Part shown: in pieces, positions 1-52,247 of the stretch
Position numbering within the stretch: position 1 is the stretch's first letter
How the letters are laid out: the number at the start of each line of letters is the position of its first letter
Source of the DNA: a virus
Direction: 5' to 3' (one strand)
Virus record (IMG/VR): IMGVR_UViG_3300022747_000235
Span: 1-52,247 of that record
DNA: 52,247 bases
Position numbers and translations under genes: made by a program
The notes under the pieces: generated by a model
The model's database searches: none
What the model saw: only the letters and a program-made list of their open reading frames with translations
What the model was told of the DNA's origin: nothing

Positions 1-99
1 ACAAGATCAACCGAATCGACGAATTGCTGCCATGGAACTGGAAACACTTCGCTAGTCAGGCCGCAGCTGCCTGAATGGCGGTCCTTATCGGGCGGTTAC
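1..99 (+). mobile_element. End of an IS66-family insertion sequence
   Basis: The leftmost 99 bases look like the transposase-distal end of an IS66-type element. They contain the transposase C-terminus and then, read outward from position 99 on the minus strand, the terminus GTAACCGCCC, which resembles IS66-family ends. Bases 100-107 would be one copy of the 8-bp target duplication that this family makes; the other copy lies outside the window. The boundary is inferred from one end only. Confidence 0.55.
3..74 (+). CDS. IS66-family transposase, C-terminal fragment
   Basis: The frame opens at the window edge and encodes 23 residues before TGA. It includes INRIDELLPWNW, which resembles the conserved C-terminal tail of IS66 TnpC transposases. 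The rest of the gene lies left of the window. The family call rests on this short motif together with the IS66-like terminus just after it. Confidence 0.6.
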   Translation, partial: KINRIDELLPWNWKHFASQAAAA

Positions 100-1365
100 A
101 GCTCTACCGTCGAGGCGCCCGGCGCTTCCGGTTGGTCCACCCCGGCCCGTGACGTCCACTCCCACCACCACCATTCCTGTCAAATGCCAGACGGCCGCCA
201 TCAAGACCCCCATATTGAAGGCAAACTCATTGGCACAGCTTTGCGCGAAGAACACGCCTTCAAGGAACATGCAGGACCCTTTGCAGAGCTGAACGACGGG
301 GCAGGACATGCACTCGGGCCGGAAGGCAAAATGCGTTGCGGTGTCGAGTGCGATGGCCTCGAAGTCCGCGACATGCCCAATCTTGTGCACGCCCTTGGCC
401 CCGGTGTTCTGACAAGTCATGACATTGCCGCGCAGATCGACGGCAATGCTATCTTCGCGATCCATCCCGCATTTCTGGCCAAGGGCCTCAATGGGCCGCC
501 GGCGCTGGATCGAGGCGTAGAATTCGTCGATGCGCGCGCCGAGGCCAAAGGCGTTCGGGTCCTCGACCAGCGCCTCGAAGATCGACCGCGTCAGGCTGTT
601 CAACTCAGCGGGCTCAAACCGCCCCGTCCCAAGCGCCGTCGCCGCATCATAGACATTCACCACGCCCTCAAGCCCCACGAAGATGTCCGGCCCGACCTTT
701 TCGGCAAACCAGGCCTTCAGCGCCCGAAGATCGTGATGGTCGCGCGTCAGCACCGCATTGAACCCGGTCTTGTCCGGTCGCTCGGCCAGCAAGGATTCAA
801 TCCAGCGCCGCTTATCCGGATCATCAAGCGGATCCGGCCCGCGCAAAGGCTGCCCCGGCCCGTCATGCGAGAGCGTGATCGCGATGTCATGCGCGGCAAT
901 GAAGTCGATCTTTTCCCGGTCAAGCAATGATCCATTCGTGATGATCGAGAAGGCCGCTTTCGGGAACCGCGCCGCCAACACCGGCACCAACCGCTTGATC
1001 TTGGCCCAGTAAAGAAACGGCTCCCCACCCCAGAGTTCGATCTTTTCCGGTGCGTCCGTGATCCAACTGTCAAGTTCAGTCAGGAAGCGCTCGACATCCG
1101 CAAGCTTCGAGACCGTGGCATCGGCGATCTGGAAGGCCTGGCTGCAATAGCTGCAGGCATAATTGCACGAGAGCCCCAGCTGGATTTTCAGGAGGCGGGG
1201 TGCGCGGGATTTGCCGAGGGGCTTGTCTTTGGCCACGCGCGGCACCGGGTCGAAGGTTCCCGGTTCGACCGGCAGCGGCAGACCCTCGCAGTCCGAGGTA
1301 TGTGGGTTGTAGCGGACGTGATGACGGCTGCCATCCCGTGCTTCCAGAGTGAGATCAAACCACAT
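85..1365 (-). CDS. Radical SAM/SPASM peptide-modifying enzyme, 3' end altered by an IS
   Basis: Radical SAM enzymes with a SPASM domain usually install radical-based crosslinks or epimerisations in ribosomally made peptides or proteins. The [4Fe-4S]-binding CxxxCxxC is at C67-C71-C74 (CNYACSYC), followed by GGEP at 113-116. The C-terminal SPASM region has cysteines at 299, 318, 352, 355, 361, 365 and 377, the spacing expected for two auxiliary clusters. The start overlaps the stop of the upstream oxygenase gene (TGATG), so translation is coupled. The last four codons and the stop come from the IS66-like end, so the native C-terminus is unknown, but every cluster ligand is upstream of that. 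The likely substrate is the Cys-tailed protein two genes upstream (inference). Confidence 0.85.
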   Translation of the reverse strand: MWFDLTLEARDGSRHHVRYNPHTSDCEGLPLPVEPGTFDPVPRVAKDKPLGKSRAPRLLKIQLGLSCNYACSYCSQAFQIADATVSKLADVERFLTELDSWITDAPEKIELWGGEPFLYWAKIKRLVPVLAARFPKAAFSIITNGSLLDREKIDFIAAHDIAITLSHDGPGQPLRGPDPLDDPDKRRWIESLLAERPDKTGFNAVLTRDHHDLRALKAWFAEKVGPDIFVGLEGVVNVYDAATALGTGRFEPAELNSLTRSIFEALVEDPNAFGLGARIDEFYASIQRRRPIEALGQKCGMDREDSIAVDLRGNVMTCQNTGAKGVHKIGHVADFEAIALDTATHFAFRPECMSCPVVQLCKGSCMFLEGVFFAQSCANEFAFNMGVLMAAVWHLTGMVVVGVDVTGRGGPTGSAGRLDGRAVTAR

Positions 1366-1991
1366 CAGTCAAAAAGCCTTTCCTCGATCGCCACGGGCAG
1401 ATTGACGCGGAAGTTCGCGACCACCTGCACATGGCGAGCACGCCCCTCATAGGGGTGCTGGTTGTGGGGAGTATGGGAGGGGAAGACCACCGAGAGCCCG
1501 GGGCGCGGATTGACCGAGAAGCCATGGCGGCTCTCAAACGGCAACCGTCCCTCATCGAAGTAGCGCGACGGATCCTCGATCACGAAGCGCGGCGTGCCGA
1601 CAGAGTTCACCGGCTGCCCCGCCCCACTGCCGGTCAGGAAGTGGACGCAGGTGAGGTCCCCCTCGCGGCTGTCCTTGTGGGTGGAGATGAAGCCACCGGG
1701 CTCGATGATGAGGGCGCGGTTTTCACAATGGTGGGGATCGAGATAGGGCGCCCAGGGACCAAGCACGGCCCGCGCACAGGCAAAGAGATGGGATTTCAGG
1801 GACTGGCCAGCCGCGGTTCTCTCAAGGATGCCCCGCACCCGCCGCTCGGCCGCCGAAAGCCGCGCGCCCCCGCTCCCCACCGCGGCGATGGCCTCGTCAG
1901 CCAGCTGCCGGTTCACCGGCCAGTCCACCGGCGTTTCAAAAAAACTGACCCGGGTCGGCCAGAGCTCCAGGCGCGTGCTGCGAACCTCCAT
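1365..1991 (-). CDS. 2OG-Fe(II) dioxygenase-like protein
   Basis: This 208-aa protein has the facial-triad pattern of 2-oxoglutarate/Fe(II) oxygenases: HxD at H105/D107 (STHKD), a distal histidine at H173 or H176 (PSHTPHNQH), and arginines at 184 and 186 that could bind 2OG. Such enzymes hydroxylate or otherwise oxidise protein or peptide side chains. I place the start at ATG 1991, two bases after the stop of the Cys-tailed gene. Longer reading frames would run back through that gene. It sits between the putative substrate and the radical SAM gene. The specific reaction is unknown. Confidence 0.75.
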   Translation of the reverse strand: MEVRSTRLELWPTRVSFFETPVDWPVNRQLADEAIAAVGSGGARLSAAERRVRGILERTAAGQSLKSHLFACARAVLGPWAPYLDPHHCENRALIIEPGGFISTHKDSREGDLTCVHFLTGSGAGQPVNSVGTPRFVIEDPSRYFDEGRLPFESRHGFSVNPRPGLSVVFPSHTPHNQHPYEGRARHVQVVANFRVNLPVAIEERLFD

Positions 1992-1993
1992 TT

Positions 1994-2308
1994 TCAGCAC
2001 CGGCAGGCGCAGTTGCAGTTGAAGCTCTTGCGGTTGGCGGTGATCGTGACGGTGGCCCCAGTCCCGCCGCCCGACAGGCTTTCGATATAGCAATTGTAGG
2101 TTGTGGTGCCGCCAAACCCGCTGTTAACGCCGCCAGACCCGTAAACCGCCCCCGTCGCAACTCCCGTAGCGCCAGAACTCGGCACCCCATTGACCAAAGC
2201 CACTTCGCTGACATCCCCGGTGCCGATGACCGGCTTGTTGGCGATACGCGCCCAATCCACAAAGCCCGTGTCATCGATCACGATGGTGGTTCCAACCTTA
2301 TAGGCCAT
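1994..2308 (-). CDS. Gly-rich 104-aa protein with a Cys-x-Cys-x-Cys-x-Cys tail, candidate modification substrate
   Basis: The ATG at 2308 has a strong AAGGAGG ribosome-binding site. The N-terminal half (MAYKVGTTIVIDDTG...) resembles short phage tail-fibre adaptor sequences. Residues 43-85 are rich in Gly, Ser and Thr. The protein ends in SFNCNCACRC, with cysteines at 98, 100, 102 and 104, the last being the final residue; C73 is the only other cysteine. A core-like Cys tail lying directly beside a SPASM enzyme and two 2OG oxygenases is the layout of a ribosomally synthesised, modified peptide. It could instead be a fibre tip whose C-terminus is modified or binds metal. No family is recognised. 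Confidence 0.75.
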   Translation of the reverse strand: MAYKVGTTIVIDDTGFVDWARIANKPVIGTGDVSEVALVNGVPSSGATGVATGAVYGSGGVNSGFGGTTTYNCYIESLSGGGTGATVTITANRKSFNCNCACRC

Positions 2309-3038
2309 GGCCGCCTCCTTGTGCCTGATGGGCCAGGATCTCGGCGAGCCCGGCCTTGCAATGGGAATTCGGAAGGGTGAGCGAACAGAGGACCGGAATG
2401 CACATCCGCTCCTCCCCCGCGAAGAACGTGCTGTCGTGGGGAAGATGCCCCTCGAAGACGAGCATGGACCCCGCCTTGGGCTCGACCGCATACCAACCGC
2501 CAGTGTAGGCGTCCGGGTTGCGACAGGGCCAAAGCCGCTTGCCGACATTGGCCGGATCATAAAACCGCACCGCCCCGCGATGAAGCGAGGTGTCCGGACA
2601 ATCGGCATCCAGCACCACCCGCGGGTAATAGGTGCAGACGATATCGCTCTGGATATGGGTGTGGGTGTTGATCCCTACGTTCTCGTACAACGCCCGGCGC
2701 TGCCAGAACGTATCCGACATCATGGCGATCTCGCCGGTATGGTCATAGCCATAGGCCAGCTGCAGATATTCCCGCACGCCGGCGGCCACCATTTGCGCCA
2801 GTACCGCGAGGGCCGGGTCCTGCCGGTCCATCAGGAAGTTATGCCGCAGATGCCCGAGATGATTGGTCGTATCGCCCACATTGCGGCCATTCCCCGCATG
2901 CTGGATGCGATGGGCCTCGGCATCCTCAGCCGCCAGCGCGTAAAGGCGGTCATTGAAGCCCGCGGGCATCTGCCAGTGCTTGTGCAGCACGAAGCTTGGA
3001 TAGATCACTTGGAACTCACTCGTGGTCGGAATTTCCAT
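2298..3038 (-). CDS. Putative 2OG-Fe(II) oxygenase (TIGR02466/PF13759-like)
   Basis: The 246-aa product has the HxH...H pattern of this phage-associated oxygenase family: H126 and H128 (NTHTHIQ), H201 (GHLPHDST) and R211. Between them lie GAVRFYDPA and GSMLVFEGHLPH, the double-stranded beta-helix strands expected of the fold. Its architecture is unlike that of the second oxygenase, so the two are not recent duplicates. The start overlaps the upstream stop by one base, and its own end overlaps the start of the Cys-tailed gene by 11 bases. A role in modifying tail proteins or the Cys-tailed substrate is inferred from position. Confidence 0.75.
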   Translation of the reverse strand: MEIPTTSEFQVIYPSFVLHKHWQMPAGFNDRLYALAAEDAEAHRIQHAGNGRNVGDTTNHLGHLRHNFLMDRQDPALAVLAQMVAAGVREYLQLAYGYDHTGEIAMMSDTFWQRRALYENVGINTHTHIQSDIVCTYYPRVVLDADCPDTSLHRGAVRFYDPANVGKRLWPCRNPDAYTGGWYAVEPKAGSMLVFEGHLPHDSTFFAGEERMCIPVLCSLTLPNSHCKAGLAEILAHQAQGGGHGL

Positions 3039-3940
3039 CAGGTGACCTCCAGCACGATCTTGCCGATCGCAGTGTAATGCTCGGTGTTGAGTTTGACGGT
3101 GATGCGGTCGCCGGGGGCGAGCCCCGAGGCCTCGATGGCAAAGCTGCCGGTGCCGTCAGCAGAAGTGAGGAGGCGGCGTTTTGGCAGATAGCCCGCGTCG
3201 CTTTCCAGTTTCAGCGCGATGGCATGGGCAAAGGCGGAGCCGTCCGCGTTCCATCTGAGCGCGACCGGCACATCCACTCGCCCACCGGCTGGCACGGTGG
3301 CCGCCTCTGGGCCCAAGGCGTGGAAGTAGAACTGCTTGTACCAGAGCCCGTCCTTCGGGATCGTCGCATCGTCAATTTCGCCTGCCTGCACTGTGCCGTT
3401 CAGCAGGATCGGCGGGATCTGACAGAGAACCTCGATCCGGGCCTGATCGAAGGGCACCACCACCGGCAGAAAGACGACGAGCGCGTTCGAGATGCCTTCG
3501 CGTGCCCGGTACCGGAACGAGGTGGCGATCTTCTCCCGCGCAGATCGTGCAAAGCGGTTCCGCCAAGAGAGCGGTCGCCCGTCGGAGCAGACAGCCATGT
3601 CGATCAGGGCATGATCGACCAACTCGTCATGTCCGCGCATGCCACCGGCAACGAGGCAGGAGCGGCCCTTGTAAATCGCCCCCATCGGCGCGCCGGGAAG
3701 ATCCGGAACAAAGCATTCGTTATGAACGAGGTCGACAAAACCGGCCTGATTGCCAAAGGCCGGCCGCGCCTCGAGATGCGCCAAGAGATCGGCCCAGAGC
3801 ATGACCCCGCCCATGCCAGTTGCCGTGCCGGGTGCTGCGAACTCGAAGACGGCTATCGAGACATAGTCTGGTTTGACATCGACCGCGTAATGGCGCGGCA
3901 CGCCGCAATTGGTGATGGCATAAAGTCCGGTCTCGATCAT
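3038..3940 (-). CDS. Phage tail-module protein of unknown function
   Basis: This 300-aa protein is not recognised by family. The N-terminal half is globular and mixed. Residues from about 215 to the end are strand-rich with Gly/Asp turns (SFAIEASGLAPGDRITVKLN), as in an Ig-like or carbohydrate-binding beta-sandwich. ATGA overlap with the upstream S74 fibre gene and TGATG with the downstream oxygenase gene place it in the same transcript. It may be a fibre-associated structural protein. Confidence 0.6.
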   Translation of the reverse strand: MIETGLYAITNCGVPRHYAVDVKPDYVSIAVFEFAAPGTATGMGGVMLWADLLAHLEARPAFGNQAGFVDLVHNECFVPDLPGAPMGAIYKGRSCLVAGGMRGHDELVDHALIDMAVCSDGRPLSWRNRFARSAREKIATSFRYRAREGISNALVVFLPVVVPFDQARIEVLCQIPPILLNGTVQAGEIDDATIPKDGLWYKQFYFHALGPEAATVPAGGRVDVPVALRWNADGSAFAHAIALKLESDAGYLPKRRLLTSADGTGSFAIEASGLAPGDRITVKLNTEHYTAIGKIVLEVT

Positions 3941-4530
3941 GGGGTGGTCCTTTTCAGCTGATCGACCTCTTGGGCGAGGTCCTTGATGGCCTCGACAAGA
4001 AGGCCGATGAGATTGCCGTAGGCGAGGCGCAGCACGCCTTCGGCTTCGACCACGGCCTCCGGCGCGACCGCCTGCACGTCCTGCGCGATGAGGCCCATCT
4101 GCCGTACATCGCTGCCCGCCATGGTAAAGGTGACGCCGGTCAGCGCCTGCACCTTGGCCAGCGCATCCGGGATCGGGGCGATGTCGGATTTGAGCCGCGC
4201 GTCGGACGAAGAGACGAAGTTCGGCGCCGTGACCGTGCCAGTGAATGTCGCCCCAGCGAGCTGCGCAAAGGCGCTGGCCTGGGCCCCATCAAGCAGATCG
4301 GCATCGAGACCCGAGCCAGGCCCATCCTGCGCCATCACCTTGGCGAAGAGTTCGGCATCGGTCATGCCACCAGCCGTGACATCGACGATGCTCTCGACGC
4401 CGCTCGTGCTTTTCTTGAGATAGAGCTTTCCGTCTGTCACGTTGACCGCAAGCTCGCCGAGGACAAGGTCCGCAAGCACCGGCGCGCGCCCTGCGACCGC
4501 GCTGCGCTTCAAAAGCAAAGTATTGGCCAT
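3937..4530 (-). CDS. Tail-fibre protein with C-terminal S74 intramolecular chaperone domain
   Basis: The N-terminus (MANTLLLKRSAVAG) is the tail-attachment segment also seen in the neighbouring 546-aa fibre. The C-terminal part has the peptidase_S74 signature SSSDARLKSDI, then GLIAQDVQ and AYGNLIGLLVEAIKDL, with a final coiled coil. S74 domains trimerise fibres and cleave themselves off at the Ser preceding the DxR motif. A paralogue at 8812-9471 shares the segment TGVVTAPNF/TGTVTAPNF-SSSDARLKS. Confidence 0.85.
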   Translation of the reverse strand: MANTLLLKRSAVAGRAPVLADLVLGELAVNVTDGKLYLKKSTSGVESIVDVTAGGMTDAELFAKVMAQDGPGSGLDADLLDGAQASAFAQLAGATFTGTVTAPNFVSSSDARLKSDIAPIPDALAKVQALTGVTFTMAGSDVRQMGLIAQDVQAVAPEAVVEAEGVLRLAYGNLIGLLVEAIKDLAQEVDQLKRTTP

Positions 4531-4532
4531 GG

Positions 4533-6173
4533 TCAGAACGTCCCACCGTCGAGCGCCACGCCATTGATGGTGCCGCCGGTAATGCTGACGGATGCCGCCG
4601 ATTGCGTGGCAAGGGAGCCGAGCCCCAGGGTGGCGCGGGCGGTTGCCGCATCGGCATCATCGAGAAGCGTGCGGGCAAATGCCGTCAGCGCTGTGAGTGC
4701 CGCGGTGGCGGCCCCGCTGTAATAGGCGATCTGATCGGCCGCCGGGGTCAGCCCCCCAACACTGGCCAGTGCCGCGGCGAGGCTGAGGGTCGGGTTGCCT
4801 GCCACCGCATCGCCATTCGAGACAGAAAGCCCGGTGCCGGTCACCGCGATCGTCCGCGCCGCCACCGTCGCAGCGGCCGTCCGGACCACAAGCCCGTTGG
4901 TCGCCAAATTGTGCAGCGCCAGCGCCTGTCCAGTAAGCCCAACGGTATCTGCCGCCACGGCAATGCCGGTGCCTGCGCCCACATCCAGCGTGTTGCCGGA
5001 TTTGGCGAGGCCCGCCCCGGCCAGGATCTGCCCCGCCCCGGTGAACTGTACAAAGGTCACACCCGTGGTGCCGAGCGTCCCGCCCGGATCGACCGTGGCG
5101 AGATAGCCCATGTCGGCATTGACCGTGCCGCTTTCGACAAAGACGTAAGCCGAGACCAGTTTGGCCCAGGTGTCGGCATCAGAAGATCGAGCCCAGGCCC
5201 CAGCCGCTACGACATAGAGGCCGTTTTGACTTGCGGTCGACTGATCCTTCACCAGCACCCGATCGCCTGCGACGAGCGCCACGCCATCAAGCGTCATCGC
5301 ACCGGACAAGGCAGCGATATTAGCCGTACTGGCTGCCCGCACCGATTGCTTTGGCTCGAGCCCCTGGACCGTGAGGTCGACATAGGCTTTAGTCACTGCA
5401 TCCTGCGCACCCTGAGGATCACCAAGCCCTGTCAGGCGAAAGCCGCCGAGGGCGATATCCGCCGCGGGGGCTGCCAGCTGGTCAAGCCGGGTCGACCTCA
5501 CGAAGGCGGTCGTGGCGATCTGCGTCGTGTTCGTGCCGTTCGCAGGCGTCGGCGCCGTCGGCGTGCCTGTCAGCGCGGGAGAGGCGAGCGGCGCACGCGA
5601 GGTATCCGTTGGATGAATGTGATCGGCGCGGGCAAAGCGTGTGCCTGTACCGATTGAAGCCGTGCCGTCCATCGCAGGCGCAGTCGCACCAGCTTGGCCG
5701 AGCACAAAGGCGGTCGTCGCGATCTGGGTGCTGTTGGTGTCGGTTGTCGCCGTAGGTGCCGTGGGCGTGCCGGTGAGACCAGGGGACGCCAGCGGCGCCT
5801 TTGCATCAAGGGCGCCCTGCAGCCCTGTCACGTCGCTGAGCCCATGGAAATGGGCGAGCGCGGCCTTCGTGGCCAACCCTGCATCTACTTGGGATTTGCG
5901 CACGAGGTCGGTTGCCGCGCTGGCGTCCTCGGAGGATTTTGGGACGGTGACAAAGGTCTTTGCCCCCGCGATGCTTTGAGAAGCCGCGAGATCGACAAAG
6001 GCGCCTTTGCCCGCAAGCGGGATGACCGAGGTCGCATTGCCCGCCCCATCATCGCCCTTGCCGACATAAAGCGTGTCATCAACCTCGTTATGGGCAATCT
6101 CGCCAGATTTAAGCGCAGCCGGTGCGCCGGCTACGCCCGAGACGCGGCGTTTGAGTTGGATCGTATTGGCCAT
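4533..6173 (-). CDS. Tail-fibre protein with PLASPxLTGTPTAPT repeats
   Basis: The 546-aa product begins MANTIQLKRRVSG and carries two copies of the phage-fibre repeat PLASPxLTGTPTAPT...NxTQIATTAFV, followed by DAVTKAYVD segments and a long Ala/Gly/Thr-rich beta-helical stretch. These are hallmarks of tail-fibre shafts. The two-base gap to the S74 gene suggests that the shaft and its chaperone-bearing partner are made together. Confidence 0.85.
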   Translation of the reverse strand: MANTIQLKRRVSGVAGAPAALKSGEIAHNEVDDTLYVGKGDDGAGNATSVIPLAGKGAFVDLAASQSIAGAKTFVTVPKSSEDASAATDLVRKSQVDAGLATKAALAHFHGLSDVTGLQGALDAKAPLASPGLTGTPTAPTATTDTNSTQIATTAFVLGQAGATAPAMDGTASIGTGTRFARADHIHPTDTSRAPLASPALTGTPTAPTPANGTNTTQIATTAFVRSTRLDQLAAPAADIALGGFRLTGLGDPQGAQDAVTKAYVDLTVQGLEPKQSVRAASTANIAALSGAMTLDGVALVAGDRVLVKDQSTASQNGLYVVAAGAWARSSDADTWAKLVSAYVFVESGTVNADMGYLATVDPGGTLGTTGVTFVQFTGAGQILAGAGLAKSGNTLDVGAGTGIAVAADTVGLTGQALALHNLATNGLVVRTAAATVAARTIAVTGTGLSVSNGDAVAGNPTLSLAAALASVGGLTPAADQIAYYSGAATAALTALTAFARTLLDDADAATARATLGLGSLATQSAASVSITGGTINGVALDGGTF

Positions 6174-6400
6174 CAGAAGAAGCCTCCGTTGATGGGAGCG
6201 TCGGTCGGAAGAATTGTGACCCCGGGCGCACCCGTGTCGCCCTTGTCACCTTGCAGACCCGTTCGGCCTTGGGGCCCGGGCTGGCCGAGAAGCCGCACAG
6301 CCACTGGGCCGGCCAGAACGCGAAGCCGGATCGGTTCACTGGCTTTCAAATGCAGCCGGATGGGCCCGGTCAGGGGCCGGAGTTCAAGTGCTGCCGCCAC
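6173..6400 (-). CDS. Small collagen-like tail-fibre-associated protein
   Basis: This 75-aa protein has a central collagen-type Gly-x-y run (GQPGPQGRTGLQGDKG) between a short beta-rich N-terminus and a hydrophilic end. Collagen-like triplets trimerise phage fibres. Its start follows the upstream phage gene by three bases, and its stop overlaps the start of the 546-aa fibre gene. It may act as a fibre connector. Confidence 0.65.
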   Translation of the reverse strand: MAAALELRPLTGPIRLHLKASEPIRLRVLAGPVAVRLLGQPGPQGRTGLQGDKGDTGAPGVTILPTDAPINGGFF

Positions 6401-6403
6401 GGA

Positions 6404-6760
6404 TCAAAGCCCCGCAGAGGCAGGGAGCCTCGTCACCGGCAGGACCACAGGGATTTCCAGAACGAAGCCGAGGTGGCGGTCGGGTGTCAGATCGGTGCGG
6501 ACGAGATCCAGAACAATCCCGCCTGGCGCGAGGCTGGCCGTCACGTCTGGGACCAGAACGATTTCCAATGTGCGGACATCCACGCGCAGCACGCTGCCCG
6601 CCGCAGTGGAAAGTTCCGCCACCACCGTCGCGGCGGCGATCACGCTGCGCACCTGTCCAGCAAAGCTGGCCTCCTCGGGGAAGAGGTCTGCCTCGGCCTG
6701 CAGCTGCAGCCGGTATTCGTAGCCGATCAGGATGACTGGGCCTTCTTGCACGATTGTCAT
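6404..6760 (-). CDS. Hypothetical phage protein, beta-rich
   Basis: I start this gene at ATG 6760 (MTIVQEGPVILIGYEYRL), which overlaps the Rz1-like stop by four bases. The 118-aa product has regular strand-like segments and no cysteine. It has no recognisable domain. Its position between the spanins and the fibres suggests a structural or adaptor role. Confidence 0.6.
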   Translation of the reverse strand: MTIVQEGPVILIGYEYRLQLQAEADLFPEEASFAGQVRSVIAAATVVAELSTAAGSVLRVDVRTLEIVLVPDVTASLAPGGIVLDLVRTDLTPDRHLGFVLEIPVVLPVTRLPASAGL

Positions 6761-6960
6761 GGTTGCCACCCGCAAAGCCGCGCACCGATCTCGTTATGGG
6801 CGACGATCTGGGCAAGCGTGCCGTCCGAGAGAACATCTGCACGTGCCGGCCGAATGGGCTCAGCCCAATCGCAGTCGTTCCGCACCCCCCGTGGCTCAAT
6901 CGCGCATCCAGCGATCAACCCGGCGCTCAAGATCAACGCGGTCAGCAGTTTGCACGTCAT
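6757..6960 (-). CDS. Rz1-like outer-membrane spanin lipoprotein
   Basis: From ATG 6960 the product (67 aa) starts MTCKLLTALILSAGLIAGC, a signal peptide ending in a lipobox (LIAGC). Outer-membrane spanin subunits have this form. The gene begins inside the upstream Rz-like gene in another frame, the classic overlapping Rz/Rz1 arrangement. The mature part is short and Pro/Arg-containing, as in Rz1 proteins. Confidence 0.7.
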   Translation of the reverse strand: MTCKLLTALILSAGLIAGCAIEPRGVRNDCDWAEPIRPARADVLSDGTLAQIVAHNEIGARLCGWQP

Positions 6961-7153
6961 GACGGGTTTCCTGTGAAGCTTGCAGCGCCCGAATGCGGGC
7001 CTCGGCCGCGCGGATGGCAAACTCCGCCTCGGCTGCGTGACGCCCCTGGCGTTTCGCGATGCGCAGGGCGGAGATTAGGATCAAACACAGGGCGGCCAAA
7101 AGCGCGATGCGCTGCCCAAATGCGGTGACAATCCGCGTGACAAATACGATCAC
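6896..7153 (-). CDS. Rz-like inner-membrane spanin
   Basis: A GTG start at 7153 overlaps the endolysin stop (GTGA). The 85-aa product has one N-terminal membrane helix (IALLAALCLILISAL) and then a charged helical region rich in Ala, Glu and Arg, typical of an i-spanin periplasmic coiled coil. It pairs with the embedded lipoprotein gene to fuse the two membranes at lysis. Confidence 0.7.
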   Translation of the reverse strand: MIVFVTRIVTAFGQRIALLAALCLILISALRIAKRQGRHAAEAEFAIRAAEARIRALQASQETRHDVQTADRVDLERRVDRWMRD

Positions 7154-8082
7154 GGCGTTTTCCCCGACCTGTGATCGTCGATCCTGGCCGCCCGCGCTCT
7201 CAGGGCATAGAAGATCACGCCAAGGAACACGGCCGCCCCGATCCAAGGCAATGCCGCGGCAAGCCAACTCTCAAGCCCGATCAGGTTGAGCACGCGCCCG
7301 GCCGTATCGCGGGCCTCTTCGGCCTCGATCAGCGCTGGCGCGATCTGGCTGCCGATCGAGCCCGCAGCGCCAAGCACCCCAAGCCCAACTTGCGCATTAG
7401 CCGCGCTGATGATGCGGCTATTGGCAGGAATCCCGGATGCGCGCGCGGGCGCGATCTCGCGCGGCGCGGCGGTTTCTAGCGCCTGCGTCAGTGTCGCATC
7501 AATGATCGGCACCAGTGGCAAGTCATTGTCATGCCGAAAGGCGAGGATGGCTGCTCGGGTGCGAGGCCCCATTTGGCCATCCATCTTGCCAACTTCATGA
7601 TAGCCAAGCCCCGCCAGCCGGTGCTGAACGGCTTCGACCGACTTCTCCACCTGCGGGGCAACACGCCCTGCACGCCGGACGCCCAAGAGTTTCGAGGCCG
7701 GATAGCGCTTCACACTGACAGTATCATCCTGATTGCCGCCAAGTCCCCAGACCCAAGGCCCCTCGATCCGGTCTATGAAGAAGACATGGCCCTGCCAGCC
7801 AGACCCGCCGCGCGGGATTACCGCGATATCCCCCTGCCGGGCCTCCGCGATCTCCACGGGCATGCCCCAGTCGAGATAGGATCGCGCGTTCAACTGGCGC
7901 GTCGAGCGGATGCCGGCCGTCTCAAGGCAATGCCCGACAAAGGCCGCGCACCAGGCCACATCGTCATGCTCGACATGGGAATGGCCGACGGAGGCATACA
8001 TTTCGACGATTTTGGGATTGTCGGTGGGGCCCGCGCCCTCAGTCAGGCCGATGTAACTCTTGGCGATGTCAAAAGGCGTCAT
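7150..8082 (-). CDS. Endolysin with NlpC/P60-like (TIGR02594) domain, peptidoglycan-binding domain and C-terminal membrane helix
   Basis: The N-terminal domain has the Cys-His peptidase pattern WCAAFVGHCL (C45) and GHVFFI (H99) with GDIAVI, as in the TIGR02594 family that cuts peptidoglycan peptides. Residues about 147-206 (VQHRLAGLGYHEVGKMDGQMG) resemble a PG_binding_1 repeat. A hydrophobic helix at about 273-295 lies near the C-terminus, unusual for a soluble lambda-type lysin and suggesting membrane tethering. A hairpin terminator lies just upstream. Confidence 0.8.
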   Translation of the reverse strand: MTPFDIAKSYIGLTEGAGPTDNPKIVEMYASVGHSHVEHDDVAWCAAFVGHCLETAGIRSTRQLNARSYLDWGMPVEIAEARQGDIAVIPRGGSGWQGHVFFIDRIEGPWVWGLGGNQDDTVSVKRYPASKLLGVRRAGRVAPQVEKSVEAVQHRLAGLGYHEVGKMDGQMGPRTRAAILAFRHDNDLPLVPIIDATLTQALETAAPREIAPARASGIPANSRIISAANAQVGLGVLGAAGSIGSQIAPALIEAEEARDTAGRVLNLIGLESWLAAALPWIGAAVFLGVIFYALRARAARIDDHRSGKTP

Positions 8083-8100
8083 CTCTCTCTCCGATGCAAA

Positions 8101-8129
8101 GCAAAACGCCGCCCCCGGGGGGGGCGGCG
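8101..8129 (-). terminator. Strong GC hairpin with T tract upstream of the endolysin gene
   Basis: Bases 8107-8116 (CGCCGCCCCC) pair with 8120-8129 (GGGGGCGGCG). On the minus strand the stem is followed by TTTT, GC, TTT. It would terminate or attenuate late transcription before the lysis genes. Confidence 0.6.
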
Positions 8130-8177
8130 CGTGATGATGTTTGAAGTCTTGGTAACGTGTTCGGTCAGTTCACCGCG

Positions 8178-8435
8178 TCAGGCCGCGGTGATCGCAGCCG
8201 CCCGCAAATGGGCTTTGGCCTGAAGGATCCAATCCTCTACCGCCGTGCGTGCGCTCGCACCGAGGCCCACAAGCCCTGCAAGCTGGATTTCAAAGAGCCC
8301 GGACCGGATCTCGGCGTCGGGCCAAGTGCCGCCTCGTGCCAGGACGCAAAGTCGAATGACCGCAACCGGATCCGCAGTACGGGTAATCTCAGCCAGAATA
8401 TGCGCGATCTCGCCCATGATGCCGGGGCCTTTCAT
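8178..8435 (-). CDS. Small hypothetical phage protein
   Basis: This 85-aa product, mostly helical by composition (EIAHILAEITRTADPVAVIRLCVL), lies between the holin-like gene and the terminator. An alternative start at 8417 has an AAAGG site. It has no recognisable domain. Confidence 0.5.
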   Translation of the reverse strand: MKGPGIMGEIAHILAEITRTADPVAVIRLCVLARGGTWPDAEIRSGLFEIQLAGLVGLGASARTAVEDWILQAKAHLRAAAITAA

Positions 8436-8500
8436 CAAGTCTTGCGCCCCAGATGGTTGATCCGGAACGATGTATCAAGACAATCGCCACGATCTGGACG

Positions 8501-8815
8501 CTATTTCTTCCGCCCGATCCAAGCGGTCAGCAATGCCTCCGCTCCGCGCGGCCCAAGATAGGCCAATGTCGCCACGAACCCGGTCGAGACCGGCTGCGCG
8601 AGGCCAATATAGCGCGCGGCCGCCTCGCCAATCAGCGCCATGCCGACAGCGACAGGGATTTCCCAAAGAAGCTCCTTGCCAAAGAACCGACGCCGGCCAA
8701 GCTTCACCTCGCCCGAATGCCACATGAGCCGCCCGGTGAAGGCCCCGATCAACGTGGTCACCGCCCCGCCAAACAGCGTGTTGATCGTCTCGATAAACCC
8801 ATCGCCTTCGTTCAT
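8501..8815 (-). CDS. Putative holin (LydA/phage holin superfamily III-like)
   Basis: This 104-aa protein has two or three short hydrophobic helices (TLFGGAVTTLIGAFTG, IPVAVGMALIGEAAARYIG, GFVATLAYLGPRGAEALL) and a basic C-terminus (IGRKK). The pattern resembles LydA-type holins. Its neighbourhood with the endolysin and spanins supports a pore-forming lysis role. Its start overlaps the S74 gene stop by four bases. Confidence 0.6.
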   Translation of the reverse strand: MNEGDGFIETINTLFGGAVTTLIGAFTGRLMWHSGEVKLGRRRFFGKELLWEIPVAVGMALIGEAAARYIGLAQPVSTGFVATLAYLGPRGAEALLTAWIGRKK

Positions 8816-9471
8816 CGTAACCGTCCTTCCAAATCCGCCACGCGGGCCGCGAGTTCCTTGACAGCCTCGATCAAGAGACCGGTGATATTGCCGTAAGCCA
8901 CCGAGAGCTGGCCGGTTTGCGCATCCGCCCGCACCACCTCGGGCAAGACCGCTTCAACCTCCTGCGCGATCACCCCGATCTGGCGGCTTCCGTCCATGGT
9001 GAAGCGCACCCCGCGCAAGGATCCGACGAGGACCAACGCATCGGCGATGGTTTCCACCTCGGACTTCAACCGGGCATCCGACGAAGAGACGAAGTTCGGG
9101 GCGGTCACGACGCCGGTGAAGGTTGCACCGGACAGCGCCGCTTTTGCCGCGATCGCCAGGTCATAGTCGGCTGCGGATTTCGTCGCCATCGTCCCGAGCC
9201 CAAGGTTCGTGCGCGCCATGGCCGTGTTCGCGATACCTGCCAGATTGCCCGCCGCATCAAGAAGCGCGTCCCAACCGGCGTTGGTCGCATTCCGCCTGCG
9301 CAAGACCGGCGGCGAGACCGAGGTGTCGACCCAAAGCATGCCTGCGACGGTTGCAACCGGGGCAGAGGCCCCGGCACTCGTTGATTGCAGGGCCGCAACG
9401 ATCTCGTTGATCCGGGCGCGAACGGCCGCGCCTGCGTCATTGGCGATCACGAAGCTGGATGTCTGGGACAT
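8812..9471 (-). CDS. Second tail protein with C-terminal S74 intramolecular chaperone domain
   Basis: The 219-aa product begins MSQTSSFVIANDAG and has an NAGWDALLDAAG linker, then the S74 block: SSSDARLKSEVE, GVIAQEVEAVLPEVV, AYGNITGLLIEAVKEL, and a terminal coiled coil. It is a paralogue of the 3937-4530 protein across the S74 region but has a different N-terminus. It overlaps the tail-tip gene stop by one base, so it may form the central fibre. Confidence 0.8.
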   Translation of the reverse strand: MSQTSSFVIANDAGAAVRARINEIVAALQSTSAGASAPVATVAGMLWVDTSVSPPVLRRRNATNAGWDALLDAAGNLAGIANTAMARTNLGLGTMATKSAADYDLAIAAKAALSGATFTGVVTAPNFVSSSDARLKSEVETIADALVLVGSLRGVRFTMDGSRQIGVIAQEVEAVLPEVVRADAQTGQLSVAYGNITGLLIEAVKELAARVADLEGRLR

Positions 9472-12032
9472 TAAACGACCTCGTCGGCGTAAAGCCGCAA
9501 TTGGCTGACGATGGGCGTATAAGACGCGTCCTTCGTCGTGAGATGCGCCCGCGCCTGAACCGCGCGCGCCTCGATTTCATGGGCGTCGAGACGACCCCAG
9601 GGGCCCCAGGTTGGGGTTTGTGTGGGATCGTCGTCAGTCTCGCGGATCTCGAAGAGCACATCGATTTCTGCACCGGCCGCGCCGTCAAAATCGGCCCATG
9701 TGTCCATCGAAGCCGTTCGCGCATCGATCCGGTCGTTGAGCGCGAGCGCAGCCACGCCAATTTCCGAGCGCAGGCGCACGCGTTTCACCGCGCCAAGGTC
9801 CAGCCCTGCGGCGAAGCTGTACTGCCCCGCCATCGCGGTCACCTGCGTGACGCCATTTGCCGTTGCCGTGGCGAGCGTCAGGTTGGTGCCGCTGACCGCC
9901 AGGCCGGATTTCGCGCCAACAAAGCCGGGATCGGCCTGCAAAAAGCCCAAGGGCGAGAAGGCCAGAACCTGCGCCCCCTTGGTCGAGATCCGGACCTCCG
10001 GCCCTGCACGCCCGCCACTGTCCTCGGCCCTGAGGAGGTAAGTGCCGGGTTTGAGCGGCACGACGGCAATCGCCTCTCCCCCACCCACCCGGTCCATCGA
10101 ATAGCTGTCGGCCCAAGTGGCGGTCGCCTCCTTGGAATGCCGGATCACGATATTGCCGCCCACCCGCACATCCGGATCGGCCGAGCGCGTCCATTTGAGA
10201 ATGGCGAGCCCGCCTGCTGTTTGCAGGGTCACATTCTCCAGCCCCTGTGGCGGCGCGGTTAGACCGAGGATTTCCACTGCAGTTTCTTGCCACGGCGAAG
10301 AGACGCCAAGCACCGAGATCGCCTTGACCCGGAAGTCCCAAAGCCCCGGCGCAATGTCGCGGACCTCTAAGCTCAAACCCTCTGTGCGGCCATAATCCAG
10401 CCACTCCCCGGCAAGCCAGTCTGCCGCCTCGGAACGACGGGCCTGCAACTGATACGCGGCCACAAAGCCAGACGGAGCAGCCGCCCAAGTGATCTTGGCC
10501 AGAACCTTCAACCCACCGCCATCGCGCGTGACATAGATCTCTTCCGTGACCTGCGGCGGTCCCGGGGCGGGGATGTCATGAGCCCTCGGCAGCGCCGTCC
10601 TCGGGGCCGCGGCGTAGATCTGTTCTTCAGACGCCGTCCAATCATAGACCAAGGGTGAGGTCTCGCGCAGCACAAGTTCCGGCAAGAGAAGCACGCCATC
10701 GCCCGAGGCCGTCAGATCAAGGCTCACGCCTTGCACCTCGAAGGGTTTGGCGGCAAAGCCCCAGCGCGCATAGGACAGCGTCACCACATCGCCCACCGTT
10801 GCCGCCCAAGCCGAGAGCTTGCCAGAAAGCCGCACCGTCATCTGCCGCCGCGCGCGTTCAAGCTCGATTTTCGCCAACCGCTGCGCCATCGCGGCCGAGA
10901 TGGTGAACGGCAGCGAGATGTCGCGCCATTTCTGCGCGCCGCCGTCTTCCGCAAGATAGACGTCCGACGCGTAAGCCGGGAAGTCATCCGGCTGCCAGTC
11001 ATTCTCGGGGCTGACAAACTGCCCCCGAACCGCATTGAAGTTCGATGACATCGTCACCCGTGTCGCTAGCGTCAGCCCGCCCTCACGGACATGATCGGCC
11101 GTCAGCGCCAGATCGGGTGCCCGCCACGCACCTGCATAGAGGCGCCAGGACCCACCCGAGAAGGCGCAGCGCCCGGCGAAAGACGTGAGCATCCCCTCGA
11201 TAATGGTCTTCGGGGGCTCGGACAGCGTGATCACCCCGTTGCAGGTGTAGCGGGGCTCCGTGCCGCCACCCGCAAGCAGAACAACCTCATCGCAGATGTT
11301 GGCGGCCTCAACGAGCGACATCTCATCGATCCCGTCGGCCTCGCCGATCCGTGCCCCCACGCCCCAGGTCGGATTGGCCATGTAATCGGCCAGACAAAGG
11401 GCTGCGTTCTCCGAATAGCCCGCGCGTTGCGTCCGTGGATCCCAGATGTCGTCCTTGCCCTCGAGATCGACCGTGATGTTCGGGATGCCGCCCGGGAAGG
11501 CGTCCTGGTCATAGGTGAGCCGCAGTCGGATGGCTGCACAGCCCCGCAGGCGGTGGTTTTCTGTCCATTTGTCCGGCAGCGCCGCCTTCAGACCCGCGAA
11601 GGCGGTCTGATCGGCCGCCCCGAGTTTCTTCTCAACAAGAACTTTTCCGGCCCAGCGGCCCTGCGCAGCGCCGGCCGCATTGAGAGCCATCTCGCCTTCA
11701 AAAAAGATGGCACCAATGGATTTGATGCGATGCGCGGCCAGCACGACGACGAGATCGAGATATTGATCCGCCGGCCCCGAGGCATGCAGGAAGACAATGA
11801 CCCCGCCCTTGCGGGTGCGGCCATAGACGAGATCCCGCGGCACCACCGGCTCGCGGATCGTGACCGTGCGGTTTGCAAGCGTTGCTTGCGGTTTCGGCAT
11901 CAAGGCCTGTGCCGCATAGGACAAGAGGAGCGTGCCGCCGATCCGGAGAAGTGCCGCCCCAATCCCGCCCGCGGCCAATACCCCGCTTATCGCCCCCGCG
12001 ACCGCGGTGACGGCTGTCACGATGAAAGGCAT
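9471..12032 (-). CDS. Tail tip / host-specificity protein (J-like)
   Basis: This 853-aa protein has a hydrophobic N-terminal segment, then VPRDLVYGRTRKGGVIVFLH, a motif typical of the tail-hub proteins of lambda J and gene-transfer-agent type, and fibronectin-III-like regions in the second half (APGPPQVTEEIYV..., APPQGLENVTL...). J-like proteins form the tail tip and contact the receptor. The order (small tail proteins, NlpC/P60-like protein, J) is canonical. Confidence 0.8.
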   Translation of the reverse strand: MPFIVTAVTAVAGAISGVLAAGGIGAALLRIGGTLLLSYAAQALMPKPQATLANRTVTIREPVVPRDLVYGRTRKGGVIVFLHASGPADQYLDLVVVLAAHRIKSIGAIFFEGEMALNAAGAAQGRWAGKVLVEKKLGAADQTAFAGLKAALPDKWTENHRLRGCAAIRLRLTYDQDAFPGGIPNITVDLEGKDDIWDPRTQRAGYSENAALCLADYMANPTWGVGARIGEADGIDEMSLVEAANICDEVVLLAGGGTEPRYTCNGVITLSEPPKTIIEGMLTSFAGRCAFSGGSWRLYAGAWRAPDLALTADHVREGGLTLATRVTMSSNFNAVRGQFVSPENDWQPDDFPAYASDVYLAEDGGAQKWRDISLPFTISAAMAQRLAKIELERARRQMTVRLSGKLSAWAATVGDVVTLSYARWGFAAKPFEVQGVSLDLTASGDGVLLLPELVLRETSPLVYDWTASEEQIYAAAPRTALPRAHDIPAPGPPQVTEEIYVTRDGGGLKVLAKITWAAAPSGFVAAYQLQARRSEAADWLAGEWLDYGRTEGLSLEVRDIAPGLWDFRVKAISVLGVSSPWQETAVEILGLTAPPQGLENVTLQTAGGLAILKWTRSADPDVRVGGNIVIRHSKEATATWADSYSMDRVGGGEAIAVVPLKPGTYLLRAEDSGGRAGPEVRISTKGAQVLAFSPLGFLQADPGFVGAKSGLAVSGTNLTLATATANGVTQVTAMAGQYSFAAGLDLGAVKRVRLRSEIGVAALALNDRIDARTASMDTWADFDGAAGAEIDVLFEIRETDDDPTQTPTWGPWGRLDAHEIEARAVQARAHLTTKDASYTPIVSQLRLYADEVV

Positions 12033-12074
12033 GAGACGGGTCCCGTGTCAGCAGGGGCAAGAACGAAGCAGGGC

Positions 12075-12482
12075 TCAGACAGCCCAAGCGAGGCGACAGG
12101 AGGTCAGGGCCGCAAAGCGCAAGCCATCCGGCGCCAGACCAACCGCCGTGGCGCCAATCACCACGCCGAAGCCAAGCCCGGTATCGGTGAGCACGATGTC
12201 ACCGCGCTGCGCCAAGAGCGGCGTATCGCGCGGCACCCCCAAAAGCGCATGTCCCATAGCCTCAAGCGACGGCCACCCCAAACGCCGCATGACGCGAATC
12301 CCGCCAAGATGGGTTGTATATTTGCCCCGCCAGAGCGCCGCGACATCCTCGCCGCCGGTCAGAGCCGTGCGGGTTTCAAAGGCGAAGGTTGGGCAGTCGT
12401 GAAGCCCCCAAGCGAAGGGCTTGGAGCGGGCCGTGTCGATCGCCTCGGCGAGGAGGCGTTCCCAGTGTTCAAGGCGTTTCAT
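12075..12482 (-). CDS. Tail assembly protein, DUF6950-like (NlpC/P60-related)
   Basis: The 135-aa product contains FAWGLHDCPTFAF, a Cys-centred motif like the nucleophile region of NlpC/P60-type tail proteins, and RGDIVLTDTGLGFGVVIG. Related proteins next to the J gene are annotated as DUF6950 and probably help assemble the tail tip or open the cell wall. It overlaps no neighbour but keeps the operon spacing. Confidence 0.65.
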   Translation of the reverse strand: MKRLEHWERLLAEAIDTARSKPFAWGLHDCPTFAFETRTALTGGEDVAALWRGKYTTHLGGIRVMRRLGWPSLEAMGHALLGVPRDTPLLAQRGDIVLTDTGLGFGVVIGATAVGLAPDGLRFAALTSCRLAWAV

Positions 12483-12485
12483 ATC

Positions 12486-13046
12486 CTACCCTCGCCCCCA
12501 AGTGATCTCACGATCCTGGATCGCTGTCACATATTCAAACCCCAAGTCCCCGGGATAGAGCACCTGCTGGCTTTCATGGGTGTAACGCCAGGTCCGCGCC
12601 ACCGTCAGATCGATGAGGCGGCTTTCATAGCTGATGGTGATCGTGCAGGTCTCAGCATCATCCTTGATTTCTGGAACATCAAGGCGGCCGGAGAAGGCCT
12701 GCACCGGATTTGCGATAATGCTGCCATCTTCGGCCAAAAGCCCGAGCCAAATCCGGCCCGGCAGACCCTGGCGCGCTTCCTCAATGGCCATTTGAACGAG
12801 GTCCAGCGGCACACCGGAAAGTGACACCGCCGTGCCACCCGCCACCACCTCGCCGGTTTCTTCAAGCGAGCCGAGCCCGAGAAGCGATCCTGCGCCAGAC
12901 CAAGCCTGGCCATTCCAGTTCACCTCTCCCAAGCCTGACCAGATCCGTACCCAGCCAGACGCAAACTGGCCCTCAAAGAAGAGCACGGGCCGCAGATGCG
13001 GCTCGGCCAGGGCTGCGGCGAAGGCGGCGGTGAGATCACGCGACAT
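12486..13046 (-). CDS. Tail baseplate/hub-associated phage protein
   Basis: The 186-aa product (MSRDLTAAFAAALAEPHLRPVLFFEGQF) contains the strand-rich segment SGAGSLLGLGSLEETGEVVAGG and YESRLIDLTVARTWRYTHESQ. Similar proteins occur just upstream of the NlpC-like and J genes in alphaproteobacterial siphophages. The precise role is unknown. Confidence 0.6.
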   Translation of the reverse strand: MSRDLTAAFAAALAEPHLRPVLFFEGQFASGWVRIWSGLGEVNWNGQAWSGAGSLLGLGSLEETGEVVAGGTAVSLSGVPLDLVQMAIEEARQGLPGRIWLGLLAEDGSIIANPVQAFSGRLDVPEIKDDAETCTITISYESRLIDLTVARTWRYTHESQQVLYPGDLGFEYVTAIQDREITWGRG

Positions 13047-13080
13047 GGGCGGGCTTTCGCTGCATTGGTTTCAGACGGGG

Positions 13081-13668
13081 TTAGAGCGCTTCCCGGGCAG
13101 ATATGGTGAAGCGGTGCTGGTCGGCCCGGCCAATCACCGTTGGCACCGGGGCCGTCAGGCGCAGCAAGACAGACGGCGCGTCGAGCCCAAGCAGCGCACC
13201 GGCAGGAACCGAGGCCCGCAGCGGCGGCACAAAGGCGAGCACCGCCTCACTGCCCACAGGCGCCACATCCTCGGTGATCTGGTAGAGCCGGGTTGCGGCG
13301 TCCGAGCCCAGTTGGAAGAAGTCGCCAACGCGCAGGCCCAGCCCCCAACCAGCGGTGCGCAAGGTATTTGCCCCTGCGGCCTGCGCCTCGGTGACGTAAG
13401 GGTTGCCCGCAGCCAGTGGTATTTCGATCGAGGGATCGGGGAACAGAAACCGCCCCCGAAGCCCGCCAAGGGCTGCAAAGAAGGCTGAGAGCCGCCGGGC
13501 ATTGGCGCCTTGGGTCACTGCCATCTCGATCTGGTACTCCCACCACGACGCCCCCCAGTCCTGGATCTGCGAGGTGCCGGTAAAGGGCGAGCGTGCCTCG
13601 GCCACAGAGGTGACCAGCCGCCGCTCGAGCGAGGCCACCAGCGTCAGCGGCAAGATCGGAATCGCCAT
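13081..13668 (-). CDS. Minor tail protein, unknown family
   Basis: The 195-aa product follows the tape measure gene with a two-base gap. It is beta-rich (TGTSQIQDWGASWWEYQIEM, LRGRFLFPDPS), suggesting a distal tail or hub protein. No domain was recognised with confidence. Confidence 0.6.
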   Translation of the reverse strand: MAIPILPLTLVASLERRLVTSVAEARSPFTGTSQIQDWGASWWEYQIEMAVTQGANARRLSAFFAALGGLRGRFLFPDPSIEIPLAAGNPYVTEAQAAGANTLRTAGWGLGLRVGDFFQLGSDAATRLYQITEDVAPVGSEAVLAFVPPLRASVPAGALLGLDAPSVLLRLTAPVPTVIGRADQHRFTISAREAL

Positions 13669-13670
13669 CC

Positions 13671-16130
13671 TCAGATTCCCTGACCTCTGCGCCGGCCATC
13701 GGCCACGCTTTCCTTCGCGATGCGGGCGATCTCCGGGATGGCCGCCCGCAATTTTGCATTGATCTGCTCGGCCACACCCATCTGCGCCCCACGCGCGTCG
13801 ATGTTGACCGTGACACCCGCGCCCGCCGTGCTACCCCGGCCATAAGTGGCCGCCTCGCGACGCGAGAGCACCCGCTCCCCGCGCTGCAAGATGGCTGGCA
13901 CCTCATCGGGTTTGAGACCCGCCCAGCCGCCCTCATGCATCCGCGGTGCGCCTGCGAAGGCAAGGGCGGGGACAGATCGGGAGGAGCCAGTTACGCCGAC
14001 CAGGGCGCCATTATGCGCTACGAGGCCATCCAGAAAGCTCCCGCCGCCAAAGGCAAAGGACAGCGCATCTGCAATCGGCCCGAGCACCGCGCGTTTGAAC
14101 GAGAGCACCGCAAGATCGGCAAGAATCGAGGAGATGAGCGATCTGAAGTCGAACTTGCCGGTGGTGACAAACTGCCGGAAGGCGTTTTCCGCCGAGGAGA
14201 AGGCGGAGGTCAGAGTTTCTCCAAGGCCCTTGCCCCAATCCATCGCGCCCTTGGCATAGTCGGACAGCGACTTTGTGACCGCAGCCCAGCCGGTGGCAGC
14301 GTCATCCGCGGCCTTCTTCACAGCCCCTCCGGCCCCGCCGGCAGATTTGCCGGCAGTGTCCAATCCGTCCGACAGCGCGTCGGCGGCAGTGGTTGCCTGG
14401 TCCAAGGCCGCATCCCCCTCGGTGCCCGCGCCGAAGATCGCAGATTTCAGCGCGGCCCAAGCGGTCATCGGCTTTGCGGCCGCCTCCGACAGCATGCCCG
14501 CCGCCTCAGCATAGCCATCCGCCCGGGTGCGCGCCGCCGCTGCCATGCCGCCGAAGAGGTCAGGCGTATCCACATAGGTCTTGCCCATCGCCGCCTGGAA
14601 GGCATCGGCTGCCGCTGTGCCCGCGGCCGTTGCCGCCCCTGCGAAGGGATTGGCAATGCCGCCAAGATCGACGGCATCAAGCGTGCCGATCTTGATGCCG
14701 CCCTCACCCGTGGCCCAGTCAGGCAAGAGATCGAGCGCCGCGTTCAAGCCTTCGACGAAGCGGTTGATCCGGGTGACAACGGCATTCAGCATTGCCTCGA
14801 CGCCGTCGATCAGACCGTTCGCGGCTTGATAGGCAAAATCGCCAATCGCTTGCGGCAGCGCCCCCCAGATTGCCTTCACCGCATCAAAGGCACCTTGGAA
14901 GCTGCCCACGGACGAATTGCCCCAGCCCACCACGGCGGCGAGCGCCGATTGCAGCCCGTCATAGATCCCGGCCTGCGCGCTGGCCCAGCCCGCCTCGACT
15001 CGGGACCAAGACGCTGTCGCTGCCAGGGCCAGGCGGTTCCAGGCCTCCGCCGCCACATCGCGCAAGATGCCAAAGGCCGCGCCAACCCCGCCGACTTTGC
15101 CGACAAGCTCAGTAAACTGATAGACGAGTTCCCCCGCACCAACGATCAGCGCACCGATGCCGGTGCGAATGAGCGCCCCGCGCAAAACCACGAGCCCGGT
15201 CGCAAGCCCTTTGACCGAAAGCGCGGCCGCAGCCAGCCCCGCCACCCAACGACCCGCCATCAGCGCGGCGAATGTGCTGGCATAGGTTGCAAGCCGCCCC
15301 AGATTGTCGAAGATCCCGGTGATCGCCATTCCAAGTGGGCCGGTGCCGCGTGCCATGTCGGCAAGTGTATTGGCCACCGCTTCCAGCGCTGGCGCAACCG
15401 CCGCCGTCAGACGGTTCGTGAGGCCGAGCCAGATCAGGCTCAGCTTGGCAATCGCATCCCCCGTCCGTTCGATCTGGACCGCATCGGCAGCACTGACCGC
15501 CACGCCAAAGTCGCGCACATCCTTCGCGGCCTCGCGCAAGGTCGCGGGATCGACCCGCAGGAAGGCCAAGGCCGCCTTGTCGCCAAAGAGGTCCGAGGCC
15601 ACCGCCGCGCGCTCGGCCTCCGGGACAAGCCTGTTCAGCGCCTCTTGAATGGCGACGATCCGCTGATCCAAAGGCAAGGCCTGCAGATCCGTCGCCGTCA
15701 GGTTCAAACGCGCCAGCGCCTTCACCGCCGTGCCCGACCCCGTCGCCGCCTCAGAAAGCCGCGTCGTCAGCTTTTTTGTCGCCTGTTCGATTTCTCCCAG
15801 CGAGACACCGGCCAACTCCCCCGCCCAGGTCAAGACCTGCAGACTTTCCACCGTTGTGCCAAGCGAGGCCGCCATATCCGCCTGTGCCCCGATCACCTCG
15901 AGGCCCGACTGGATCATTGCAACTCCGGCCGCCGTGGCTGCAGCGGTCAGCGCGGCCAGGGCAATCCCCGCCTTGCTGGCAAAGCTCGTGAGCCGCGCAT
16001 TGGCCGCGGTCATCTCCGACGAGAGCCGACCAAAGCCGCGTGCGCCTGCTTCGCCGATCCCTTCGAGCTCGGCCCGCACCTGCCGGCCGCCGACAGCGAC
16101 AAGCCGGACGGAGACCTTCTTTTCTGACAT
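13671..16130 (-). CDS. Tail tape measure protein
   Basis: The 819-aa protein starts MSEKKVSVRLVAVGG, has coiled and alanine-rich segments (GFGRLSSEMTAANARLTSFA), long hydrophobic stretches near 290-330, and ends with TVNIDARGAQMGVAEQINAK...IARIAKESVADGRRRGQGI, a common tape-measure C-terminus. It sets tail length and is injected with the DNA. It lies directly downstream of the frameshifted chaperone gene, as expected. Confidence 0.9.
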   Translation of the reverse strand: MSEKKVSVRLVAVGGRQVRAELEGIGEAGARGFGRLSSEMTAANARLTSFASKAGIALAALTAAATAAGVAMIQSGLEVIGAQADMAASLGTTVESLQVLTWAGELAGVSLGEIEQATKKLTTRLSEAATGSGTAVKALARLNLTATDLQALPLDQRIVAIQEALNRLVPEAERAAVASDLFGDKAALAFLRVDPATLREAAKDVRDFGVAVSAADAVQIERTGDAIAKLSLIWLGLTNRLTAAVAPALEAVANTLADMARGTGPLGMAITGIFDNLGRLATYASTFAALMAGRWVAGLAAAALSVKGLATGLVVLRGALIRTGIGALIVGAGELVYQFTELVGKVGGVGAAFGILRDVAAEAWNRLALAATASWSRVEAGWASAQAGIYDGLQSALAAVVGWGNSSVGSFQGAFDAVKAIWGALPQAIGDFAYQAANGLIDGVEAMLNAVVTRINRFVEGLNAALDLLPDWATGEGGIKIGTLDAVDLGGIANPFAGAATAAGTAAADAFQAAMGKTYVDTPDLFGGMAAAARTRADGYAEAAGMLSEAAAKPMTAWAALKSAIFGAGTEGDAALDQATTAADALSDGLDTAGKSAGGAGGAVKKAADDAATGWAAVTKSLSDYAKGAMDWGKGLGETLTSAFSSAENAFRQFVTTGKFDFRSLISSILADLAVLSFKRAVLGPIADALSFAFGGGSFLDGLVAHNGALVGVTGSSRSVPALAFAGAPRMHEGGWAGLKPDEVPAILQRGERVLSRREAATYGRGSTAGAGVTVNIDARGAQMGVAEQINAKLRAAIPEIARIAKESVADGRRRGQGI

Positions 16131-16178
16131 GGGGTCGTATCCTCGGGGTTCATCACCGCGTTTCCATCTGGAACGAGG

Positions 16179-16852
16179 TCAGGTGAGGCCGCCAGCGTCG
16201 GCCTGCATCGCTTCATTGATCTTGCGCACCATCACCGCCTCAATGGGCGGCAAGAGCTCCGCAACCGCCAGCGCCGGGATACCGAGCGCCGCCCCGAGGA
16301 CCAGTGCGGCCCCCATATCCCAACCGATCACCGCGCCGGGAATGAGACGCAATTGCCCGCCAAGACGCTGAACGAGGTCCCAGACCTGGGCGCCTTCCCA
16401 AGTCTGCGGGCGGTTCAGCCGTGCGGGACACTCGGGACAGACGGGTCCGCAGGCGGCGCAATAGCCGCCGCCCCCGCCGAACTCCCAATCGGCAAGGGCG
16501 ATGAGACGTTTTTTTCGGCATCCAAGAACAGGCCTGTTGCAACATAACGGGTCTGGAAGGCCTCAAAGACCGGCCAGAGATCGAGAAGCGCGTCGATTGC
16601 CTCGGGGCTGACCGGCAAGGCCTCCCCCGTGGCATCGCCAACGCCGTCCCAGTCGAGGATCGCGCGCCGCGCCAGCGCCTTGGCCATAGCAAGGGCGGCC
16701 TCTTCGGGCGTCGTCCCTGCGGTGAGGGCGGCAATTGCGGGATCCGCGCGGCTGGCGACCATCAGCGCCGTGGTCAGCGGGCGGAGTTTCACGCGCAGGC
16801 CGGGGAGGAACTCGCACCAGAACGGTGCGCTGGAAAGATCAAGGGTCAGCAT
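16179..16852 (-). CDS. Tail assembly chaperone fusion (gpGT-like) made by -1 frameshift
   Basis: Translating past the A AAA AAC heptamer at 16514-16508 in the -1 frame gives an open frame to TGA at 16179. The fusion is 115 zero-frame plus 109 shifted residues, 224 aa in all. The shifted part starts RLIALADWEFGGGGGYC, then ACGPVCPEC (two CxxC-like pairs), and ends NEAMQADAGGLT. In lambda-like phages this ribosomal frameshift product, with the short form, recruits tape measure and tail tube proteins. I read the shifted frame directly from the sequence. Confidence 0.8.
16415..16852 (-). CDS. Tail assembly chaperone, short form (gpG-like)
   Basis: From ATG 16852 the zero frame gives 145 aa (MLTLDLSSAPFWCEFLPGL), ending shortly after the slippery site. 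The start is preceded by GAGAGGATC. A helical middle part (EEAALAMAKALARRAILDWDG) fits the chaperone family. The tail tube gene lies upstream and the tape measure downstream, the conserved order for G/GT genes. Longer frames starting upstream would run through the tail tube gene. Confidence 0.8.
   Translation of the reverse strand: MLTLDLSSAPFWCEFLPGLRVKLRPLTTALMVASRADPAIAALTAGTTPEEAALAMAKALARRAILDWDGVGDATGEALPVSPEAIDALLDLWPVFEAFQTRYVATGLFLDAEKNVSSPLPIGSSAGAAAIAPPADPSVPSVPHG
16508..16514 (-). promoter_or_regulatory. Programmed -1 ribosomal frameshift heptamer A AAA AAC
   Basis: In the zero frame the codons read GAA AAA AAC, which places A AAA AAC exactly in X XXY YYZ register. This is a very efficient bacterial -1 slippery heptamer. 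The -1 frame stays open for 109 codons afterwards, while the zero frame stops after 30 more. Confidence 0.8.
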
Positions 16853-16868
16853 GGCGGAAGAGATCCTC

Positions 16869-17807
16869 TCAATAGGAGGTGACAGTGTTGACAAGAATGG
16901 CGGTACACAGGCGGGCGGGGCTTGCCGCCTTGGCCGCCTGCCAGTCGAATGTGGCCTGAATGCCTTGCGGACCCGGGATCTCGATCCTGGGCCGTGGCAG
17001 ATAGACAGCATGCGCCGTGAAGCTGAAGCTGGCATCGGCCCCAAGGCTCCAGCCGAAAACCAATTCGCAAGGTGTCCCATCCATCGCTTGGGTGATCAGC
17101 GTGGTGTCGGCAAAGCGGGCCTCGATCTTGCCGGTCAGCGCCGCCATGCCGGGATCAACCCCCTCGATCTTGCCATCCGCGCGGATGGTCTCGATCCGGT
17201 CGAGGCCATTCGAGTAGGTCACCTCAGCCGAGATGACATTGCCAAGCGCCACCCCGTTGCGGCTAATCGATCCGTTGAAGTGGCCAAAGCGCTGCAGCGA
17301 CAGCGATGTGGGCGTGCCTACGGCCGTGGCAGCAGCAACGGTTTCGCCTTGGGCCACCAGGCGGGCAGTCGCAGTCAGAAGCCCCGAGCGCGCCATCTGC
17401 CAACTGAGCTGATCGCAAACGCAGCCCGTATACATCGCGTAGCGCGGCACCTCCGGCATCGCCGTCTCAATGGCCATGCTTGGAAGCGACCAGGCCCCCG
17501 ACTGGAACGTATGGGTCTTCGGCGTGGTGCCGGTGGTGGTCGGGGCCCCGAAGGCGGCCTTCAGCCAGAGGCCGAAGTTCTCGACATCAAGCGGCACAAC
17601 GACATCGCCATCCGCCGTCACCGCGTCCTTGATCGGGGCCAGCGGGTCACGCCCCTGGCCCAAAAGTTCCGAGGCGATCAGCGGCTGCTCGGAGCCGAGC
17701 GTCGTGCTGGCGAAAGGCACCGTGCGATAGCCCGTCGTCGGGGCGGTGCCATAGGTGGACTCGAACGCAAGCGCCATCTGCGCCCGCGCCCCATGGGCTC
17801 GTGCCAT
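16869..17807 (-). CDS. Major tail tube protein
   Basis: The 312-aa protein (MARAHGARAQMALAFESTYG) has TTLGSEQPLIASELLGQGRD and the beta-rich core DAVTADGDVVVPLDVENFGLWL typical of tail tube proteins. It lies between the tail terminator and the chaperone, as in lambda. A C-terminal PRPRIEIPGPQGIQATFDWQ segment is also typical of this group. Confidence 0.8.
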   Translation of the reverse strand: MARAHGARAQMALAFESTYGTAPTTGYRTVPFASTTLGSEQPLIASELLGQGRDPLAPIKDAVTADGDVVVPLDVENFGLWLKAAFGAPTTTGTTPKTHTFQSGAWSLPSMAIETAMPEVPRYAMYTGCVCDQLSWQMARSGLLTATARLVAQGETVAAATAVGTPTSLSLQRFGHFNGSISRNGVALGNVISAEVTYSNGLDRIETIRADGKIEGVDPGMAALTGKIEARFADTTLITQAMDGTPCELVFGWSLGADASFSFTAHAVYLPRPRIEIPGPQGIQATFDWQAAKAASPARLCTAILVNTVTSY

Positions 17808-17917
17808 TTTTGTCTCCTGTGGGTGATCAGATTTGGGTCAGACTTGGTTTTGCGGTCCCGGGCCCATATCTGATTGCAAAGAGCCAATTGGCAATTTGCA
17901 AAGGAGCGCGGTTCTTT

Positions 17918-18127
17918 ATGGCAAGCGATGTAGCCTCGGTTTTTGTGCTGATACTCTTTGCCGTGCTCGGGATGTATCTTGCCGTCTGGTTATACATCTT
18001 GCTACCCGCTCAAATGGCTGCCAACCGCGGCAGAAGCCAGGTAGGTTGGGTTATCTTCAGTCTTGTTTTCTCGCCAGTCATGGCTTGTTTGCTGCTTTGG
18101 CTTCTGGGCGAGAACCCAAACGATTGA
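17918..18127 (+). CDS. Small two-helix membrane protein, candidate moron
   Basis: The ATG at 17918 follows AAGGAG by 11 bases, an individual ribosome-binding site. The 69-aa product has two membrane helices (VFVLILFAVLGMYLAVWLYILL and VIFSLVFSPVMACLLLWLL) joined by a basic NRGRSQ loop. It is on the plus strand between the tail tube and tail terminator genes, which are on the minus strand, so it was inserted with its own signals. Possible roles are superinfection exclusion or host membrane alteration; function unknown. Confidence 0.65.
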   Translation: MASDVASVFVLILFAVLGMYLAVWLYILLPAQMAANRGRSQVGWVIFSLVFSPVMACLLLWLLGENPND

Positions 18128-18134
18128 CGCAGTC

Positions 18135-18554
18135 TCAGCCAAACGGGTTGGGGGACACGTAATACAAAATAATCGGCACGATGCCCGCTTTCAGGCTGGC
18201 GGCCCCTTCGACCGGCAGATCAACGGGCCGTGGCGCTTCTGCTTCGACCCAGTCGCAAAGCCCGCCGAGCGTGCGGTCGGTGGTAATCGCCGTGCCGATG
18301 CTGGCGCACAGGATGTCGAAAGCGGCGTCGCGGTCAGCGTCTTGCACGACCGCCTCGATCTCAGCCCTGTGCTGATAATGGTAGCGCAGGGGCGACAGCG
18401 TGACCTCGGGTTCTCCCGGTTCGCCATCGCGCAGGATCAGAAGTCCCGCGGGCGGGATGCGCTCCGGCAGCACGTCCCCACGCAAGGACGTGGCGGGTAA
18501 TGCTGACAGCCGCGCATGTAGCGCGGCGAGAATGGTTTCGCGGAGGGTGGGCAT
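18135..18554 (-). CDS. Tail terminator-like protein
   Basis: The 139-aa product (MPTLRETILAALHARL) with SLRGDVLPERIPPAGLLILRDG and YHYQHRAEIEAVVQ matches the form of the small tail-completion/terminator proteins encoded between head-tail adaptors and the tail tube in this phage group. It caps the tail tube and joins it to the head. Confidence 0.65.
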   Translation of the reverse strand: MPTLRETILAALHARLSALPATSLRGDVLPERIPPAGLLILRDGEPGEPEVTLSPLRYHYQHRAEIEAVVQDADRDAAFDILCASIGTAITTDRTLGGLCDWVEAEAPRPVDLPVEGAASLKAGIVPIILYYVSPNPFG

Positions 18555-18643
18555 TTTACCGCCTTTGCTTCAATTGTGACTTCTGCGTCGGTGGCTGATG
18601 TGCTAAAAGTAATACCTGTGAATACTCGCTGGGAGTTGCCCCC

Positions 18644-18928
18644 ATGAATGCCATCCGTCCCATCGCTGTGAAGCTCGATCAGGATACCCGTGACCGCCTC
18701 AAGCGGCTGGCGGATGCCAAGGATCGCTCCACGCACTGGATGTTGCGCGAAGCAGTGGCGCAGTTCGTCGAGCGCGAAGAGAAGCGCGAGGCGTTTCGTC
18801 AGGCAGGGCTTCAGGCCTGGGAGGAGTTTCAGGCGACAGGCAAACACGTCACGCATGACGAAGCCGATGCCTGGCTTGCGAAGTTGGAAGCGGGCGAAGT
18901 GGCGACGGGTCCTGAATGCCACAACTGA
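18644..18928 (+). CDS. Type II antitoxin, ribbon-helix-helix (ParD-like)
   Basis: The 94-aa product starts MNAIRPIAVKLDQDTRDRLKRLAD, a ribbon-helix-helix DNA-binding N-terminus, followed by a helical C-terminal tail that would bind the toxin. GGGAG precedes ATG by eight bases. It overlaps the toxin gene by 13 bases. It is on the opposite strand to the surrounding tail genes. Confidence 0.8.
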   Translation: MNAIRPIAVKLDQDTRDRLKRLADAKDRSTHWMLREAVAQFVEREEKREAFRQAGLQAWEEFQATGKHVTHDEADAWLAKLEAGEVATGPECHN

Positions 18929-19206
18929 TCTGGTCACCCGCAGCGCTGCGGGACGTCGAACGACTTTACCACTTTCTTTCCGACAAGAATCCTGATGCGG
19001 CGCGCCGTGCCGTCAAGGCAATCCGCGAAGGCATGAACATCCTGCTGGATCAGCCAGGGGCGGGGCGGCCTGTCGAGGACATGGAACCGCAGTTCCGCGA
19101 GTGGTTCGTCACCTTTGGCGACAGCGGTTATGTGTCGCTTTACCGCTTCGATGGAGAAACCGCGATCATCCTTGCCATTCGTCATCAGCGTGAAGCCGGC
19201 TATTAA
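18916..19206 (+). CDS. ParE/RelE-superfamily toxin
   Basis: The 96-aa product (MPQLIWSPAALRDVERLYHFL) has the ParE pattern: W-x-x-x-A near the start, the RxxVKAIREG helix, LLDQPGAGRPVEDM, and the C-terminal YRFDGETAIILAIRHQREAGY. ParE toxins inhibit gyrase and RelE relatives cut mRNA; the sequence looks closer to ParE. Together with the upstream antitoxin it could stabilise the prophage. Confidence 0.8.
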   Translation: MPQLIWSPAALRDVERLYHFLSDKNPDAARRAVKAIREGMNILLDQPGAGRPVEDMEPQFREWFVTFGDSGYVSLYRFDGETAIILAIRHQREAGY

Positions 19207-19220
19207 CCGCGCGAAGCAAT

Positions 19221-19850
19221 TCACGCACGCCCCTCCACCCAGTTCGCGACAATCGCCCCCGGAATCCGCCCCACCGCCACCTCCGCGGCTTTCGCCAGAT
19301 CCAGCCGCTTGTCCAGCTTCACCTGCCGCACCAAGAGGAAGATCGGCACGGTCGCCCGCCCCCGGCCAGATTTCGACCGTGATGCAACGGCGCGCCCCTT
19401 CGAATTCAACCGCCCCTCTGCCACGAGAAGGCTCGGCCCCCGGGCCCGGTAGATTAACCGTAGCGACAATCCGCGCCGCCGCTCCCACTCTGCGGGGGTA
19501 ATCCGTCCGCCAAGCACGGATTTCCCGGCAGCAGCGGTTGGGATGGCCAGCCAGAGCCCGCTCTTCGACCGGATCAGCGGCCCGCTGTCATGCGCCCCGA
19601 CAATCACCGGCGCGTTGGACCAGACCAGCGCCGCCGCATTCAGGCTAGGCTGGCCCTTGGGATAGGCCACGGATCGAATGGTGCGGCCAAGGCGCGCCCC
19701 AAGACCCGCTTGCGCGATCTGACCACGCCAATCGGCCTTGAGACGGAGCGCCGCACCTCGAACGGCGTCCGACACGGCCTTTTCGCCAGCGAGGAGTTCG
19801 GCTTGCATGGCCGCCGCGATGCTGCCGGAGAGTTCAAGGCGGAGCTTCAT
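19221..19850 (-). CDS. Head-tail region protein, DUF6441-like
   Basis: The 209-aa protein (MKLRLELSGSIAAAMQAELLAGEKAV) contains GPLIRSKSGLWLAIPT and RARGPSLLVAEGRLN, features of the DUF6441 family found in alphaproteobacterial phage tail-completion regions. The start overlaps the preceding stop by four bases. A role in head-tail joining is inferred from position. Confidence 0.65.
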   Translation of the reverse strand: MKLRLELSGSIAAAMQAELLAGEKAVSDAVRGAALRLKADWRGQIAQAGLGARLGRTIRSVAYPKGQPSLNAAALVWSNAPVIVGAHDSGPLIRSKSGLWLAIPTAAAGKSVLGGRITPAEWERRRGLSLRLIYRARGPSLLVAEGRLNSKGRAVASRSKSGRGRATVPIFLLVRQVKLDKRLDLAKAAEVAVGRIPGAIVANWVEGRA

Positions 19851-20158
19851 GCGACGCTTGCCTCGATGGTCCAGATCAAACGATCCCGATCGCGCACCGG
19901 CTCACCTTGAATGAGGAAGGTCTCGTCCCCGAAGAGAATCTGCTCCTCGGGGCGAGGGGCGGGCAGGTCTGATACCCGCACATCAAAGCGGAAGGTCTCC
20001 GACCAAAGCCGCGCCCCGCCGAACTCCGTCACAGCATCCTTTTGCCGCGCGATGATGCGAATGCGGGTGAACTGCCCCTCGCTATCGCGATGCCAGGCCT
20101 CCTGGCCGAGATTGGGATCAGCAAAGAGAAGATCAAGCGCTGCCGCAAAAGCCGTCAT
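19847..20158 (-). CDS. Head-tail joining protein (gpFII-like)
   Basis: The 103-aa product (MTAFAAALDLLFADPNLGQEAWHR) has the beta-rich form of small head-tail attachment proteins: FRFDVRVSDLPAPRPEEQILFGDETFLIQGEPVRD. It is encoded immediately after the major capsid gene, as expected for FII-type proteins. Confidence 0.65.
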   Translation of the reverse strand: MTAFAAALDLLFADPNLGQEAWHRDSEGQFTRIRIIARQKDAVTEFGGARLWSETFRFDVRVSDLPAPRPEEQILFGDETFLIQGEPVRDRDRLIWTIEASVA

Positions 20159-20170
20159 ATCCGTCCCGCC

Positions 20171-21193
20171 TCAGTTCGAACTGAAGATCCGGATGGCCAA
20201 ACGCGGGCGCTTGTTCACCGGCAGGATCGAGGCCTCGGTCATCAGATCGATCCAGCGCCCCTTGGCGTCGATCATCTGCCGGGCATAAAGCGGCAGGCCG
20301 AGGGTATTGGCGGTCTCGAGCAGGTTTGCCGGCCCGCCATAGGTGGTGAAGGTGTCAAAGGTGCCAAGCGGGAAGGCGATGCCTTCGCCCGCCGGGATCA
20401 GCCGCTCCGAGCTGCCGTTCGAGAGCGTGACCGAGCCGTTGTATTCCTCAAAGAGGATGCCCGCGAAGGGGAAGGCGCGGCGCATGTCTTCGCGCAAGGG
20501 CTGGCCACCGGTGGCCGAGAAGAACTTATAGGCCTCTTCGGTTTTCGGGTGACTGATGAGCTTGTCGAAGAACTCGGAACTGACCAGCGCATGCGCTGTG
20601 GTCATAGTCTCGCCGAGAAGGCTGTCCTCGATGCCGCGCAGAACGCTGCGCACCTTGCCCTGCACATTGGTGCCCGCCGTGCCAAAGACAAAGTCGACCG
20701 AGATCTGCTCCAGACCAAATTCGGTGAAGTAATTGTAAAGCGTGGTGCCGGCCCCGTCCTTCACAATGCCGCGCAGCGCGTTCATCTCCATATATTCGCG
20801 GGTCTGGGCATGCTTGCGGCGCATCAGTGTCAGCTTGCGGTTCATCACCTCGACAAGGGGATCCGCGGCATCAGAAACCCCCAGCGCCGGCATGCCTTGG
20901 ATGTCGGCCGGCAAGATCACATCGTCATGCGGGATCCATGGCAGAGCAAAGGACCGCATGGAGCGCGCCTCGCGGTTGCCCACCGCGGCGGGCGCGCCAA
21001 GAGGAACCGAGGGCAAGAGGCTCAACACGCCCGCACGCTGTTCGATCACGATGGAGCGCTGGGTCACGCCTTCAAAGCGGAAGAGGCCGAGCTGGCCAAG
21101 GCGGGTGTAGAGGTTCGGCAGGATGTTGATGGCCTGCGTCATCTCGGCGAGCGAATAGCCGCCCGCGTCAAACGGGTTACGGGTGAGGGTCAT
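20171..21193 (-). CDS. Major capsid protein (lambda gpE family)
   Basis: The 340-aa product starts MTLTRNPFDAGGYSLAEMTQAINILPN, then RLGQLGLFRFEGVTQRSIVIEQ, the N-arm pattern of gpE-type capsid proteins. It has LPSVPLGAPA and the E-loop and P-domain segments ADPLVEVMNRKLTLMRRKH and ALRGIVKDGAGTTLYNYFTEFG. It follows the decoration protein gene, the lambda C-Nu3-D-E order. Confidence 0.85.
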   Translation of the reverse strand: MTLTRNPFDAGGYSLAEMTQAINILPNLYTRLGQLGLFRFEGVTQRSIVIEQRAGVLSLLPSVPLGAPAAVGNREARSMRSFALPWIPHDDVILPADIQGMPALGVSDAADPLVEVMNRKLTLMRRKHAQTREYMEMNALRGIVKDGAGTTLYNYFTEFGLEQISVDFVFGTAGTNVQGKVRSVLRGIEDSLLGETMTTAHALVSSEFFDKLISHPKTEEAYKFFSATGGQPLREDMRRAFPFAGILFEEYNGSVTLSNGSSERLIPAGEGIAFPLGTFDTFTTYGGPANLLETANTLGLPLYARQMIDAKGRWIDLMTEASILPVNKRPRLAIRIFSSN

Positions 21194-21267
21194 GGGGGAA
21201 CTCCGAAGGCATGAGGGGCAGGGGGAAGGGCTGGGAGGCTGTCGACAGGCTTTGCTGCGCCGCCCGG

Positions 21268-21648
21268 TCAGGCGGTGTCGCGCGGGATAATGCCGAGCGC
21301 GGTGAGCTGCGCGTGTTTGGCCGCCGTCTTGACCGCGTCATCGACGCTGGCGTCAAAGAGGAGCACCGCCTTCGCGACAAGGGCAGGCCCGCGCAGGAGG
21401 ACGACGGCCTCTCGATCTACTGCGGTGGCGTCGGTCGCATAGAGCAGGACCGCGGCTGCGGTCTGCGCGCCATCACTGCCGGTGGCGGTGCTGAGTTTAA
21501 ACTTGCCGCTTGCGGTGATGCGGCCAAGGACGGCGCCGACAGGGTATTTGGTCCCGGCCAGCAGCGTGACGGTTTCTCGGGTGAAGTTGGGATTGAGCTC
21601 GTATTTGAGCACATCGCCCATAACGGACGGTTGGGTCAGCACGGACAT
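21268..21648 (-). CDS. Head decoration protein (gpD-like)
   Basis: The 126-aa product (MSVLTQPSVMGDVLKYELNPNF) with TLLAGTKYPVGAVLGRITASGK is typical of gpD-type capsid-stabilising trimers. A strong terminator hairpin lies between it and the scaffold gene. A second, roughly 75-80% identical copy lies at 51415-51795 in a different phage remnant. Confidence 0.85.
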   Translation of the reverse strand: MSVLTQPSVMGDVLKYELNPNFTRETVTLLAGTKYPVGAVLGRITASGKFKLSTATGSDGAQTAAAVLLYATDATAVDREAVVLLRGPALVAKAVLLFDASVDDAVKTAAKHAQLTALGIIPRDTA

Positions 21649-21673
21649 CGGGCAACTCCGAAGGGTTGGGGGT

Positions 21674-21711
21674 CAAAAAGAAATCCCCCGCCGGGGAGCG
21701 CGGCGGGGGAT
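21674..21711 (-). terminator. Hairpin terminator between scaffold and decoration genes
   Basis: Bases 21683-21693 (ATCCCCCGCCG) pair with 21701-21711 (CGGCGGGGGAT). On the minus strand the hairpin is followed by TTTCTTTTT. It lies downstream of the decoration gene and before the protease/scaffold region in coordinate order, and an equivalent hairpin occurs at the same place in the second copy (51825-51857). Confidence 0.65.
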
Positions 21712-21736
21712 CAGTTGGGCGCAAAGGGACGGGAGA

Positions 21737-22186
21737 TCAGACCTTCGCGCCGGCGGCAGCTTTTTTTGCGGCGGCTACAATCGGGCTTTCGGCGGATTTC
21801 GGGAGAACGGGGGAGGGCGGGGCTGCGATGATGTCGCGCGCATCGGCCGCAGCGGCAGCGCGCTCCAGCACCAGCTTGCGCAGGGCCTCGGGCGCCGTTC
21901 CCTCGCGCAAGGCTTTTGCCGCATCGATCGCAACACCCAAGCGACCCGCCTGCAGCGCAATCTCGGCGATCTCGGCCGCCGCCTCGCGCAGATGCGCCGA
22001 CAGATCCGCAAGATTACCAGGCTGCACCGCAACCGGGGCGACAGCAACAGGGGGCCGAGAGGCTGCGGGCGGTGGAGCGGGGGATGCCGGCGGTGCCTCC
22101 GCGCCATCGGCTGCCCCCTCAGTGATCTCCACCAATTCGAGATCCGCATCCTGCGGGGTGTAGTCGGGATCGTTCTTGCTGGCCAT
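21737..22186 (-). CDS. Nested in-frame scaffold protein (Nu3-like)
   Basis: An internal ATG at 22186 (MASKNDPDYTPQDADLELV) is preceded by AAGAAGGAAG, a good ribosome-binding site, in frame with the protease gene. It would give a separate 149-aa scaffold with the same C-terminus, as lambda Nu3 does inside gene C. The separation from the protease domain falls exactly at a low-complexity junction. Independent expression is inferred. Confidence 0.6.
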   Translation of the reverse strand: MASKNDPDYTPQDADLELVEITEGAADGAEAPPASPAPPPAASRPPVAVAPVAVQPGNLADLSAHLREAAAEIAEIALQAGRLGVAIDAAKALREGTAPEALRKLVLERAAAAADARDIIAAPPSPVLPKSAESPIVAAAKKAAAGAKV

Positions 22187-23161
22187 CACGGCTTCCTTCT
22201 TGGGTTTGAGGTGAGAGGCGCTGAAGGCGCGGGACAGCTTGCTGGTCGAAGGCGCGCCAAGGGCTTGCCGGAAGCTGGCAAAGCCCCGGGTAAGATCGGT
22301 GACCTCATCGGCGAGACCTGCCACAACGGCATCCATCCCGCGATAGACCGCAGCCTCGGTGGCGAGAGCCGCCTCCTGGCTCAGCCTGCCGCCGCGTCCC
22401 GCAGCAACGGTGTCGGCGAACAAAAACCGCAAGACATCAATCTCACGCTGGATGTCCGCGCGCACAGCCTCAGGCAGTGGCGCATAGGGATTGCCGTCGA
22501 CCTTGTGCTGCCCTGAATGGATCAGGTTCACGCGAACCCCGTCTTGATCGAGCTGACCGCTGAGATCAGCATGCATGACCACGACGCCGATACTGCCGAC
22601 CGCACCTGTGCGCGGCAGAAGAATCCGATCCGCCTGCGAGGCCAGCGCATAGCCCGCCGAGAAGGCATGTTCGGCCACGAAGGCCCAGACGGGTTTCGAA
22701 GCTCGAATTGCACGAATCTGATCTGCAAGGTCAAAGACCCCCGCAACCTCACCGCCAAAACTGTCAATTTCCAAGGCAAGGCCGCGAACGGCAGGGTCTT
22801 TGGCGGCGGCCTCGATCTGGGCGGCAATCCCCTCGTAACTCGTCTGCCCCGAGGATTGACCAATCCAGGATCCCCGGTGAATGAGCACGCCCGAGATTTC
22901 AATCACGGCAATGCCGTCCACCATGGGGTAGGGTGCGTCACCCTGTTGGCGCAGCCGATCGCTGAGGGGATCGGCCAGAAGGCTGGCGCGAGCGGGCAGG
23001 GCGGCGGCACCAAGATCACCCGCCACCACGGGCAGATCCGCAAGCTCGACCCGCCGTCCCAGAATGCGCGGTCCAAGCCCTGACAAGAACGCCATGGCCT
23101 TTGAGGGCTCGACCAAGAGCGGCGCGTTGAAGGCGCGCGCGGCAATGCGGGCGTGAAGCAT
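21737..23161 (-). CDS. S49-family head maturation protease (gpC-like) with C-terminal scaffold
   Basis: The N-terminal two-thirds is a ClpP/SppA-like S49 protease with the nucleophile at about S168 (AFSAGYALASQ) and lysine at about K220 (SGQHKVDGNPY). It processes head proteins in the procapsid. From residue 326 on the protein is Ala/Pro-rich and then helical (LSAHLREAAAEIAEIALQAG), a scaffold. Its start overlaps the portal stop (TGATG). Confidence 0.85.
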   Translation of the reverse strand: MLHARIAARAFNAPLLVEPSKAMAFLSGLGPRILGRRVELADLPVVAGDLGAAALPARASLLADPLSDRLRQQGDAPYPMVDGIAVIEISGVLIHRGSWIGQSSGQTSYEGIAAQIEAAAKDPAVRGLALEIDSFGGEVAGVFDLADQIRAIRASKPVWAFVAEHAFSAGYALASQADRILLPRTGAVGSIGVVVMHADLSGQLDQDGVRVNLIHSGQHKVDGNPYAPLPEAVRADIQREIDVLRFLFADTVAAGRGGRLSQEAALATEAAVYRGMDAVVAGLADEVTDLTRGFASFRQALGAPSTSKLSRAFSASHLKPKKEAVMASKNDPDYTPQDADLELVEITEGAADGAEAPPASPAPPPAASRPPVAVAPVAVQPGNLADLSAHLREAAAEIAEIALQAGRLGVAIDAAKALREGTAPEALRKLVLERAAAAADARDIIAAPPSPVLPKSAESPIVAAAKKAAAGAKV

Positions 23162-24690
23162 CAGGGCTGCTCCTCGGTGTCTTGCGCATCAGCACCATTT
23201 TGGGGATCTGTTTGATCGATGCCGTCGGAATTATACGAATGTGTAGCTTGGGTCTCAGCCGACACCGCCTGCACGCCCTGCGCTGGGGATCCCGGGCGGC
23301 GGAAGTCAAGACCAAGGGCTCGCTCGCGCGCCCGTTCGGCCGCAATTTCGCGATCGACCTGCTCGGCATCATAGCCGCGCTCGGCGATGGCTTGCGTGCG
23401 GGATTTCAGCCCCGCCTCGATCTGGGCGATCTCTGCATTGGCGTCTTTCAAGGGATCGACCCAATCCCATTTCGTGGGGAGCCAGTCGGCGGCGAGCATA
23501 CGAGGCCGCTCGGCCTCATAGCCGGGCAGGGGCAAGACCCCTGACAGCACCGCGAGATCGAGCCAGCGCGCATAAACCGGACGACAGAGCTGGTAGACCA
23601 TCACCGAATGCTGCCAGGCCGAGACCCGGCGGCGGAATTCGATAAGTGCAAGCCGGGAGTTTGAGAAGTTCCCCTTCACCATGTCATTGGTCAGATAAGG
23701 ATAAGGGATGCCAAGTGCGGCTGAGATTTGCAGAAGCGTTCGATACTGGAATGGCTCATAGGTGGCCCCGCTATCCGCAGGCTGGCCGATGGTCACATCT
23801 TCCCCAGGATCCAGCCGCACGATCTGGCCGGGGCTGATCTGCATGCCATCCGGTGCCTCCTCATCGTCCAAGGGTGCCAGCGGGTTTTCTGGGGCGGGGG
23901 AGGTCACGAACATCGCATACATCGCGGCGACCTTCTTCCGGTCAAGCTCGGCATCGTCATACTGGTCGAGCAAAAACAACTTCACGATCGCCGGCGCGAG
24001 TTTAGAGACCCCGCGCAATTGCCCGCCTTCGACCGGGTCGATCACATGGATGACCTCAGAGGCCGGAACCCGCACGGTCTCGCCGGCAAGGCCAGGATCG
24101 GTGCTGTCGCCGGGATGGCGGCGCAGGAAGTGATAGGCCACACGCCGTCCGATCCTGTCAAACTCAATGCCCTGACGGATCGTATTGCCATTCGCGCCAA
24201 TGCCAGTTTCCTGCAGCGGCAGCATCTCCGAGGGGAGCATCTGAAGCTGCAGCGGCACCGCCAGCTCGTCCTCTGGCCGACGCGGCCGGATCCGAACAAA
24301 GACCTCGCCGGCCAAGAACACCTCGCGCGCGGCGCGGCGCTGCAGCCCGTAAAAATCGGTCAGTCCCTCGGCATCCGCCTCATCGGTCCAGGCAAGCCAA
24401 AGCCGCTGCAATTCTTCCTTCTGGGTCGCGTCCGCCAGCTTTGAGATCGGCTTGATCCCATCGCCGACGGTATTGGCCGCCCAGCTTTCCACCGCATTCA
24501 CCGCATAGCCATTGTTGCGCACGAGCCAGCGGGCGCGGGCGGTGATGTCAGGGCCAGAAGCCGCAATCAGCGCATTCACATGCGCCCGCGTGGCCTGGAA
24601 CCCCCGCAGGCGCCGATGGTGCTGGCCCGCATCGAACCCGCCGATGAAGGCGCCAAGGCGCTGCCGCCAGTGCATCGCAGCCCCCATCAC
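23161..24690 (-). CDS. Portal protein (lambda gpB family)
   Basis: The 509-aa protein has the lambda portal features RARWLVRNNGYAVNAVESWAANTVGDGIKP and FDRIGRRVAYHFLRRHPGD, and ends with a Gln/Asp-rich low-complexity tail. It forms the dodecameric ring for DNA passage. The start at 24690 is supported by an ATGA overlap with the gpW-like gene; an in-frame ATG at 24675 is an alternative. Confidence 0.9.
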   Translation of the reverse strand: MMGAAMHWRQRLGAFIGGFDAGQHHRRLRGFQATRAHVNALIAASGPDITARARWLVRNNGYAVNAVESWAANTVGDGIKPISKLADATQKEELQRLWLAWTDEADAEGLTDFYGLQRRAAREVFLAGEVFVRIRPRRPEDELAVPLQLQMLPSEMLPLQETGIGANGNTIRQGIEFDRIGRRVAYHFLRRHPGDSTDPGLAGETVRVPASEVIHVIDPVEGGQLRGVSKLAPAIVKLFLLDQYDDAELDRKKVAAMYAMFVTSPAPENPLAPLDDEEAPDGMQISPGQIVRLDPGEDVTIGQPADSGATYEPFQYRTLLQISAALGIPYPYLTNDMVKGNFSNSRLALIEFRRRVSAWQHSVMVYQLCRPVYARWLDLAVLSGVLPLPGYEAERPRMLAADWLPTKWDWVDPLKDANAEIAQIEAGLKSRTQAIAERGYDAEQVDREIAAERARERALGLDFRRPGSPAQGVQAVSAETQATHSYNSDGIDQTDPQNGADAQDTEEQP

Positions 24691-24896
24691 AGGTTTTTCA
24701 CGGCATAGGGGCGCAAGATGCGCCCGGCGCCGCGCTCGAGTTTCGCTATGCGTCGCTCGACATCGCCAATCGCGGCGGCGAGCTCGGCATCCGTGCCATA
24801 TGTCACGGTTTTGCCGTCGTAGCTGACCGACCGCGTGCCGCTGTAGCGCGCGCTCAAGAGCGCGCTCAGGCGGAGTTTTAACTCATCGAGGGTCAT
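24687..24896 (-). CDS. Head-tail joining protein, gpW-like
   Basis: From ATG 24896 the product is 69 aa (MTLDELKLRLSALLSARYSGT), close to the 68 aa of lambda gpW, with RSVSYDGKTVTYGTDAELAAAIGDVERRIAKLE matching its helix-hairpin-helix layout. Longer starts run into the ccdAB promoter region and lack a ribosome-binding site. Confidence 0.75.
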   Translation of the reverse strand: MTLDELKLRLSALLSARYSGTRSVSYDGKTVTYGTDAELAAAIGDVERRIAKLERGAGRILRPYAVKNL

Positions 24897-24913
24897 TGGG
24901 ATCTCTTGCATAG

Positions 24914-24928
24914 CACACTTTGAGTGTG
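24914..24928. promoter_or_regulatory. Inverted repeat CACACT-TTG-AGTGTG in front of ccdAB
   Basis: A perfect 6-bp inverted repeat with a 3-bp spacer lies 29 bases before the antitoxin ATG, where an autoregulatory CcdA operator is expected. It also covers the start region of the gpW-like gene on the other strand. Confidence 0.5.
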
Positions 24929-24956
24929 TATATTGTGTATGCGTCAGGAGGGCCCA

Positions 24957-25202
24957 ATGCAGCACGCCACCGCAGAAAAGCAGCGCACCAATATCACCCT
25001 ATCGGCCGCCAACTTGGCTGCCGCACGGGAATTGGGTCTCAATGTCTCAGCCATCAGCGATGCCGCCGTCGCAGAAGCCGTCCGTATTGCGAAAGCCAAA
25101 GCTTGGGCGTGTGAGAATGCCACAGCGATTTCAGAGCGCCGTGTCTGGATCGAGGCGCATGGCACGCCCTTGGCAGATCTTCAGGTTCTGAAGATCGACT
25201 GA
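24957..25202 (+). CDS. ccdA: CcdA-family antitoxin
   Basis: From ATG 24957 (site CAGGAGG five bases upstream) the 81-aa product reads MQHATAEKQRTNITLSAANLAAARELG, a ribbon-helix-helix N-terminus, and ends in the charged tail that CcdA uses to bind CcdB. Its stop shares one base with the toxin start. It is inserted on the plus strand between the terminase and gpW-like genes. Confidence 0.8.
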   Translation: MQHATAEKQRTNITLSAANLAAARELGLNVSAISDAAVAEAVRIAKAKAWACENATAISERRVWIEAHGTPLADLQVLKID

Positions 25203-25498
25203 TGGCGCAGTTCCACGTTTACCGCATCGCCGGCACCAGACTTGTGCTCGATCTTCAGACCGATTTGATCGAGACCGGCACACGTGTGGTCGCCCCCCTC
25301 GTTCCCGTTGCGACAGGGCCAAAAGCCATCGGGCGCCTCGAACCCGTGTTTGAGATAGAGGGTGCAGCATATGTGCTGCATACGGCCGAGATGGCCGCAG
25401 TTCCGTCAGCATTGGTCAGAGGGGAGGCTGTCGCCGATCTTTCCGCCTCCGATTACGAGATCCGGGGTGCTCTCGACATGGTGTTCTCAGGTTTTTGA
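25202..25498 (+). CDS. ccdB: CcdB-family gyrase-poisoning toxin
   Basis: The 98-aa product (MAQFHVYRIAGTRLVLDLQTDLIE) has the CcdB pattern TRVVAPLVPVATGPKAIGRLEPVFEIEG and ends in LDMVFSGF, close to the conserved C-terminal end needed for gyrase contact. It is convergent with the terminase gene, whose stop lies one base away. Confidence 0.85.
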   Translation: MAQFHVYRIAGTRLVLDLQTDLIETGTRVVAPLVPVATGPKAIGRLEPVFEIEGAAYVLHTAEMAAVPSALVRGEAVADLSASDYEIRGALDMVFSGF

Positions 25499-27538
25499 TT
25501 ATTCCATGTATCGGGGCGTGCTGATCTTCCAGCCGCGCCGCCGGGGACCGGTGATCTGTCCAGCCTGAGGCTCAGCCGCCTTCTCGGTCTCCGCGATCTC
25601 CACGGCGGCCAGGGTCTCGCCCCCCGCCTGCTTCTCCAACTGCCGCCACATCCGCTCATCGAAGCGATCAGCGCCGAGGATCCAAGCCGCCGCCCGGGCG
25701 TAGACGCGGGTATCAAGCGCCTCATTCCGCTCCCGCATCTTCTGCCATTCCTGCCGGGCATAGCCGCGCCGATCGCGGATCGTGACCAATTGCTCGGCCA
25801 CCAATTGCTTCAACCATTCGCTGTCAGCCCAGTCGGGCAGATGGATTGTGCCTGCAGGTGTGGGCACGCCCCGCGCGCGGTCCTCATCCGAAGGCCGTTC
25901 CAGCCGCAGATAGCGATAGGTTTCCGCCTTGAAGGTGGCCGTCGCCACGGTCCAGAGCCGCGCCCCGCGCTTGAGTTTGCGCCCATTTACGGTTGCATCG
26001 ACAAAGGTCGGCCCCGCGACGGGCGTCGCCCGGTTGAACCCCTCAAGCCCCTTAACCGGTGCCACCTGCGCAATGCCCTGCACCCGCGCCCAAGCATAGA
26101 CAGCGGCGGTTTCATATCCGGTGTCGATCGCCAGTTTGGCGAGCGGCATCACCGCGCCGTTCTCATGCACCCAGGTGCGGCTGAGGAGCGCGGTCAGCGC
26201 CGCCCAGCAGGCCGGATCGACCGGACCGCCGGGAAGGACGATGTGATCGATGAGCCAACTTGTCCCACCGCGACCCCAAGCCCAGACATCGACCTCGATG
26301 CGGTCCTTCTGCACATCGGCCCCTGCCGTGAGGAACAAGCCCCCCGCCGGGATCTGCGCCGCGAACACCTCGCGCCGGTCGGCCAGCCGCTGCCATTCTG
26401 GTGCATCTCCACTTTCGACCCAAGTTTCGCCGAGGAGCGTGTTACGCGCCGCGCGCAGCATCTCGTCGGAACCTTGGGCCGCAAGCCACTCCCGCGCAAT
26501 CTGCTCCCAGCTTTTCCAGCCGATTGGTGAATAGAGCGCCGAGAGGTGGAAGCCGATGGCGTTCGGATCTGCACTTACCCTCGTGGCCCGCCACTCGCCC
26601 CGTGCCAACATCTCCGTCTTATGATGCTCGGCGATGGGCCGCTCACAACTGGCACAATGATAGGCTGCCGTTTCCGGTTTTCCCTTTGCCCAGTGTAAGC
26701 GCTCGAACTGCAGCCATTGCATATGGCCACAATGCGGGCAGGGCACAAAGTAGCGCCGCTGGTCCGAGGCATCGAACTCGCGCTCGATGCGAGAAAGCCC
26801 CCGGATCGTCGGCGTCGAGACCATGAACACTTTGCGCCGATGCGCGAAGGTGGTGGTGCGCGCCTCAGCCAGCGTGACCGGGTCGCCTTCCTCGTCGGCC
26901 GAGGCCGGATAGGCATCGACCTCGTCGAGAAACACATAGCGCGCCGGCATCGAGCGCAGGCCCGTCGCCGAGTTGGCGCCGGTCAGCACCAATATCCCGC
27001 CCGGGAATTCCTTCGACAGCATCGAATTGCCCGCGTCGCGCGAACGGGAGGGCTGCACACGTTCCTTGAGCGCCGGGCTTTCCTCAATGAGCGGATCGAT
27101 CCGGCCGCGCGAGCTGCGCTTTGCCATCTCGACCGTTGGCAGCACCGCCAGCATTGGCCCCGGCGCATGGTGGATGACAAAGCCGATCCAGTTGTTGCCG
27201 GCCTCAGTGGCACCCACTTGGGCTGCTTTCATGAAGCTGATCCGCTGCGCCGGGTGGCTGGGCGAGAGGGCATCCATAACGTCGCGCAGGTAAGGCGTCC
27301 GTGCCGTGCGGTATTGCCCAGGTTCCGCCGCAGCCCGCGACGAAAGCTTGCGGTGCTTGTCTGCCCATTCCGATACCGTCAGATCCGGATCGGGCCGCAT
27401 CCCCTGACGCCAGACGCGCAGGATCTCCTCGGCACCATCGAAGCCGAGATCGAGGCCTGCGGTCAGATCAGATGTTTCTTCCTCATCATCCAAGCGAGAC
27501 CCTGAGTTCGGCAAGCGCGTCGAGCTGCTCTCGGACAT
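25499..27538 (-). CDS. Terminase large subunit (GpA family)
   Basis: The 679-aa protein carries the GpA ATPase motifs: FMKAAQVGATEAGNNW (Walker A variant, about 102-117) and YVFLDEVDAYP (Walker B, 201-211). A zinc-binding pair lies at C267/C270 and C295/C298. The C-terminal half holds the nuclease domain. GpA enzymes cut and package DNA at cos sites. The start lies within the small-subunit gene (53-base overlap). Confidence 0.9.
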   Translation of the reverse strand: MSESSSTRLPNSGSRLDDEEETSDLTAGLDLGFDGAEEILRVWRQGMRPDPDLTVSEWADKHRKLSSRAAAEPGQYRTARTPYLRDVMDALSPSHPAQRISFMKAAQVGATEAGNNWIGFVIHHAPGPMLAVLPTVEMAKRSSRGRIDPLIEESPALKERVQPSRSRDAGNSMLSKEFPGGILVLTGANSATGLRSMPARYVFLDEVDAYPASADEEGDPVTLAEARTTTFAHRRKVFMVSTPTIRGLSRIEREFDASDQRRYFVPCPHCGHMQWLQFERLHWAKGKPETAAYHCASCERPIAEHHKTEMLARGEWRATRVSADPNAIGFHLSALYSPIGWKSWEQIAREWLAAQGSDEMLRAARNTLLGETWVESGDAPEWQRLADRREVFAAQIPAGGLFLTAGADVQKDRIEVDVWAWGRGGTSWLIDHIVLPGGPVDPACWAALTALLSRTWVHENGAVMPLAKLAIDTGYETAAVYAWARVQGIAQVAPVKGLEGFNRATPVAGPTFVDATVNGRKLKRGARLWTVATATFKAETYRYLRLERPSDEDRARGVPTPAGTIHLPDWADSEWLKQLVAEQLVTIRDRRGYARQEWQKMRERNEALDTRVYARAAAWILGADRFDERMWRQLEKQAGGETLAAVEIAETEKAAEPQAGQITGPRRRGWKISTPRYME

Positions 27539-28064
27539 GGGTTTCCAGCACCCTTTGCAGGATCGCAGTCTCGATTGTCACTGCCGCCCCCGATGCCTTC
27601 TCCATTTCTGCGGATAATTGCGCGGCCATCAGTGCCGCCACACGCGTGGGCCAGGTCACCCAGGTATCGCGCTCTTGCCGGGCAAGCCGGAACACCAGGG
27701 TCTCGGCGCGCGCCCGATCCACCAGCACGCCCTTCTTCTTTTGGATCGAGAGCTGACGCTCTTGCGCCTGGTAGACCGTCAGCGCCGTCCGTGCCTTCAG
27801 ATAGGAGGTACTGTCCCCAGGCCCGGACAGGCTGCCAGGACCCGGCGCCGGGGTATCACGGCCATCACCGCTCGCTCCCAACCCGCCCCGCGACCGCGCC
27901 TGCTGGTCAGGATCGGTCATCGCGCCGCGCCGTGCGTCGGACGCGGCAGCGTCGATTGAGCCATCGGCAAAGAGCACCAAGCGGCCGGTCTTGCGGGCCT
28001 TTTGCACTGCCCCGCGGGAAAGCCCGCTATGGATGGCGTAGTCGCGTTCAGATAGACCTTCCAT
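27486..28064 (-). CDS. Terminase small subunit (Nu1-like)
   Basis: The 192-aa product begins MEGLSERDYAIHSGLSRGAVQKARKTG, a winged-helix DNA-recognition segment of Nu1 type, and has a long helical second half (TALTVYQAQERQLSIQKKKG) for binding the large subunit. It is the first gene of the late operon. The packaging site would be expected just upstream. Confidence 0.8.
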   Translation of the reverse strand: MEGLSERDYAIHSGLSRGAVQKARKTGRLVLFADGSIDAAASDARRGAMTDPDQQARSRGGLGASGDGRDTPAPGPGSLSGPGDSTSYLKARTALTVYQAQERQLSIQKKKGVLVDRARAETLVFRLARQERDTWVTWPTRVAALMAAQLSAEMEKASGAAVTIETAILQRVLETHVREQLDALAELRVSLG

Positions 28065-28197
28065 GGTGATTGCGAGACCTTCAACATATTGTAAATAAAC
28101 AAGAAAGACCGTCTATTTGTCGTTGATTACACCTCATCGCTAAGCGAGTCTGACCCACGAGACTGGGTGCATCGTGCACCAGACAGGCAAGGATCAG
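28065..28197. promoter_or_regulatory. Divergent promoter region with perfect inverted repeat
   Basis: This 133-base gap separates the minus-strand late operon from a plus-strand run of small genes. It is AT-richer than its surroundings at 28080-28140 and contains GGTGCA-TCG-TGCACC at 28166-28180, a perfect 6-bp inverted repeat likely to be an operator. By position it may also hold part of the cos region; no such site can be proved from sequence alone. Confidence 0.5.
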
Positions 28198-28428
28198 ATG
28201 ATGACCAAGCGCAAACCCACCTCGGATGCCGCACGCGACGCGCTGCTGATGGAGATCGCCGAGCGGCACTTTTTCCTCGAAACCCTCGAGACCCGGAACT
28301 CCGACCGCCTCGACTTCCACGATGTCGCGGTCTGGGCGATCCGCTCGGCGCTTGAAGCCGCCTATGAGGCCGGGCGCCGCGCTGGGGCAGAAACCGCTGC
28401 AACGGCAACCCCTGAAAGGGCGGATTGA
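28198..28428 (+). CDS. Small phage protein, DUF6900-like
   Basis: The ATG at 28198 follows AAGGATCAG. The 76-aa product (MMTKRKPTSDAARDALLMEIAERHFF) contains LETLETRNSDRLDFHDVAVWAIRSALEAAYEAGR, the pattern of the DUF6900 family common in alphaproteobacterial phages and plasmids. Function unknown. Its stop overlaps the next start. Confidence 0.65.
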   Translation: MMTKRKPTSDAARDALLMEIAERHFFLETLETRNSDRLDFHDVAVWAIRSALEAAYEAGRRAGAETAATATPERAD

Positions 28429-28721
28429 TGAGTACCCGCGCACAGATCGCCATCCAGATTGGACCCGAGAAATGGGCCCACATCTATTGCCACTTCGACG
28501 GCTACCCCTCGCACATGCTGCCTGCGCTGGCCCCGTGGACGCCGGACGACATCCTCGCCGCGCGCGAACTTCGGCAGGTTCGCTCAGATGCGCTGGAGTG
28601 CTTCGATCCGCCCCGCCCCGCGCATGTCCTCGCGAACCCCATTTGCCAATTCGCGCACCTTTACCTCTGGAAAGACGGGCAATGGCTGGACGTTACTCCT
28701 CGGGATCAGGAGGCCAGATAG
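28428..28721 (+). CDS. Conserved hypothetical phage protein
   Basis: The 97-aa product starts MSTRAQIAIQIGPEKWAHIYCHFDGYPSH, a signature of a widespread small phage/archaeal family (STRAxI...iYCHfDGYpS) of unknown function. The start (ATG 28428) overlaps the preceding stop by one base. Confidence 0.65.
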   Translation: MSTRAQIAIQIGPEKWAHIYCHFDGYPSHMLPALAPWTPDDILAARELRQVRSDALECFDPPRPAHVLANPICQFAHLYLWKDGQWLDVTPRDQEAR

Positions 28722-28815
28722 CAATCTTATTGCGCTGATTTTACTACGATAATCGCTGCGTGAGAGCGATGGTCGTCCCAAGAAAACGATGCAACTCAGC
28801 CCACCGGAGCCCGCC

Positions 28816-29163
28816 ATGACCAACCCCACCGTCCTCCTGATCAACGACTTTCGCGCCGCCGCTGAAGAGATCGAAGCACGCCTCGCGCCCAGCGCCTGCG
28901 CCACCATAGCGTCGCACAACTGGATCATCATGGACGACTTCGGCCCCCTGACCTTCACGCTGACCCCCGAGGGAGGCAAACATCGCGCCACCTGCACGGG
29001 GCATGGCCGCGCGCACAAGGTCAACCGGTTCACGCAGCAAGATGCCGAGCATCTCGCCCGCGCCTGCAAGGCCCGTGCTGCCTTCTGGGCGGACGCCGCG
29101 CGCGAGGAGGCCGCGACGCTGCGCAACCACATCGCCACGCTTGAGGCCCTCAGCGCCGCATGA
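28816..29163 (+). CDS. Hypothetical phage protein
   Basis: From ATG 28816 the 115-aa product reads MTNPTVLLINDFRAAAEEIEARL. It is helical in both halves with a beta-rich centre (FGPLTFTLTPEGGKHR) and has no recognised domain. It belongs to a run of four small plus-strand genes upstream of the accessory island. Confidence 0.55.
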   Translation: MTNPTVLLINDFRAAAEEIEARLAPSACATIASHNWIIMDDFGPLTFTLTPEGGKHRATCTGHGRAHKVNRFTQQDAEHLARACKARAAFWADAAREEAATLRNHIATLEALSAA

Positions 29164-29219
29164 GCTTGAACAGGCGGGGCCGAGCGCCCCGCCAGTCACC
29201 CCGATAAGGAATTTCCGCC

Positions 29220-29627
29220 ATGACCAAGCACGCCACTCTGCCCAGCCGCAACGAAGACACAGGCTTTTTCGGGGCTATGACCACCTGCCCCTTGCGCGAG
29301 CGGCGGAGCGCAGAGGTCTGGGAGCTGGTCTCGACGATGATCGCCGCCGCGGTTCGCGCGAAGAGCGAAGAAGACCTGATTGGGGTGCGAGACTTTCTGG
29401 ATAGCCGCGCGGGCCGCCATTTTGCCGATGATGTGATAGGGGCCCTGCAAAGCGGGACGCCCGACAGCGCAAGTGCCATCAAAGCCACCATTGCCAAATG
29501 GCAGGACTGGCGCATTTCGGCTCAGACCCAGCGCCTTGAGGGGATCCCGGCATGGCTGCCTTACCTGACCGGCTGGGTGCAATATTTCGCCTTCGCTGCG
29601 GCCGATGCGCAGGGTGAAAGCGCCTGA
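29220..29627 (+). CDS. Hypothetical phage protein
   Basis: The 135-aa product (MTKHATLPSRNEDTGFFGAM) is mainly helical with the segment GIPAWLPYLTGWVQYFAFAAADAQGESA. No domain recognised. It starts 56 bases after the preceding gene. Confidence 0.55.
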   Translation: MTKHATLPSRNEDTGFFGAMTTCPLRERRSAEVWELVSTMIAAAVRAKSEEDLIGVRDFLDSRAGRHFADDVIGALQSGTPDSASAIKATIAKWQDWRISAQTQRLEGIPAWLPYLTGWVQYFAFAAADAQGESA

Positions 29628-29652
29628 CCGAACAACAGCCCCGGAGACGCAG

Positions 29653-30192
29653 ATGCACAAACTCACAGATACTCAAACCCAGATCCTGACCGCCGGAGCC
29701 CAGCGCCCCCGCAACCTTGCTTTGCCACTGCCCAAGGGTCTCGTCGGTGCGGCGGCCAAGATGGCCGTTGGCAAGATGATCGACTGCGGCTGGCTTCTGG
29801 AGGTTGAGGCCAATATTCGGCGCGGTGACCCGCTTTGGCGCGAGAAGGGTGAGGGCCTCGGCACCACGCTGGTGGTGACCGACGCTGGCCTGCTGGCAGT
29901 CGGCATAGACCCGGTGGTGGTCCAAACCATGGCCACGATCCGCGTGAAGGCGAAAGCCGGGTCCGAAGCCGAACCGAAAGCGCCGAGCCCACGCGCGGGC
30001 ACCAAGCAAGCCACCCTCATCGGCATGCTGCGGCGCCCCGAGGGGGCGACCGTCGAGGAGATCATGACTGAGACCCAATGGAGGTCAAACACGATTCGTG
30101 GCGCGATCTCGGGTTCCCTGAAAAAGAAGCTTGGCCTGCCCATCAACGCCGAGAAGATCGAGGGCAGAGGGACGGTGTATCGCTTCAAGTGA
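29653..30192 (+). CDS. DUF3489-domain protein
   Basis: From ATG 29653 the 179-aa product has two parts: an N-terminal winged-helix-like region (MHKLTDTQTQILTAGAQRPRN) and a C-terminal DUF3489 domain (TKQATLIGMLRRPEGATVEEIM, then TQWRSNTIRGAISG). DUF3489 proteins are common phage/plasmid proteins with a predicted HTH and may bind DNA. Confidence 0.75.
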   Translation: MHKLTDTQTQILTAGAQRPRNLALPLPKGLVGAAAKMAVGKMIDCGWLLEVEANIRRGDPLWREKGEGLGTTLVVTDAGLLAVGIDPVVVQTMATIRVKAKAGSEAEPKAPSPRAGTKQATLIGMLRRPEGATVEEIMTETQWRSNTIRGAISGSLKKKLGLPINAEKIEGRGTVYRFK

Positions 30193-30306
30193 CCCGCTAA
30201 GCGGTCGAAGCCATACCTCCCTCCATTGCAGAAGGTCTTTGGCCCATTGTGTTGCGGAGCGGAAGCTGTAGGGTCGTTTGGTTTACAAACTAGGAGTACG
30301 GTCGAA

Positions 30307-31026
30307 ATGGACTGGGAGCCCATCAACTCATGGACGTCAACTCTTTACACAATCATTTACGCCATGGAATTCGCAAGGGCTGATGAGTTTTCAAATAAGG
30401 AAGAATTGCATTCAGCGATCTTGTCGGGTGCCCGCTGGGTAGAGCCTGTCTGTACATTCGCTTCCCCTTTGATGGCTGAGAGGTTCGGAAATTCAAAGGT
30501 CAAGTTTCGCAGGGATCCATCCACCAACTTTAGGGCAAATGCTCAGAACGTAGTCAAAATGCTCTTACAAGATCTTGTGGTCATTTTCGATGAGATGATG
30601 ACCCAAGCTTTGGTCCAGCTTTCATTTACTGCTGGCGATCATCCGCAGAGCAAGGTCGAGAAACTCTATACCGTCGTTGATCAGGAATTTGTGTGGGCAA
30701 GAGATGCTTGTCTTGAATTGATTGCGGTAAGAAATGTTCTTTGTCATTCGGGTGGAAAGTGGAACGAAAGAACTATTTCAATCGTAAAGGGCTTTGTCGT
30801 TCCCCCACCAAAGCCGGGTGAACGGCTGCAAATTGGAACGCCGATGCTTTTTAGGTACCGCAAAGCGGTCAGGACCTTCTTGAACGAGGTCAAAAAAAGC
30901 TATGCTGGTCAGTTAAGTTGCTGTCAGTGTTCAATCCTGCCCCGCAGCAGTGTTGCGTTCACGCCGCCAGCCGCTTGGCCTTCAGATCGGCGAAGCTCTC
31001 GCGGGTTTCCGCCAGTGTGGCAATGA
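30307..31026 (+). CDS. Unknown accessory protein with lower GC content
   Basis: I start this at ATG 30307 (MDWEPINSWTSTLYTIIYAMEF). The 239-aa product is helical, with RNVLCHSGGKWNERTISIVKG near residue 140, a His-containing segment seen in some abortive-infection HEPN-type proteins (RxxxxH-like), but the call is tentative. The base composition is clearly AT-richer than its neighbours, a sign of transfer. The last 68 bases overlap the 3' end of the convergent methyltransferase gene, and this end looks out of frame with the rest, so the native C-terminus may be lost. Confidence 0.6.
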   Translation: MDWEPINSWTSTLYTIIYAMEFARADEFSNKEELHSAILSGARWVEPVCTFASPLMAERFGNSKVKFRRDPSTNFRANAQNVVKMLLQDLVVIFDEMMTQALVQLSFTAGDHPQSKVEKLYTVVDQEFVWARDACLELIAVRNVLCHSGGKWNERTISIVKGFVVPPPKPGERLQIGTPMLFRYRKAVRTFLNEVKKSYAGQLSCCQCSILPRSSVAFTPPAAWPSDRRSSRGFPPVWQ

Positions 31027-32287
31027 CACCGGTAAATTTCTGCCAGCGTTCGATGGCAACATCGACATAGGCAGGGTTTAGTTCGACCCCGAAGCAGACA
31101 CGTCCGGTGGTCTCAGCCGCAATCAGCGTGGTTCCCGAGCCCATGAAGGGTTCATAGACCGCCTGGCCGGGGCTCGAGTTATTTAGGATCGGGCGGCGCA
31201 TACATTCCACCGGCTTTTGCGTGCCGTGCACGGTCTCGGCGTCCTGATCCTTGTTGGCGATCTGCCAGAGCGTCGTTTGTTTGCGGTCGCCCGCCCAATG
31301 CCCCTTGCCGGTTTTGCGCACCGCATACCAGCAGGGTTCATGCTGCCAGTGATAATCACCCCGGCTGAGAACCAGACGGTCCTTGGCCCAGATGATCTGT
31401 GACCGCACGGTGAAGCCTGCCGCGACGAGGCTCTCGGCCACGGTCGTGGCATGCAGTGCACCATGCCAGACATAGGCGACATCGCCGGGGAAGAGCGCCC
31501 AAGCCTCGCGCCAGTCTGCCCGGTCGTCATTTAGCACCTTGCCGGTGCGTTTGGTCTTGGCTGCCCCAGCTTGATTCCGCCAAGACGGGTCATATTCCAC
31601 GCCATAGGGCGGATCGGTGACCATCAGCAGCGGCTTCACGTCGCCCAGCAACCGTCCGACCACATCGGCCGAGGTACTGTCGCCACAGATGAGCCGATGC
31701 GCTCCAAGCTGCCAGAGGTCGCCTGCAACGGAAACCGGCGTGACCGGCGGCTCGGGCACATCATCCTCACCCTCGGCCGGGCCATCGCCGCCCAGCGCTT
31801 CGGGATCTCGCAGCAGCGCGTCGAGATCATCGTCGGCGATCCCCAGCAGCGACAGGTCGAAATCTTCAGCCAATAGCCCTGCGATCTCCTCGCGCAGCAT
31901 CGCCTCGTCCCATTCCCCGAGTTCGGTCAGCTTGTTGTCTGCGATCCGGTAGGCCCGACGTTCTGCTTCGTCGAGATGGCCGAGCCTGATCACCGGCACG
32001 TCCTTCAGCCCCAGCATCGTGGCGGCCAGCACCCTGCCATGCCCGGCGATCAGCTCACCATCGTCGGCGACCATGCAGGGCACAGTCCAGCCGAACTTCG
32101 CCATGCTGGCCGCGATCTTCGCCACTTGGTCGGTGCCATGGACTTTGGCGTTCTTGGCATAAGGCCGCAGCCGGTCGAGCGGCCAGATCTCGATCTGGCT
32201 CGGGGTGAACACCAGGTCCATAGGGCAGGTCTCGTTTTGGGGCAGGGCGGGCGACCCGGCGGGCGCGGCCGGCGACGGCTGCTTCAC
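30959..32287 (-). CDS. ParB-domain DNA methyltransferase (N6-adenine/N4-cytosine, beta class)
   Basis: The N-terminal ParB/Srx-like domain includes ELIAGHGRVLAATMLG (about 78-93). The methylase part has motif IV DPPYGV (225-230) and, later, the SAM-binding FMGSGTT (381-387), an order typical of beta-class enzymes. The start is GTG 32287, with ATG 32221 as an alternative. Such orphan phage methylases protect phage DNA from host restriction. A terminator-like hairpin lies just upstream. Confidence 0.85.
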   Translation of the reverse strand: MKQPSPAAPAGSPALPQNETCPMDLVFTPSQIEIWPLDRLRPYAKNAKVHGTDQVAKIAASMAKFGWTVPCMVADDGELIAGHGRVLAATMLGLKDVPVIRLGHLDEAERRAYRIADNKLTELGEWDEAMLREEIAGLLAEDFDLSLLGIADDDLDALLRDPEALGGDGPAEGEDDVPEPPVTPVSVAGDLWQLGAHRLICGDSTSADVVGRLLGDVKPLLMVTDPPYGVEYDPSWRNQAGAAKTKRTGKVLNDDRADWREAWALFPGDVAYVWHGALHATTVAESLVAAGFTVRSQIIWAKDRLVLSRGDYHWQHEPCWYAVRKTGKGHWAGDRKQTTLWQIANKDQDAETVHGTQKPVECMRRPILNNSSPGQAVYEPFMGSGTTLIAAETTGRVCFGVELNPAYVDVAIERWQKFTGVIATLAETRESFADLKAKRLAA

Positions 32288-32876
32288 GATCAGGTCCGCG
32301 ATGCGAGAAAATAAAAGCGCCCGCGAGGGGTTCCTCCGGGCGCAATTCTTCGATGTTCAAGGGGTAGGGCAAGAGAGGCAGCTTTGTCAAATGGAAAATG
32401 CACGTGGATTCAACGGCTTCTCAGCGGTTGGCTTCAATGGGGTGGCTTCTTGCTGGTGGGTTCCTCAAAGTGGATTCCTTGGATTCCCCAAAAGAATCCA
32501 GCGCGGCAAAGTCGTGATTTTGTAAGTTATTGAAAATGAGTTATTAAAAATCACGATCTCCGCGTGCTGGATTCCGGGTGGATTCCCCGGTGAAATTGCC
32601 AGTCGCTAGCGAAGTGCCGGGCAACGCCCCCCCGTATAAGGATGAGGCCAGGGAGGAACCATGCCAGGGGGGCAATCCCTGCCAATTGCGAAGAAAGCCA
32701 GAATCTATGGTGTGCTGTTTGCCCGTCTCTGCTGTTCGCGGTCGAGATAAGGCATCTCAGTAGTGGATAGGCACGATGTAGCCAGATGTAGCGCTGCACA
32801 ATCTGTGGATAGCAATACCTTGTGCAAGCGTGCTGCGTCAATTAAGGTCCGGCTATCTACGGCGCAAGGTGTTGTC
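32288..32876. other. 589-base intergenic region with large imperfect palindrome and GGATTC repeats
   Basis: No gene is convincing here; the overlapping frames are antisense or composition-driven. The region holds a long inverted repeat of about 80 bp at 32494-32574: outer arms GAATCCAGCGCGG/CCGCGTGCTGGATTC and inner arms CGTGATTTT/AAAATCACG around an AT-rich centre. GGATTC or its complement occurs six times between 32406 and 32585. It lies exactly at the junction of phage core and accessory island. Confidence 0.6.
32305..32343 (-). terminator. Hairpin with T tract upstream of the methyltransferase gene
   Basis: Bases 32317-32323 (GCGCCCG) pair with 32337-32343 (CGGGCGC). On the minus strand the stem runs into TTTTATTTTC. 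It would stop transcription coming from the island before the methyltransferase gene. Confidence 0.6.
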
Positions 32877-33941
32877 ATGCCTTATGAGATCGACTTTCTT
32901 TCTGTCGGCGAAAGCAATGGAGACGCCATCTGCTTGCGATATGGCGAGCATGGGTCCCGCTATTCGATTCATGTCGTCGACGGGGGGTACGCGGCTACTG
33001 GTGAAATGATCGTCAACCACCTGAATACATATTACGGGCGTCCAACATTCATTGACCATGTTGTTCTCTCACACGCAGATCAGGACCACATTGGGGGCTT
33101 GGCAACTGTCCTGCAGAACTTCGGAGTGGGCCGGCTCTGGATGAACCGCCCGTGGTTGTATGCAGAGGAGATCGTTGATCGCTTTCATGGCAGCTTTACG
33201 GTTCAAGGGCTTCGGAACCGAATTCGAGAAGAGTATCCGATGCTCGTCGAATTGGAGAGAACTGCCGAAAAGTATGGGATCCCCATCAGCGAAGTTTTTG
33301 CAGGCCACGAGATTGGAGCATTCAAAGTCCTCGCGCCCTTACGGGACACCTACCTCTCTCTTATTCCCGAATTTGACCGGACGCCAACTGCTACGGCCAG
33401 TACTCAACGCGGTATTTTTAATGCTATTCGCGAGGTGGCAAGGCAAGCTCAGGCTTGGTTCGAGACTTGGGCTGATGAGAAACTCTCGGATAATCCGCCA
33501 TCCACTAGCGCGTCAAACGAGTCCAGCGTCGTTCAAATGGGCATGATCGACGGCCACCGTCTAGTCTTGACCGCTGACGCTGGACCGAGCGCATTGGCAG
33601 AGGCAGCAAACGTAGCAAAGCATCTAGGCATGCTTCAGAGGCCGGAGTTTTTTCAGGTACCGCACCACGGCAGCCGTCGCAACGTGACCCCGTCAGTATT
33701 GGATCGGTGGCTGGGCGGAGTGAAGCACGAGGGAAGTCAACTCACAGCGACGGCTTTTTGTTCTGTCGGAACAAATAAGCCAGAGTACCCTCGACGCCGG
33801 GTGCGTAATGCCTTCCTACGCCGCGGTTTCGGCGTCTATTCGTCTCGCAACGGATGGATCAACCATCGCAATGGCTTTGATAGCCGGCCCGGTATGGTGA
33901 CGCTAAAGTCCGAGCCGTTCGAAGCATACTACGAAGAGTAA
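32877..33941 (+). CDS. ComEC/Rec2-type metallo-beta-lactamase-fold hydrolase
   Basis: From ATG 32877 (AAGG upstream) the 354-aa product has the metal-binding motif SHADQDH (H66-x-D68-x-D70-H71), and later VPHHGSRRNVTPS, the second signature of ComEC-type MBL domains. ComEC MBL proteins are predicted nucleases or phosphodiesterases. No membrane segment is present. It is followed after three bases by a membrane protein gene on the same strand, an arrangement seen in candidate anti-phage modules. Confidence 0.75.
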   Translation: MPYEIDFLSVGESNGDAICLRYGEHGSRYSIHVVDGGYAATGEMIVNHLNTYYGRPTFIDHVVLSHADQDHIGGLATVLQNFGVGRLWMNRPWLYAEEIVDRFHGSFTVQGLRNRIREEYPMLVELERTAEKYGIPISEVFAGHEIGAFKVLAPLRDTYLSLIPEFDRTPTATASTQRGIFNAIREVARQAQAWFETWADEKLSDNPPSTSASNESSVVQMGMIDGHRLVLTADAGPSALAEAANVAKHLGMLQRPEFFQVPHHGSRRNVTPSVLDRWLGGVKHEGSQLTATAFCSVGTNKPEYPRRRVRNAFLRRGFGVYSSRNGWINHRNGFDSRPGMVTLKSEPFEAYYEE

Positions 33942-33944
33942 CCT

Positions 33945-34667
33945 ATGAACTGGTTGGACACTTACAGTATCAAAGCAAGATTGGCACCGGCGCTTATTGC
34001 GATTGTTCCGGGGATTGCACTGTCGGCTGCGGCTCTTCCGTGGAGCCGGTTCAGCATTTCGCAGTTAGCAACTACAAGTTTGCTGGGGTTCCTATTCATC
34101 AGTGCCTCTGATTTAGCTCGCCGGCGCGGGAAGCGGATAGAGCGCCGTATTCTAAAGGCGAATGGAGGGCAGCCAATGGCAACCACCCTTCGGCATCGCG
34201 ATGCTGTGATCGATCCGGTTCTCAAGGCACGCTACCTCTTCTGGCTTGGTCGGCAGCTGACAGAAGATCCTCCAACGGAACAAGACGAGCTCAATGACAA
34301 AGTCAGTGCCGACCGGTTTTATTCGCGCTGTACCGTAGTCCTGCGTGACCGCACCCGAGACACTGAACGCTTCAAACTCGTGTTCGAGGAGAATGTCACT
34401 TACGGTTTTCGTCGAAACCTCCTCGGCTTGAAGCATCCGACACTGGTGCTCGACTGTCTAATCGGCCTAATCTGTATTTACGTGTTCTGGCGGGGTTTAG
34501 ATATGACTGGAAATGCAACCAAGCCAGCGGCTGTATTGATGGCGTTTGGCGTCACCTGCTTGCACTCACTTTATTTTGCCTTTGTTGTAACTAAGGCTTC
34601 GGTGCTCGAAGCCGCCGATCAGTACGGACGGCAGCTGGTATTAAGCATCGAGACTCTGATGTCATGA
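33945..34667 (+). CDS. Four-helix membrane protein, probable partner of the MBL protein
   Basis: The 240-aa product has two N-terminal membrane helices (LAPALIAIVPGIALSAAALPW; QLATTSLLGFLFISASDLA), a soluble middle, and two C-terminal helices (LVLDCLIGLICIYVFW; VLMAFGVTCLHSLYFAFVV). Family not recognised. The three-base spacing after the MBL gene suggests joint action, the pore/effector being the membrane partner (inference). Confidence 0.65.
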   Translation: MNWLDTYSIKARLAPALIAIVPGIALSAAALPWSRFSISQLATTSLLGFLFISASDLARRRGKRIERRILKANGGQPMATTLRHRDAVIDPVLKARYLFWLGRQLTEDPPTEQDELNDKVSADRFYSRCTVVLRDRTRDTERFKLVFEENVTYGFRRNLLGLKHPTLVLDCLIGLICIYVFWRGLDMTGNATKPAAVLMAFGVTCLHSLYFAFVVTKASVLEAADQYGRQLVLSIETLMS

Positions 34668-34831
34668 AATGGTTGAAACCTTCGATGTTGTGTGATCTGC
34701 TATTCGGGACAACGCTCGAGCAACAGGAACAAGCCAGCCAAAGTGGTATGTTTCATTCGGTCCCTGGAAGAACTGGAAGCCCCAATTCCCTCAGAAACGA
34801 GTTGTGGCTCGAGGTTGCTGCCCGGATTTGA
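34664..34831 (+). pseudogene. Possible truncated third gene of the MBL-membrane operon
   Basis: An ATG at 34664 overlaps the membrane-protein stop (ATGA). The 55-codon frame MKWLKPSMLCDLLFGTTLEQ... runs into the 3' end of hsdM on the other strand from 34753 on. The first ~30 codons could be the start of a third gene cut off by insertion of the restriction operon. It may equally be chance. Confidence 0.3.
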
Positions 34832-36393
34832 TCTTCGATTGTGATCAATTTCTGCTGCGTTGCACCTAGATCGATTTCAGCTTCGGCAACAGCGTTGGTG
34901 ATGTATCGGGAGATGTTAAGATTGAAGCCCTCCTCAGCGATGCGCTCCATGGTCACGCGCTTCGAGTAGCGCTCCTCTTCCTTGCGGAACTGGTACGTCT
35001 CGATGATCTTCTGAATGTCGTTCGGCTTGCCATCTAACCCTTCGCGCAGGCGATTCTGCCGTTTGCCTTTTTCATAGTGCTCGGCCGCGTTGATGAAGAG
35101 CACATCATCCGGCTTCTTGCACTTCTTCAGCACGAGGATGCACACCGGGATGCCAGTCGAATAGAAGAGGTTCGCGGGTAGGCCGATGACCGTGTCAATA
35201 TGACCATCCTTCAGCAGCTTTGTACGGATGCGCTCCTCAGCCCCACCCCGGAACAGCACGCCGTGCGGCAGAATGATGGCCATTACGCCCTCATCCTTCA
35301 AGTAGTGGAAACCGTGAAGTAGGAAGGCGAAGTCTGCGGCGGATTTGGGCGCCAGCCCATGGTTTTTGAACCGTACGTCGTCGCCCATCGCTTCAGTCGG
35401 CTCCCAACGGAGGCTGAAGGGCGGGTTGGCCACGATCGCGTCAAACGAGGGTTTCTTGGCAGGGTTTAGCTCTCGCAGGATGTCCCAGTCATTGTTCAGC
35501 GTGTCGCCATGGTAGATATCGAATTCCGTATCTTTCACGCCGTGCAGCAGCATGTTCATGCGAGCGAGGTTATAGGTGGTGATGTTCTTTTCTTGCCCGT
35601 AGATCTTCCCGATGCCGTGCGGTCCCAAGCACTTTCGCACGTTCAACAACAGCGAGCCGGAGCCACACGCGAAGTCGAGCACACTGGAGAGGCGCTCCTT
35701 CTTTCCGGTTGCGGGCTCCTGGCTGTCCAACGTCACGATCGCGGAAAGGATGTCAGACACCTGTTGCGGGGTATAGAACTCGCCTGCCTTCTTTCCGGAA
35801 CCGGCGGCAAACTGGCCGATCAGATATTCGTAAGCGTCGCCCAGCGCGTCGACATCGGATGAAAAATCGGCGAGCCCATTGGCAATCTCGGTGATGATGG
35901 CGCAGAGCTTGGCGTTGCGCTCAACGTAGGTCCGGCCAAGCTTTTCAGAGCCAAGATTGATTTCCGAAAAAAGGCCCCCGAACGTGCTCTGGAAGGACTC
36001 GTTCTCGATATATTTGAAGCCTGCCTGCAGCGTGTTCAGCAGATCGTCGCTCTGGGTGCGCGCCATGTGGGCGATGCTGGTCCAGATGTGTTCCGGCTTG
36101 ATGACGTAATGCGCCTTGAGGCGCATCTGCTTTTCAAAAGCTGAAACATCGTCAGGGTTTTGCGCGTACCACACGGAAAGCGGCGAGCGCCCGCTATTGC
36201 CGATCGTGTTGGGATCCGGGTAGTCGCGCCCGAGCTCCTTCCGGGCGGCCATCTCGTAATTGTCCGAGAGATAACGCAAAAATAGGAAGGACAGCATGTA
36301 ATCGCGGAAATCGCCCGCGTTCATCGCTCCGCGCAGCGTGTCGGCGATGTTCCAGAGCGTCTTGCCCAGTTGCTTTTGGATTTGGTCGTTCAT
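34753..36393 (-). CDS. hsdM: Type I restriction-modification system methyltransferase subunit
   Basis: The 546-aa product has N-terminal HsdM helices (LWNIADTLRGAMNAGDFRDY), GEFYTP at 204-209, SAM-binding motif I DFACGSG (240-246) and motif IV NPPF (323-326), all expected of an N6-adenine type I methylase. It is last in the operon, after a PrrC-like gene whose stop it overlaps by four bases (ATGA). Confidence 0.9.
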   Translation of the reverse strand: MNDQIQKQLGKTLWNIADTLRGAMNAGDFRDYMLSFLFLRYLSDNYEMAARKELGRDYPDPNTIGNSGRSPLSVWYAQNPDDVSAFEKQMRLKAHYVIKPEHIWTSIAHMARTQSDDLLNTLQAGFKYIENESFQSTFGGLFSEINLGSEKLGRTYVERNAKLCAIITEIANGLADFSSDVDALGDAYEYLIGQFAAGSGKKAGEFYTPQQVSDILSAIVTLDSQEPATGKKERLSSVLDFACGSGSLLLNVRKCLGPHGIGKIYGQEKNITTYNLARMNMLLHGVKDTEFDIYHGDTLNNDWDILRELNPAKKPSFDAIVANPPFSLRWEPTEAMGDDVRFKNHGLAPKSAADFAFLLHGFHYLKDEGVMAIILPHGVLFRGGAEERIRTKLLKDGHIDTVIGLPANLFYSTGIPVCILVLKKCKKPDDVLFINAAEHYEKGKRQNRLREGLDGKPNDIQKIIETYQFRKEEERYSKRVTMERIAEEGFNLNISRYITNAVAEAEIDLGATQQKLITIEDQIRAATSSHNSFLRELGLPVLPGTE

Positions 36394-37619
36394 TGTGCTG
36401 GTGCTTCCTGGGGGACGGGCGCAGGCGCCGGGGCGGGATGCGGGGCCGGAGCGGCGCCCGGCAGGTGAAACTCGAACCGCGTGAGGAACTCGCGCAGGAT
36501 GCGGCGGAAAAGCTCCGTGTTGTCCTCGCCCATTTCGGTCGGCTCATGGATGGCGTAGGCGCCGTGGCTCAACAAGTTCAGGGCTCGGTTGAACAGCGCC
36601 CGGTCTTCATCGTTGTCCAGCGCTTTCAGGCAAAAGGCGATGCTCGGGTGCCCGAAGAAAGACGCTGTCTTCTCCATAACACTGCGCAAGGCATTGAAGT
36701 GGAAGGTGTAGAGCTTCCCCTTCTTCGGATCCGCCGCACGCTGCAATTCGGCGAGCGTCGCCACATGATGAAAGAAGGGCGTGTCTTCCGTCGCCTGAAG
36801 CGTGTAGGTCCCGTCGCCACTTGGCCGGTGCAGGAAATAGCGGCGATGGTCGACCGAAGGCGCGTCATCGATTTTCCGACCGACTTCGTTGCACATGACG
36901 TTGAAGAACAGCGCATGGTGCGAAGAGAAGATCACCTTGATCGGGGCAGGCTTGCCCTCGGCGTCTTTCCGTGTGGCCGCCCGACGGAGGAGCTTGGCTA
37001 GGTCGCAGGCGACGGAAATCGCGTTGTTGTCGTCCAGCGACGAGATCGGATCGTCGATATAGAGATACTTCTTCCCCTGATAGGATGCATGCCCATCCAG
37101 CATCCGTTCGCAGATGGCCATGAAAATGCACCAGATGAAGATATTCTGTTCGCCCCGCGACACCTTGATGTTGGCCTCGCCGCCCTTGTGGAAGCTGACG
37201 AAATCCGGCTTGGAGATGGTATCCTTGCCCTGCTGAACCTCCTTGTAGGTGAAGTCGAACTCGAAGTCGGCGTAACGGGAAAGGTAGCGGGCGATGGTTT
37301 CGTCCAGCGCGAGTTCCGTCATCGCGTTGAAGAAGGACGACTTCTCGTTCAGTTGCAGGCGGCGCACGCTGTCGCCTTCAAGGTCGTTCTCCCAGACGAA
37401 TAGATCCTCGGTGAAGGCGTTGAAGTACAGCGTGTCGGGTGTGCCGGTCGGGTTCTTCTTGTTCTTGCGCTTGCCTGCGTCCTTGAACTCCATTGAAAGG
37501 CGGGTCTTGCCGGTGCGGTTATAGGCATAGATCAAGACCAGCGACGCTGCCCCGGTCGGGTTGTTCAGATCGTCACGCAGCCGCGCCACTAGAGTCTTCA
37601 GGTTCTTGTAGGTGCTCAT
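36390..37619 (-). CDS. PrrC-like anticodon nuclease (ABC-type ATPase fused to ACNase)
   Basis: The 409-aa protein (E. coli PrrC: 396 aa) has an ABC-type ATPase core: P-loop YAYNRTGKTRLS (31-42), signature SRGEQN (154-159), Walker B LYIDDPISSLDD (186-197) and H-loop FSSHHAL (231-237). The C-terminal part has R312-x3-E316 (RSVMEKTASFF) and H352 (LLSHGAYA), matching the R320/E324/H356 catalytic triad of PrrC. PrrC is held silent by a type I restriction enzyme and cleaves tRNA-Lys when the enzyme is inhibited. The gene sits between hsdS and hsdM with 4-base overlaps to both. Confidence 0.75.
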   Translation of the reverse strand: MSTYKNLKTLVARLRDDLNNPTGAASLVLIYAYNRTGKTRLSMEFKDAGKRKNKKNPTGTPDTLYFNAFTEDLFVWENDLEGDSVRRLQLNEKSSFFNAMTELALDETIARYLSRYADFEFDFTYKEVQQGKDTISKPDFVSFHKGGEANIKVSRGEQNIFIWCIFMAICERMLDGHASYQGKKYLYIDDPISSLDDNNAISVACDLAKLLRRAATRKDAEGKPAPIKVIFSSHHALFFNVMCNEVGRKIDDAPSVDHRRYFLHRPSGDGTYTLQATEDTPFFHHVATLAELQRAADPKKGKLYTFHFNALRSVMEKTASFFGHPSIAFCLKALDNDEDRALFNRALNLLSHGAYAIHEPTEMGEDNTELFRRILREFLTRFEFHLPGAAPAPHPAPAPAPVPQEAPAQ

Positions 37620-38932
37620 GCGTCATCCTCCCCGACTTGGGGGAAAAGCTGCTGCATCAGCCCCTTCTTGTGGGTCTTGAAGGTTTCGAGTTTTCCGGTC
37701 TCGGCGGCGATGAGGTCGTCGAGGGAGGTGAGGCAGTCAGCGATGCGCTGCTGTTCGGGGCGAGACGGTGCCATGACCACGAGTTCCAAGACGCTTGGCT
37801 TGGAAATGTTTTTCATCGAGCCGGAACTACCGCCTGCAAGACCAGATAGCGCTGCTCGCCCCTTTTCTGAGCCCAGAAGGAGCGCAACAAAACGCATGTC
37901 GGCTCCGGGTCTAGGTTTGGCAGCCCATAGACGATCAGGAAGAAACAAGTTTGGATAGTCGTCCTTTACATATGCGTTAGCTCCCACAAGAACTGGCGTA
38001 TTCATGCGGCTAATGATCACTGTATCTGCGCGGACCGGCTCTTTCACGCGCTCAATTTCTTCCTCTTCAAACACAACTTTGTTCTCAAGTGGATCGAAAA
38101 CTCCATTTGTGACAGCGCTTGTCTTTAAGACACCAATCTCATCACTCATCGCGGGCCGATCACCCGAATTGACGCTCACACCAGCATCAAGCGCGCTTAC
38201 CAACTTAGAAAGTGGAATTTCCGCCCACTCCCCCGCTCCCTCGAACTCGGGGAAGCGGAGGCGGGGTTGGGTTTCGCCTTCCTGGGGGAAAAGTTGCTGC
38301 ATCAGGCCCTTCTTGTGGGCCTTCAACGCCTCCACCTTCCGCCCCTGCGCGGCAATCAGTGCGTCCGCCGAGTCCAGAAAATCGGCGATCTTCTGTTGTT
38401 CGGGGGGGCTCGGAAGTAAGACTCTTAGCTTTAAAAAGTCGGTCTTGCTCATCACGCGGTTTCTGCCCGCACCACCTGGCGAGATCAAACCCAGCTTGTA
38501 GACAAACTGCTTGTCGACGATCTTGAACTTGAAGAACTCCGGCAAAGCCCGACCATTAGAAAAAGTGTAGGTCGGGAAGCGATGCGACACCAAAGCTCCA
38601 TCATCGGAGCTGCCTGCAATTGCTATTGCGCCTTCCCAGGCGAAGGTAATGTTCACAATTAAATCTTCGCGCTTAACCTCAAAGAGTACATCCATGGCGT
38701 TTTTCGCCGGATCTTCCTGTTCCTTTAGGAAAGTTCCTTTGCCATGACTGCGCAATCCAAGGCCTGTGTAAATCTCGCTCGGCTTCGTTCTGTTGCGCAT
38801 TACGGGCGTTAGAAAGCTGGCGAGTGACATCTCTTGCCACTCGCCAGCATCGCGAAACTCCGGAAAACGGTGCTTGGGCATCAAAGCCGAGCCAGCGACC
38901 GATTTGACAGATGAATTCTTCTTACTGCTCAT
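37616..38932 (-). CDS. hsdS: Type I restriction system specificity subunit
   Basis: The 438-aa product has two target-recognition domains, each followed by the conserved spacer helix (PPEQQKIADFLDSADALIAAQ and RPEQQRIADCLTSLDDLIAAE) and KGLMQQLFPQ. The two repeats and linkers give a bipartite recognition sequence that cannot be predicted here. It overlaps hsdR by 11 bases and the PrrC-like gene by four. Confidence 0.9.
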   Translation of the reverse strand: MSSKKNSSVKSVAGSALMPKHRFPEFRDAGEWQEMSLASFLTPVMRNRTKPSEIYTGLGLRSHGKGTFLKEQEDPAKNAMDVLFEVKREDLIVNITFAWEGAIAIAGSSDDGALVSHRFPTYTFSNGRALPEFFKFKIVDKQFVYKLGLISPGGAGRNRVMSKTDFLKLRVLLPSPPEQQKIADFLDSADALIAAQGRKVEALKAHKKGLMQQLFPQEGETQPRLRFPEFEGAGEWAEIPLSKLVSALDAGVSVNSGDRPAMSDEIGVLKTSAVTNGVFDPLENKVVFEEEEIERVKEPVRADTVIISRMNTPVLVGANAYVKDDYPNLFLPDRLWAAKPRPGADMRFVALLLGSEKGRAALSGLAGGSSGSMKNISKPSVLELVVMAPSRPEQQRIADCLTSLDDLIAAETGKLETFKTHKKGLMQQLFPQVGEDDA

Positions 38933-41900
38933 AGGCGCTCAGCCCCGAAATCTCGCGCCCACCGGCGCGCTTGAGCAGCAACGGCATCAGGTCGGCCATC
39001 AGGTCCAGTTCCTTCACCCGCCGTGCTTTCCAGTTTAGACTGAGGGGTTCCATCAGATCGGTCAGCGCCTCGCCGTCAAAGATCATGCGTTGCAGGATGG
39101 TGTCGACAAAGCCTTGTAGCGCCTCGATCGCCAGCCCGTGCTTGCCTGCGATGCCCGCCAGTTCCACCGCGTTCTTTTCCGCCTTGAAGCGGCTATAGCC
39201 CTCGCGGATGGCCTTTTCGCTGAGGCCCTCGCCCGCCATGAGGGTATTGATGTAGGCCGCGATATCCTCGCGCTCGTCCATGAACTTGGCGTCAGACTGA
39301 ATCAGGCCGATCAGCTGTTCGCGGTTCATCTTCTGTTTGTCGGGGCTCGCCTCGGAATAGCGGGCGATCAGACCCATTATGTAGTCATAATCGATGACGG
39401 CCGAGGCGAAGAGGATGAATTCGAAATCCAGTTGGTCGGCGTCTTGGCTGGGCTTATCCGCGGCCGTGCCTTGCTGGGCCCTAAGGCGCTGAGCGGTTTC
39501 CAGATAGGCGCCGCGGAAGCCAAGCAGGTTGTCGCGTGGCAGAACCTGTTCGATGCTATTGCGGTTTTCGTCGGTCAGGTCGGTGTACTGGTCAAGCTGG
39601 GTCTTGAGCCGCTGGACCTCTTTGAAGTGTTCAATGAACGCCGCACGGGCCGCGTCGCCCTTGAGGTTGGGAACCGCTTCCGGGACGAATTCGAGGCCTT
39701 GCGATTTCATGAAGGTATCGAGCTTCTGGACCGCGGTATCCAGTTTCTGGATGACCACGGGGGCCTTGTCGACCAGCCAGATTTCACGGGCCTTTTCGGC
39801 GGCGGCTTCGCCTGAGAACAGCGCGATGGCGGCATCGACCGCGCCCTGCTGCTGGCGGAAGTCAAGGATATTGCCATAGGGCTTGGTGGCGTTCAGCACC
39901 CGGTTCGTGCGCGAGAAGGCCTGGATCAGCCCGTGATGCTTGAGGTTCTTGTCGACGTAGAGGGTGTTCAGGAACTTGGAGTCAAAGCCTGTCAGCAGCA
40001 TGTCGACGACAATCGTGATGTCGATCTTGTGGTGCGGCTGGTTGGGGTAAGCCTTGCGAAGGTCGGCATCCGGCCATTGCTGATCCTTGATGCGTTTCTG
40101 CACGTCTTGGTAGTACAGGTCAAATTCGCCGATCTTGTGGTTGGTGCCGTACTGGGCGTTGTAGTCAGCGAGGATGGCCCTCAGGGCCTCCTTCTTCTTT
40201 TCCGGTTCAACCGCGTTGTCTTCCTTCTCCTGCGGCAGGTCTTCCTGAATTTGCTTCACATCAGGATCGCCCTCGGCGGGCGGGGAGAAGACGCATGCGA
40301 TGTTCAGCGGCTGGAAGCTGGGATCCGTTGCCAGCTTTTCGGCCTGGATCGTTTTGAAGAGGTTGTGATACTCGATGGCGTCATTGATCGACGAGGTGGC
40401 GAGCAAGGCGTCGAAACGGCGCTGACCAGTGGCCGCGTCGTGTTTCGCGAGGATCGCATCGATAACCGCCCGCTTGGCCAGCGGTTCGCCCGGCTTCGGC
40501 AGGCTTTTGCCTTGGGGCTTGAAATAGTCGACATGAAACCTGAGGACGTTTCCGTCCTCGATGGCGTGTGTGATCGTGTAAGTGTGAAGGCGCTGCTGGA
40601 AGAGGTCTTCCGTCGTCTTCATGCTGGCCTGAGTGTCTTCGATCTTCTGCTGCGCGGCGTTCTGATCGAAGATGGGCGTCCCAGTGAAGCCGAAGAGCTG
40701 GGCGCGCGGGAAGAACTCCTTGATGGCCTTGTGGTTCTCGCCGAATTGCGAACGATGGCACTCGTCGAAGATGAAGGCGATGCGCTTTTCGCGTAGGGGT
40801 TCCAGCTGCTCTTTGAAGCTCTTCTTGCCGTCCTTCTTCTGCTGCTTGTTGCGTTTGCTGTTCTCGTCCAGCGCGAGGCCAAGCTTCTGGATCGTGCAGA
40901 CGATGACCTTGTCGGCATAATCGTCCGACAAAAGGCGCCGAACTAGAGACGCCGTGTTGGTATTCTCCTCGACGCAGCCTTCCTGGAACTTGTTGAACTC
41001 CTCGCGCGTCTGGCGATCGAGGTCCTTGCGATCCACGACGAAGAGGCATTTCTCGATGTCGGGATTGTCCTTCAAGAGCGTTGACGCCTTGAAGGAGGTG
41101 AGCGTCTTGCCGCTGCCTGTCGTGTGCCAAATGTAGCCGTTGCCACAGTCCTGGGCAATGGAGTCGATAATCGCCTTCACCGCGTAGACCTGATACGGCC
41201 GCATCATCAGCAGTTTCTGCTCGCTCGCGACCAGAACCATGTACCGGCTGATCGTCTGGCCGAGGGTGCACTTGACAAGGAATGTTTCGGCGAAGCTGTC
41301 GAGATGGACGATCTTCTTGTTGTCGACGTCCGCAAACTCATAGGCTGGGAGAAATCGCTCTTCGGCATTGAAGGCGAAATGGCGCGCATTGTTGTTCGCG
41401 AAGTAAAAGGTCCGATCGCGGTTGCTGACGATGAAGAGCTGAAGGAAGCACAGGATGGTCTTCGTATAGCCGTTCCCAGGGTCGTTCTTGTAATCGACGA
41501 TCTGCTCCATGGCACGACGAGGGCTTATGCCGAGGGTCTTCAGCTCGATCTGTACAACCGGAACACCATTGATCAGGAGAATGACGTCATAGCGGTGGTG
41601 ACTGTTGTCTGTGTTGATACGAAGCTGGTTGATCACCTCGAAGGAATTCTTGCACCAGTCCTTGATGTTCACGAGCGTGTAGTTCAGCGGCGTGCCGTCA
41701 TCGCGGGTGAAGCTGTTTCGCTCGCGCAGGGTCCGTGCAGCCGTGAAAACATCTGGCGTGACAATTTCATCGTGCAGCCGCTGAAACTCTCCATCGGTGA
41801 GCTTGACGCGATTCAGGGCTTCGAACTTCTTCCTAAAGTTATCCTCCAAGGCGACGCGATCTCGGATGTCGGGTCGATACTCGTACTTGAGGTCCTCTAG

Positions 41901-41945
41901 CTTCGCGACAAAGGCTTCTTCAATATCGCGCTCGGCATGGCTCAT
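38922..41945 (-). CDS. hsdR: Type I restriction system endonuclease/translocase subunit
   Basis: The 1007-aa product (EcoR124-like size) starts with MSHAERDIEEAFVAKLEDLKYEYRPD and the nuclease core RYDVILLINGVPVVQIELK. The translocase motifs follow: Walker A TTGSGKT, DECHRSQFGE, GFTGTPIF, and DMLLTGFDSKFLNTLY. It is the first gene of the hsdR-hsdS-prrC-hsdM operon. A 7-bp inverted repeat lies 70 bases upstream. Confidence 0.9.
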   Translation of the reverse strand: MSHAERDIEEAFVAKLEDLKYEYRPDIRDRVALEDNFRKKFEALNRVKLTDGEFQRLHDEIVTPDVFTAARTLRERNSFTRDDGTPLNYTLVNIKDWCKNSFEVINQLRINTDNSHHRYDVILLINGVPVVQIELKTLGISPRRAMEQIVDYKNDPGNGYTKTILCFLQLFIVSNRDRTFYFANNNARHFAFNAEERFLPAYEFADVDNKKIVHLDSFAETFLVKCTLGQTISRYMVLVASEQKLLMMRPYQVYAVKAIIDSIAQDCGNGYIWHTTGSGKTLTSFKASTLLKDNPDIEKCLFVVDRKDLDRQTREEFNKFQEGCVEENTNTASLVRRLLSDDYADKVIVCTIQKLGLALDENSKRNKQQKKDGKKSFKEQLEPLREKRIAFIFDECHRSQFGENHKAIKEFFPRAQLFGFTGTPIFDQNAAQQKIEDTQASMKTTEDLFQQRLHTYTITHAIEDGNVLRFHVDYFKPQGKSLPKPGEPLAKRAVIDAILAKHDAATGQRRFDALLATSSINDAIEYHNLFKTIQAEKLATDPSFQPLNIACVFSPPAEGDPDVKQIQEDLPQEKEDNAVEPEKKKEALRAILADYNAQYGTNHKIGEFDLYYQDVQKRIKDQQWPDADLRKAYPNQPHHKIDITIVVDMLLTGFDSKFLNTLYVDKNLKHHGLIQAFSRTNRVLNATKPYGNILDFRQQQGAVDAAIALFSGEAAAEKAREIWLVDKAPVVIQKLDTAVQKLDTFMKSQGLEFVPEAVPNLKGDAARAAFIEHFKEVQRLKTQLDQYTDLTDENRNSIEQVLPRDNLLGFRGAYLETAQRLRAQQGTAADKPSQDADQLDFEFILFASAVIDYDYIMGLIARYSEASPDKQKMNREQLIGLIQSDAKFMDEREDIAAYINTLMAGEGLSEKAIREGYSRFKAEKNAVELAGIAGKHGLAIEALQGFVDTILQRMIFDGEALTDLMEPLSLNWKARRVKELDLMADLMPLLLKRAGGREISGLSAYEQ

Positions 41946-42017
41946 GGCTATTGCAATACTCGTCTACTTATTGGCCCCTTTTGGGGGCTGTATTCCTCTG
42001 GAAGAACGCGAAGGCGA

Positions 42018-42034
42018 CTTAACAACCTGTTAAG
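42018..42034. promoter_or_regulatory. Inverted repeat CTTAACA-ACC-TGTTAAG upstream of the restriction operon
   Basis: A perfect 7-bp inverted repeat with a 3-bp spacer, 73 bases before the hsdR start. Its size and place are those of an operator for a dimeric repressor. No such regulator gene is obvious in the island. Confidence 0.45.
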
Positions 42035-42128
42035 GTTTCCACATTCGGTCTATCGGAGCGGCGGGCATATGCACGACCTAAAGTTCATTTTGGGCTAGTC
42101 AGCACTCGTTTGCAATGGCCTATCGCAC

Positions 42129-42535
42129 TCATGGCCGCGCCCTCAGCATCACCTCCGTCACCTCGACCTCTCGCAGAAAGCTGCCCACCGGCAGCCCCTC
42201 CCGAACCCCGCCCAGTGCTGTGCACCAATCGCTTTAGGCTTGCCGGGCTGCTGCGATCTGCTGGGGGTAAGTACCTGCTCTGTCCCAACCACTAAGGTGC
42301 TTGCCCGTTCCTCATGCTGGTTTCGCTGAACCTCCACAGACACACAGCGCGGCACGGCCCCGGCATCCAGTCGGGCGTCAGCCCAGCGCGCGCGAGTTCG
42401 GCCACACGGATGGTCATACGTTTGCCGCCGAGGCTGTCGGGCATGGTCGCGACGGTTGCCGCGATGACCTCTGCTTCCTCATGGGTAGGGGCTGGGACGG
42501 CGTGACTCCAGCGCAATGGAAGGGGCTGCATTAGG
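42129..42535 (-). pseudogene. Decayed copy of the 44576-45253 phage gene
   Basis: On the minus strand this region repeats the intact gene at 44576-45253, but in several frames. One has THEEAEVIAATVATMPDSLGGKR...AELARAGLTPDWMPG; the next has SVEVQRNQHEERASTLVVGTEQVL; and the last has LREVEVTEVMLRARP before TGA at 42129. Compare AEVIAATVAGLPDSLGGKR, PVEVKRNQHGERATTVVVGTERVL and LREVEVTGVLPRGRP. Frameshifts between the blocks make it non-functional. Confidence 0.75.
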
Positions 42536-42704
42536 GAAGAGCTTCCCGAACCTGCGATACCCCAGCATTTTCGAGCAATCCAATCGGTCAAAGGCGGCCC
42601 TAAACGGACGGATAGGACGTTTGCAGGGGCGGAGATGACTTCTGACGGGGTCAGGTTTACGTGCCGATTTACACCTGTGGCGCTGCTCATCGAGGATGAG
42701 CGAC

Positions 42705-43607
42705 TTAGCGCAGCTTAGGCGTTGAGAACCCCGGGTTTTTCCGTTCGCGCTCGGCGATTCTTGTGGCCCGCCTTTCGATACCTTCGGTTGCCGCTTTGAC
42801 GATCTGCTTTTCCGCGAAAATTTTATGCCAGCCTGGATGGTCTGAGAGGCGCAGTGTGTGTTCTAGCAGATCGACGCCGTGATCAATGAATATCCGATCC
42901 ATTTCGTGGGACCTGCCGATGGTGACGAAACCCCGGATCAGATCTTGGGCATTCCGCTGCAAACTTTTCAGAAGGTCTTCGTCGCCTTCGTTTTCCGGAT
43001 CTACGCGCGCATCGAGAAGCTGACGAATGTAGGCCTCGACCACATGTGGGGAAATCTGCAGCTGGCGCGCCGCGCCTGCGTCGTTGCGGCGCAGGACAAC
43101 GATATTGGCAATCCGGCTGCGCAGAACCTCGAACGGAGCCATGACACGAACCACGACCTTATCGTCGCCGTCGCCATAGGGCAGATCAATCCATCCTTCA
43201 CGGACCTCAGTTTCAGTCAGGCCGGCTAGGCGACCTAGAATATCGATCTGATATGACTTTCCACCGCGCTCATAGAGAACAATGGCCGTCTCGGGGGTGG
43301 TGATGTGGTCCGCATCCGGCCTGACAACCTGACCACCCAGATGTTCCGCCAGTTCCTGCGCAAGATCGACGTTTCCGAAGAAATCGACGTCCTTTGATGT
43401 GACCGGGCCACCGAGGGTGTCTACGAGGTTCGGCTCAAGGAGCAGGTCTACCCAGATGCCGAGCGCTTGCCCGCCAACGAGGATTGCATCCGTCCCTCCG
43501 GCAGAGAGAATAACCTCTTCCGCCACCTCGGCTGGGAGGTGCAGGGGTTCATCATCTGCGTGTGAGTCGGGGACGTCGGGATAAAGGTTCTGGTCTTCGG
43601 GCCGCAC
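42705..43607 (-). CDS. Nucleotidyltransferase-fold protein (AbiEii-like)
   Basis: The 300-aa product has the NTase-type motif AILVGGQALGIWVDLL followed by TSKDVDFF (D-x-D), and YQIDILGRL, as in AbiEii/AbiGii and related MenA-like toxins. The C-terminal half is helical. It follows a 62-aa gene by seven bases. The pair may be a toxin-antitoxin or abortive-infection module. Only the fold is supported. Confidence 0.6.
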   Translation of the reverse strand: MRPEDQNLYPDVPDSHADDEPLHLPAEVAEEVILSAGGTDAILVGGQALGIWVDLLLEPNLVDTLGGPVTSKDVDFFGNVDLAQELAEHLGGQVVRPDADHITTPETAIVLYERGGKSYQIDILGRLAGLTETEVREGWIDLPYGDGDDKVVVRVMAPFEVLRSRIANIVVLRRNDAGAARQLQISPHVVEAYIRQLLDARVDPENEGDEDLLKSLQRNAQDLIRGFVTIGRSHEMDRIFIDHGVDLLEHTLRLSDHPGWHKIFAEKQIVKAATEGIERRATRIAERERKNPGFSTPKLR

Positions 43608-43614
43608 CGGAATA

Positions 43615-43803
43615 TCAGCTCGCGTTTACGGCCGGCTTCGGCAGATACTTTGGCTTCAGTGCTAGGATGCCCTTCTTAAACCCCCGAAACGCAAGGTTTT
43701 CTCGCTGTAAAGCAGAGGGGCTGATCTCGCCACGGCTCAAACGATCCTCGTCCCGCTGGCGTGAGACGGCCTTCACCTGTGCTCTGTTTCCGACGACAAG
43801 CAT
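43615..43803 (-). CDS. Small basic protein preceding the nucleotidyltransferase gene
   Basis: From ATG 43803 the 62-aa product is basic and partly helical (MLVVGNRAQVKAVSRQRDED; ENLAFRGFKKGILALKPKYLP). Its placement seven bases before the NTase gene suggests an antitoxin or regulator. No family is recognised. Longer starts are possible upstream. Confidence 0.45.
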   Translation of the reverse strand: MLVVGNRAQVKAVSRQRDEDRLSRGEISPSALQRENLAFRGFKKGILALKPKYLPKPAVNAS

Positions 43804-44153
43804 CTCTGCTGACCTTGGTTTAGTTACTGGATGACTATGCCCGATCTGCGAAAATCCAGCAATACTTGAATCTGGATGCGATCGTCCGGTTGCTTGATTT
43901 CTCCTAAAGACCACCCGCTGCCCCAATCAGGTTGATTGTTTATCTGAGTTCCACGGGCTGCAAATGCCTCGCTTCGATCGGTTTCATTCTCCGGCGTCAC
44001 CCGTGGTCGCAAGCCGCTCCTTCGTTGCCAGCAGATCTCCGATCTCAGGCAATTGAACTCGGCGCGTCTAAAGCACCACCGGACCTGCGCCACGGATATG
44101 CGGCATGCGAAACACCTTCTCGGGCCTGGCCATGTGCCGCATGCAATGCCCCG
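43804..44153. other. 350-base stretch without a convincing gene
   Basis: Several frames up to about 90 codons exist on both strands but none has a recognisable sequence or a good ribosome-binding site. An inverted repeat of ATGCGGCA/TGCCGCAT (around 44099 and 44143) lies at its right edge. It may be decayed phage or island DNA. Confidence 0.4.
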
Positions 44154-44516
44154 CTACCCTGTGTGCAAGCCCGAAGGGTTTTCCGGATCCGGCTCTACTT
44201 GCGTTGCCTTCAGCTGGATACGCCCCGCGGAACCCAGCCGAACAAGCGTCACAAGCGTGTCTGAAAGCGGCTTCCCGGCCTTTTCGGCGCGCTGCCGCTC
44301 ACGCCAACTGATCACCTGAACGTCCTAGGTTTCGATCATGCCTCTGTATTTCAGCGTCGAACGCGTCATGGCCACTATCGCCACGAAGTGGCTGCAGACC
44401 TCTCCTTCGCTTTTAAGGGCGGCATCCGCATCTGGATTCCTCGGGCCCAGCAGCGTCGCCTCATAGGTCGGGGTGCGGATCAGTTCGCCTTTCAGGCCTG
44501 AGGATTTCAGGACCAA
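44154..44516 (-). pseudogene. Small phage gene interrupted by an in-frame TAG
   Basis: One reading frame gives 63 codons (MVLKSSGLKGELIRTPTYEATLL ... YRGMIET), then TAG at about 44325, then continues in frame as DVQVISWRERQRAEKAGKPL ... DPENPSGLHTG before the true stop at 44154. Coding character runs on both sides, so this is likely one 120-codon gene with a nonsense mutation. The alternative is two genes, the second from GTG 44315 with AGGA upstream. Confidence 0.5.
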
Positions 44517-44575
44517 GTGACCGGAGACGATCCCATTGGAGGTAACGATCAGGCCGCTCTCCGCCCTTCATACCC

Positions 44576-45253
44576 CTACGCCCTCCGTTCCCACGGCCTT
44601 CCCCTCGGCAACACACCCGTCACCTCCACCTCGCGCAACAAACTGCTCGTCCGCAACCCGTCCCGCACCCAGCCCAGCGCCGCGCACCAATCTTCATACC
44701 CCCGCCGGGCCGCCTCGATTTGCTGCGGATGCGGCGAATAGGTCACCGGACAGGCCAACACCTCCACCGTTCGCCATTTTCCGCGTGACAGCACACGTTC
44801 CGTCCCAACCACGACGGTCGTCGCCCGCTCCCCATGCTGGTTTCGCTTCACCTCCACCGGCACACAGTGTGGCACCGCCCCCGGCATCCAGTCCGGTGTC
44901 AACCCCGCGCGGGCAAGCTCGGCCAAACGGATGGCAATGCGCTTGCCACCGAGGCTATCGGGTAATCCCGCGACGGTTGCCGCGATAACCTCGGCATCCC
45001 CATGGGTGTAGCTGCCGACCTTGTGCTGGCCGCCGTCGATCTTGCAGCCCAACGCCGCGCGCTGGATGAGAATGTATTCGAGACCAAAGCTAAAACCTTG
45101 CGCCCGTTCGGGATCCGGGCGCTCCGACAATTCCAGCTCGGCCCTTTCCTTGCCGAAGGCCCATTCCAGAGCCTGCTGCACTGACAGCACGCGCTTTTGT
45201 CGACCACACCCAGCGCCGCCAACGCTGCCATGCAAGTTACGATCATGTTTCAT
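44576..45253 (-). CDS. Hypothetical early phage protein, also present as a decayed copy
   Basis: The 225-aa product starts MKHDRNLHGSVGGAGCGRQK and overlaps the replication gene stop by four bases (ATGA). It includes EYILIQRAALGCKIDGGQHK, AELARAGLTPDWMPG and a C-terminal segment rich in Arg. No family is recognised. A frameshifted copy lies at 42129-42535. Confidence 0.6.
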   Translation of the reverse strand: MKHDRNLHGSVGGAGCGRQKRVLSVQQALEWAFGKERAELELSERPDPERAQGFSFGLEYILIQRAALGCKIDGGQHKVGSYTHGDAEVIAATVAGLPDSLGGKRIAIRLAELARAGLTPDWMPGAVPHCVPVEVKRNQHGERATTVVVGTERVLSRGKWRTVEVLACPVTYSPHPQQIEAARRGYEDWCAALGWVRDGLRTSSLLREVEVTGVLPRGRPWERRA

Positions 45254-46299
45254 CGGATACCTCGCTGGTGCAGCCGCGCTTCAGTGACCAGCCCACGGGC
45301 CAGCATCGCGTCGCGGGTGGAGTTCGTGATCGCACTGGCCGGCACGTAGCGATCCGAGTTCACCAAATCGGCGTAGAAGGCAGGGATGTCGGTGATCGGC
45401 ATATGCACCGGCGCAGGTGCTGCCTTCGCCCTTGGTCGTTTTCGCCTGGCTGCATCCGCCTTGCGCTGGGAGACACGCTGCATGATCCGGTCCAGAGCTT
45501 TGGGCCCATCCGGCGGCTCAGGATGCTCGAGACGTGAGGCTTCGGCCGCATGGAGGATTTCGGCCGACGTCAGCCCAAGGTCATCCCGCCAGCGCCGAAC
45601 ATGTTCCCGGGGCGGCCAGCCCTGCCACCAACCGGGCAGGGGTGTCTCATGGTCAAAGCCCAGCGCCTCAAGAAGCTCTTCAAAAAAATTAGCACCGAGG
45701 GTTTCGCGCGCTCGCGCGTCCTCCTCCTCCTTTACTGGTTTACTTATAGGTTCTCTTACAAGGTTAGTGTCCGGATTTGAGACACGGGATCCGCCATTTT
45801 TGAGACACGGCTTTGCGCAAAAATGAGACACGGCCCCGTGGCCAGAAATGAGGCACGGTTTTTCCAATTTGACGCGATCTAACATATTGCTTTGGCTTTC
45901 ATTTTCACCTGCTGGCCCGTGTCTCAAATCTGAACGCGGAAATTCGGAAGCAAAGCTCGTACAAACTGCATCCGCCGAGCCCTCTTCGCCATCGCCGCTG
46001 GGTCCGGAGTCACGCGGCGTGAAGCCCGGCTCGAACTGTAAGAGATACCGTGTCGGGCGCTGCTGGCGCGTTTGCGGGTCTATGGCTCGAATACGTTGGA
46101 TCAGGCCCCCCGCCTCAAGCATGTCGAGGTGGCGATTCAAGGTGGCACGGCTGATCTCGCAATCATGCGCCAAGCGTTCCTGCGAGGGGAAGCAGCCGTA
46201 ATCCGGGTTGAAGCGATCGCAGAGCTGCCAAAGCACGATCTTGGTGGCAGGCTTCAGCCCGCGCTGCTGGATGGCCCAAAGGGTCGCGGCATGGCTCAT
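45250..46299 (-). CDS. Replication-initiator-like HTH protein
   Basis: The 349-aa product begins MSHAATLWAIQQRGLKPATKIVLWQLCDRF and has a winged HTH (SQERLAHDCEISRATLNRHLDMLEAGG) as in phage and plasmid replication initiators. The middle third (about 110-180) is low-complexity and coincides with an iteron array in the DNA, the lambda O arrangement. The C-terminal domain has helices and a basic stretch (ARRKRPRAKA). It lies in a run of early genes joined by ATGA overlaps. Confidence 0.7.
   Translation of the reverse strand: MSHAATLWAIQQRGLKPATKIVLWQLCDRFNPDYGCFPSQERLAHDCEISRATLNRHLDMLEAGGLIQRIRAIDPQTRQQRPTRYLLQFEPGFTPRDSGPSGDGEEGSADAVCTSFASEFPRSDLRHGPAGENESQSNMLDRVKLEKPCLISGHGAVSHFCAKPCLKNGGSRVSNPDTNLVREPISKPVKEEEDARARETLGANFFEELLEALGFDHETPLPGWWQGWPPREHVRRWRDDLGLTSAEILHAAEASRLEHPEPPDGPKALDRIMQRVSQRKADAARRKRPRAKAAPAPVHMPITDIPAFYADLVNSDRYVPASAITNSTRDAMLARGLVTEARLHQRGIR
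45778..45926. repeat. Iteron array inside the replication gene, candidate origin
   Basis: TGAGACACGG occurs at 45778, 45801 and 45824, and TGAGGCACGG at 45849, spacings of 23, 23 and 25. An inverted copy CCGTGTCTCA lies at 45917-45926. An AT-rich stretch follows at about 45730-45768 in the direction of transcription. This is the iterons-then-AT-rich layout of lambda ori inside gene O. Confidence 0.7.
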
Positions 46300-46721
46300 G
46301 GCGCATCCCCTTGGGTCGGTTTGTTCCCGCCGCGCGGTGCGATTGCGGGGCGCGCCACACGCGTGGTGAACCCGTGATCCGCCAAAGCACCCAGTGCGTC
46401 ATCCAATGACCGTACCAGCGCCCAGCCAAAGCCCTGTGTCATCATAGCATCCCGAAACGCCTCCTGCGCGGGGCTGAGGCGCCCCTCGAAGGACTTCAGC
46501 TCAAGAAACAGCACGCGGCCTTCGCAGAGCACAATCAAGTCCGCAAAGCCGGGCTGAACCCCCATTCCGACGAGGATCGCCTGATGCTTTGCGCCACGTG
46601 GGCCGGCTTCAGTGACCTCATTGGCGCAGTGATGAACAATCGCTCCCTTGGGAAGGGCAAAGCGCAGCGCCGTGACCACAGCTCGCTGCAACTTCGCTTC
46701 GGGTGTGCCGCGCCGTTTCAT
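46296..46721 (-). CDS. VRR-NUC domain nuclease
   Basis: The 141-aa product carries the VRR-NUC core GVQPGFADLIVL (D61), FLELKSFEGRLSPAQ (E74, K76, Q86) and KHQAIL. These PD-(D/E)xK enzymes resolve branched DNA and are common in phage replication regions. ATGA overlaps on both sides. Confidence 0.85.
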   Translation of the reverse strand: MKRRGTPEAKLQRAVVTALRFALPKGAIVHHCANEVTEAGPRGAKHQAILVGMGVQPGFADLIVLCEGRVLFLELKSFEGRLSPAQEAFRDAMMTQGFGWALVRSLDDALGALADHGFTTRVARPAIAPRGGNKPTQGDAP

Positions 46722-46987
46722 TCGTCGCCCTCCCGGTCATGCACACCGCGCCCAGCGCGCACAGGCGATCTGGCATCGAGGACCACCAGCAGGATCCGCG
46801 CGTCTTCACGCTCCTCTGGCGTCTCACCATGCTGAACCAGCACATTGCAGGCCAGCCGGAGCAGGTGATCGGAATGGCTCACGACATCGGCGACGGCGAT
46901 GCGCGCCTCCCGGCGGCGCTCGTTCAGCCAGTCTTGTCGGGACTGATCGCGGCCGCGATTTTTGCGAAAGGGTAGGGGGAGGCTCAT
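46718..46987 (-). CDS. Hypothetical early phage protein
   Basis: From ATG 46987 the 89-aa product (MSLPLPFRKNRGRDQSRQDW) is charged and helical (DHLLRLACNVLVQHGETPEERED). No domain recognised. It links the HTH gene and the nuclease gene with four-base overlaps. Confidence 0.55.
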   Translation of the reverse strand: MSLPLPFRKNRGRDQSRQDWLNERRREARIAVADVVSHSDHLLRLACNVLVQHGETPEEREDARILLVVLDARSPVRAGRGVHDREGDE

Positions 46988-47229
46988 CGACGCCCCCGTG
47001 CTTGACGGTTGGGCATGCTCTGCTCTTGGGCGCGCAGCCATTGCTCGACGCTGTCGCGGCGGTAGTAGACCTTGCGCCCGATCCGAGTGGGGGCAGGACC
47101 AACGCGCTGTGTGCCCCAGCGGCAGAGGGTTTCGGGGGACATCTGCAGCGCGGTCGCCAGATCGGCGCGGCTGATCAACTCGCCAAGGATCGGCTTCTTG
47201 GCCTCAGTTTCGACAGTCTGCACCGACAT
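46984..47229 (-). CDS. Excisionase/AlpA-like HTH protein
   Basis: From ATG 47229 (GGAGAAAG upstream) the 81-aa product has the MerR/AlpA winged-helix pattern ISRADLATALQMSPETLCRWGTQRVGPAPTRIGRKVYYRRDSVEQWL. Such small proteins act as excisionases or early regulators beside phage integrases. Upstream lies the 47-bp site shared with the integrase gene. Confidence 0.7.
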   Translation of the reverse strand: MSVQTVETEAKKPILGELISRADLATALQMSPETLCRWGTQRVGPAPTRIGRKVYYRRDSVEQWLRAQEQSMPNRQARGRR

Positions 47230-47293
47230 CGCTTTCTCCAATGTTCACCCCGGGGACCACCCCCGGTGCAGCGAAGAAAGCAGCTCACCTCAT

Positions 47294-47340
47294 CCGGAAT
47301 TTAGGAACGAACCGGAATTTAAAAATGACGATCATTCCGG
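47294..47340. promoter_or_regulatory. Three-part operator upstream of the excisionase-like gene
   Basis: The site has two direct copies of CCGGAATT at 47294 and 47312 and an inverted ATTCCGG at 47334-47340, within 47 bases. A closely matching site with the same spacing lies at 49794-49840 upstream of the integrase. An extra CGGAATTT lies at 47364-47371, upstream of the plus-strand genes. Confidence 0.65.
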
Positions 47341-47369
47341 ATGTTATAAAACAATGAGTTAAGCGGAAT

Positions 47370-47795
47370 TTGCGGTGCGACGAGCAGGAGTCGGCGGCCC
47401 GATTCACTAGGAGGCCGGAACGCGCCGAGTCGGCGAATGGAAATAAATTTCGGCGCAAACTGCGTGACATTGCGTTTGATGACGAATTGCCGCTTCGGAA
47501 GGGGGCCGCCTTGATCCTTGCGGATGCAGTGATGCCTCCCGCCGGTACGATGGATGCCGAGACTTTCGGCAAGGTTGCACGTTTTTCGGCGAATTGGCTG
47601 AGTGTTGGAGTCTGGCCCAAGGAGGCCGGACGCATCACTTCGCATATCTTGCAGGTCACTTCGGCATTGCAGTTGTGCTGCAGCACCCGGGTGCCCTTGG
47701 TGTCGGGCCGGAAACGCAGACCGCGCTCCGGCATGACAATGCCGCAGCACTGGATTGCCGCGCTGCGGGGAAGTGTGCGGTTCAAGAGAAGATGA
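47370..47795 (+). CDS. Hypothetical regulator-region protein
   Basis: The frame runs from a TTG start at 47370, or from internal in-frame ATGs, and gives up to 141 aa. FRRKLRDIAFDDELPLRKGA and TFGKVARFSANWLSVGVWPKE suggest a helical DNA- or ligand-binding domain, but no family is recognised. Its stop overlaps the next gene by four bases. A frame on the minus strand overlaps it fully and looks like a shadow. Confidence 0.45.
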   Translation: MRCDEQESAARFTRRPERAESANGNKFRRKLRDIAFDDELPLRKGAALILADAVMPPAGTMDAETFGKVARFSANWLSVGVWPKEAGRITSHILQVTSALQLCCSTRVPLVSGRKRRPRSGMTMPQHWIAALRGSVRFKRR

Positions 47796-48403
47796 CGATG
47801 TCGAAAATCACCAAATCCTATTTTCTGCTTGCTGATCTCCCCGCACGCTGGGGCCACAGCCTGACCGATATCGGCGGTTGGGCCTTTTCGGGGCGCTTGC
47901 CGATCGTGATGCCGATTGGCCCGGTTCGATGCGACAAAGAGGTCGCTGCCGGGATGGTGGGGGTAAACGCAACAGATGTTGCGCGCCTCCTCTTCGGAGG
48001 GCGGGATCCGAACCGCAGCTGCTGGGTGCGGCGCATCAGGACCGAGCGGGCGCTCGAGTGGCAATTCATCACGGACCCAGCGCAGGGAATAGAGGTGCGC
48101 CTCGAAGACCTGATGTTGGCCGCCGACGACGTGGCGGAGTTTGAGCAAATCAATGACCTGTTGGGTCTGGGCAGCAAAACAGGGCGCCGGGGTGGCCGCT
48201 CGACCAACTACGACTGGGAGGGCATGCTAGTGGATGTAATTGCGGATGTGGCCAGCAAGGGATTGCCACGCACGCAGGAAGATTTCTTGAAGATGATGCT
48301 GGACTGGTTCGCGGCAGAGAGCGAGGACGGCGATGTGCCGGATGCAAGCACCGTGCGCAAACGCTTCGCGCGGGTCTGGTGGCGCCTACAGGACAAGCTC
48401 TGA
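47792..48403 (+). CDS. Hypothetical phage protein next to the integrase
   Basis: From ATG 47792 the 203-aa product starts MTMSKITKSYFLLADLPARW. It has a beta-rich N-terminal half with RLLFGGRDPNRSCWVRRIRTE and a helical C-terminal half with LPRTQEDFLKMMLDWFAAESEDG and FARVWWRLQ. Similar proteins occur beside alphaproteobacterial integrases. Function unknown. Confidence 0.65.
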   Translation: MTMSKITKSYFLLADLPARWGHSLTDIGGWAFSGRLPIVMPIGPVRCDKEVAAGMVGVNATDVARLLFGGRDPNRSCWVRRIRTERALEWQFITDPAQGIEVRLEDLMLAADDVAEFEQINDLLGLGSKTGRRGGRSTNYDWEGMLVDVIADVASKGLPRTQEDFLKMMLDWFAAESEDGDVPDASTVRKRFARVWWRLQDKL

Positions 48404-48461
48404 ATTGCACTCAGCCCAGCGCAATGCTGGCTAAATGCAGATAAAAAATGGAGGGCCGCGA

Positions 48462-49721
48462 TTACGCGGTCCTCGCCAGCGGTTCGCCGGAATGTACCAA
48501 CCTCGGCCGGGCGCGCATGATATCGGCGACCTGGTTGACGCCATCGCGCAGCGGCGTGTCCATCAGATGCGCATAGCGCTGCGTGGTCGTCATTTGGGTG
48601 TGCCCGAGCAGGCGGCCAATCATTTCCAGGGAGGCGCCACTGCTGACAAGCAAAGAGGCAAAGGTGTGGCGTAGGTCGTGGATTCGTACCCCCGCAATGT
48701 CGGCCTCGCTCTGGATGCGTACCCAGAACCTGCGGATTTCTTGTACGGGTTGGCCGGGCGTGTCACCGGGAAACAGCCAGGGGCAGCCCTTTGGGACTAC
48801 AAGTTGACGCTGACGCACCAAAGTGGCGACGTCCGCCGAAATCGGGACGCGATGCACCTTGCGCTGCTTGGTCGTGGCGGCCTGCTTCGACCAACTGCCA
48901 TATTCGAGGTTGAAATCCTCAAAGCGCGCGGCCTTCACCTCGCCCACACGGGCACCGGTCAACATGCACATGCGCAGGATCGAGGCTGCGCGCTGGTCTT
49001 CAGCCTTGTCGAGCGCCTGCGCCAAGCGCTCGATCTCTTCCAGGCTGAGGAAGCGTTCGCGGAAATTCTCGGGATGCTGGTAAAACCCTTGGAAGGGGTT
49101 GTCCTTGCGCCATTCCCATTCGATGGCGAGGTTGAACATTTTGCGCATCACTTGCCCGACCCGGTTGGCGCGCATTGGGGTTGGCTTCCAGCCTTGAAGT
49201 TTGCGCGCGCGATTGTTGGGTTTCAGCTTGTGCGGACGGGGGCGGCCTTTCGCGACCTCTATGAGGAATTTTGCTGCGTCCTGCTTGGTGATTTCTGTGA
49301 CCAGCCTGTTGCCCCAATCTGGCTCAACCAGCTTGCGCATCATGGATATCTGATCCGAGCGGGATCGCGCCGCCAGCCGGGGCAGGTGTTCGGCTATAAA
49401 CCGTTCAATCAGATCGCTCACCCGAGGCGCCGTGCGGGTTTGATCCCGTTCACTGCGCGGGTCACCTTCAGCGTCAACCATGCGGCGCAGCTCTTTCGCC
49501 CGTTCGCGCGCAGCACTCACCGACCATGCCGGCCAAGGGCCGATCCGATAGCGTTTCTGCCGCCCGTTCGCCCTGTAGTCGAAAATGAACGAGCGGCTTC
49601 CCGAACGATAAATCCGCAGAGCAAAGCCCGCGATCTCGCTATCGCTGATCAGGTAATCGCGGCCGTCGATCGGCTCGGCGTCTCGTACAAGTTTCTCATT
49701 CAACTTCAACTGGTTGCCCAT
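48462..49721 (-). CDS. Tyrosine recombinase, phage integrase
   Basis: The start at ATG 49721 (MGNQLKLNEKLVRDAEPIDG) is preceded by AGGGAG. The 419-aa product has the arm-binding N-terminal domain and the catalytic residues R258 (TGARVGE), H348 and R351 (HDLRHTF), H374 (LLGHTQ) and Y383 (QRYAHL). It catalyses integration into the tRNA-fMet-type site 430 bases away. Its promoter region carries the operator shared with the excisionase-like gene. Confidence 0.9.
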   Translation of the reverse strand: MGNQLKLNEKLVRDAEPIDGRDYLISDSEIAGFALRIYRSGSRSFIFDYRANGRQKRYRIGPWPAWSVSAARERAKELRRMVDAEGDPRSERDQTRTAPRVSDLIERFIAEHLPRLAARSRSDQISMMRKLVEPDWGNRLVTEITKQDAAKFLIEVAKGRPRPHKLKPNNRARKLQGWKPTPMRANRVGQVMRKMFNLAIEWEWRKDNPFQGFYQHPENFRERFLSLEEIERLAQALDKAEDQRAASILRMCMLTGARVGEVKAARFEDFNLEYGSWSKQAATTKQRKVHRVPISADVATLVRQRQLVVPKGCPWLFPGDTPGQPVQEIRRFWVRIQSEADIAGVRIHDLRHTFASLLVSSGASLEMIGRLLGHTQMTTTQRYAHLMDTPLRDGVNQVADIMRARPRLVHSGEPLARTA

Positions 49722-49793
49722 GTTCAGTTCTCCCTTGAACATCTCATGACGCGTAGATTCGGCGCACAATCAAGTTCAACCACGCCCAGCGCA

Positions 49794-49840
49794 CCGGAAT
49801 TGAGGACCAAACCGGAATTTAAATGGCGACGTCATTCCGG
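49794..49840. promoter_or_regulatory. Three-part operator upstream of the integrase gene
   Basis: CCGGAATT at 49794 and 49812 and ATTCCGG at 49834-49840 reproduce the site at 47294-47340 with identical spacing. The two 47-bp blocks match at about three quarters of their positions, best in the repeat units. Confidence 0.65.
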
Positions 49841-50156
49841 TTGCGGAAACTGGGGTAGGGCGGAACGGTGGAGGGCCACTTGCGGGGGATGTTTGCACCG
49901 GGTCTATGCCGACAACGGCGCGGGCGATCAGGGCTCAGATGCCATCATTTGAGGCAATGCGGCGCGATGATCGCGATTATCAATCGCGGGTTTTACGTCA
50001 GCAAGACGTCAGCCAACATGCGGGGTGTTTCGTCTATTCACAGCCGTCCAAACGCAATGAATGGCGGTGAACCGCAAAGGGGCCTATCGCGTGAAATCAA
50101 AGAGTTGTAGCTAAGTGCTTGAACTATAAAGAGTAAACAGAATCAATGGCTTGCCG
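49841..50156. other. Gene-poor attachment-side region with repeats
   Basis: No gene is supported between the operator and the tRNA fragment. The hairpin CGCGATT-ATC-AATCGCG lies at 49972-49988, and the direct repeat ACGTCAGC occurs at 49995-50002 and 50006-50013. These could be integrase arm sites or accessory binding sites. Confidence 0.45.
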
Positions 50157-50201
50157 CTCATAACCTGAAGGCCGCAGGTTCAAATCCTGCCCCCGCAACC
50201 A
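50157..50201 (+). other. attR-type site: displaced 3' half of tRNA-fMet
   Basis: CTCATAACC (CAT anticodon loop), AAGGCCGCAGG, TTCAAATCC and CCCCCGCAACCA reproduce the anticodon loop, variable loop, T-arm and acceptor end of alphaproteobacterial initiator tRNA. The D-arm and the 5' acceptor strand are absent, so the tRNA is incomplete. This is the mark left when an integrase recombines within a tRNA 3' end. The functional gene would lie at the other prophage end. Confidence 0.7.
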
Positions 50202-50232
50202 AATTACTACATGATATCAAATAGATAGAACT

Positions 50233-50254
50233 CGACGCAAACCGTCGGGTTTTT
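50233..50254 (+). terminator. tRNA transcription terminator
   Basis: CGACG-CAAAC-CGTCG followed by GG and TTTTT, 31 bases after the tRNA fragment, is a compact rho-independent terminator in the orientation of the tRNA. It supports host DNA beginning at the att site. Confidence 0.55.
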
Positions 50255-50270
50255 GCTTGTGCATTTCTTG

Positions 50271-50996
50271 TCAACGCTGAGTCAACGTTGAGCGAGCGCC
50301 GTGCCAAGTGGGCGCAAGTCCCTGCTGTGGAGCAATTTTCACATGCTCGTAGCGAAATATGCTTTTGGGGAGTGAGCCTTGCATCAGGGCGGAAATGAAT
50401 TCTCCCTTGGGAACCTTGGTCGCGTACTTCCGCCATACGTTCGTAATGGGAGGAACACACCAAATATGATCGCCATGGAAGTCCAGGAAAACAAGCTTGG
50501 TGCTCTCGTCCCAGCGTCGAGTAATCTGAGGTACTCGCCAATTGAATGGAACGACGTCTTCCCGGGGGCCAGACCGCTCATGAAACCGAATCTGCTCAAA
50601 GAAATCTAGGTCGCGCTTTAAGCGCGTTCCGTCCACCACCCAGATCATATCGTCATAGAAAGCTTCACGCTCTCGCCGCTCAACTGTCGAAAGGTGCGAA
50701 CGTTGGAACTCGACGACCAGTCCTGTGTCCGTCTTGATGTCTGCCACATGGCGCGTTCCGTCCACTGATTGAACCATCTTTTCGCGCCATGCTGCGGGAA
50801 ACTGATGCTTCCAAGATCTATGCCACTCGGTTTCATTCTCATGCCAGAGGTCACAGTGCTTTCTGCCCTTGTGCGCCCAATGCCAAATCCTGACTTCGCC
50901 GCATTTTGCAGTTACTGAAGCACCGCAGACAGGACACTGCCCGATAAGTCCAGGTCGCGGAGCGGATCTTTCTCCACCCAAGAGTGCATATTCCAA
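50271..50996 (-). CDS. CoiA-like nuclease (PD-(D/E)xK)
   Basis: The 241-aa product has an N-terminal zinc-knuckle-like CPVCGASVTAKCGEVRIWHWAH (C21, C24) and a restriction-nuclease core HVADIKTDTGLVVEFQRS (D86, E96, Q98), with a basic RxxD...W segment after it. Competence protein CoiA and its relatives have this layout. The gene lies between the tRNA fragment and the dnaE2 remnant, so it is either host DNA or accessory. Its start region has no obvious ribosome-binding site. Confidence 0.65.
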   Translation of the reverse strand: MEYALLGGERSAPRPGLIGQCPVCGASVTAKCGEVRIWHWAHKGRKHCDLWHENETEWHRSWKHQFPAAWREKMVQSVDGTRHVADIKTDTGLVVEFQRSHLSTVERREREAFYDDMIWVVDGTRLKRDLDFFEQIRFHERSGPREDVVPFNWRVPQITRRWDESTKLVFLDFHGDHIWCVPPITNVWRKYATKVPKGEFISALMQGSLPKSIFRYEHVKIAPQQGLAPTWHGARSTLTQR

Positions 50997-51093
50997 AGCT
51001 AATTATCCGTCCGGTCATAGGTGAATAATTCAACCCAAACGGGGTGACGGCTGTCAATGTACATTTGGGTGGTCGGCCAACAACTGTCGCGCA

Positions 51094-51405
51094 TCAATGG
51101 AAATCTCTGCTGGGAAACAGCTTCTTGGCCTGCTCGCGCGGATGGCGGGCCGAGGACCGGATGCTGCCGCCCACGGGGCGCTTGGTTTCATCTGCGCGGC
51201 CATCATTGGCGTCGATGATCACCGGGCGGCCCAGGGTGGCGAGAAGATGCGACACATCTTCAACCCGTTCAGCAATCAAATGAGTAGTGGGGCCATCCCG
51301 CTGAATACGGCCGGTGACACGGACCAAGCGGCCCGAGATGACGGCCTTGCGAAACGCCTCGTAGACCTGTTTCCAGACAGCTGCGCGATGAGGATCGGGG
51401 GACGA
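51094..51405 (-). pseudogene. dnaE2: C-terminal remnant of dnaE2 (error-prone polymerase)
   Basis: The open frame (103 aa, no start needed) reads VYEAFRKAVISGRLVRVTGR, QRDGPTTHLIAERVEDVSHLL, GGSIRSSARHPREQAKKLFPSRDFH, the conserved end of proteobacterial DnaE2. The preceding ~950 residues are missing and an in-frame TGA lies at 51406-51408. It ends nine bases from the second phage's decoration gene, so the junction is a recombination scar. Confidence 0.85.
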
Positions 51406-51414
51406 TCAGGTGGA

Positions 51415-51795
51415 TCAGGCGCTGTCGCGCGGAATGATGCCGAGCGCGGTGAGCTGGGCATGCTTGGTAGCCGTCTTGGCTGCGTCATCGACACTGGCGT
51501 CGAACACGAGCGCGGCCTTCGACACGATGGCGGGGCCGCGCAGGAGCACCACAGCGCTGGCATCCGCAGCCGTGGCATCAATGTCGTAAAGCAGGACAGC
51601 CGCCGCGATCTGTGCGCCATCGGTGCCAGGGACGGTGCTAAGCTTCATTTTGCCGCTCGCGGTGATGCGGCCGAGTACGGCACCAACGCGGTAGGTGCTG
51701 CCAGCGAGCAGCGTGACGGTCTCGCGGGTAAAGTTGGGGTTCAGCTCGTATTTGACAACATCGCCCATGGTGGGCGGTTGGATTAGCGCGGACAT
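51415..51795 (-). CDS. Second head decoration protein copy (gpD-like)
   Basis: From ATG 51795 (GGAG upstream) the product is about 75-80% identical to the 21268-21648 decoration protein (MSALIQPPTMGDVVKYELNPNF...LTALGIIPRDSA). It is followed by the same type of terminator and then a second protease/scaffold C-terminus. It belongs to a different, related phage remnant or prophage. Confidence 0.85.
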   Translation of the reverse strand: MSALIQPPTMGDVVKYELNPNFTRETVTLLAGSTYRVGAVLGRITASGKMKLSTVPGTDGAQIAAAVLLYDIDATAADASAVVLLRGPAIVSKAALVFDASVDDAAKTATKHAQLTALGIIPRDSA

Positions 51796-51824
51796 GGGCA
51801 ATCTCCGAAGATGTGAGCGTCAAA

Positions 51825-51857
51825 AAGACTTCCCCCGCCGGGGCGGAACGGCGGGGG
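51825..51857 (-). terminator. Hairpin terminator beside the second decoration gene
   Basis: CCCCCGCC near 51832 pairs with GGCGGGGG near 51850-51857, with a T tract on the minus strand (complement of CAAAAAG). It is the counterpart of the hairpin at 21674-21711. Confidence 0.6.
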
Positions 51858-51892
51858 ATCAGGTGGGCGGCGCAGATGTGAGGGGAGGCGGC

Positions 51893-52247
51893 TCAGCCCC
51901 GGCTGCCCGCCGAGGCAGCCTTCTTCGCGGCGGCCACAATCGGGCTTTCCGCGGATTTGGGGAGAACCGGCGAAGGCGGAGCGGCCACGATGTCGCGCGC
52001 GTCAGCGGCAGCGCTGGCGCGTTCCAACACCAGCCGACGCAGGGCCTCCGGTGCGGTCCCCTCGCGCAGCGCCTTAGCCGCATCTATCGCTATGCCGAGG
52101 CGGCCCGCTTGCGCCGCGATCTCGGCGATCTCCGCCGCCGCCTCGCGCAGCTGGGCCGACAGGTCCGCCAGATTGCTAGGAGCAGGGGCCGCCGCGACAG
52201 GCGGCTGAGCTGCTGCGGGGGCCGGGGTTGGCGCTGAGGGCGGCGCA
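51893..52247 (-). CDS. Partial S49 protease/scaffold C-terminus of the second phage
   Basis: Read on the minus strand to the window edge, the frame gives NLADLSAQLREAAAEIAEIA, GRLGIAIDAAKALREGTAPEAL and PPSPVLPKSAESPIVAAAKKA before TGA at 51893-51895, matching the C-terminus of the 21737-23161 protein. The 5' part lies beyond the window. It is Ala/Pro-rich like the first copy. Confidence 0.8.
   Translation of the reverse strand, partial: APPSAPTPAPAAAQPPVAAAPAPSNLADLSAQLREAAAEIAEIAAQAGRLGIAIDAAKALREGTAPEALRRLVLERASAAADARDIVAAPPSPVLPKSAESPIVAAAKKAASAGSRG

Follow-up and report, generated by a model that had tools for sequence, protein, structure and literature searches.

We found that a radical SAM/SPASM enzyme is paired, in many bacterial viruses, with a tail-fibre-type protein carrying a run of alternating cysteines, a pairing that is strongly supported. 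Since the enzyme gene adjoins such a protein in so many viruses, the association suggests that these viruses chemically modify their own tail tips. The locus described here lies in the window, a 52,247-nt stretch of viral DNA (IMG/VR record IMGVR_UViG_3300022747_000235), and we regard it, with moderate confidence, as a phage-borne, RiPP-like maturation system whose substrate is the virion tail-fibre tip. Direct support comes from gene content, conservation, two-way co-occurrence, the tail-fibre scaffolds of the clear cases and the predicted fold of the enzyme. Our partial survey of the open-access literature (PMC) found no description of a radical SAM enzyme paired with a Cys-run tail protein.

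A five-gene locus in a tail-fibre operon

As the first-pass annotation had described, positions 85-3940 of the window hold five overlapping or abutting genes of a tail-fibre operon; all are on the minus strand. From upstream to downstream, these code for BETA (3038..3940, 300 aa), a companion protein with a C-terminal Ig-like domain; OX1 (2298..3038, 246 aa), a 2OG-Fe(II) oxygenase-like protein with matches to PF13759, PHROG 81 and, below the cut-off, TIGR02466; CYS (1994..2308, 104 aa), a tail-type protein with a C-terminal alternating cysteine run, which we propose as the substrate; OX2 (1365..1991, 208 aa), a further 2OG-Fe(II) oxygenase-like protein with an HxD...H motif, assigned from PF13759, PHROG 81, its alignment and its start codon; and the radical SAM/SPASM enzyme of the PHROG 1802 family (85..1365, 426 aa), the proposed maturase. 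The run, NCNCACRC (1997..2020, minus strand), forms the extreme C-terminus of CYS. Directly upstream of BETA on the same strand is a tail protein with an S74 intramolecular chaperone domain (3937..4530; Peptidase_S74, 6.6e-16; tail PHROGs), and upstream of it in the same operon is a tail fibre protein (4533..6173, minus strand, 546 aa; tail-fibre PHROG, 5.5e-41). Overlaps of 4, 1, 11 and 1 bases join the S74 gene to BETA, BETA to OX1, OX1 to CYS and OX2 to the enzyme gene, respectively, and 2 bases separate CYS from OX2, for which the ATG at 1991 is the most likely start rather than that of a longer TTG-initiated ORF. The locus is uncut in 26 close viral relatives, and each of them retains all five genes.

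The CYS protein belongs to no family in Pfam, PHROGs, NCBIfam or PADLOC at the thresholds used, and tblastn against 50,697 phage records gave no match. Its cysteine run stands above chance, because shuffles nearly never reproduce it and because the C-terminal end is well conserved: when the 104-aa protein was shuffled 200,000 times, 28 shuffles had a run somewhere and none had one at the extreme end, and across 31 distinct window-type CYS proteins identity averages 80% over the last 10 residues, versus 46% for the middle. Both ends of these proteins are conserved and the middle is variable. Throughout the runs, 85% of the residues that separate the cysteines are Asn, Ala or Asp.

The enzyme and the cysteine run co-occur in both directions

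We compared the loci of 121 distinct relatives of the enzyme. In 86 of 110, a CxCxCxC run is encoded on the same strand no more than 3 kb upstream, versus 2/110 on the opposite strand, 0/92 downstream and an average of 0.25/110 in residue-shuffled versions of the same ORFs. The motif was defined on the first locus set only, and two further sets, fetched afterwards and counted apart, show the run upstream in 25 of 30 and 38 of 53 loci. Starting instead from the Cys motif, the enzyme is present in 52 of 68 Cys-tail loci versus 3 of 291 other pattern loci, a comparison in which the Cys-tail rule was written after the raw reverse-scan list was known and one of the 68 “tail” rows (L404) is a large protein with an internal motif; in the raw scan, 101 of 173 in-frame places were without the enzyme. 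The same scan, run in two codon versions, also caught a family of small Cys proteins at 38 loci, none of which has the enzyme, and large proteins in which NCNCGCPCSC is internal. Relatives of the enzyme are encoded on at least 560 viral stretches. Loci of this kind also occur in prophages of cultured marine strains (L130, L134); such strains include Nereida ignava and Thalassobacter stenotrophicus.

The strict run is absent within 5 kb in 24 of 106 distinct loci: seven of these have a weaker Cys-rich end, four are phage loci with a run 5-8 kb upstream, five are of the YcaO type and eight are unexplained or cut. The last two classes, together 13 of the 106 distinct loci, have no run that we could find. 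They would suit a reading in which the run is not the substrate, the enzyme and oxygenases acting instead on a nucleotide, a second virion protein or a sugar of the host surface and only sharing the operon with Cys-rich fibre tips. Unrelated genes can indeed gather in fibre operons, and residues 66-168 of the enzyme weakly resemble viperin. Against this, the viperin score is 53.5 bits against a cut-off of 180, the SPASM region is typical of peptide-modifying enzymes, and the pairing persists on one strand and one side across visibly differing scaffolds; we consider such other targets very unlikely. The Cys run is, in our judgement, quite probably the substrate of the enzyme. The first-pass annotation had proposed that a tail-associated protein has its Cys tail modified by the SPASM protein and the oxygenases together and should co-occur with them across phages. 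For the SPASM protein and the Cys tail the co-occurrence holds in both directions and far beyond close relatives; the oxygenases, detected in just 39 of 98 distant loci, fall outside the core.

The run lies on several kinds of scaffold

We identified 100 run-bearing ORFs in 91 of the 121 loci. In 85 of them no more than 25 aa lie between the end of the run and the C-terminus; in 15 the run is followed by a Hint-like domain, a label that in these counts rests on a permissive text pattern. The shortest ORF has 55 aa, the longest 726 aa and CYS of the window 104 aa; RiPP precursor peptides are short, at about 120 aa or less. The run is found on differing scaffolds, including full T7-type collagen-like tail fibres: five of ten run-bearing proteins tried match tail-fibre PHROGs and one more has an S74 fibre end, while the remaining four, short Cys proteins, showed no virion role by library match, nor did CYS of the window in PHROGs. 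The Achromobacter phages JWF and 2-1, both isolated, encode a tail fibre with the run and a Hint domain, then one gene, then the enzyme; in JWF the fibre reads NCNCDCNCNCS ahead of its Hint domain. It seems quite probable to us that the modified product is a part of the virion.

For the domains that follow the run, Pfam supports a Hint-clan assignment at an E-value of 0.0076 or better in seven of eight run-bearing Hint-like proteins tried, of which two exceed the curated cut-off (L036, Vint, 28.2 vs 27; JWF, Hom_end_hint, 47.5 vs 32.1) and five lie below it (L033, L039, L042, L050 and L068); L040 had no match. In these relatives, the window itself having no Hint domain, the matches begin at a Cys that follows the run. 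The Hint label, assigned by the same permissive text pattern, switches about 10 times on a 118-enzyme tree. In some other relatives, long runs of the (KC)n type directly precede an S74 domain. The released peptide that had been entertained as an alternative product looks less likely: processing domains, where present, lie after the run, so that such a domain would excise itself and leave the run on the fibre.

The same fibre ends could be read as metal-binding tips: the alternating cysteines would face inward in a trimeric beta needle and coordinate metal ions or Fe-S units arranged in a line, with the radical SAM enzyme preparing or protecting the site rather than cross-linking it. An i, i+2 alternation is typical of residues that point inward in a fibre strand, and is the pattern expected of such a needle, which the long (KC)n-type runs directly before the S74 domain would also fit. 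Its counterpart in T4 gp37 would be the HxH iron needle, with His in place of Cys; the excerpts consulted of PMC11705849 describe HxH iron sites in gp37 and further tail fibres, and those of PMC7291167 mention spikes stabilised by iron. However, cysteines need no SPASM enzyme to bind metal, yet the pairing is frequent and one-sided, and we regard a metal tip as rather improbable.

The radical SAM/SPASM enzyme and its likely chemistry

The enzyme is recovered above the cut-off by the Pfam Radical_SAM model (38.3 bits vs 29.5; 1.9e-09), passes that of the SPASM domain model TIGR04085 (31.6 bits vs 27) and matches PHROG 1802 at 5.6e-51. Its SAM-cluster motif, CxxxCxxC, lies at residues 67/71/74. 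The seven-Cys SPASM motif has the form CX9-15GX4C...CX2CX5CX3C...C, and the spacing in the enzyme is C299-X13-G313-X4-C318, C352/C355/C361/C365 and C377. Among 23 divergent relatives, C67, C71 and all seven SPASM cysteines (299/318/352/355/361/365/377) are invariant and C74 is conserved in 22, bearing out the earlier observation of a full set of cluster cysteines, nine of the ten being invariant. The AlphaFold2 model (mean pLDDT 88.4; below 50 at residues 408-426) has as its closest solved fold that of CteB, a thioether-forming enzyme (Z 23.6 over 357 residues, with a model span of 1-398 that includes the N-terminus).

We tentatively take the chemistry to be thioether formation, an assignment in which our confidence is limited. 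Homology does not settle it, because TigE tops the PDB sequence-profile ranking (3.1e-21, ahead of the anaerobic sulfatase-maturating enzyme, anSME, at 2.7e-16 and CteB at 4.1e-15) and because the structural Z scores of CteB, ChlB and anSME differ by no more than 2.4. A different SPASM reaction at this tail, namely conversion of Cys to formylglycine, epimerisation or formation of C-C bonds, leading to an aldehyde-bearing or D/L-alternating tip, is consistent with the two best profile matches, with the structural matches to anSME (Z 21.2) and the epimerase EpeE (Z 14.0) and with the annotation of the JWF enzyme as an anaerobic sulfatase-maturating enzyme. Weighing against it are the higher Z of CteB, which spans more of the model, and the low score against the NCBIfam anSME model (TIGR03942, 35.3 bits vs a cut-off of 349.45), and we view it as unlikely, if less so than a metal tip. 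The enzyme also lies below the NCBIfam cut-offs of the named thioether maturases (TIGR03974, 34.1 vs 425; NF047865, 62.2 vs 340; TIGR04064, 63.6 vs 518.7) and far under that of every peptide-maturase model among the matches listed (25 NCBIfam families).

Several specific identities of the enzyme were rejected: viperin or another defence protein (the score given above, together with a PADLOC pVip match limited to residues 66-168), the anaerobic sulfatase maturase, retained as a rival for the chemistry only, and the queuosine enzyme QueE (a PHROG 2076 match of just 0.01).

The oxygenases and BETA are optional parts

OX1 scores above the PF13759 cut-off (27.7 bits vs 27) and OX2 below it (16.7 bits), and both match PHROG 81 (3.1e-08 and 6.4e-05, respectively). 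The two align with each other across the His-x-Asp/His and distal His region, with HKD...H in OX2 and HTH...H in OX1; the iron triad of 2OG-Fe(II) oxygenases of the PF13759 type is HxD/E...H. The earlier description of two unrelated oxygenases does not hold, given these shared matches and this alignment, and the proposed likeness of OX1 to TIGR02466 is retained only as a weak match (6.8e-07; 29.3 bits vs a cut-off of 62.5). PDB sequence searches with either protein returned nothing useful.

BETA has no family in Pfam, PHROGs or NCBIfam. In its AlphaFold2 model (mean pLDDT 88.8), residues 205-300 match intimin, invasin and the phage Chi neck protein at Z of about 10, and the N-terminal 200 residues have no solved structure among the matches listed, which is not evidence of a new fold. 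The whole model retrieves mostly antibody-like Ig domains in Foldseek, and its full-length matches in BFVD are uncharacterised phage proteins. Relatives of BETA were detected in 38 of the 98 distant loci, a redundant set in which, as for the oxygenases, distant neighbours may be missed because the families rest on blastp clustering. The oxygenases and the Ig-like BETA are optional parts outside the core.

Proposed mechanism and significance

We posit that the SPASM enzyme would recognise a tail-fibre-type protein bearing a C-terminal alternating Cys run and modify this run while the tail is being assembled or earlier. Thioether links, joining the cysteines to carbon atoms of adjacent residues, would be the most likely modification, and such cross-links would lock the distal tip as a rigid, resistant strand. 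Among the relatives, the run could become the mature C-terminus by three routes: a stop codon, a self-cleaving Hint-like domain or a self-cleaving S74 chaperone domain. In the lineage of the window, the two 2OG-type oxygenases probably hydroxylate, and BETA probably caps or presents the tip. More broadly, we are inclined, on balance, to think that tailed phages of many bacterial groups build covalently cross-linked fibre tips made by a radical enzyme, with a general module of SPASM enzyme and alternating-Cys C-terminus grafted repeatedly onto differing fibres, exposed by a stop codon or by Hint or S74 self-cleavage and, in some lineages, hydroxylated by 2OG-type oxygenases.

If so, unusual amino-acid chemistry would be built into the virus particle at the point where it touches the host, as a widespread and overlooked layer of phage tail biology. 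PHROG 1802 and the orphan Cys-tailed proteins would gain a function, the module would point to stable protein tips of a new class, and a dependence of host range or particle stability on post-translational chemistry would become testable. As far as our partial survey of the open-access literature extends, this would be the first case known of radical SAM chemistry maturing a structural protein of the virion.

Comparison with known systems

Six apparently cellular enzymes form a branch of their own (support 1.0), and five of them lie beside YcaO and ATP-grasp proteins. This branch, found in Ramlibacter, Variovorax and a gammaproteobacterial MAG, has the RiPP-type setting of YcaO/nitroreductase-type clusters, from which the other 116 of the 121 loci differ in having no relative of its YcaO. 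JWF and 2-1 encode enzymes of the same family as that of the window (PHROG 1802, “radical SAM domain-containing protein”; 38.6% and 39.2% identity), with a CxCxC-bearing Hint tail fibre two genes upstream; relatives of the oxygenases and BETA were not detected there by blastp clustering. Their records annotate these genes without linking them.

S74 chaperones and Hint (hedgehog/intein) domains are known as self-cleaving C-terminal domains, and in some relatives they follow the Cys run; in the part of the open-access literature surveyed we found no description of their use to expose such a tip next to a SPASM enzyme. The T4 gp37 needle likewise has alternating metal-type residues in a fibre tip region, but these are His rather than Cys, and the excerpts consulted of PMC11705849 mention no maturation enzyme.

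The closest parallels are the thioether-forming SPASM maturases, namely CteB with SCIFF, the ranthipeptide enzyme PapB and the sactipeptide enzymes SkfB and that of RumC, which share the fold and the cluster-Cys pattern and whose genes likewise adjoin one for a ribosomal Cys-rich protein, here a putative substrate. The residues linked in RumC include Asn, Ala, Arg and Lys (excerpts of PMC6779426), types that also occur between the run cysteines here. Unlike those systems, the present one lies in a phage tail operon, and its candidate substrates are tail-fibre-type proteins, 55-726 aa long, in which the run stands at the C-terminus or before a Hint-like domain.

A Radical SAM/SPASM Gene at the End of a Tail-Fiber Operon

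The window, a virus record of 52,247 bases from IMG/VR, carries terminase, portal, S49 protease and capsid E genes, which make up a head module of the lambda type, along with a tape measure gene and type I restriction genes. The latter are carried by the phage at 34753–41945: HsdM (34753–36393) and HsdR (38922–41945) flank two ORFs (36390–37619 and 37616–38932). A tail-fiber operon lies on the minus strand at the left end, and its last five genes, all on that strand, code for an Ig-like-domain protein (BETA; 3038–3940), a 2OG-Fe(II) oxygenase-like protein (OX1; 2298–3038), a 104-aa Cys-tailed protein (CYS; 1994–2308), a second oxygenase-like protein (OX2; 1365–1991) and a radical SAM enzyme (85–1365). 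Adjacent genes of this set share 1 to 11 bases, except for CYS and OX2, which are 2 bases apart. Immediately upstream come genes for a tail protein with an S74 domain and for a tail fiber. By eye, the shared phage DNA stops just before or at the stop codon of the enzyme gene (window 1–130 and 23 close-relative loci: L002–L024 in part, L126–L137), and the flank beyond it varies between groups of these loci; hence, the prophage end, a probable attachment junction, seems to be at the 3′ end of the enzyme gene.

The enzyme scores above the cut-offs of Pfam Radical_SAM (38.3 bits against 29.5) and of the SPASM domain TIGR04085 (31.6 bits against 27), and it matches PHROG 1802 at 5.6e-51. Alignment of 23 relatives shows no change at the seven SPASM cysteines or at two of the SAM-cluster cysteines; the third SAM-cluster cysteine is absent from one relative (L026). 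This bears out the first-pass annotation of a SPASM protein with its cluster cysteines. Among the 25 listed families, no peptide-maturase model was reached, the enzyme falling far under each cut-off. Its AlphaFold2 model is confident (mean pLDDT 88.4) and has as its best solved fold CteB (Z 23.6, rmsd 4.0 over 357 residues, model 1–398), a thioether-forming SCIFF maturase, followed by ChlB (Z 22.4), an anaerobic sulfatase maturase (21.2) and TigE (18.8). Sequence profiles instead rank the solved matches as TigE, then the sulfatase maturase, then CteB. By these family and fold matches it is a SPASM enzyme of the peptide-modifying type, with homology leaving the reaction unfixed. SPASM chemistry other than thioether formation is a rival to the reaction favored below.

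All five genes are present in 26 of the 71 loci of the first viral scan (L002–L025, L066, L071); in the close locus L072, the enzyme is represented by a 3′ fragment alone, next to other sequence, and there is no CYS, OX or BETA match. The 31 distinct Cys proteins of the window type, drawn from the window and from viral and genome loci, have a mean identity of 82% in the first 30 residues, 46% in the middle and 80% in the last 10. Over the final 16 residues, both Cys codons (TGC 116, TGT 17) and Asn codons (AAC 81, AAT 29) vary, so it is the amino acids, not merely the DNA, that are conserved at this end.

The Enzyme and an Alternating-Cysteine Run Occur Together

In most other loci, a sequence relative of the window CYS was undetected, and a different protein with an alternating Cys run is instead encoded upstream of the enzyme. 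We pooled 202 loci from three sets, excluding two Achromobacter records and L001, and kept a single locus for each group of enzymes at 90% identity, leaving 121. A run was defined as four or more cysteines at every second residue, or NCNCNC. The first-pass annotation had proposed co-occurrence of the SPASM enzyme with the Cys-tailed protein and the oxygenases as a check, and for the enzyme and the run it holds: of the 110 loci with 3 kb of upstream sequence, 86 have a run there in an ORF on the enzyme strand, against 2/110 on the opposite strand and 0/92 within 3 kb downstream on either strand. By set, the upstream counts are 23/27 (first viral set, on which the motif was defined), 25/30 (later viral) and 38/53 (genome). 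At 5 kb, the counts are 82/106 upstream on the enzyme strand, 2/106 on the opposite strand and 1/85 on each strand downstream. With the residues of these upstream ORFs shuffled, a run occurs in a mean of 0.25/110 loci (maximum 2; 20 trials). An unlikely rival reading is that the enzyme gene is unrelated and keeps company with the run by chance.

The 24 loci missed at 5 kb include seven with a weaker Cys-rich end (L198, L201, L194, L062, L052, L077, L187), four phage loci with a run 5–8 kb upstream (L083, L085, L094, L056), five YcaO-type loci (L141, L142, L145, L146, L157) and eight others (L144, L203, L089, L199, L138, L159, L183, L072), among which L072 is a fragment, L138 has an enzyme match only from residue 73 and L144 belongs to the YcaO-type branch. 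Two viral contigs carry two enzyme genes apiece (L027/L091; L028/L089), with a Cys-run gene found in the fetched locus of just one gene of each pair. In L084, L086 and L116, by contrast, a lone enzyme gene has three separate Cys-run proteins upstream of it or at it, of which one is Hint-like and two are short.

The pairing was also approached from the motif, with three fixed DNA patterns able to encode NCNCxCxC or CACDC scanned over the viral collection (at least 359 loci). Among the matches listed for two of the patterns (the first and second), 72/173 in-frame Cys places have the enzyme in their fetched locus, versus 1/105 out-of-frame ones. Under a rule set after the raw list was inspected, which counts as a Cys tail any run close to the C-terminus or followed by a Hint or S74 domain, the enzyme accompanies 52/68 tail loci versus 3/291 non-tail loci (L243, L264, L282), again among the matches listed, so co-occurrence is also seen from the Cys side. 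L243 is a tail missed by the rule, and L282 shares its contig with L120. Downstream sequence is shorter than 2.5 kb in fourteen of the 16 enzyme-less tail loci, and in one of these fourteen (L404) the motif is internal to a large protein and not a true tail; of the other two, L295 and L459, the latter looks like a chance ORF. These sets partly overlap the earlier loci, and the scan is a cross-check whose count is incompletely independent.

Two other protein types matched the patterns, in each case with the SPASM enzyme absent from the fetched loci: a short, Cys-rich phage protein of the MSKCKNCNCxCHC type (38 loci among the matches listed, e.g., L334, L338, L347), probably an unrelated metal-binding protein, and large phage ORFs of 653–1585 aa in which VYQxSG is followed, internally, by a stretch of the NCNCGCPCSC type (L343, L358, L371, L392, L404, L406).

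The Run Sits at the End of Tail Fibers in the Clear Cases

Within 5 kb upstream, 100 ORFs from 91/121 loci carry a run, the last run ending at most 25 residues from the C-terminus in 85. In the other 15, a Hint-like domain (hedgehog/intein-type, self-cleaving; found by a permissive text pattern) follows the run, leaving no ORF in any other class. Pfam places two of eight Hint-type proteins above the curated cut-off (L036 and phage JWF) and five below, with no match for L040. The Hint label switches about 10 times across a tree of 118 enzymes, so the domain seems to have been repeatedly gained and lost. The runs 6–7 kb upstream in L083 and L085 are long and of the (KC)n type, with S74-type sequence immediately after (S74 checked for L083); such repeat tail proteins, in L083, L085, L087 and L094, have the longest Cys runs seen.

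Run-bearing scaffolds comprise T7-type collagen-like tail fibers (622 and 726 aa), the JWF fiber (annotated as T4 gp36-like) and short proteins. Among 10 searched against PHROGs, five match tail-fiber families, L083 does so additionally via its S74 end, and the four short proteins match none. By these scaffold and family matches, the run forms the distal end of fibers in the clear cases; the window CYS may have the same role because of its tail-fiber operon.

The isolated Achromobacter phages JWF and 2-1 have the order fiber with run and Hint, one gene of about 240 aa, enzyme. Close enzyme relatives (79–90% identity) occur, among others, in Thalassovita, Marivita, Nereida and Thalassobacter genomes, and further ones in Burkholderiales, Rhodospirillales and additional groups. 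Some hosts carry several copies of the locus: three in Thalassobacter stenotrophicus (L134, L135, L137) and two in Thalassobius vesicularis (L133, L136). Six apparently cellular enzymes form a single branch (support 1.0, midpoint-rooted tree), and in five of the six, a YcaO and an ATP-grasp protein adjoin the enzyme. These five YcaO-type loci, from Ramlibacter, Variovorax and a gammaproteobacterial MAG (L141 with a nitroreductase domain too), look like RiPP-type clusters, which places the enzyme family next to ribosomal-peptide chemistry.

Accessory Genes and a Proposed Tail-Tip Modification

Of 98 distant loci, 39 have a detected oxygenase relative and 38 a detected BETA relative, with 21 having both and 42 neither; the oxygenases and BETA are add-ons. 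OX2 had been described as unrelated to OX1, a claim that falls, as both belong to one broad group. The C-terminal Ig-like domain of BETA resembles intimin, invasin and a neck protein of phage Chi (Z about 10), and the 200-residue domain before it has no solved match among those listed.

Beyond the genes, motif, two-way pairing, run position, scaffolds and predicted fold established here, we posit a virion tail tip that would be matured in a RiPP-like way. The run is likely the enzyme's substrate and, with slightly less assurance, probably remains in the virion. Cysteine dominates the motif, and the residue between cysteines is Asn in 50%, Ala in 21% and Asp in 13% of 513 CxC triplets. Such a tip might alternatively bind metal, much as the HxH iron needle described in PMC11705849 does. 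Thioether formation is the favored chemistry, at a little under even chances, because the top structural match, CteB, forms thioethers, because of the Cys dominance and because Asn, Ala, Arg and Lys are among the linked residues named for RumC (PMC6779426). Hydroxylation by OX1 and OX2 is a somewhat weaker possibility, and presentation or capping of the tip by BETA is rather doubtful.

Among the papers listed from the open-access literature searched (preprints and most subscription papers lying outside it), none describes a phage virion protein as the target of a radical SAM enzyme, or the pair of enzyme and Cys-run gene. The RiPP-like principle, a SPASM enzyme with a Cys-rich ribosomal substrate, is already known; if the virion role is confirmed, viruses would gain a kind of system that is new for them.

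Follow-up and report, generated by a model that had tools for sequence, protein, structure and literature searches.

A gene on the minus strand at 16852-16179 of the window, the whole 52,247-nucleotide stretch of viral DNA analysed here, very probably encodes a tail assembly chaperone in two lengths. As judged from comparison with related sequences, the longer product would be made by a -1 frameshift on an A AAA AAC heptamer, with probable stimulation by a stem-loop. A programmed -1 frameshift for a tail chaperone had already been proposed in the first-pass annotation. This proposal is supported by a match to the chaperone family phrog_313, by the heptamer found in relatives, by a switch of coding frame at the heptamer and by the joined CDS in the record of Rhodobacter phage RcKemmy.

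Reading frames, neighbouring genes and conservation of the junction

The zero frame opens at ATG 16852. Its first 115 codons, up to and including the AAC of the heptamer (16508..16852, minus strand), encode an N-terminal, G-like domain that is common to the short and the long product. The heptamer occupies 16514-16508 on the minus strand and lies in the exact slip register, GAA AAA AAC (16516-16508). In the zero frame a tail of 30 codons plus stop (16415..16507, minus strand) ends at TGA 16417-16415, giving a product of 145 aa. After a -1 slip the frame instead stays open for 109 codons from 16508 (including YCAACGPVCPEC) until TGA 16181-16179, so that the predicted product has 115+109 = 224 aa. 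This T-like extension (16179..16508 with its stop, minus strand) is present only in the 224-aa product. The register, the 109 open -1 codons to the TGA at 16179 and the zero-frame stop after 30 codons, at 145 aa, agree with what the first-pass annotation had read, and so does its placing of the gene between those for tail tube and tape measure.

Profile matches identify these neighbours as the tail tube protein upstream (16869..17807, minus strand; PF18906 Phage_tube_2, E 2.8e-60) and the tape measure protein downstream (13671..16130, minus strand; phrog_8462 tail length tape measure protein, E 6.4e-178). The tape measure gene starts 48 bases past the TGA of the long product. The zero-frame protein itself matches phrog_313 'Tail assembly chaperone' (E 9.6e-22). 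An AlphaFold2 model of the N half has a pLDDT of 88.8; among solved folds it has only two matches, the better being 2ob9, the tail assembly chaperone of HK97 (Z 4.9, a modest value), and many of its named viral fold matches are tail chaperones. The fold scores of both halves (Z 4.9; best viral E 0.0021 and 0.015) are modest and provide support, not proof.

Taken alone, the heptamer and the open -1 frame would be weak evidence, since 10% of the 6380 in-gene -1 slips tested in the window stay open for at least 109 codons; the length of the open frame was dropped as an argument for frameshifting on this account. The G+C content is 0.62, and long open -1 frames are common at such values. The window has three copies of AAAAAAC, roughly as many as expected by chance. 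An in-register GGGTTTG near 10376 (minus strand), within a gene for a J-like tail fiber, has 229 open -1 codons after it; at this G+C content that is probably chance. It is conservation in relatives that places the frameshift site far above chance.

Among the relatives gathered first, the two halves abut in a -1 relation at the heptamer in 153 of the 157 loci that hold both. The set was then enlarged with prophage loci from bacterial genomes and with further viral contigs. The -1 relation, with its junction at the heptamer, is seen in 312 of the 315 loci scored, which count non-independent events, the relatives having been gathered by similarity and sharing common ancestry. The heptamer is AAAAAAC in 308 of these 315 loci, GGGAAAC in two and AAAAAAA in two; the corresponding numbers among 243 distinct loci are 237, two and one. 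With the heptamer present in almost every relative, the absence that the first-pass annotation had named as an argument against frameshifting was not encountered.

Three loci depart from the -1 relation. One (L131) has eight As at the site and its halves are fused in frame; another (L174) has Ns at the heptamer site. In the third (L144) the heptamer is normal and the best match to the second half lies in another frame, probably owing to an indel. A further locus (L096) has a broken heptamer and a second half that is cut short. The L131 gene (5001-5666 of its record) is a natural in-frame fusion of both chaperone halves. Downstream of it the tape measure frame enters unrelated helicase-like sequence, so that this locus may be a prophage remnant. 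Aligning the L131 fusion jointly with N and C halves from unfused loci gave a misalignment, which has been left out.

The chaperone is otherwise mainly alphaproteobacterial, but homologues with AAAAAAA at the site and the same local gene layout are found in two cyanophage records, from Synechococcus (L162) and Nostoc (L163) phages. The former is Synechococcus phage Sc-Yong805-1; its record places a site-specific tyrosine recombinase XerD where the tail tube gene would be expected (1719-2657), probably in error. A search of plasmid records yielded only two, without usable annotation.

The fusion could also be read without any ribosomal shift if RNA polymerase slipped on the seven consecutive As of the window site, GAAAAAAAC, and so produced a mixed pool of mRNAs; L131 shows that one extra A yields an in-frame fusion. 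Such transcript slippage is nevertheless very unlikely, because relatives that use GGGAAAC, without a long homopolymer run, have the same junction, as tandem tRNA slippage predicts. Moreover, a run of seven As is on the short side for RNA polymerase to slip efficiently, and the stem-loop described below lies 7-8 nt from the heptamer, a position typical of ribosomal stimulators. Slippage by the ribosome is thus the preferred reading.

GAA AAA AAC is exact in 214 of 217 loci in which both halves are complete, against an N-half background where GAA accounts for 37% of Glu codons and AAA for 26% of Lys codons. Upstream of the heptamer, variability is highest at the third zero-frame position (1.08 versus 0.59 and 0.36 bits), and downstream it is highest at the third -1-frame position (0.77 versus 0.36 and 0.34 bits). 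The frame of the third-position signal therefore switches at the heptamer. In the 30 codons where the frames overlap, dN/dS amounts to 0.30 when read in the -1 frame and to 1.63 in the zero frame, which indicates that the zero-frame tail is not the constrained part; in six relatives this tail is reduced to one codon. Over the -1 extension dN/dS is 0.27, and protein-level constraint on this frame begins with the first codons past the heptamer. These substitution patterns show protein-level selection on both frames, with the heptamer as their meeting point.

Elsewhere in the window, a Type I restriction-modification set is found at 34753-41945 on the minus strand (HsdM 34753-36393, HsdS 37616-38932, HsdR 38922-41945), with a gene for a 409-aa AAA_13 protein (PF13166) at 36390-37619, between HsdM and HsdS. 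We take this HsdM/AAA_13/HsdS/HsdR arrangement to be reminiscent of PrrC-type anticodon nuclease loci. A separate DNA methylase gene (PF01555; 30959-32287, minus strand) is within a few kb of the gene for the large terminase subunit, and there is an integrase gene at 48462-49769. The Radical SAM protein gene (PF04055; 85-1365, minus strand) at the edge of the record is perhaps host DNA.

The stem-loop downstream of the heptamer

A GC-rich stem-loop of 11-12 bp follows 7-8 nt past the heptamer, a spacing typical of ribosomal frameshift stimulators. In the window it spans 16469..16500 on the minus strand, with up to 12 bp between the arms 16500-16489 and 16480-16469 and a loop of 8 nt, as deduced from folding, codon choice and pairing. 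The 65-nt stretch of the window that contains it folds at a z of -3.9, and no shuffle was equally stable.

Conserved residues are encoded by the arms of the stem, and few pairs vary on both sides. It could be, then, that the stem-loop is a mere by-product of the conserved ALADWxFGGG peptide and has no effect on frameshifting, an objection that concerns the role of the hairpin only. We regard this as unlikely, since, compared with synonymous recodings of this peptide, 111 diverse relatives average a z of -2.4, and controls stay near zero (-0.7 to 0.2). Codon choice in these 111 loci is also strongly skewed toward pairing. Codon 12 is GGG in 102 of them, compared with a background of 14% of Gly codons. 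CTG is absent from Leu codon 5 and GCG from Ala codon 4; in the background these make up 54% of Leu codons and 44% of Ala codons. Finally, a strong hairpin is retained in relatives with the other heptamer, GGGAAAC (L161, L151 and L339).

Pairing was scored in 67 aligned sequences. There, 96.6% of cells pair, as opposed to 43-61% with the helix slid, and both the covariation score and the number of paired cells lie above all 500 shuffles. Compensatory double changes are few (4 cells in 3 pairs). Codon choice and pairing across the relatives show that the stem-loop is under selection at the RNA level. Because this strong codon choice keeps it in place, the stem-loop is probably a frameshift stimulator. 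A role as transcription terminator was considered and ruled out, no T run following it. Searched over the whole window, Rfam gave no gathering-level match; the region itself has a single hit, at chance level. Neither this conserved stem-loop nor the DUF7697 identity of the second half had figured in the first-pass annotation.

According to a review, some tailed-phage frameshift sites seem to lack stimulators, and in a survey of E. coli a hairpin was judged relevant in only one of five phage clusters (PMC4066793). Since a selected stem-loop accompanies this predicted tail chaperone frameshift, control of the short:long ratio by the heptamer alone becomes a testable question.

The DUF7697 extension and its cysteine module

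The -1 extension matches DUF7697 (PF24752; E 1.3e-25) with 89.5 bits, far above the curated cut-off of 27 that defines membership of the family, and it also matches phrog_11212. Both families are 52-55 aa long (52 aa for the DUF7697 model) and both are of unknown function. A search of open-licence papers for DUF7697 found nothing. The AlphaFold2 model of the C half reaches a pLDDT of 89.9, this being the only confident one of five models (the others, 61-69). Among viral folds it matches 'tape measure chaperones' best, and the tail chaperone of Loki appears lower in the list. Sequence searches of the C half against solved structures gave no convincing match (best E 0.33), and fold comparison with the PDB gave scattered matches only (Z up to 3.4).

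Residues 17-27 of the extension (16428..16460, minus strand) form a CxxC-x3-CxxC module, CAACGPVCPEC. CxxC pairs with this or a close variant of the spacing are found in 125 of 125 distinct relatives (x3 in 121), and Cys 17, 20, 24 and 27 are invariant in an alignment of 27 sequences that includes the cyanophage homologue. The CxxC-type pairs pointed out in the first-pass annotation are therefore real, and no examined relative within the close group is without them. Distant DUF7697 loci retain the first pair with altered spacing thereafter. The four-cysteine module is probably a metal site.

The brevity of the DUF7697 and phrog_11212 families might mean that the second frame constitutes a small gene of its own, started internally and producing an unfused DUF7697 protein. 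The L162 record indeed annotates a distinct gene of 77 aa, and in the window the -1 frame has start codons at codons 52, 59 and 64. However, from the upstream stop (16565) up to codon 52, which is past the cysteines, this frame is free of ATG, GTG and TTG. The cysteine region is thus beyond the reach of ordinary internal initiation, every possible start being located downstream of the conserved cysteines. As starts are absent from this region, as the frame is constrained from its first codons past the heptamer, and as the halves are naturally fused in L131, a separate gene is extremely improbable and the extension is best taken as part of a frameshift fusion.

In 15 of 16 further alphaproteobacterial DUF7697 loci, half of the 16 being from genomes already in the relative set, AAAAAAC or GGGAAAC is located exactly at the start of the domain. 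The DUF7697 model, which spans just the end of the predicted frameshift product, begins where -1 start codons first appear, from which we infer that it was built from truncated gene calls. The first half of the domain, cysteines included, escapes gene finders.

A second Pfam family appears to be related. In Enterobacter phage F20 (T1-like), DUF1799 (PF08809) stands behind PF08748 Phage_TAC_4, with AAAAAAC at the junction. By profile comparison the DUF7697 core aligns with DUF1799 at a probability of 96.5% (E 7.7e-10), and a survey of the phylum found AAAAAAC or GGGAAAC in register, and open to the domain, in 21 of 21 DUF1799 loci. Searching P0002 against DUF1799 (PF08809) gave no match at E up to 1, hence none at the curated threshold. 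The DUF1799 loci are without CxxC-type pairs, and structure at their sites is weaker (mean z -1.0 versus -2.6 by the same measure). In one paper DUF1799 figures as an unexplained neighbour of a chaperone gene. On these alignments and junctions, DUF7697 and DUF1799 are best read as frameshift-made T domains of tail chaperones, which would provide a likely function for two uncharacterised Pfam families.

Proposed mechanism and comparison with known systems

We propose that most ribosomes stay in the zero frame and make the 145-aa G-like protein. A minority would slip by -1, with lysyl- and asparaginyl-tRNA on A AAA AAC, to make the 224-aa fusion. The extra 109 residues of the latter would constitute a T-like DUF7697 domain with its four-cysteine, probably metal-binding, module. 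The ribosome is probably held up by the GC-rich stem-loop 7-8 nt past the heptamer, so that it slips more often. By analogy with lambda, coating of the tape measure protein would fall to the G part and recruitment of tail tube subunits to the few T parts. The ribosomal nature of the event, the slip rate, the role of the hairpin, metal binding and the binding partners are what we infer in this scheme.

The two-product tail chaperone is a well-known kind (lambda gpG/gpGT; PMC5009743). In lambda, HK97 and P2 (Xu, Hendrix and Duda 2004, as cited in PMC5009743), two overlapping frames likewise precede the tape measure gene. Chaperones of the lambda type use an X_XXY_YYZ slip giving a short G-like and a long GT-like product, as proposed here; the HK97 chaperone fold also resembles that of the N half. 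The present gene differs from the lambda type in its A AAA AAC heptamer and in its DUF7697 T domain with a Cys4 module.

Direct homologues, with the Cys4 module and the hairpin, are present in the Rhodobacter phages RcKemmy, RcBaka, RcKai and others. The halves of the RcKemmy protein are 37% and 56% identical to those described here, and its record already annotates a joined CDS over both frames; its heptamer is GGGAAAC, unlike the AAAAAAC of the window. The Phage_TAC_4 and DUF1799 pair of Enterobacter phage F20 has the same A AAA AAC at its junction and its T core aligns with ours, but pairs of this type are devoid of cysteine pairs and have weak downstream structure. In Acinetobacter phage Loki, AAAAAAC has been reported at the junction of gp12 and gp13 (PMC5313236). 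There the motif directly adjoins the gp12 stop, whereas here the zero-frame stop comes 30 codons later. The -1 signals of dnaX and of IS elements share with our site a slippery heptamer, a short spacer and a GC-rich stem-loop; these are other genes, and the dnaX heptamer is A_AAA_AAG.

In open-licence papers, a search that is weak evidence, we found no description of a selected stem-loop at such sites, of the Cys4 module or of the DUF7697/DUF1799 identity. On balance, we lean toward the view that these mainly alphaproteobacterial phages and prophages form a group in which the frameshift is set by a stem-loop and the T domain has an obligate metal site, with DUF7697 and DUF1799 as frameshift-encoded T domains. 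Its design would be distinct from that of lambda-type systems that lack stimulators.
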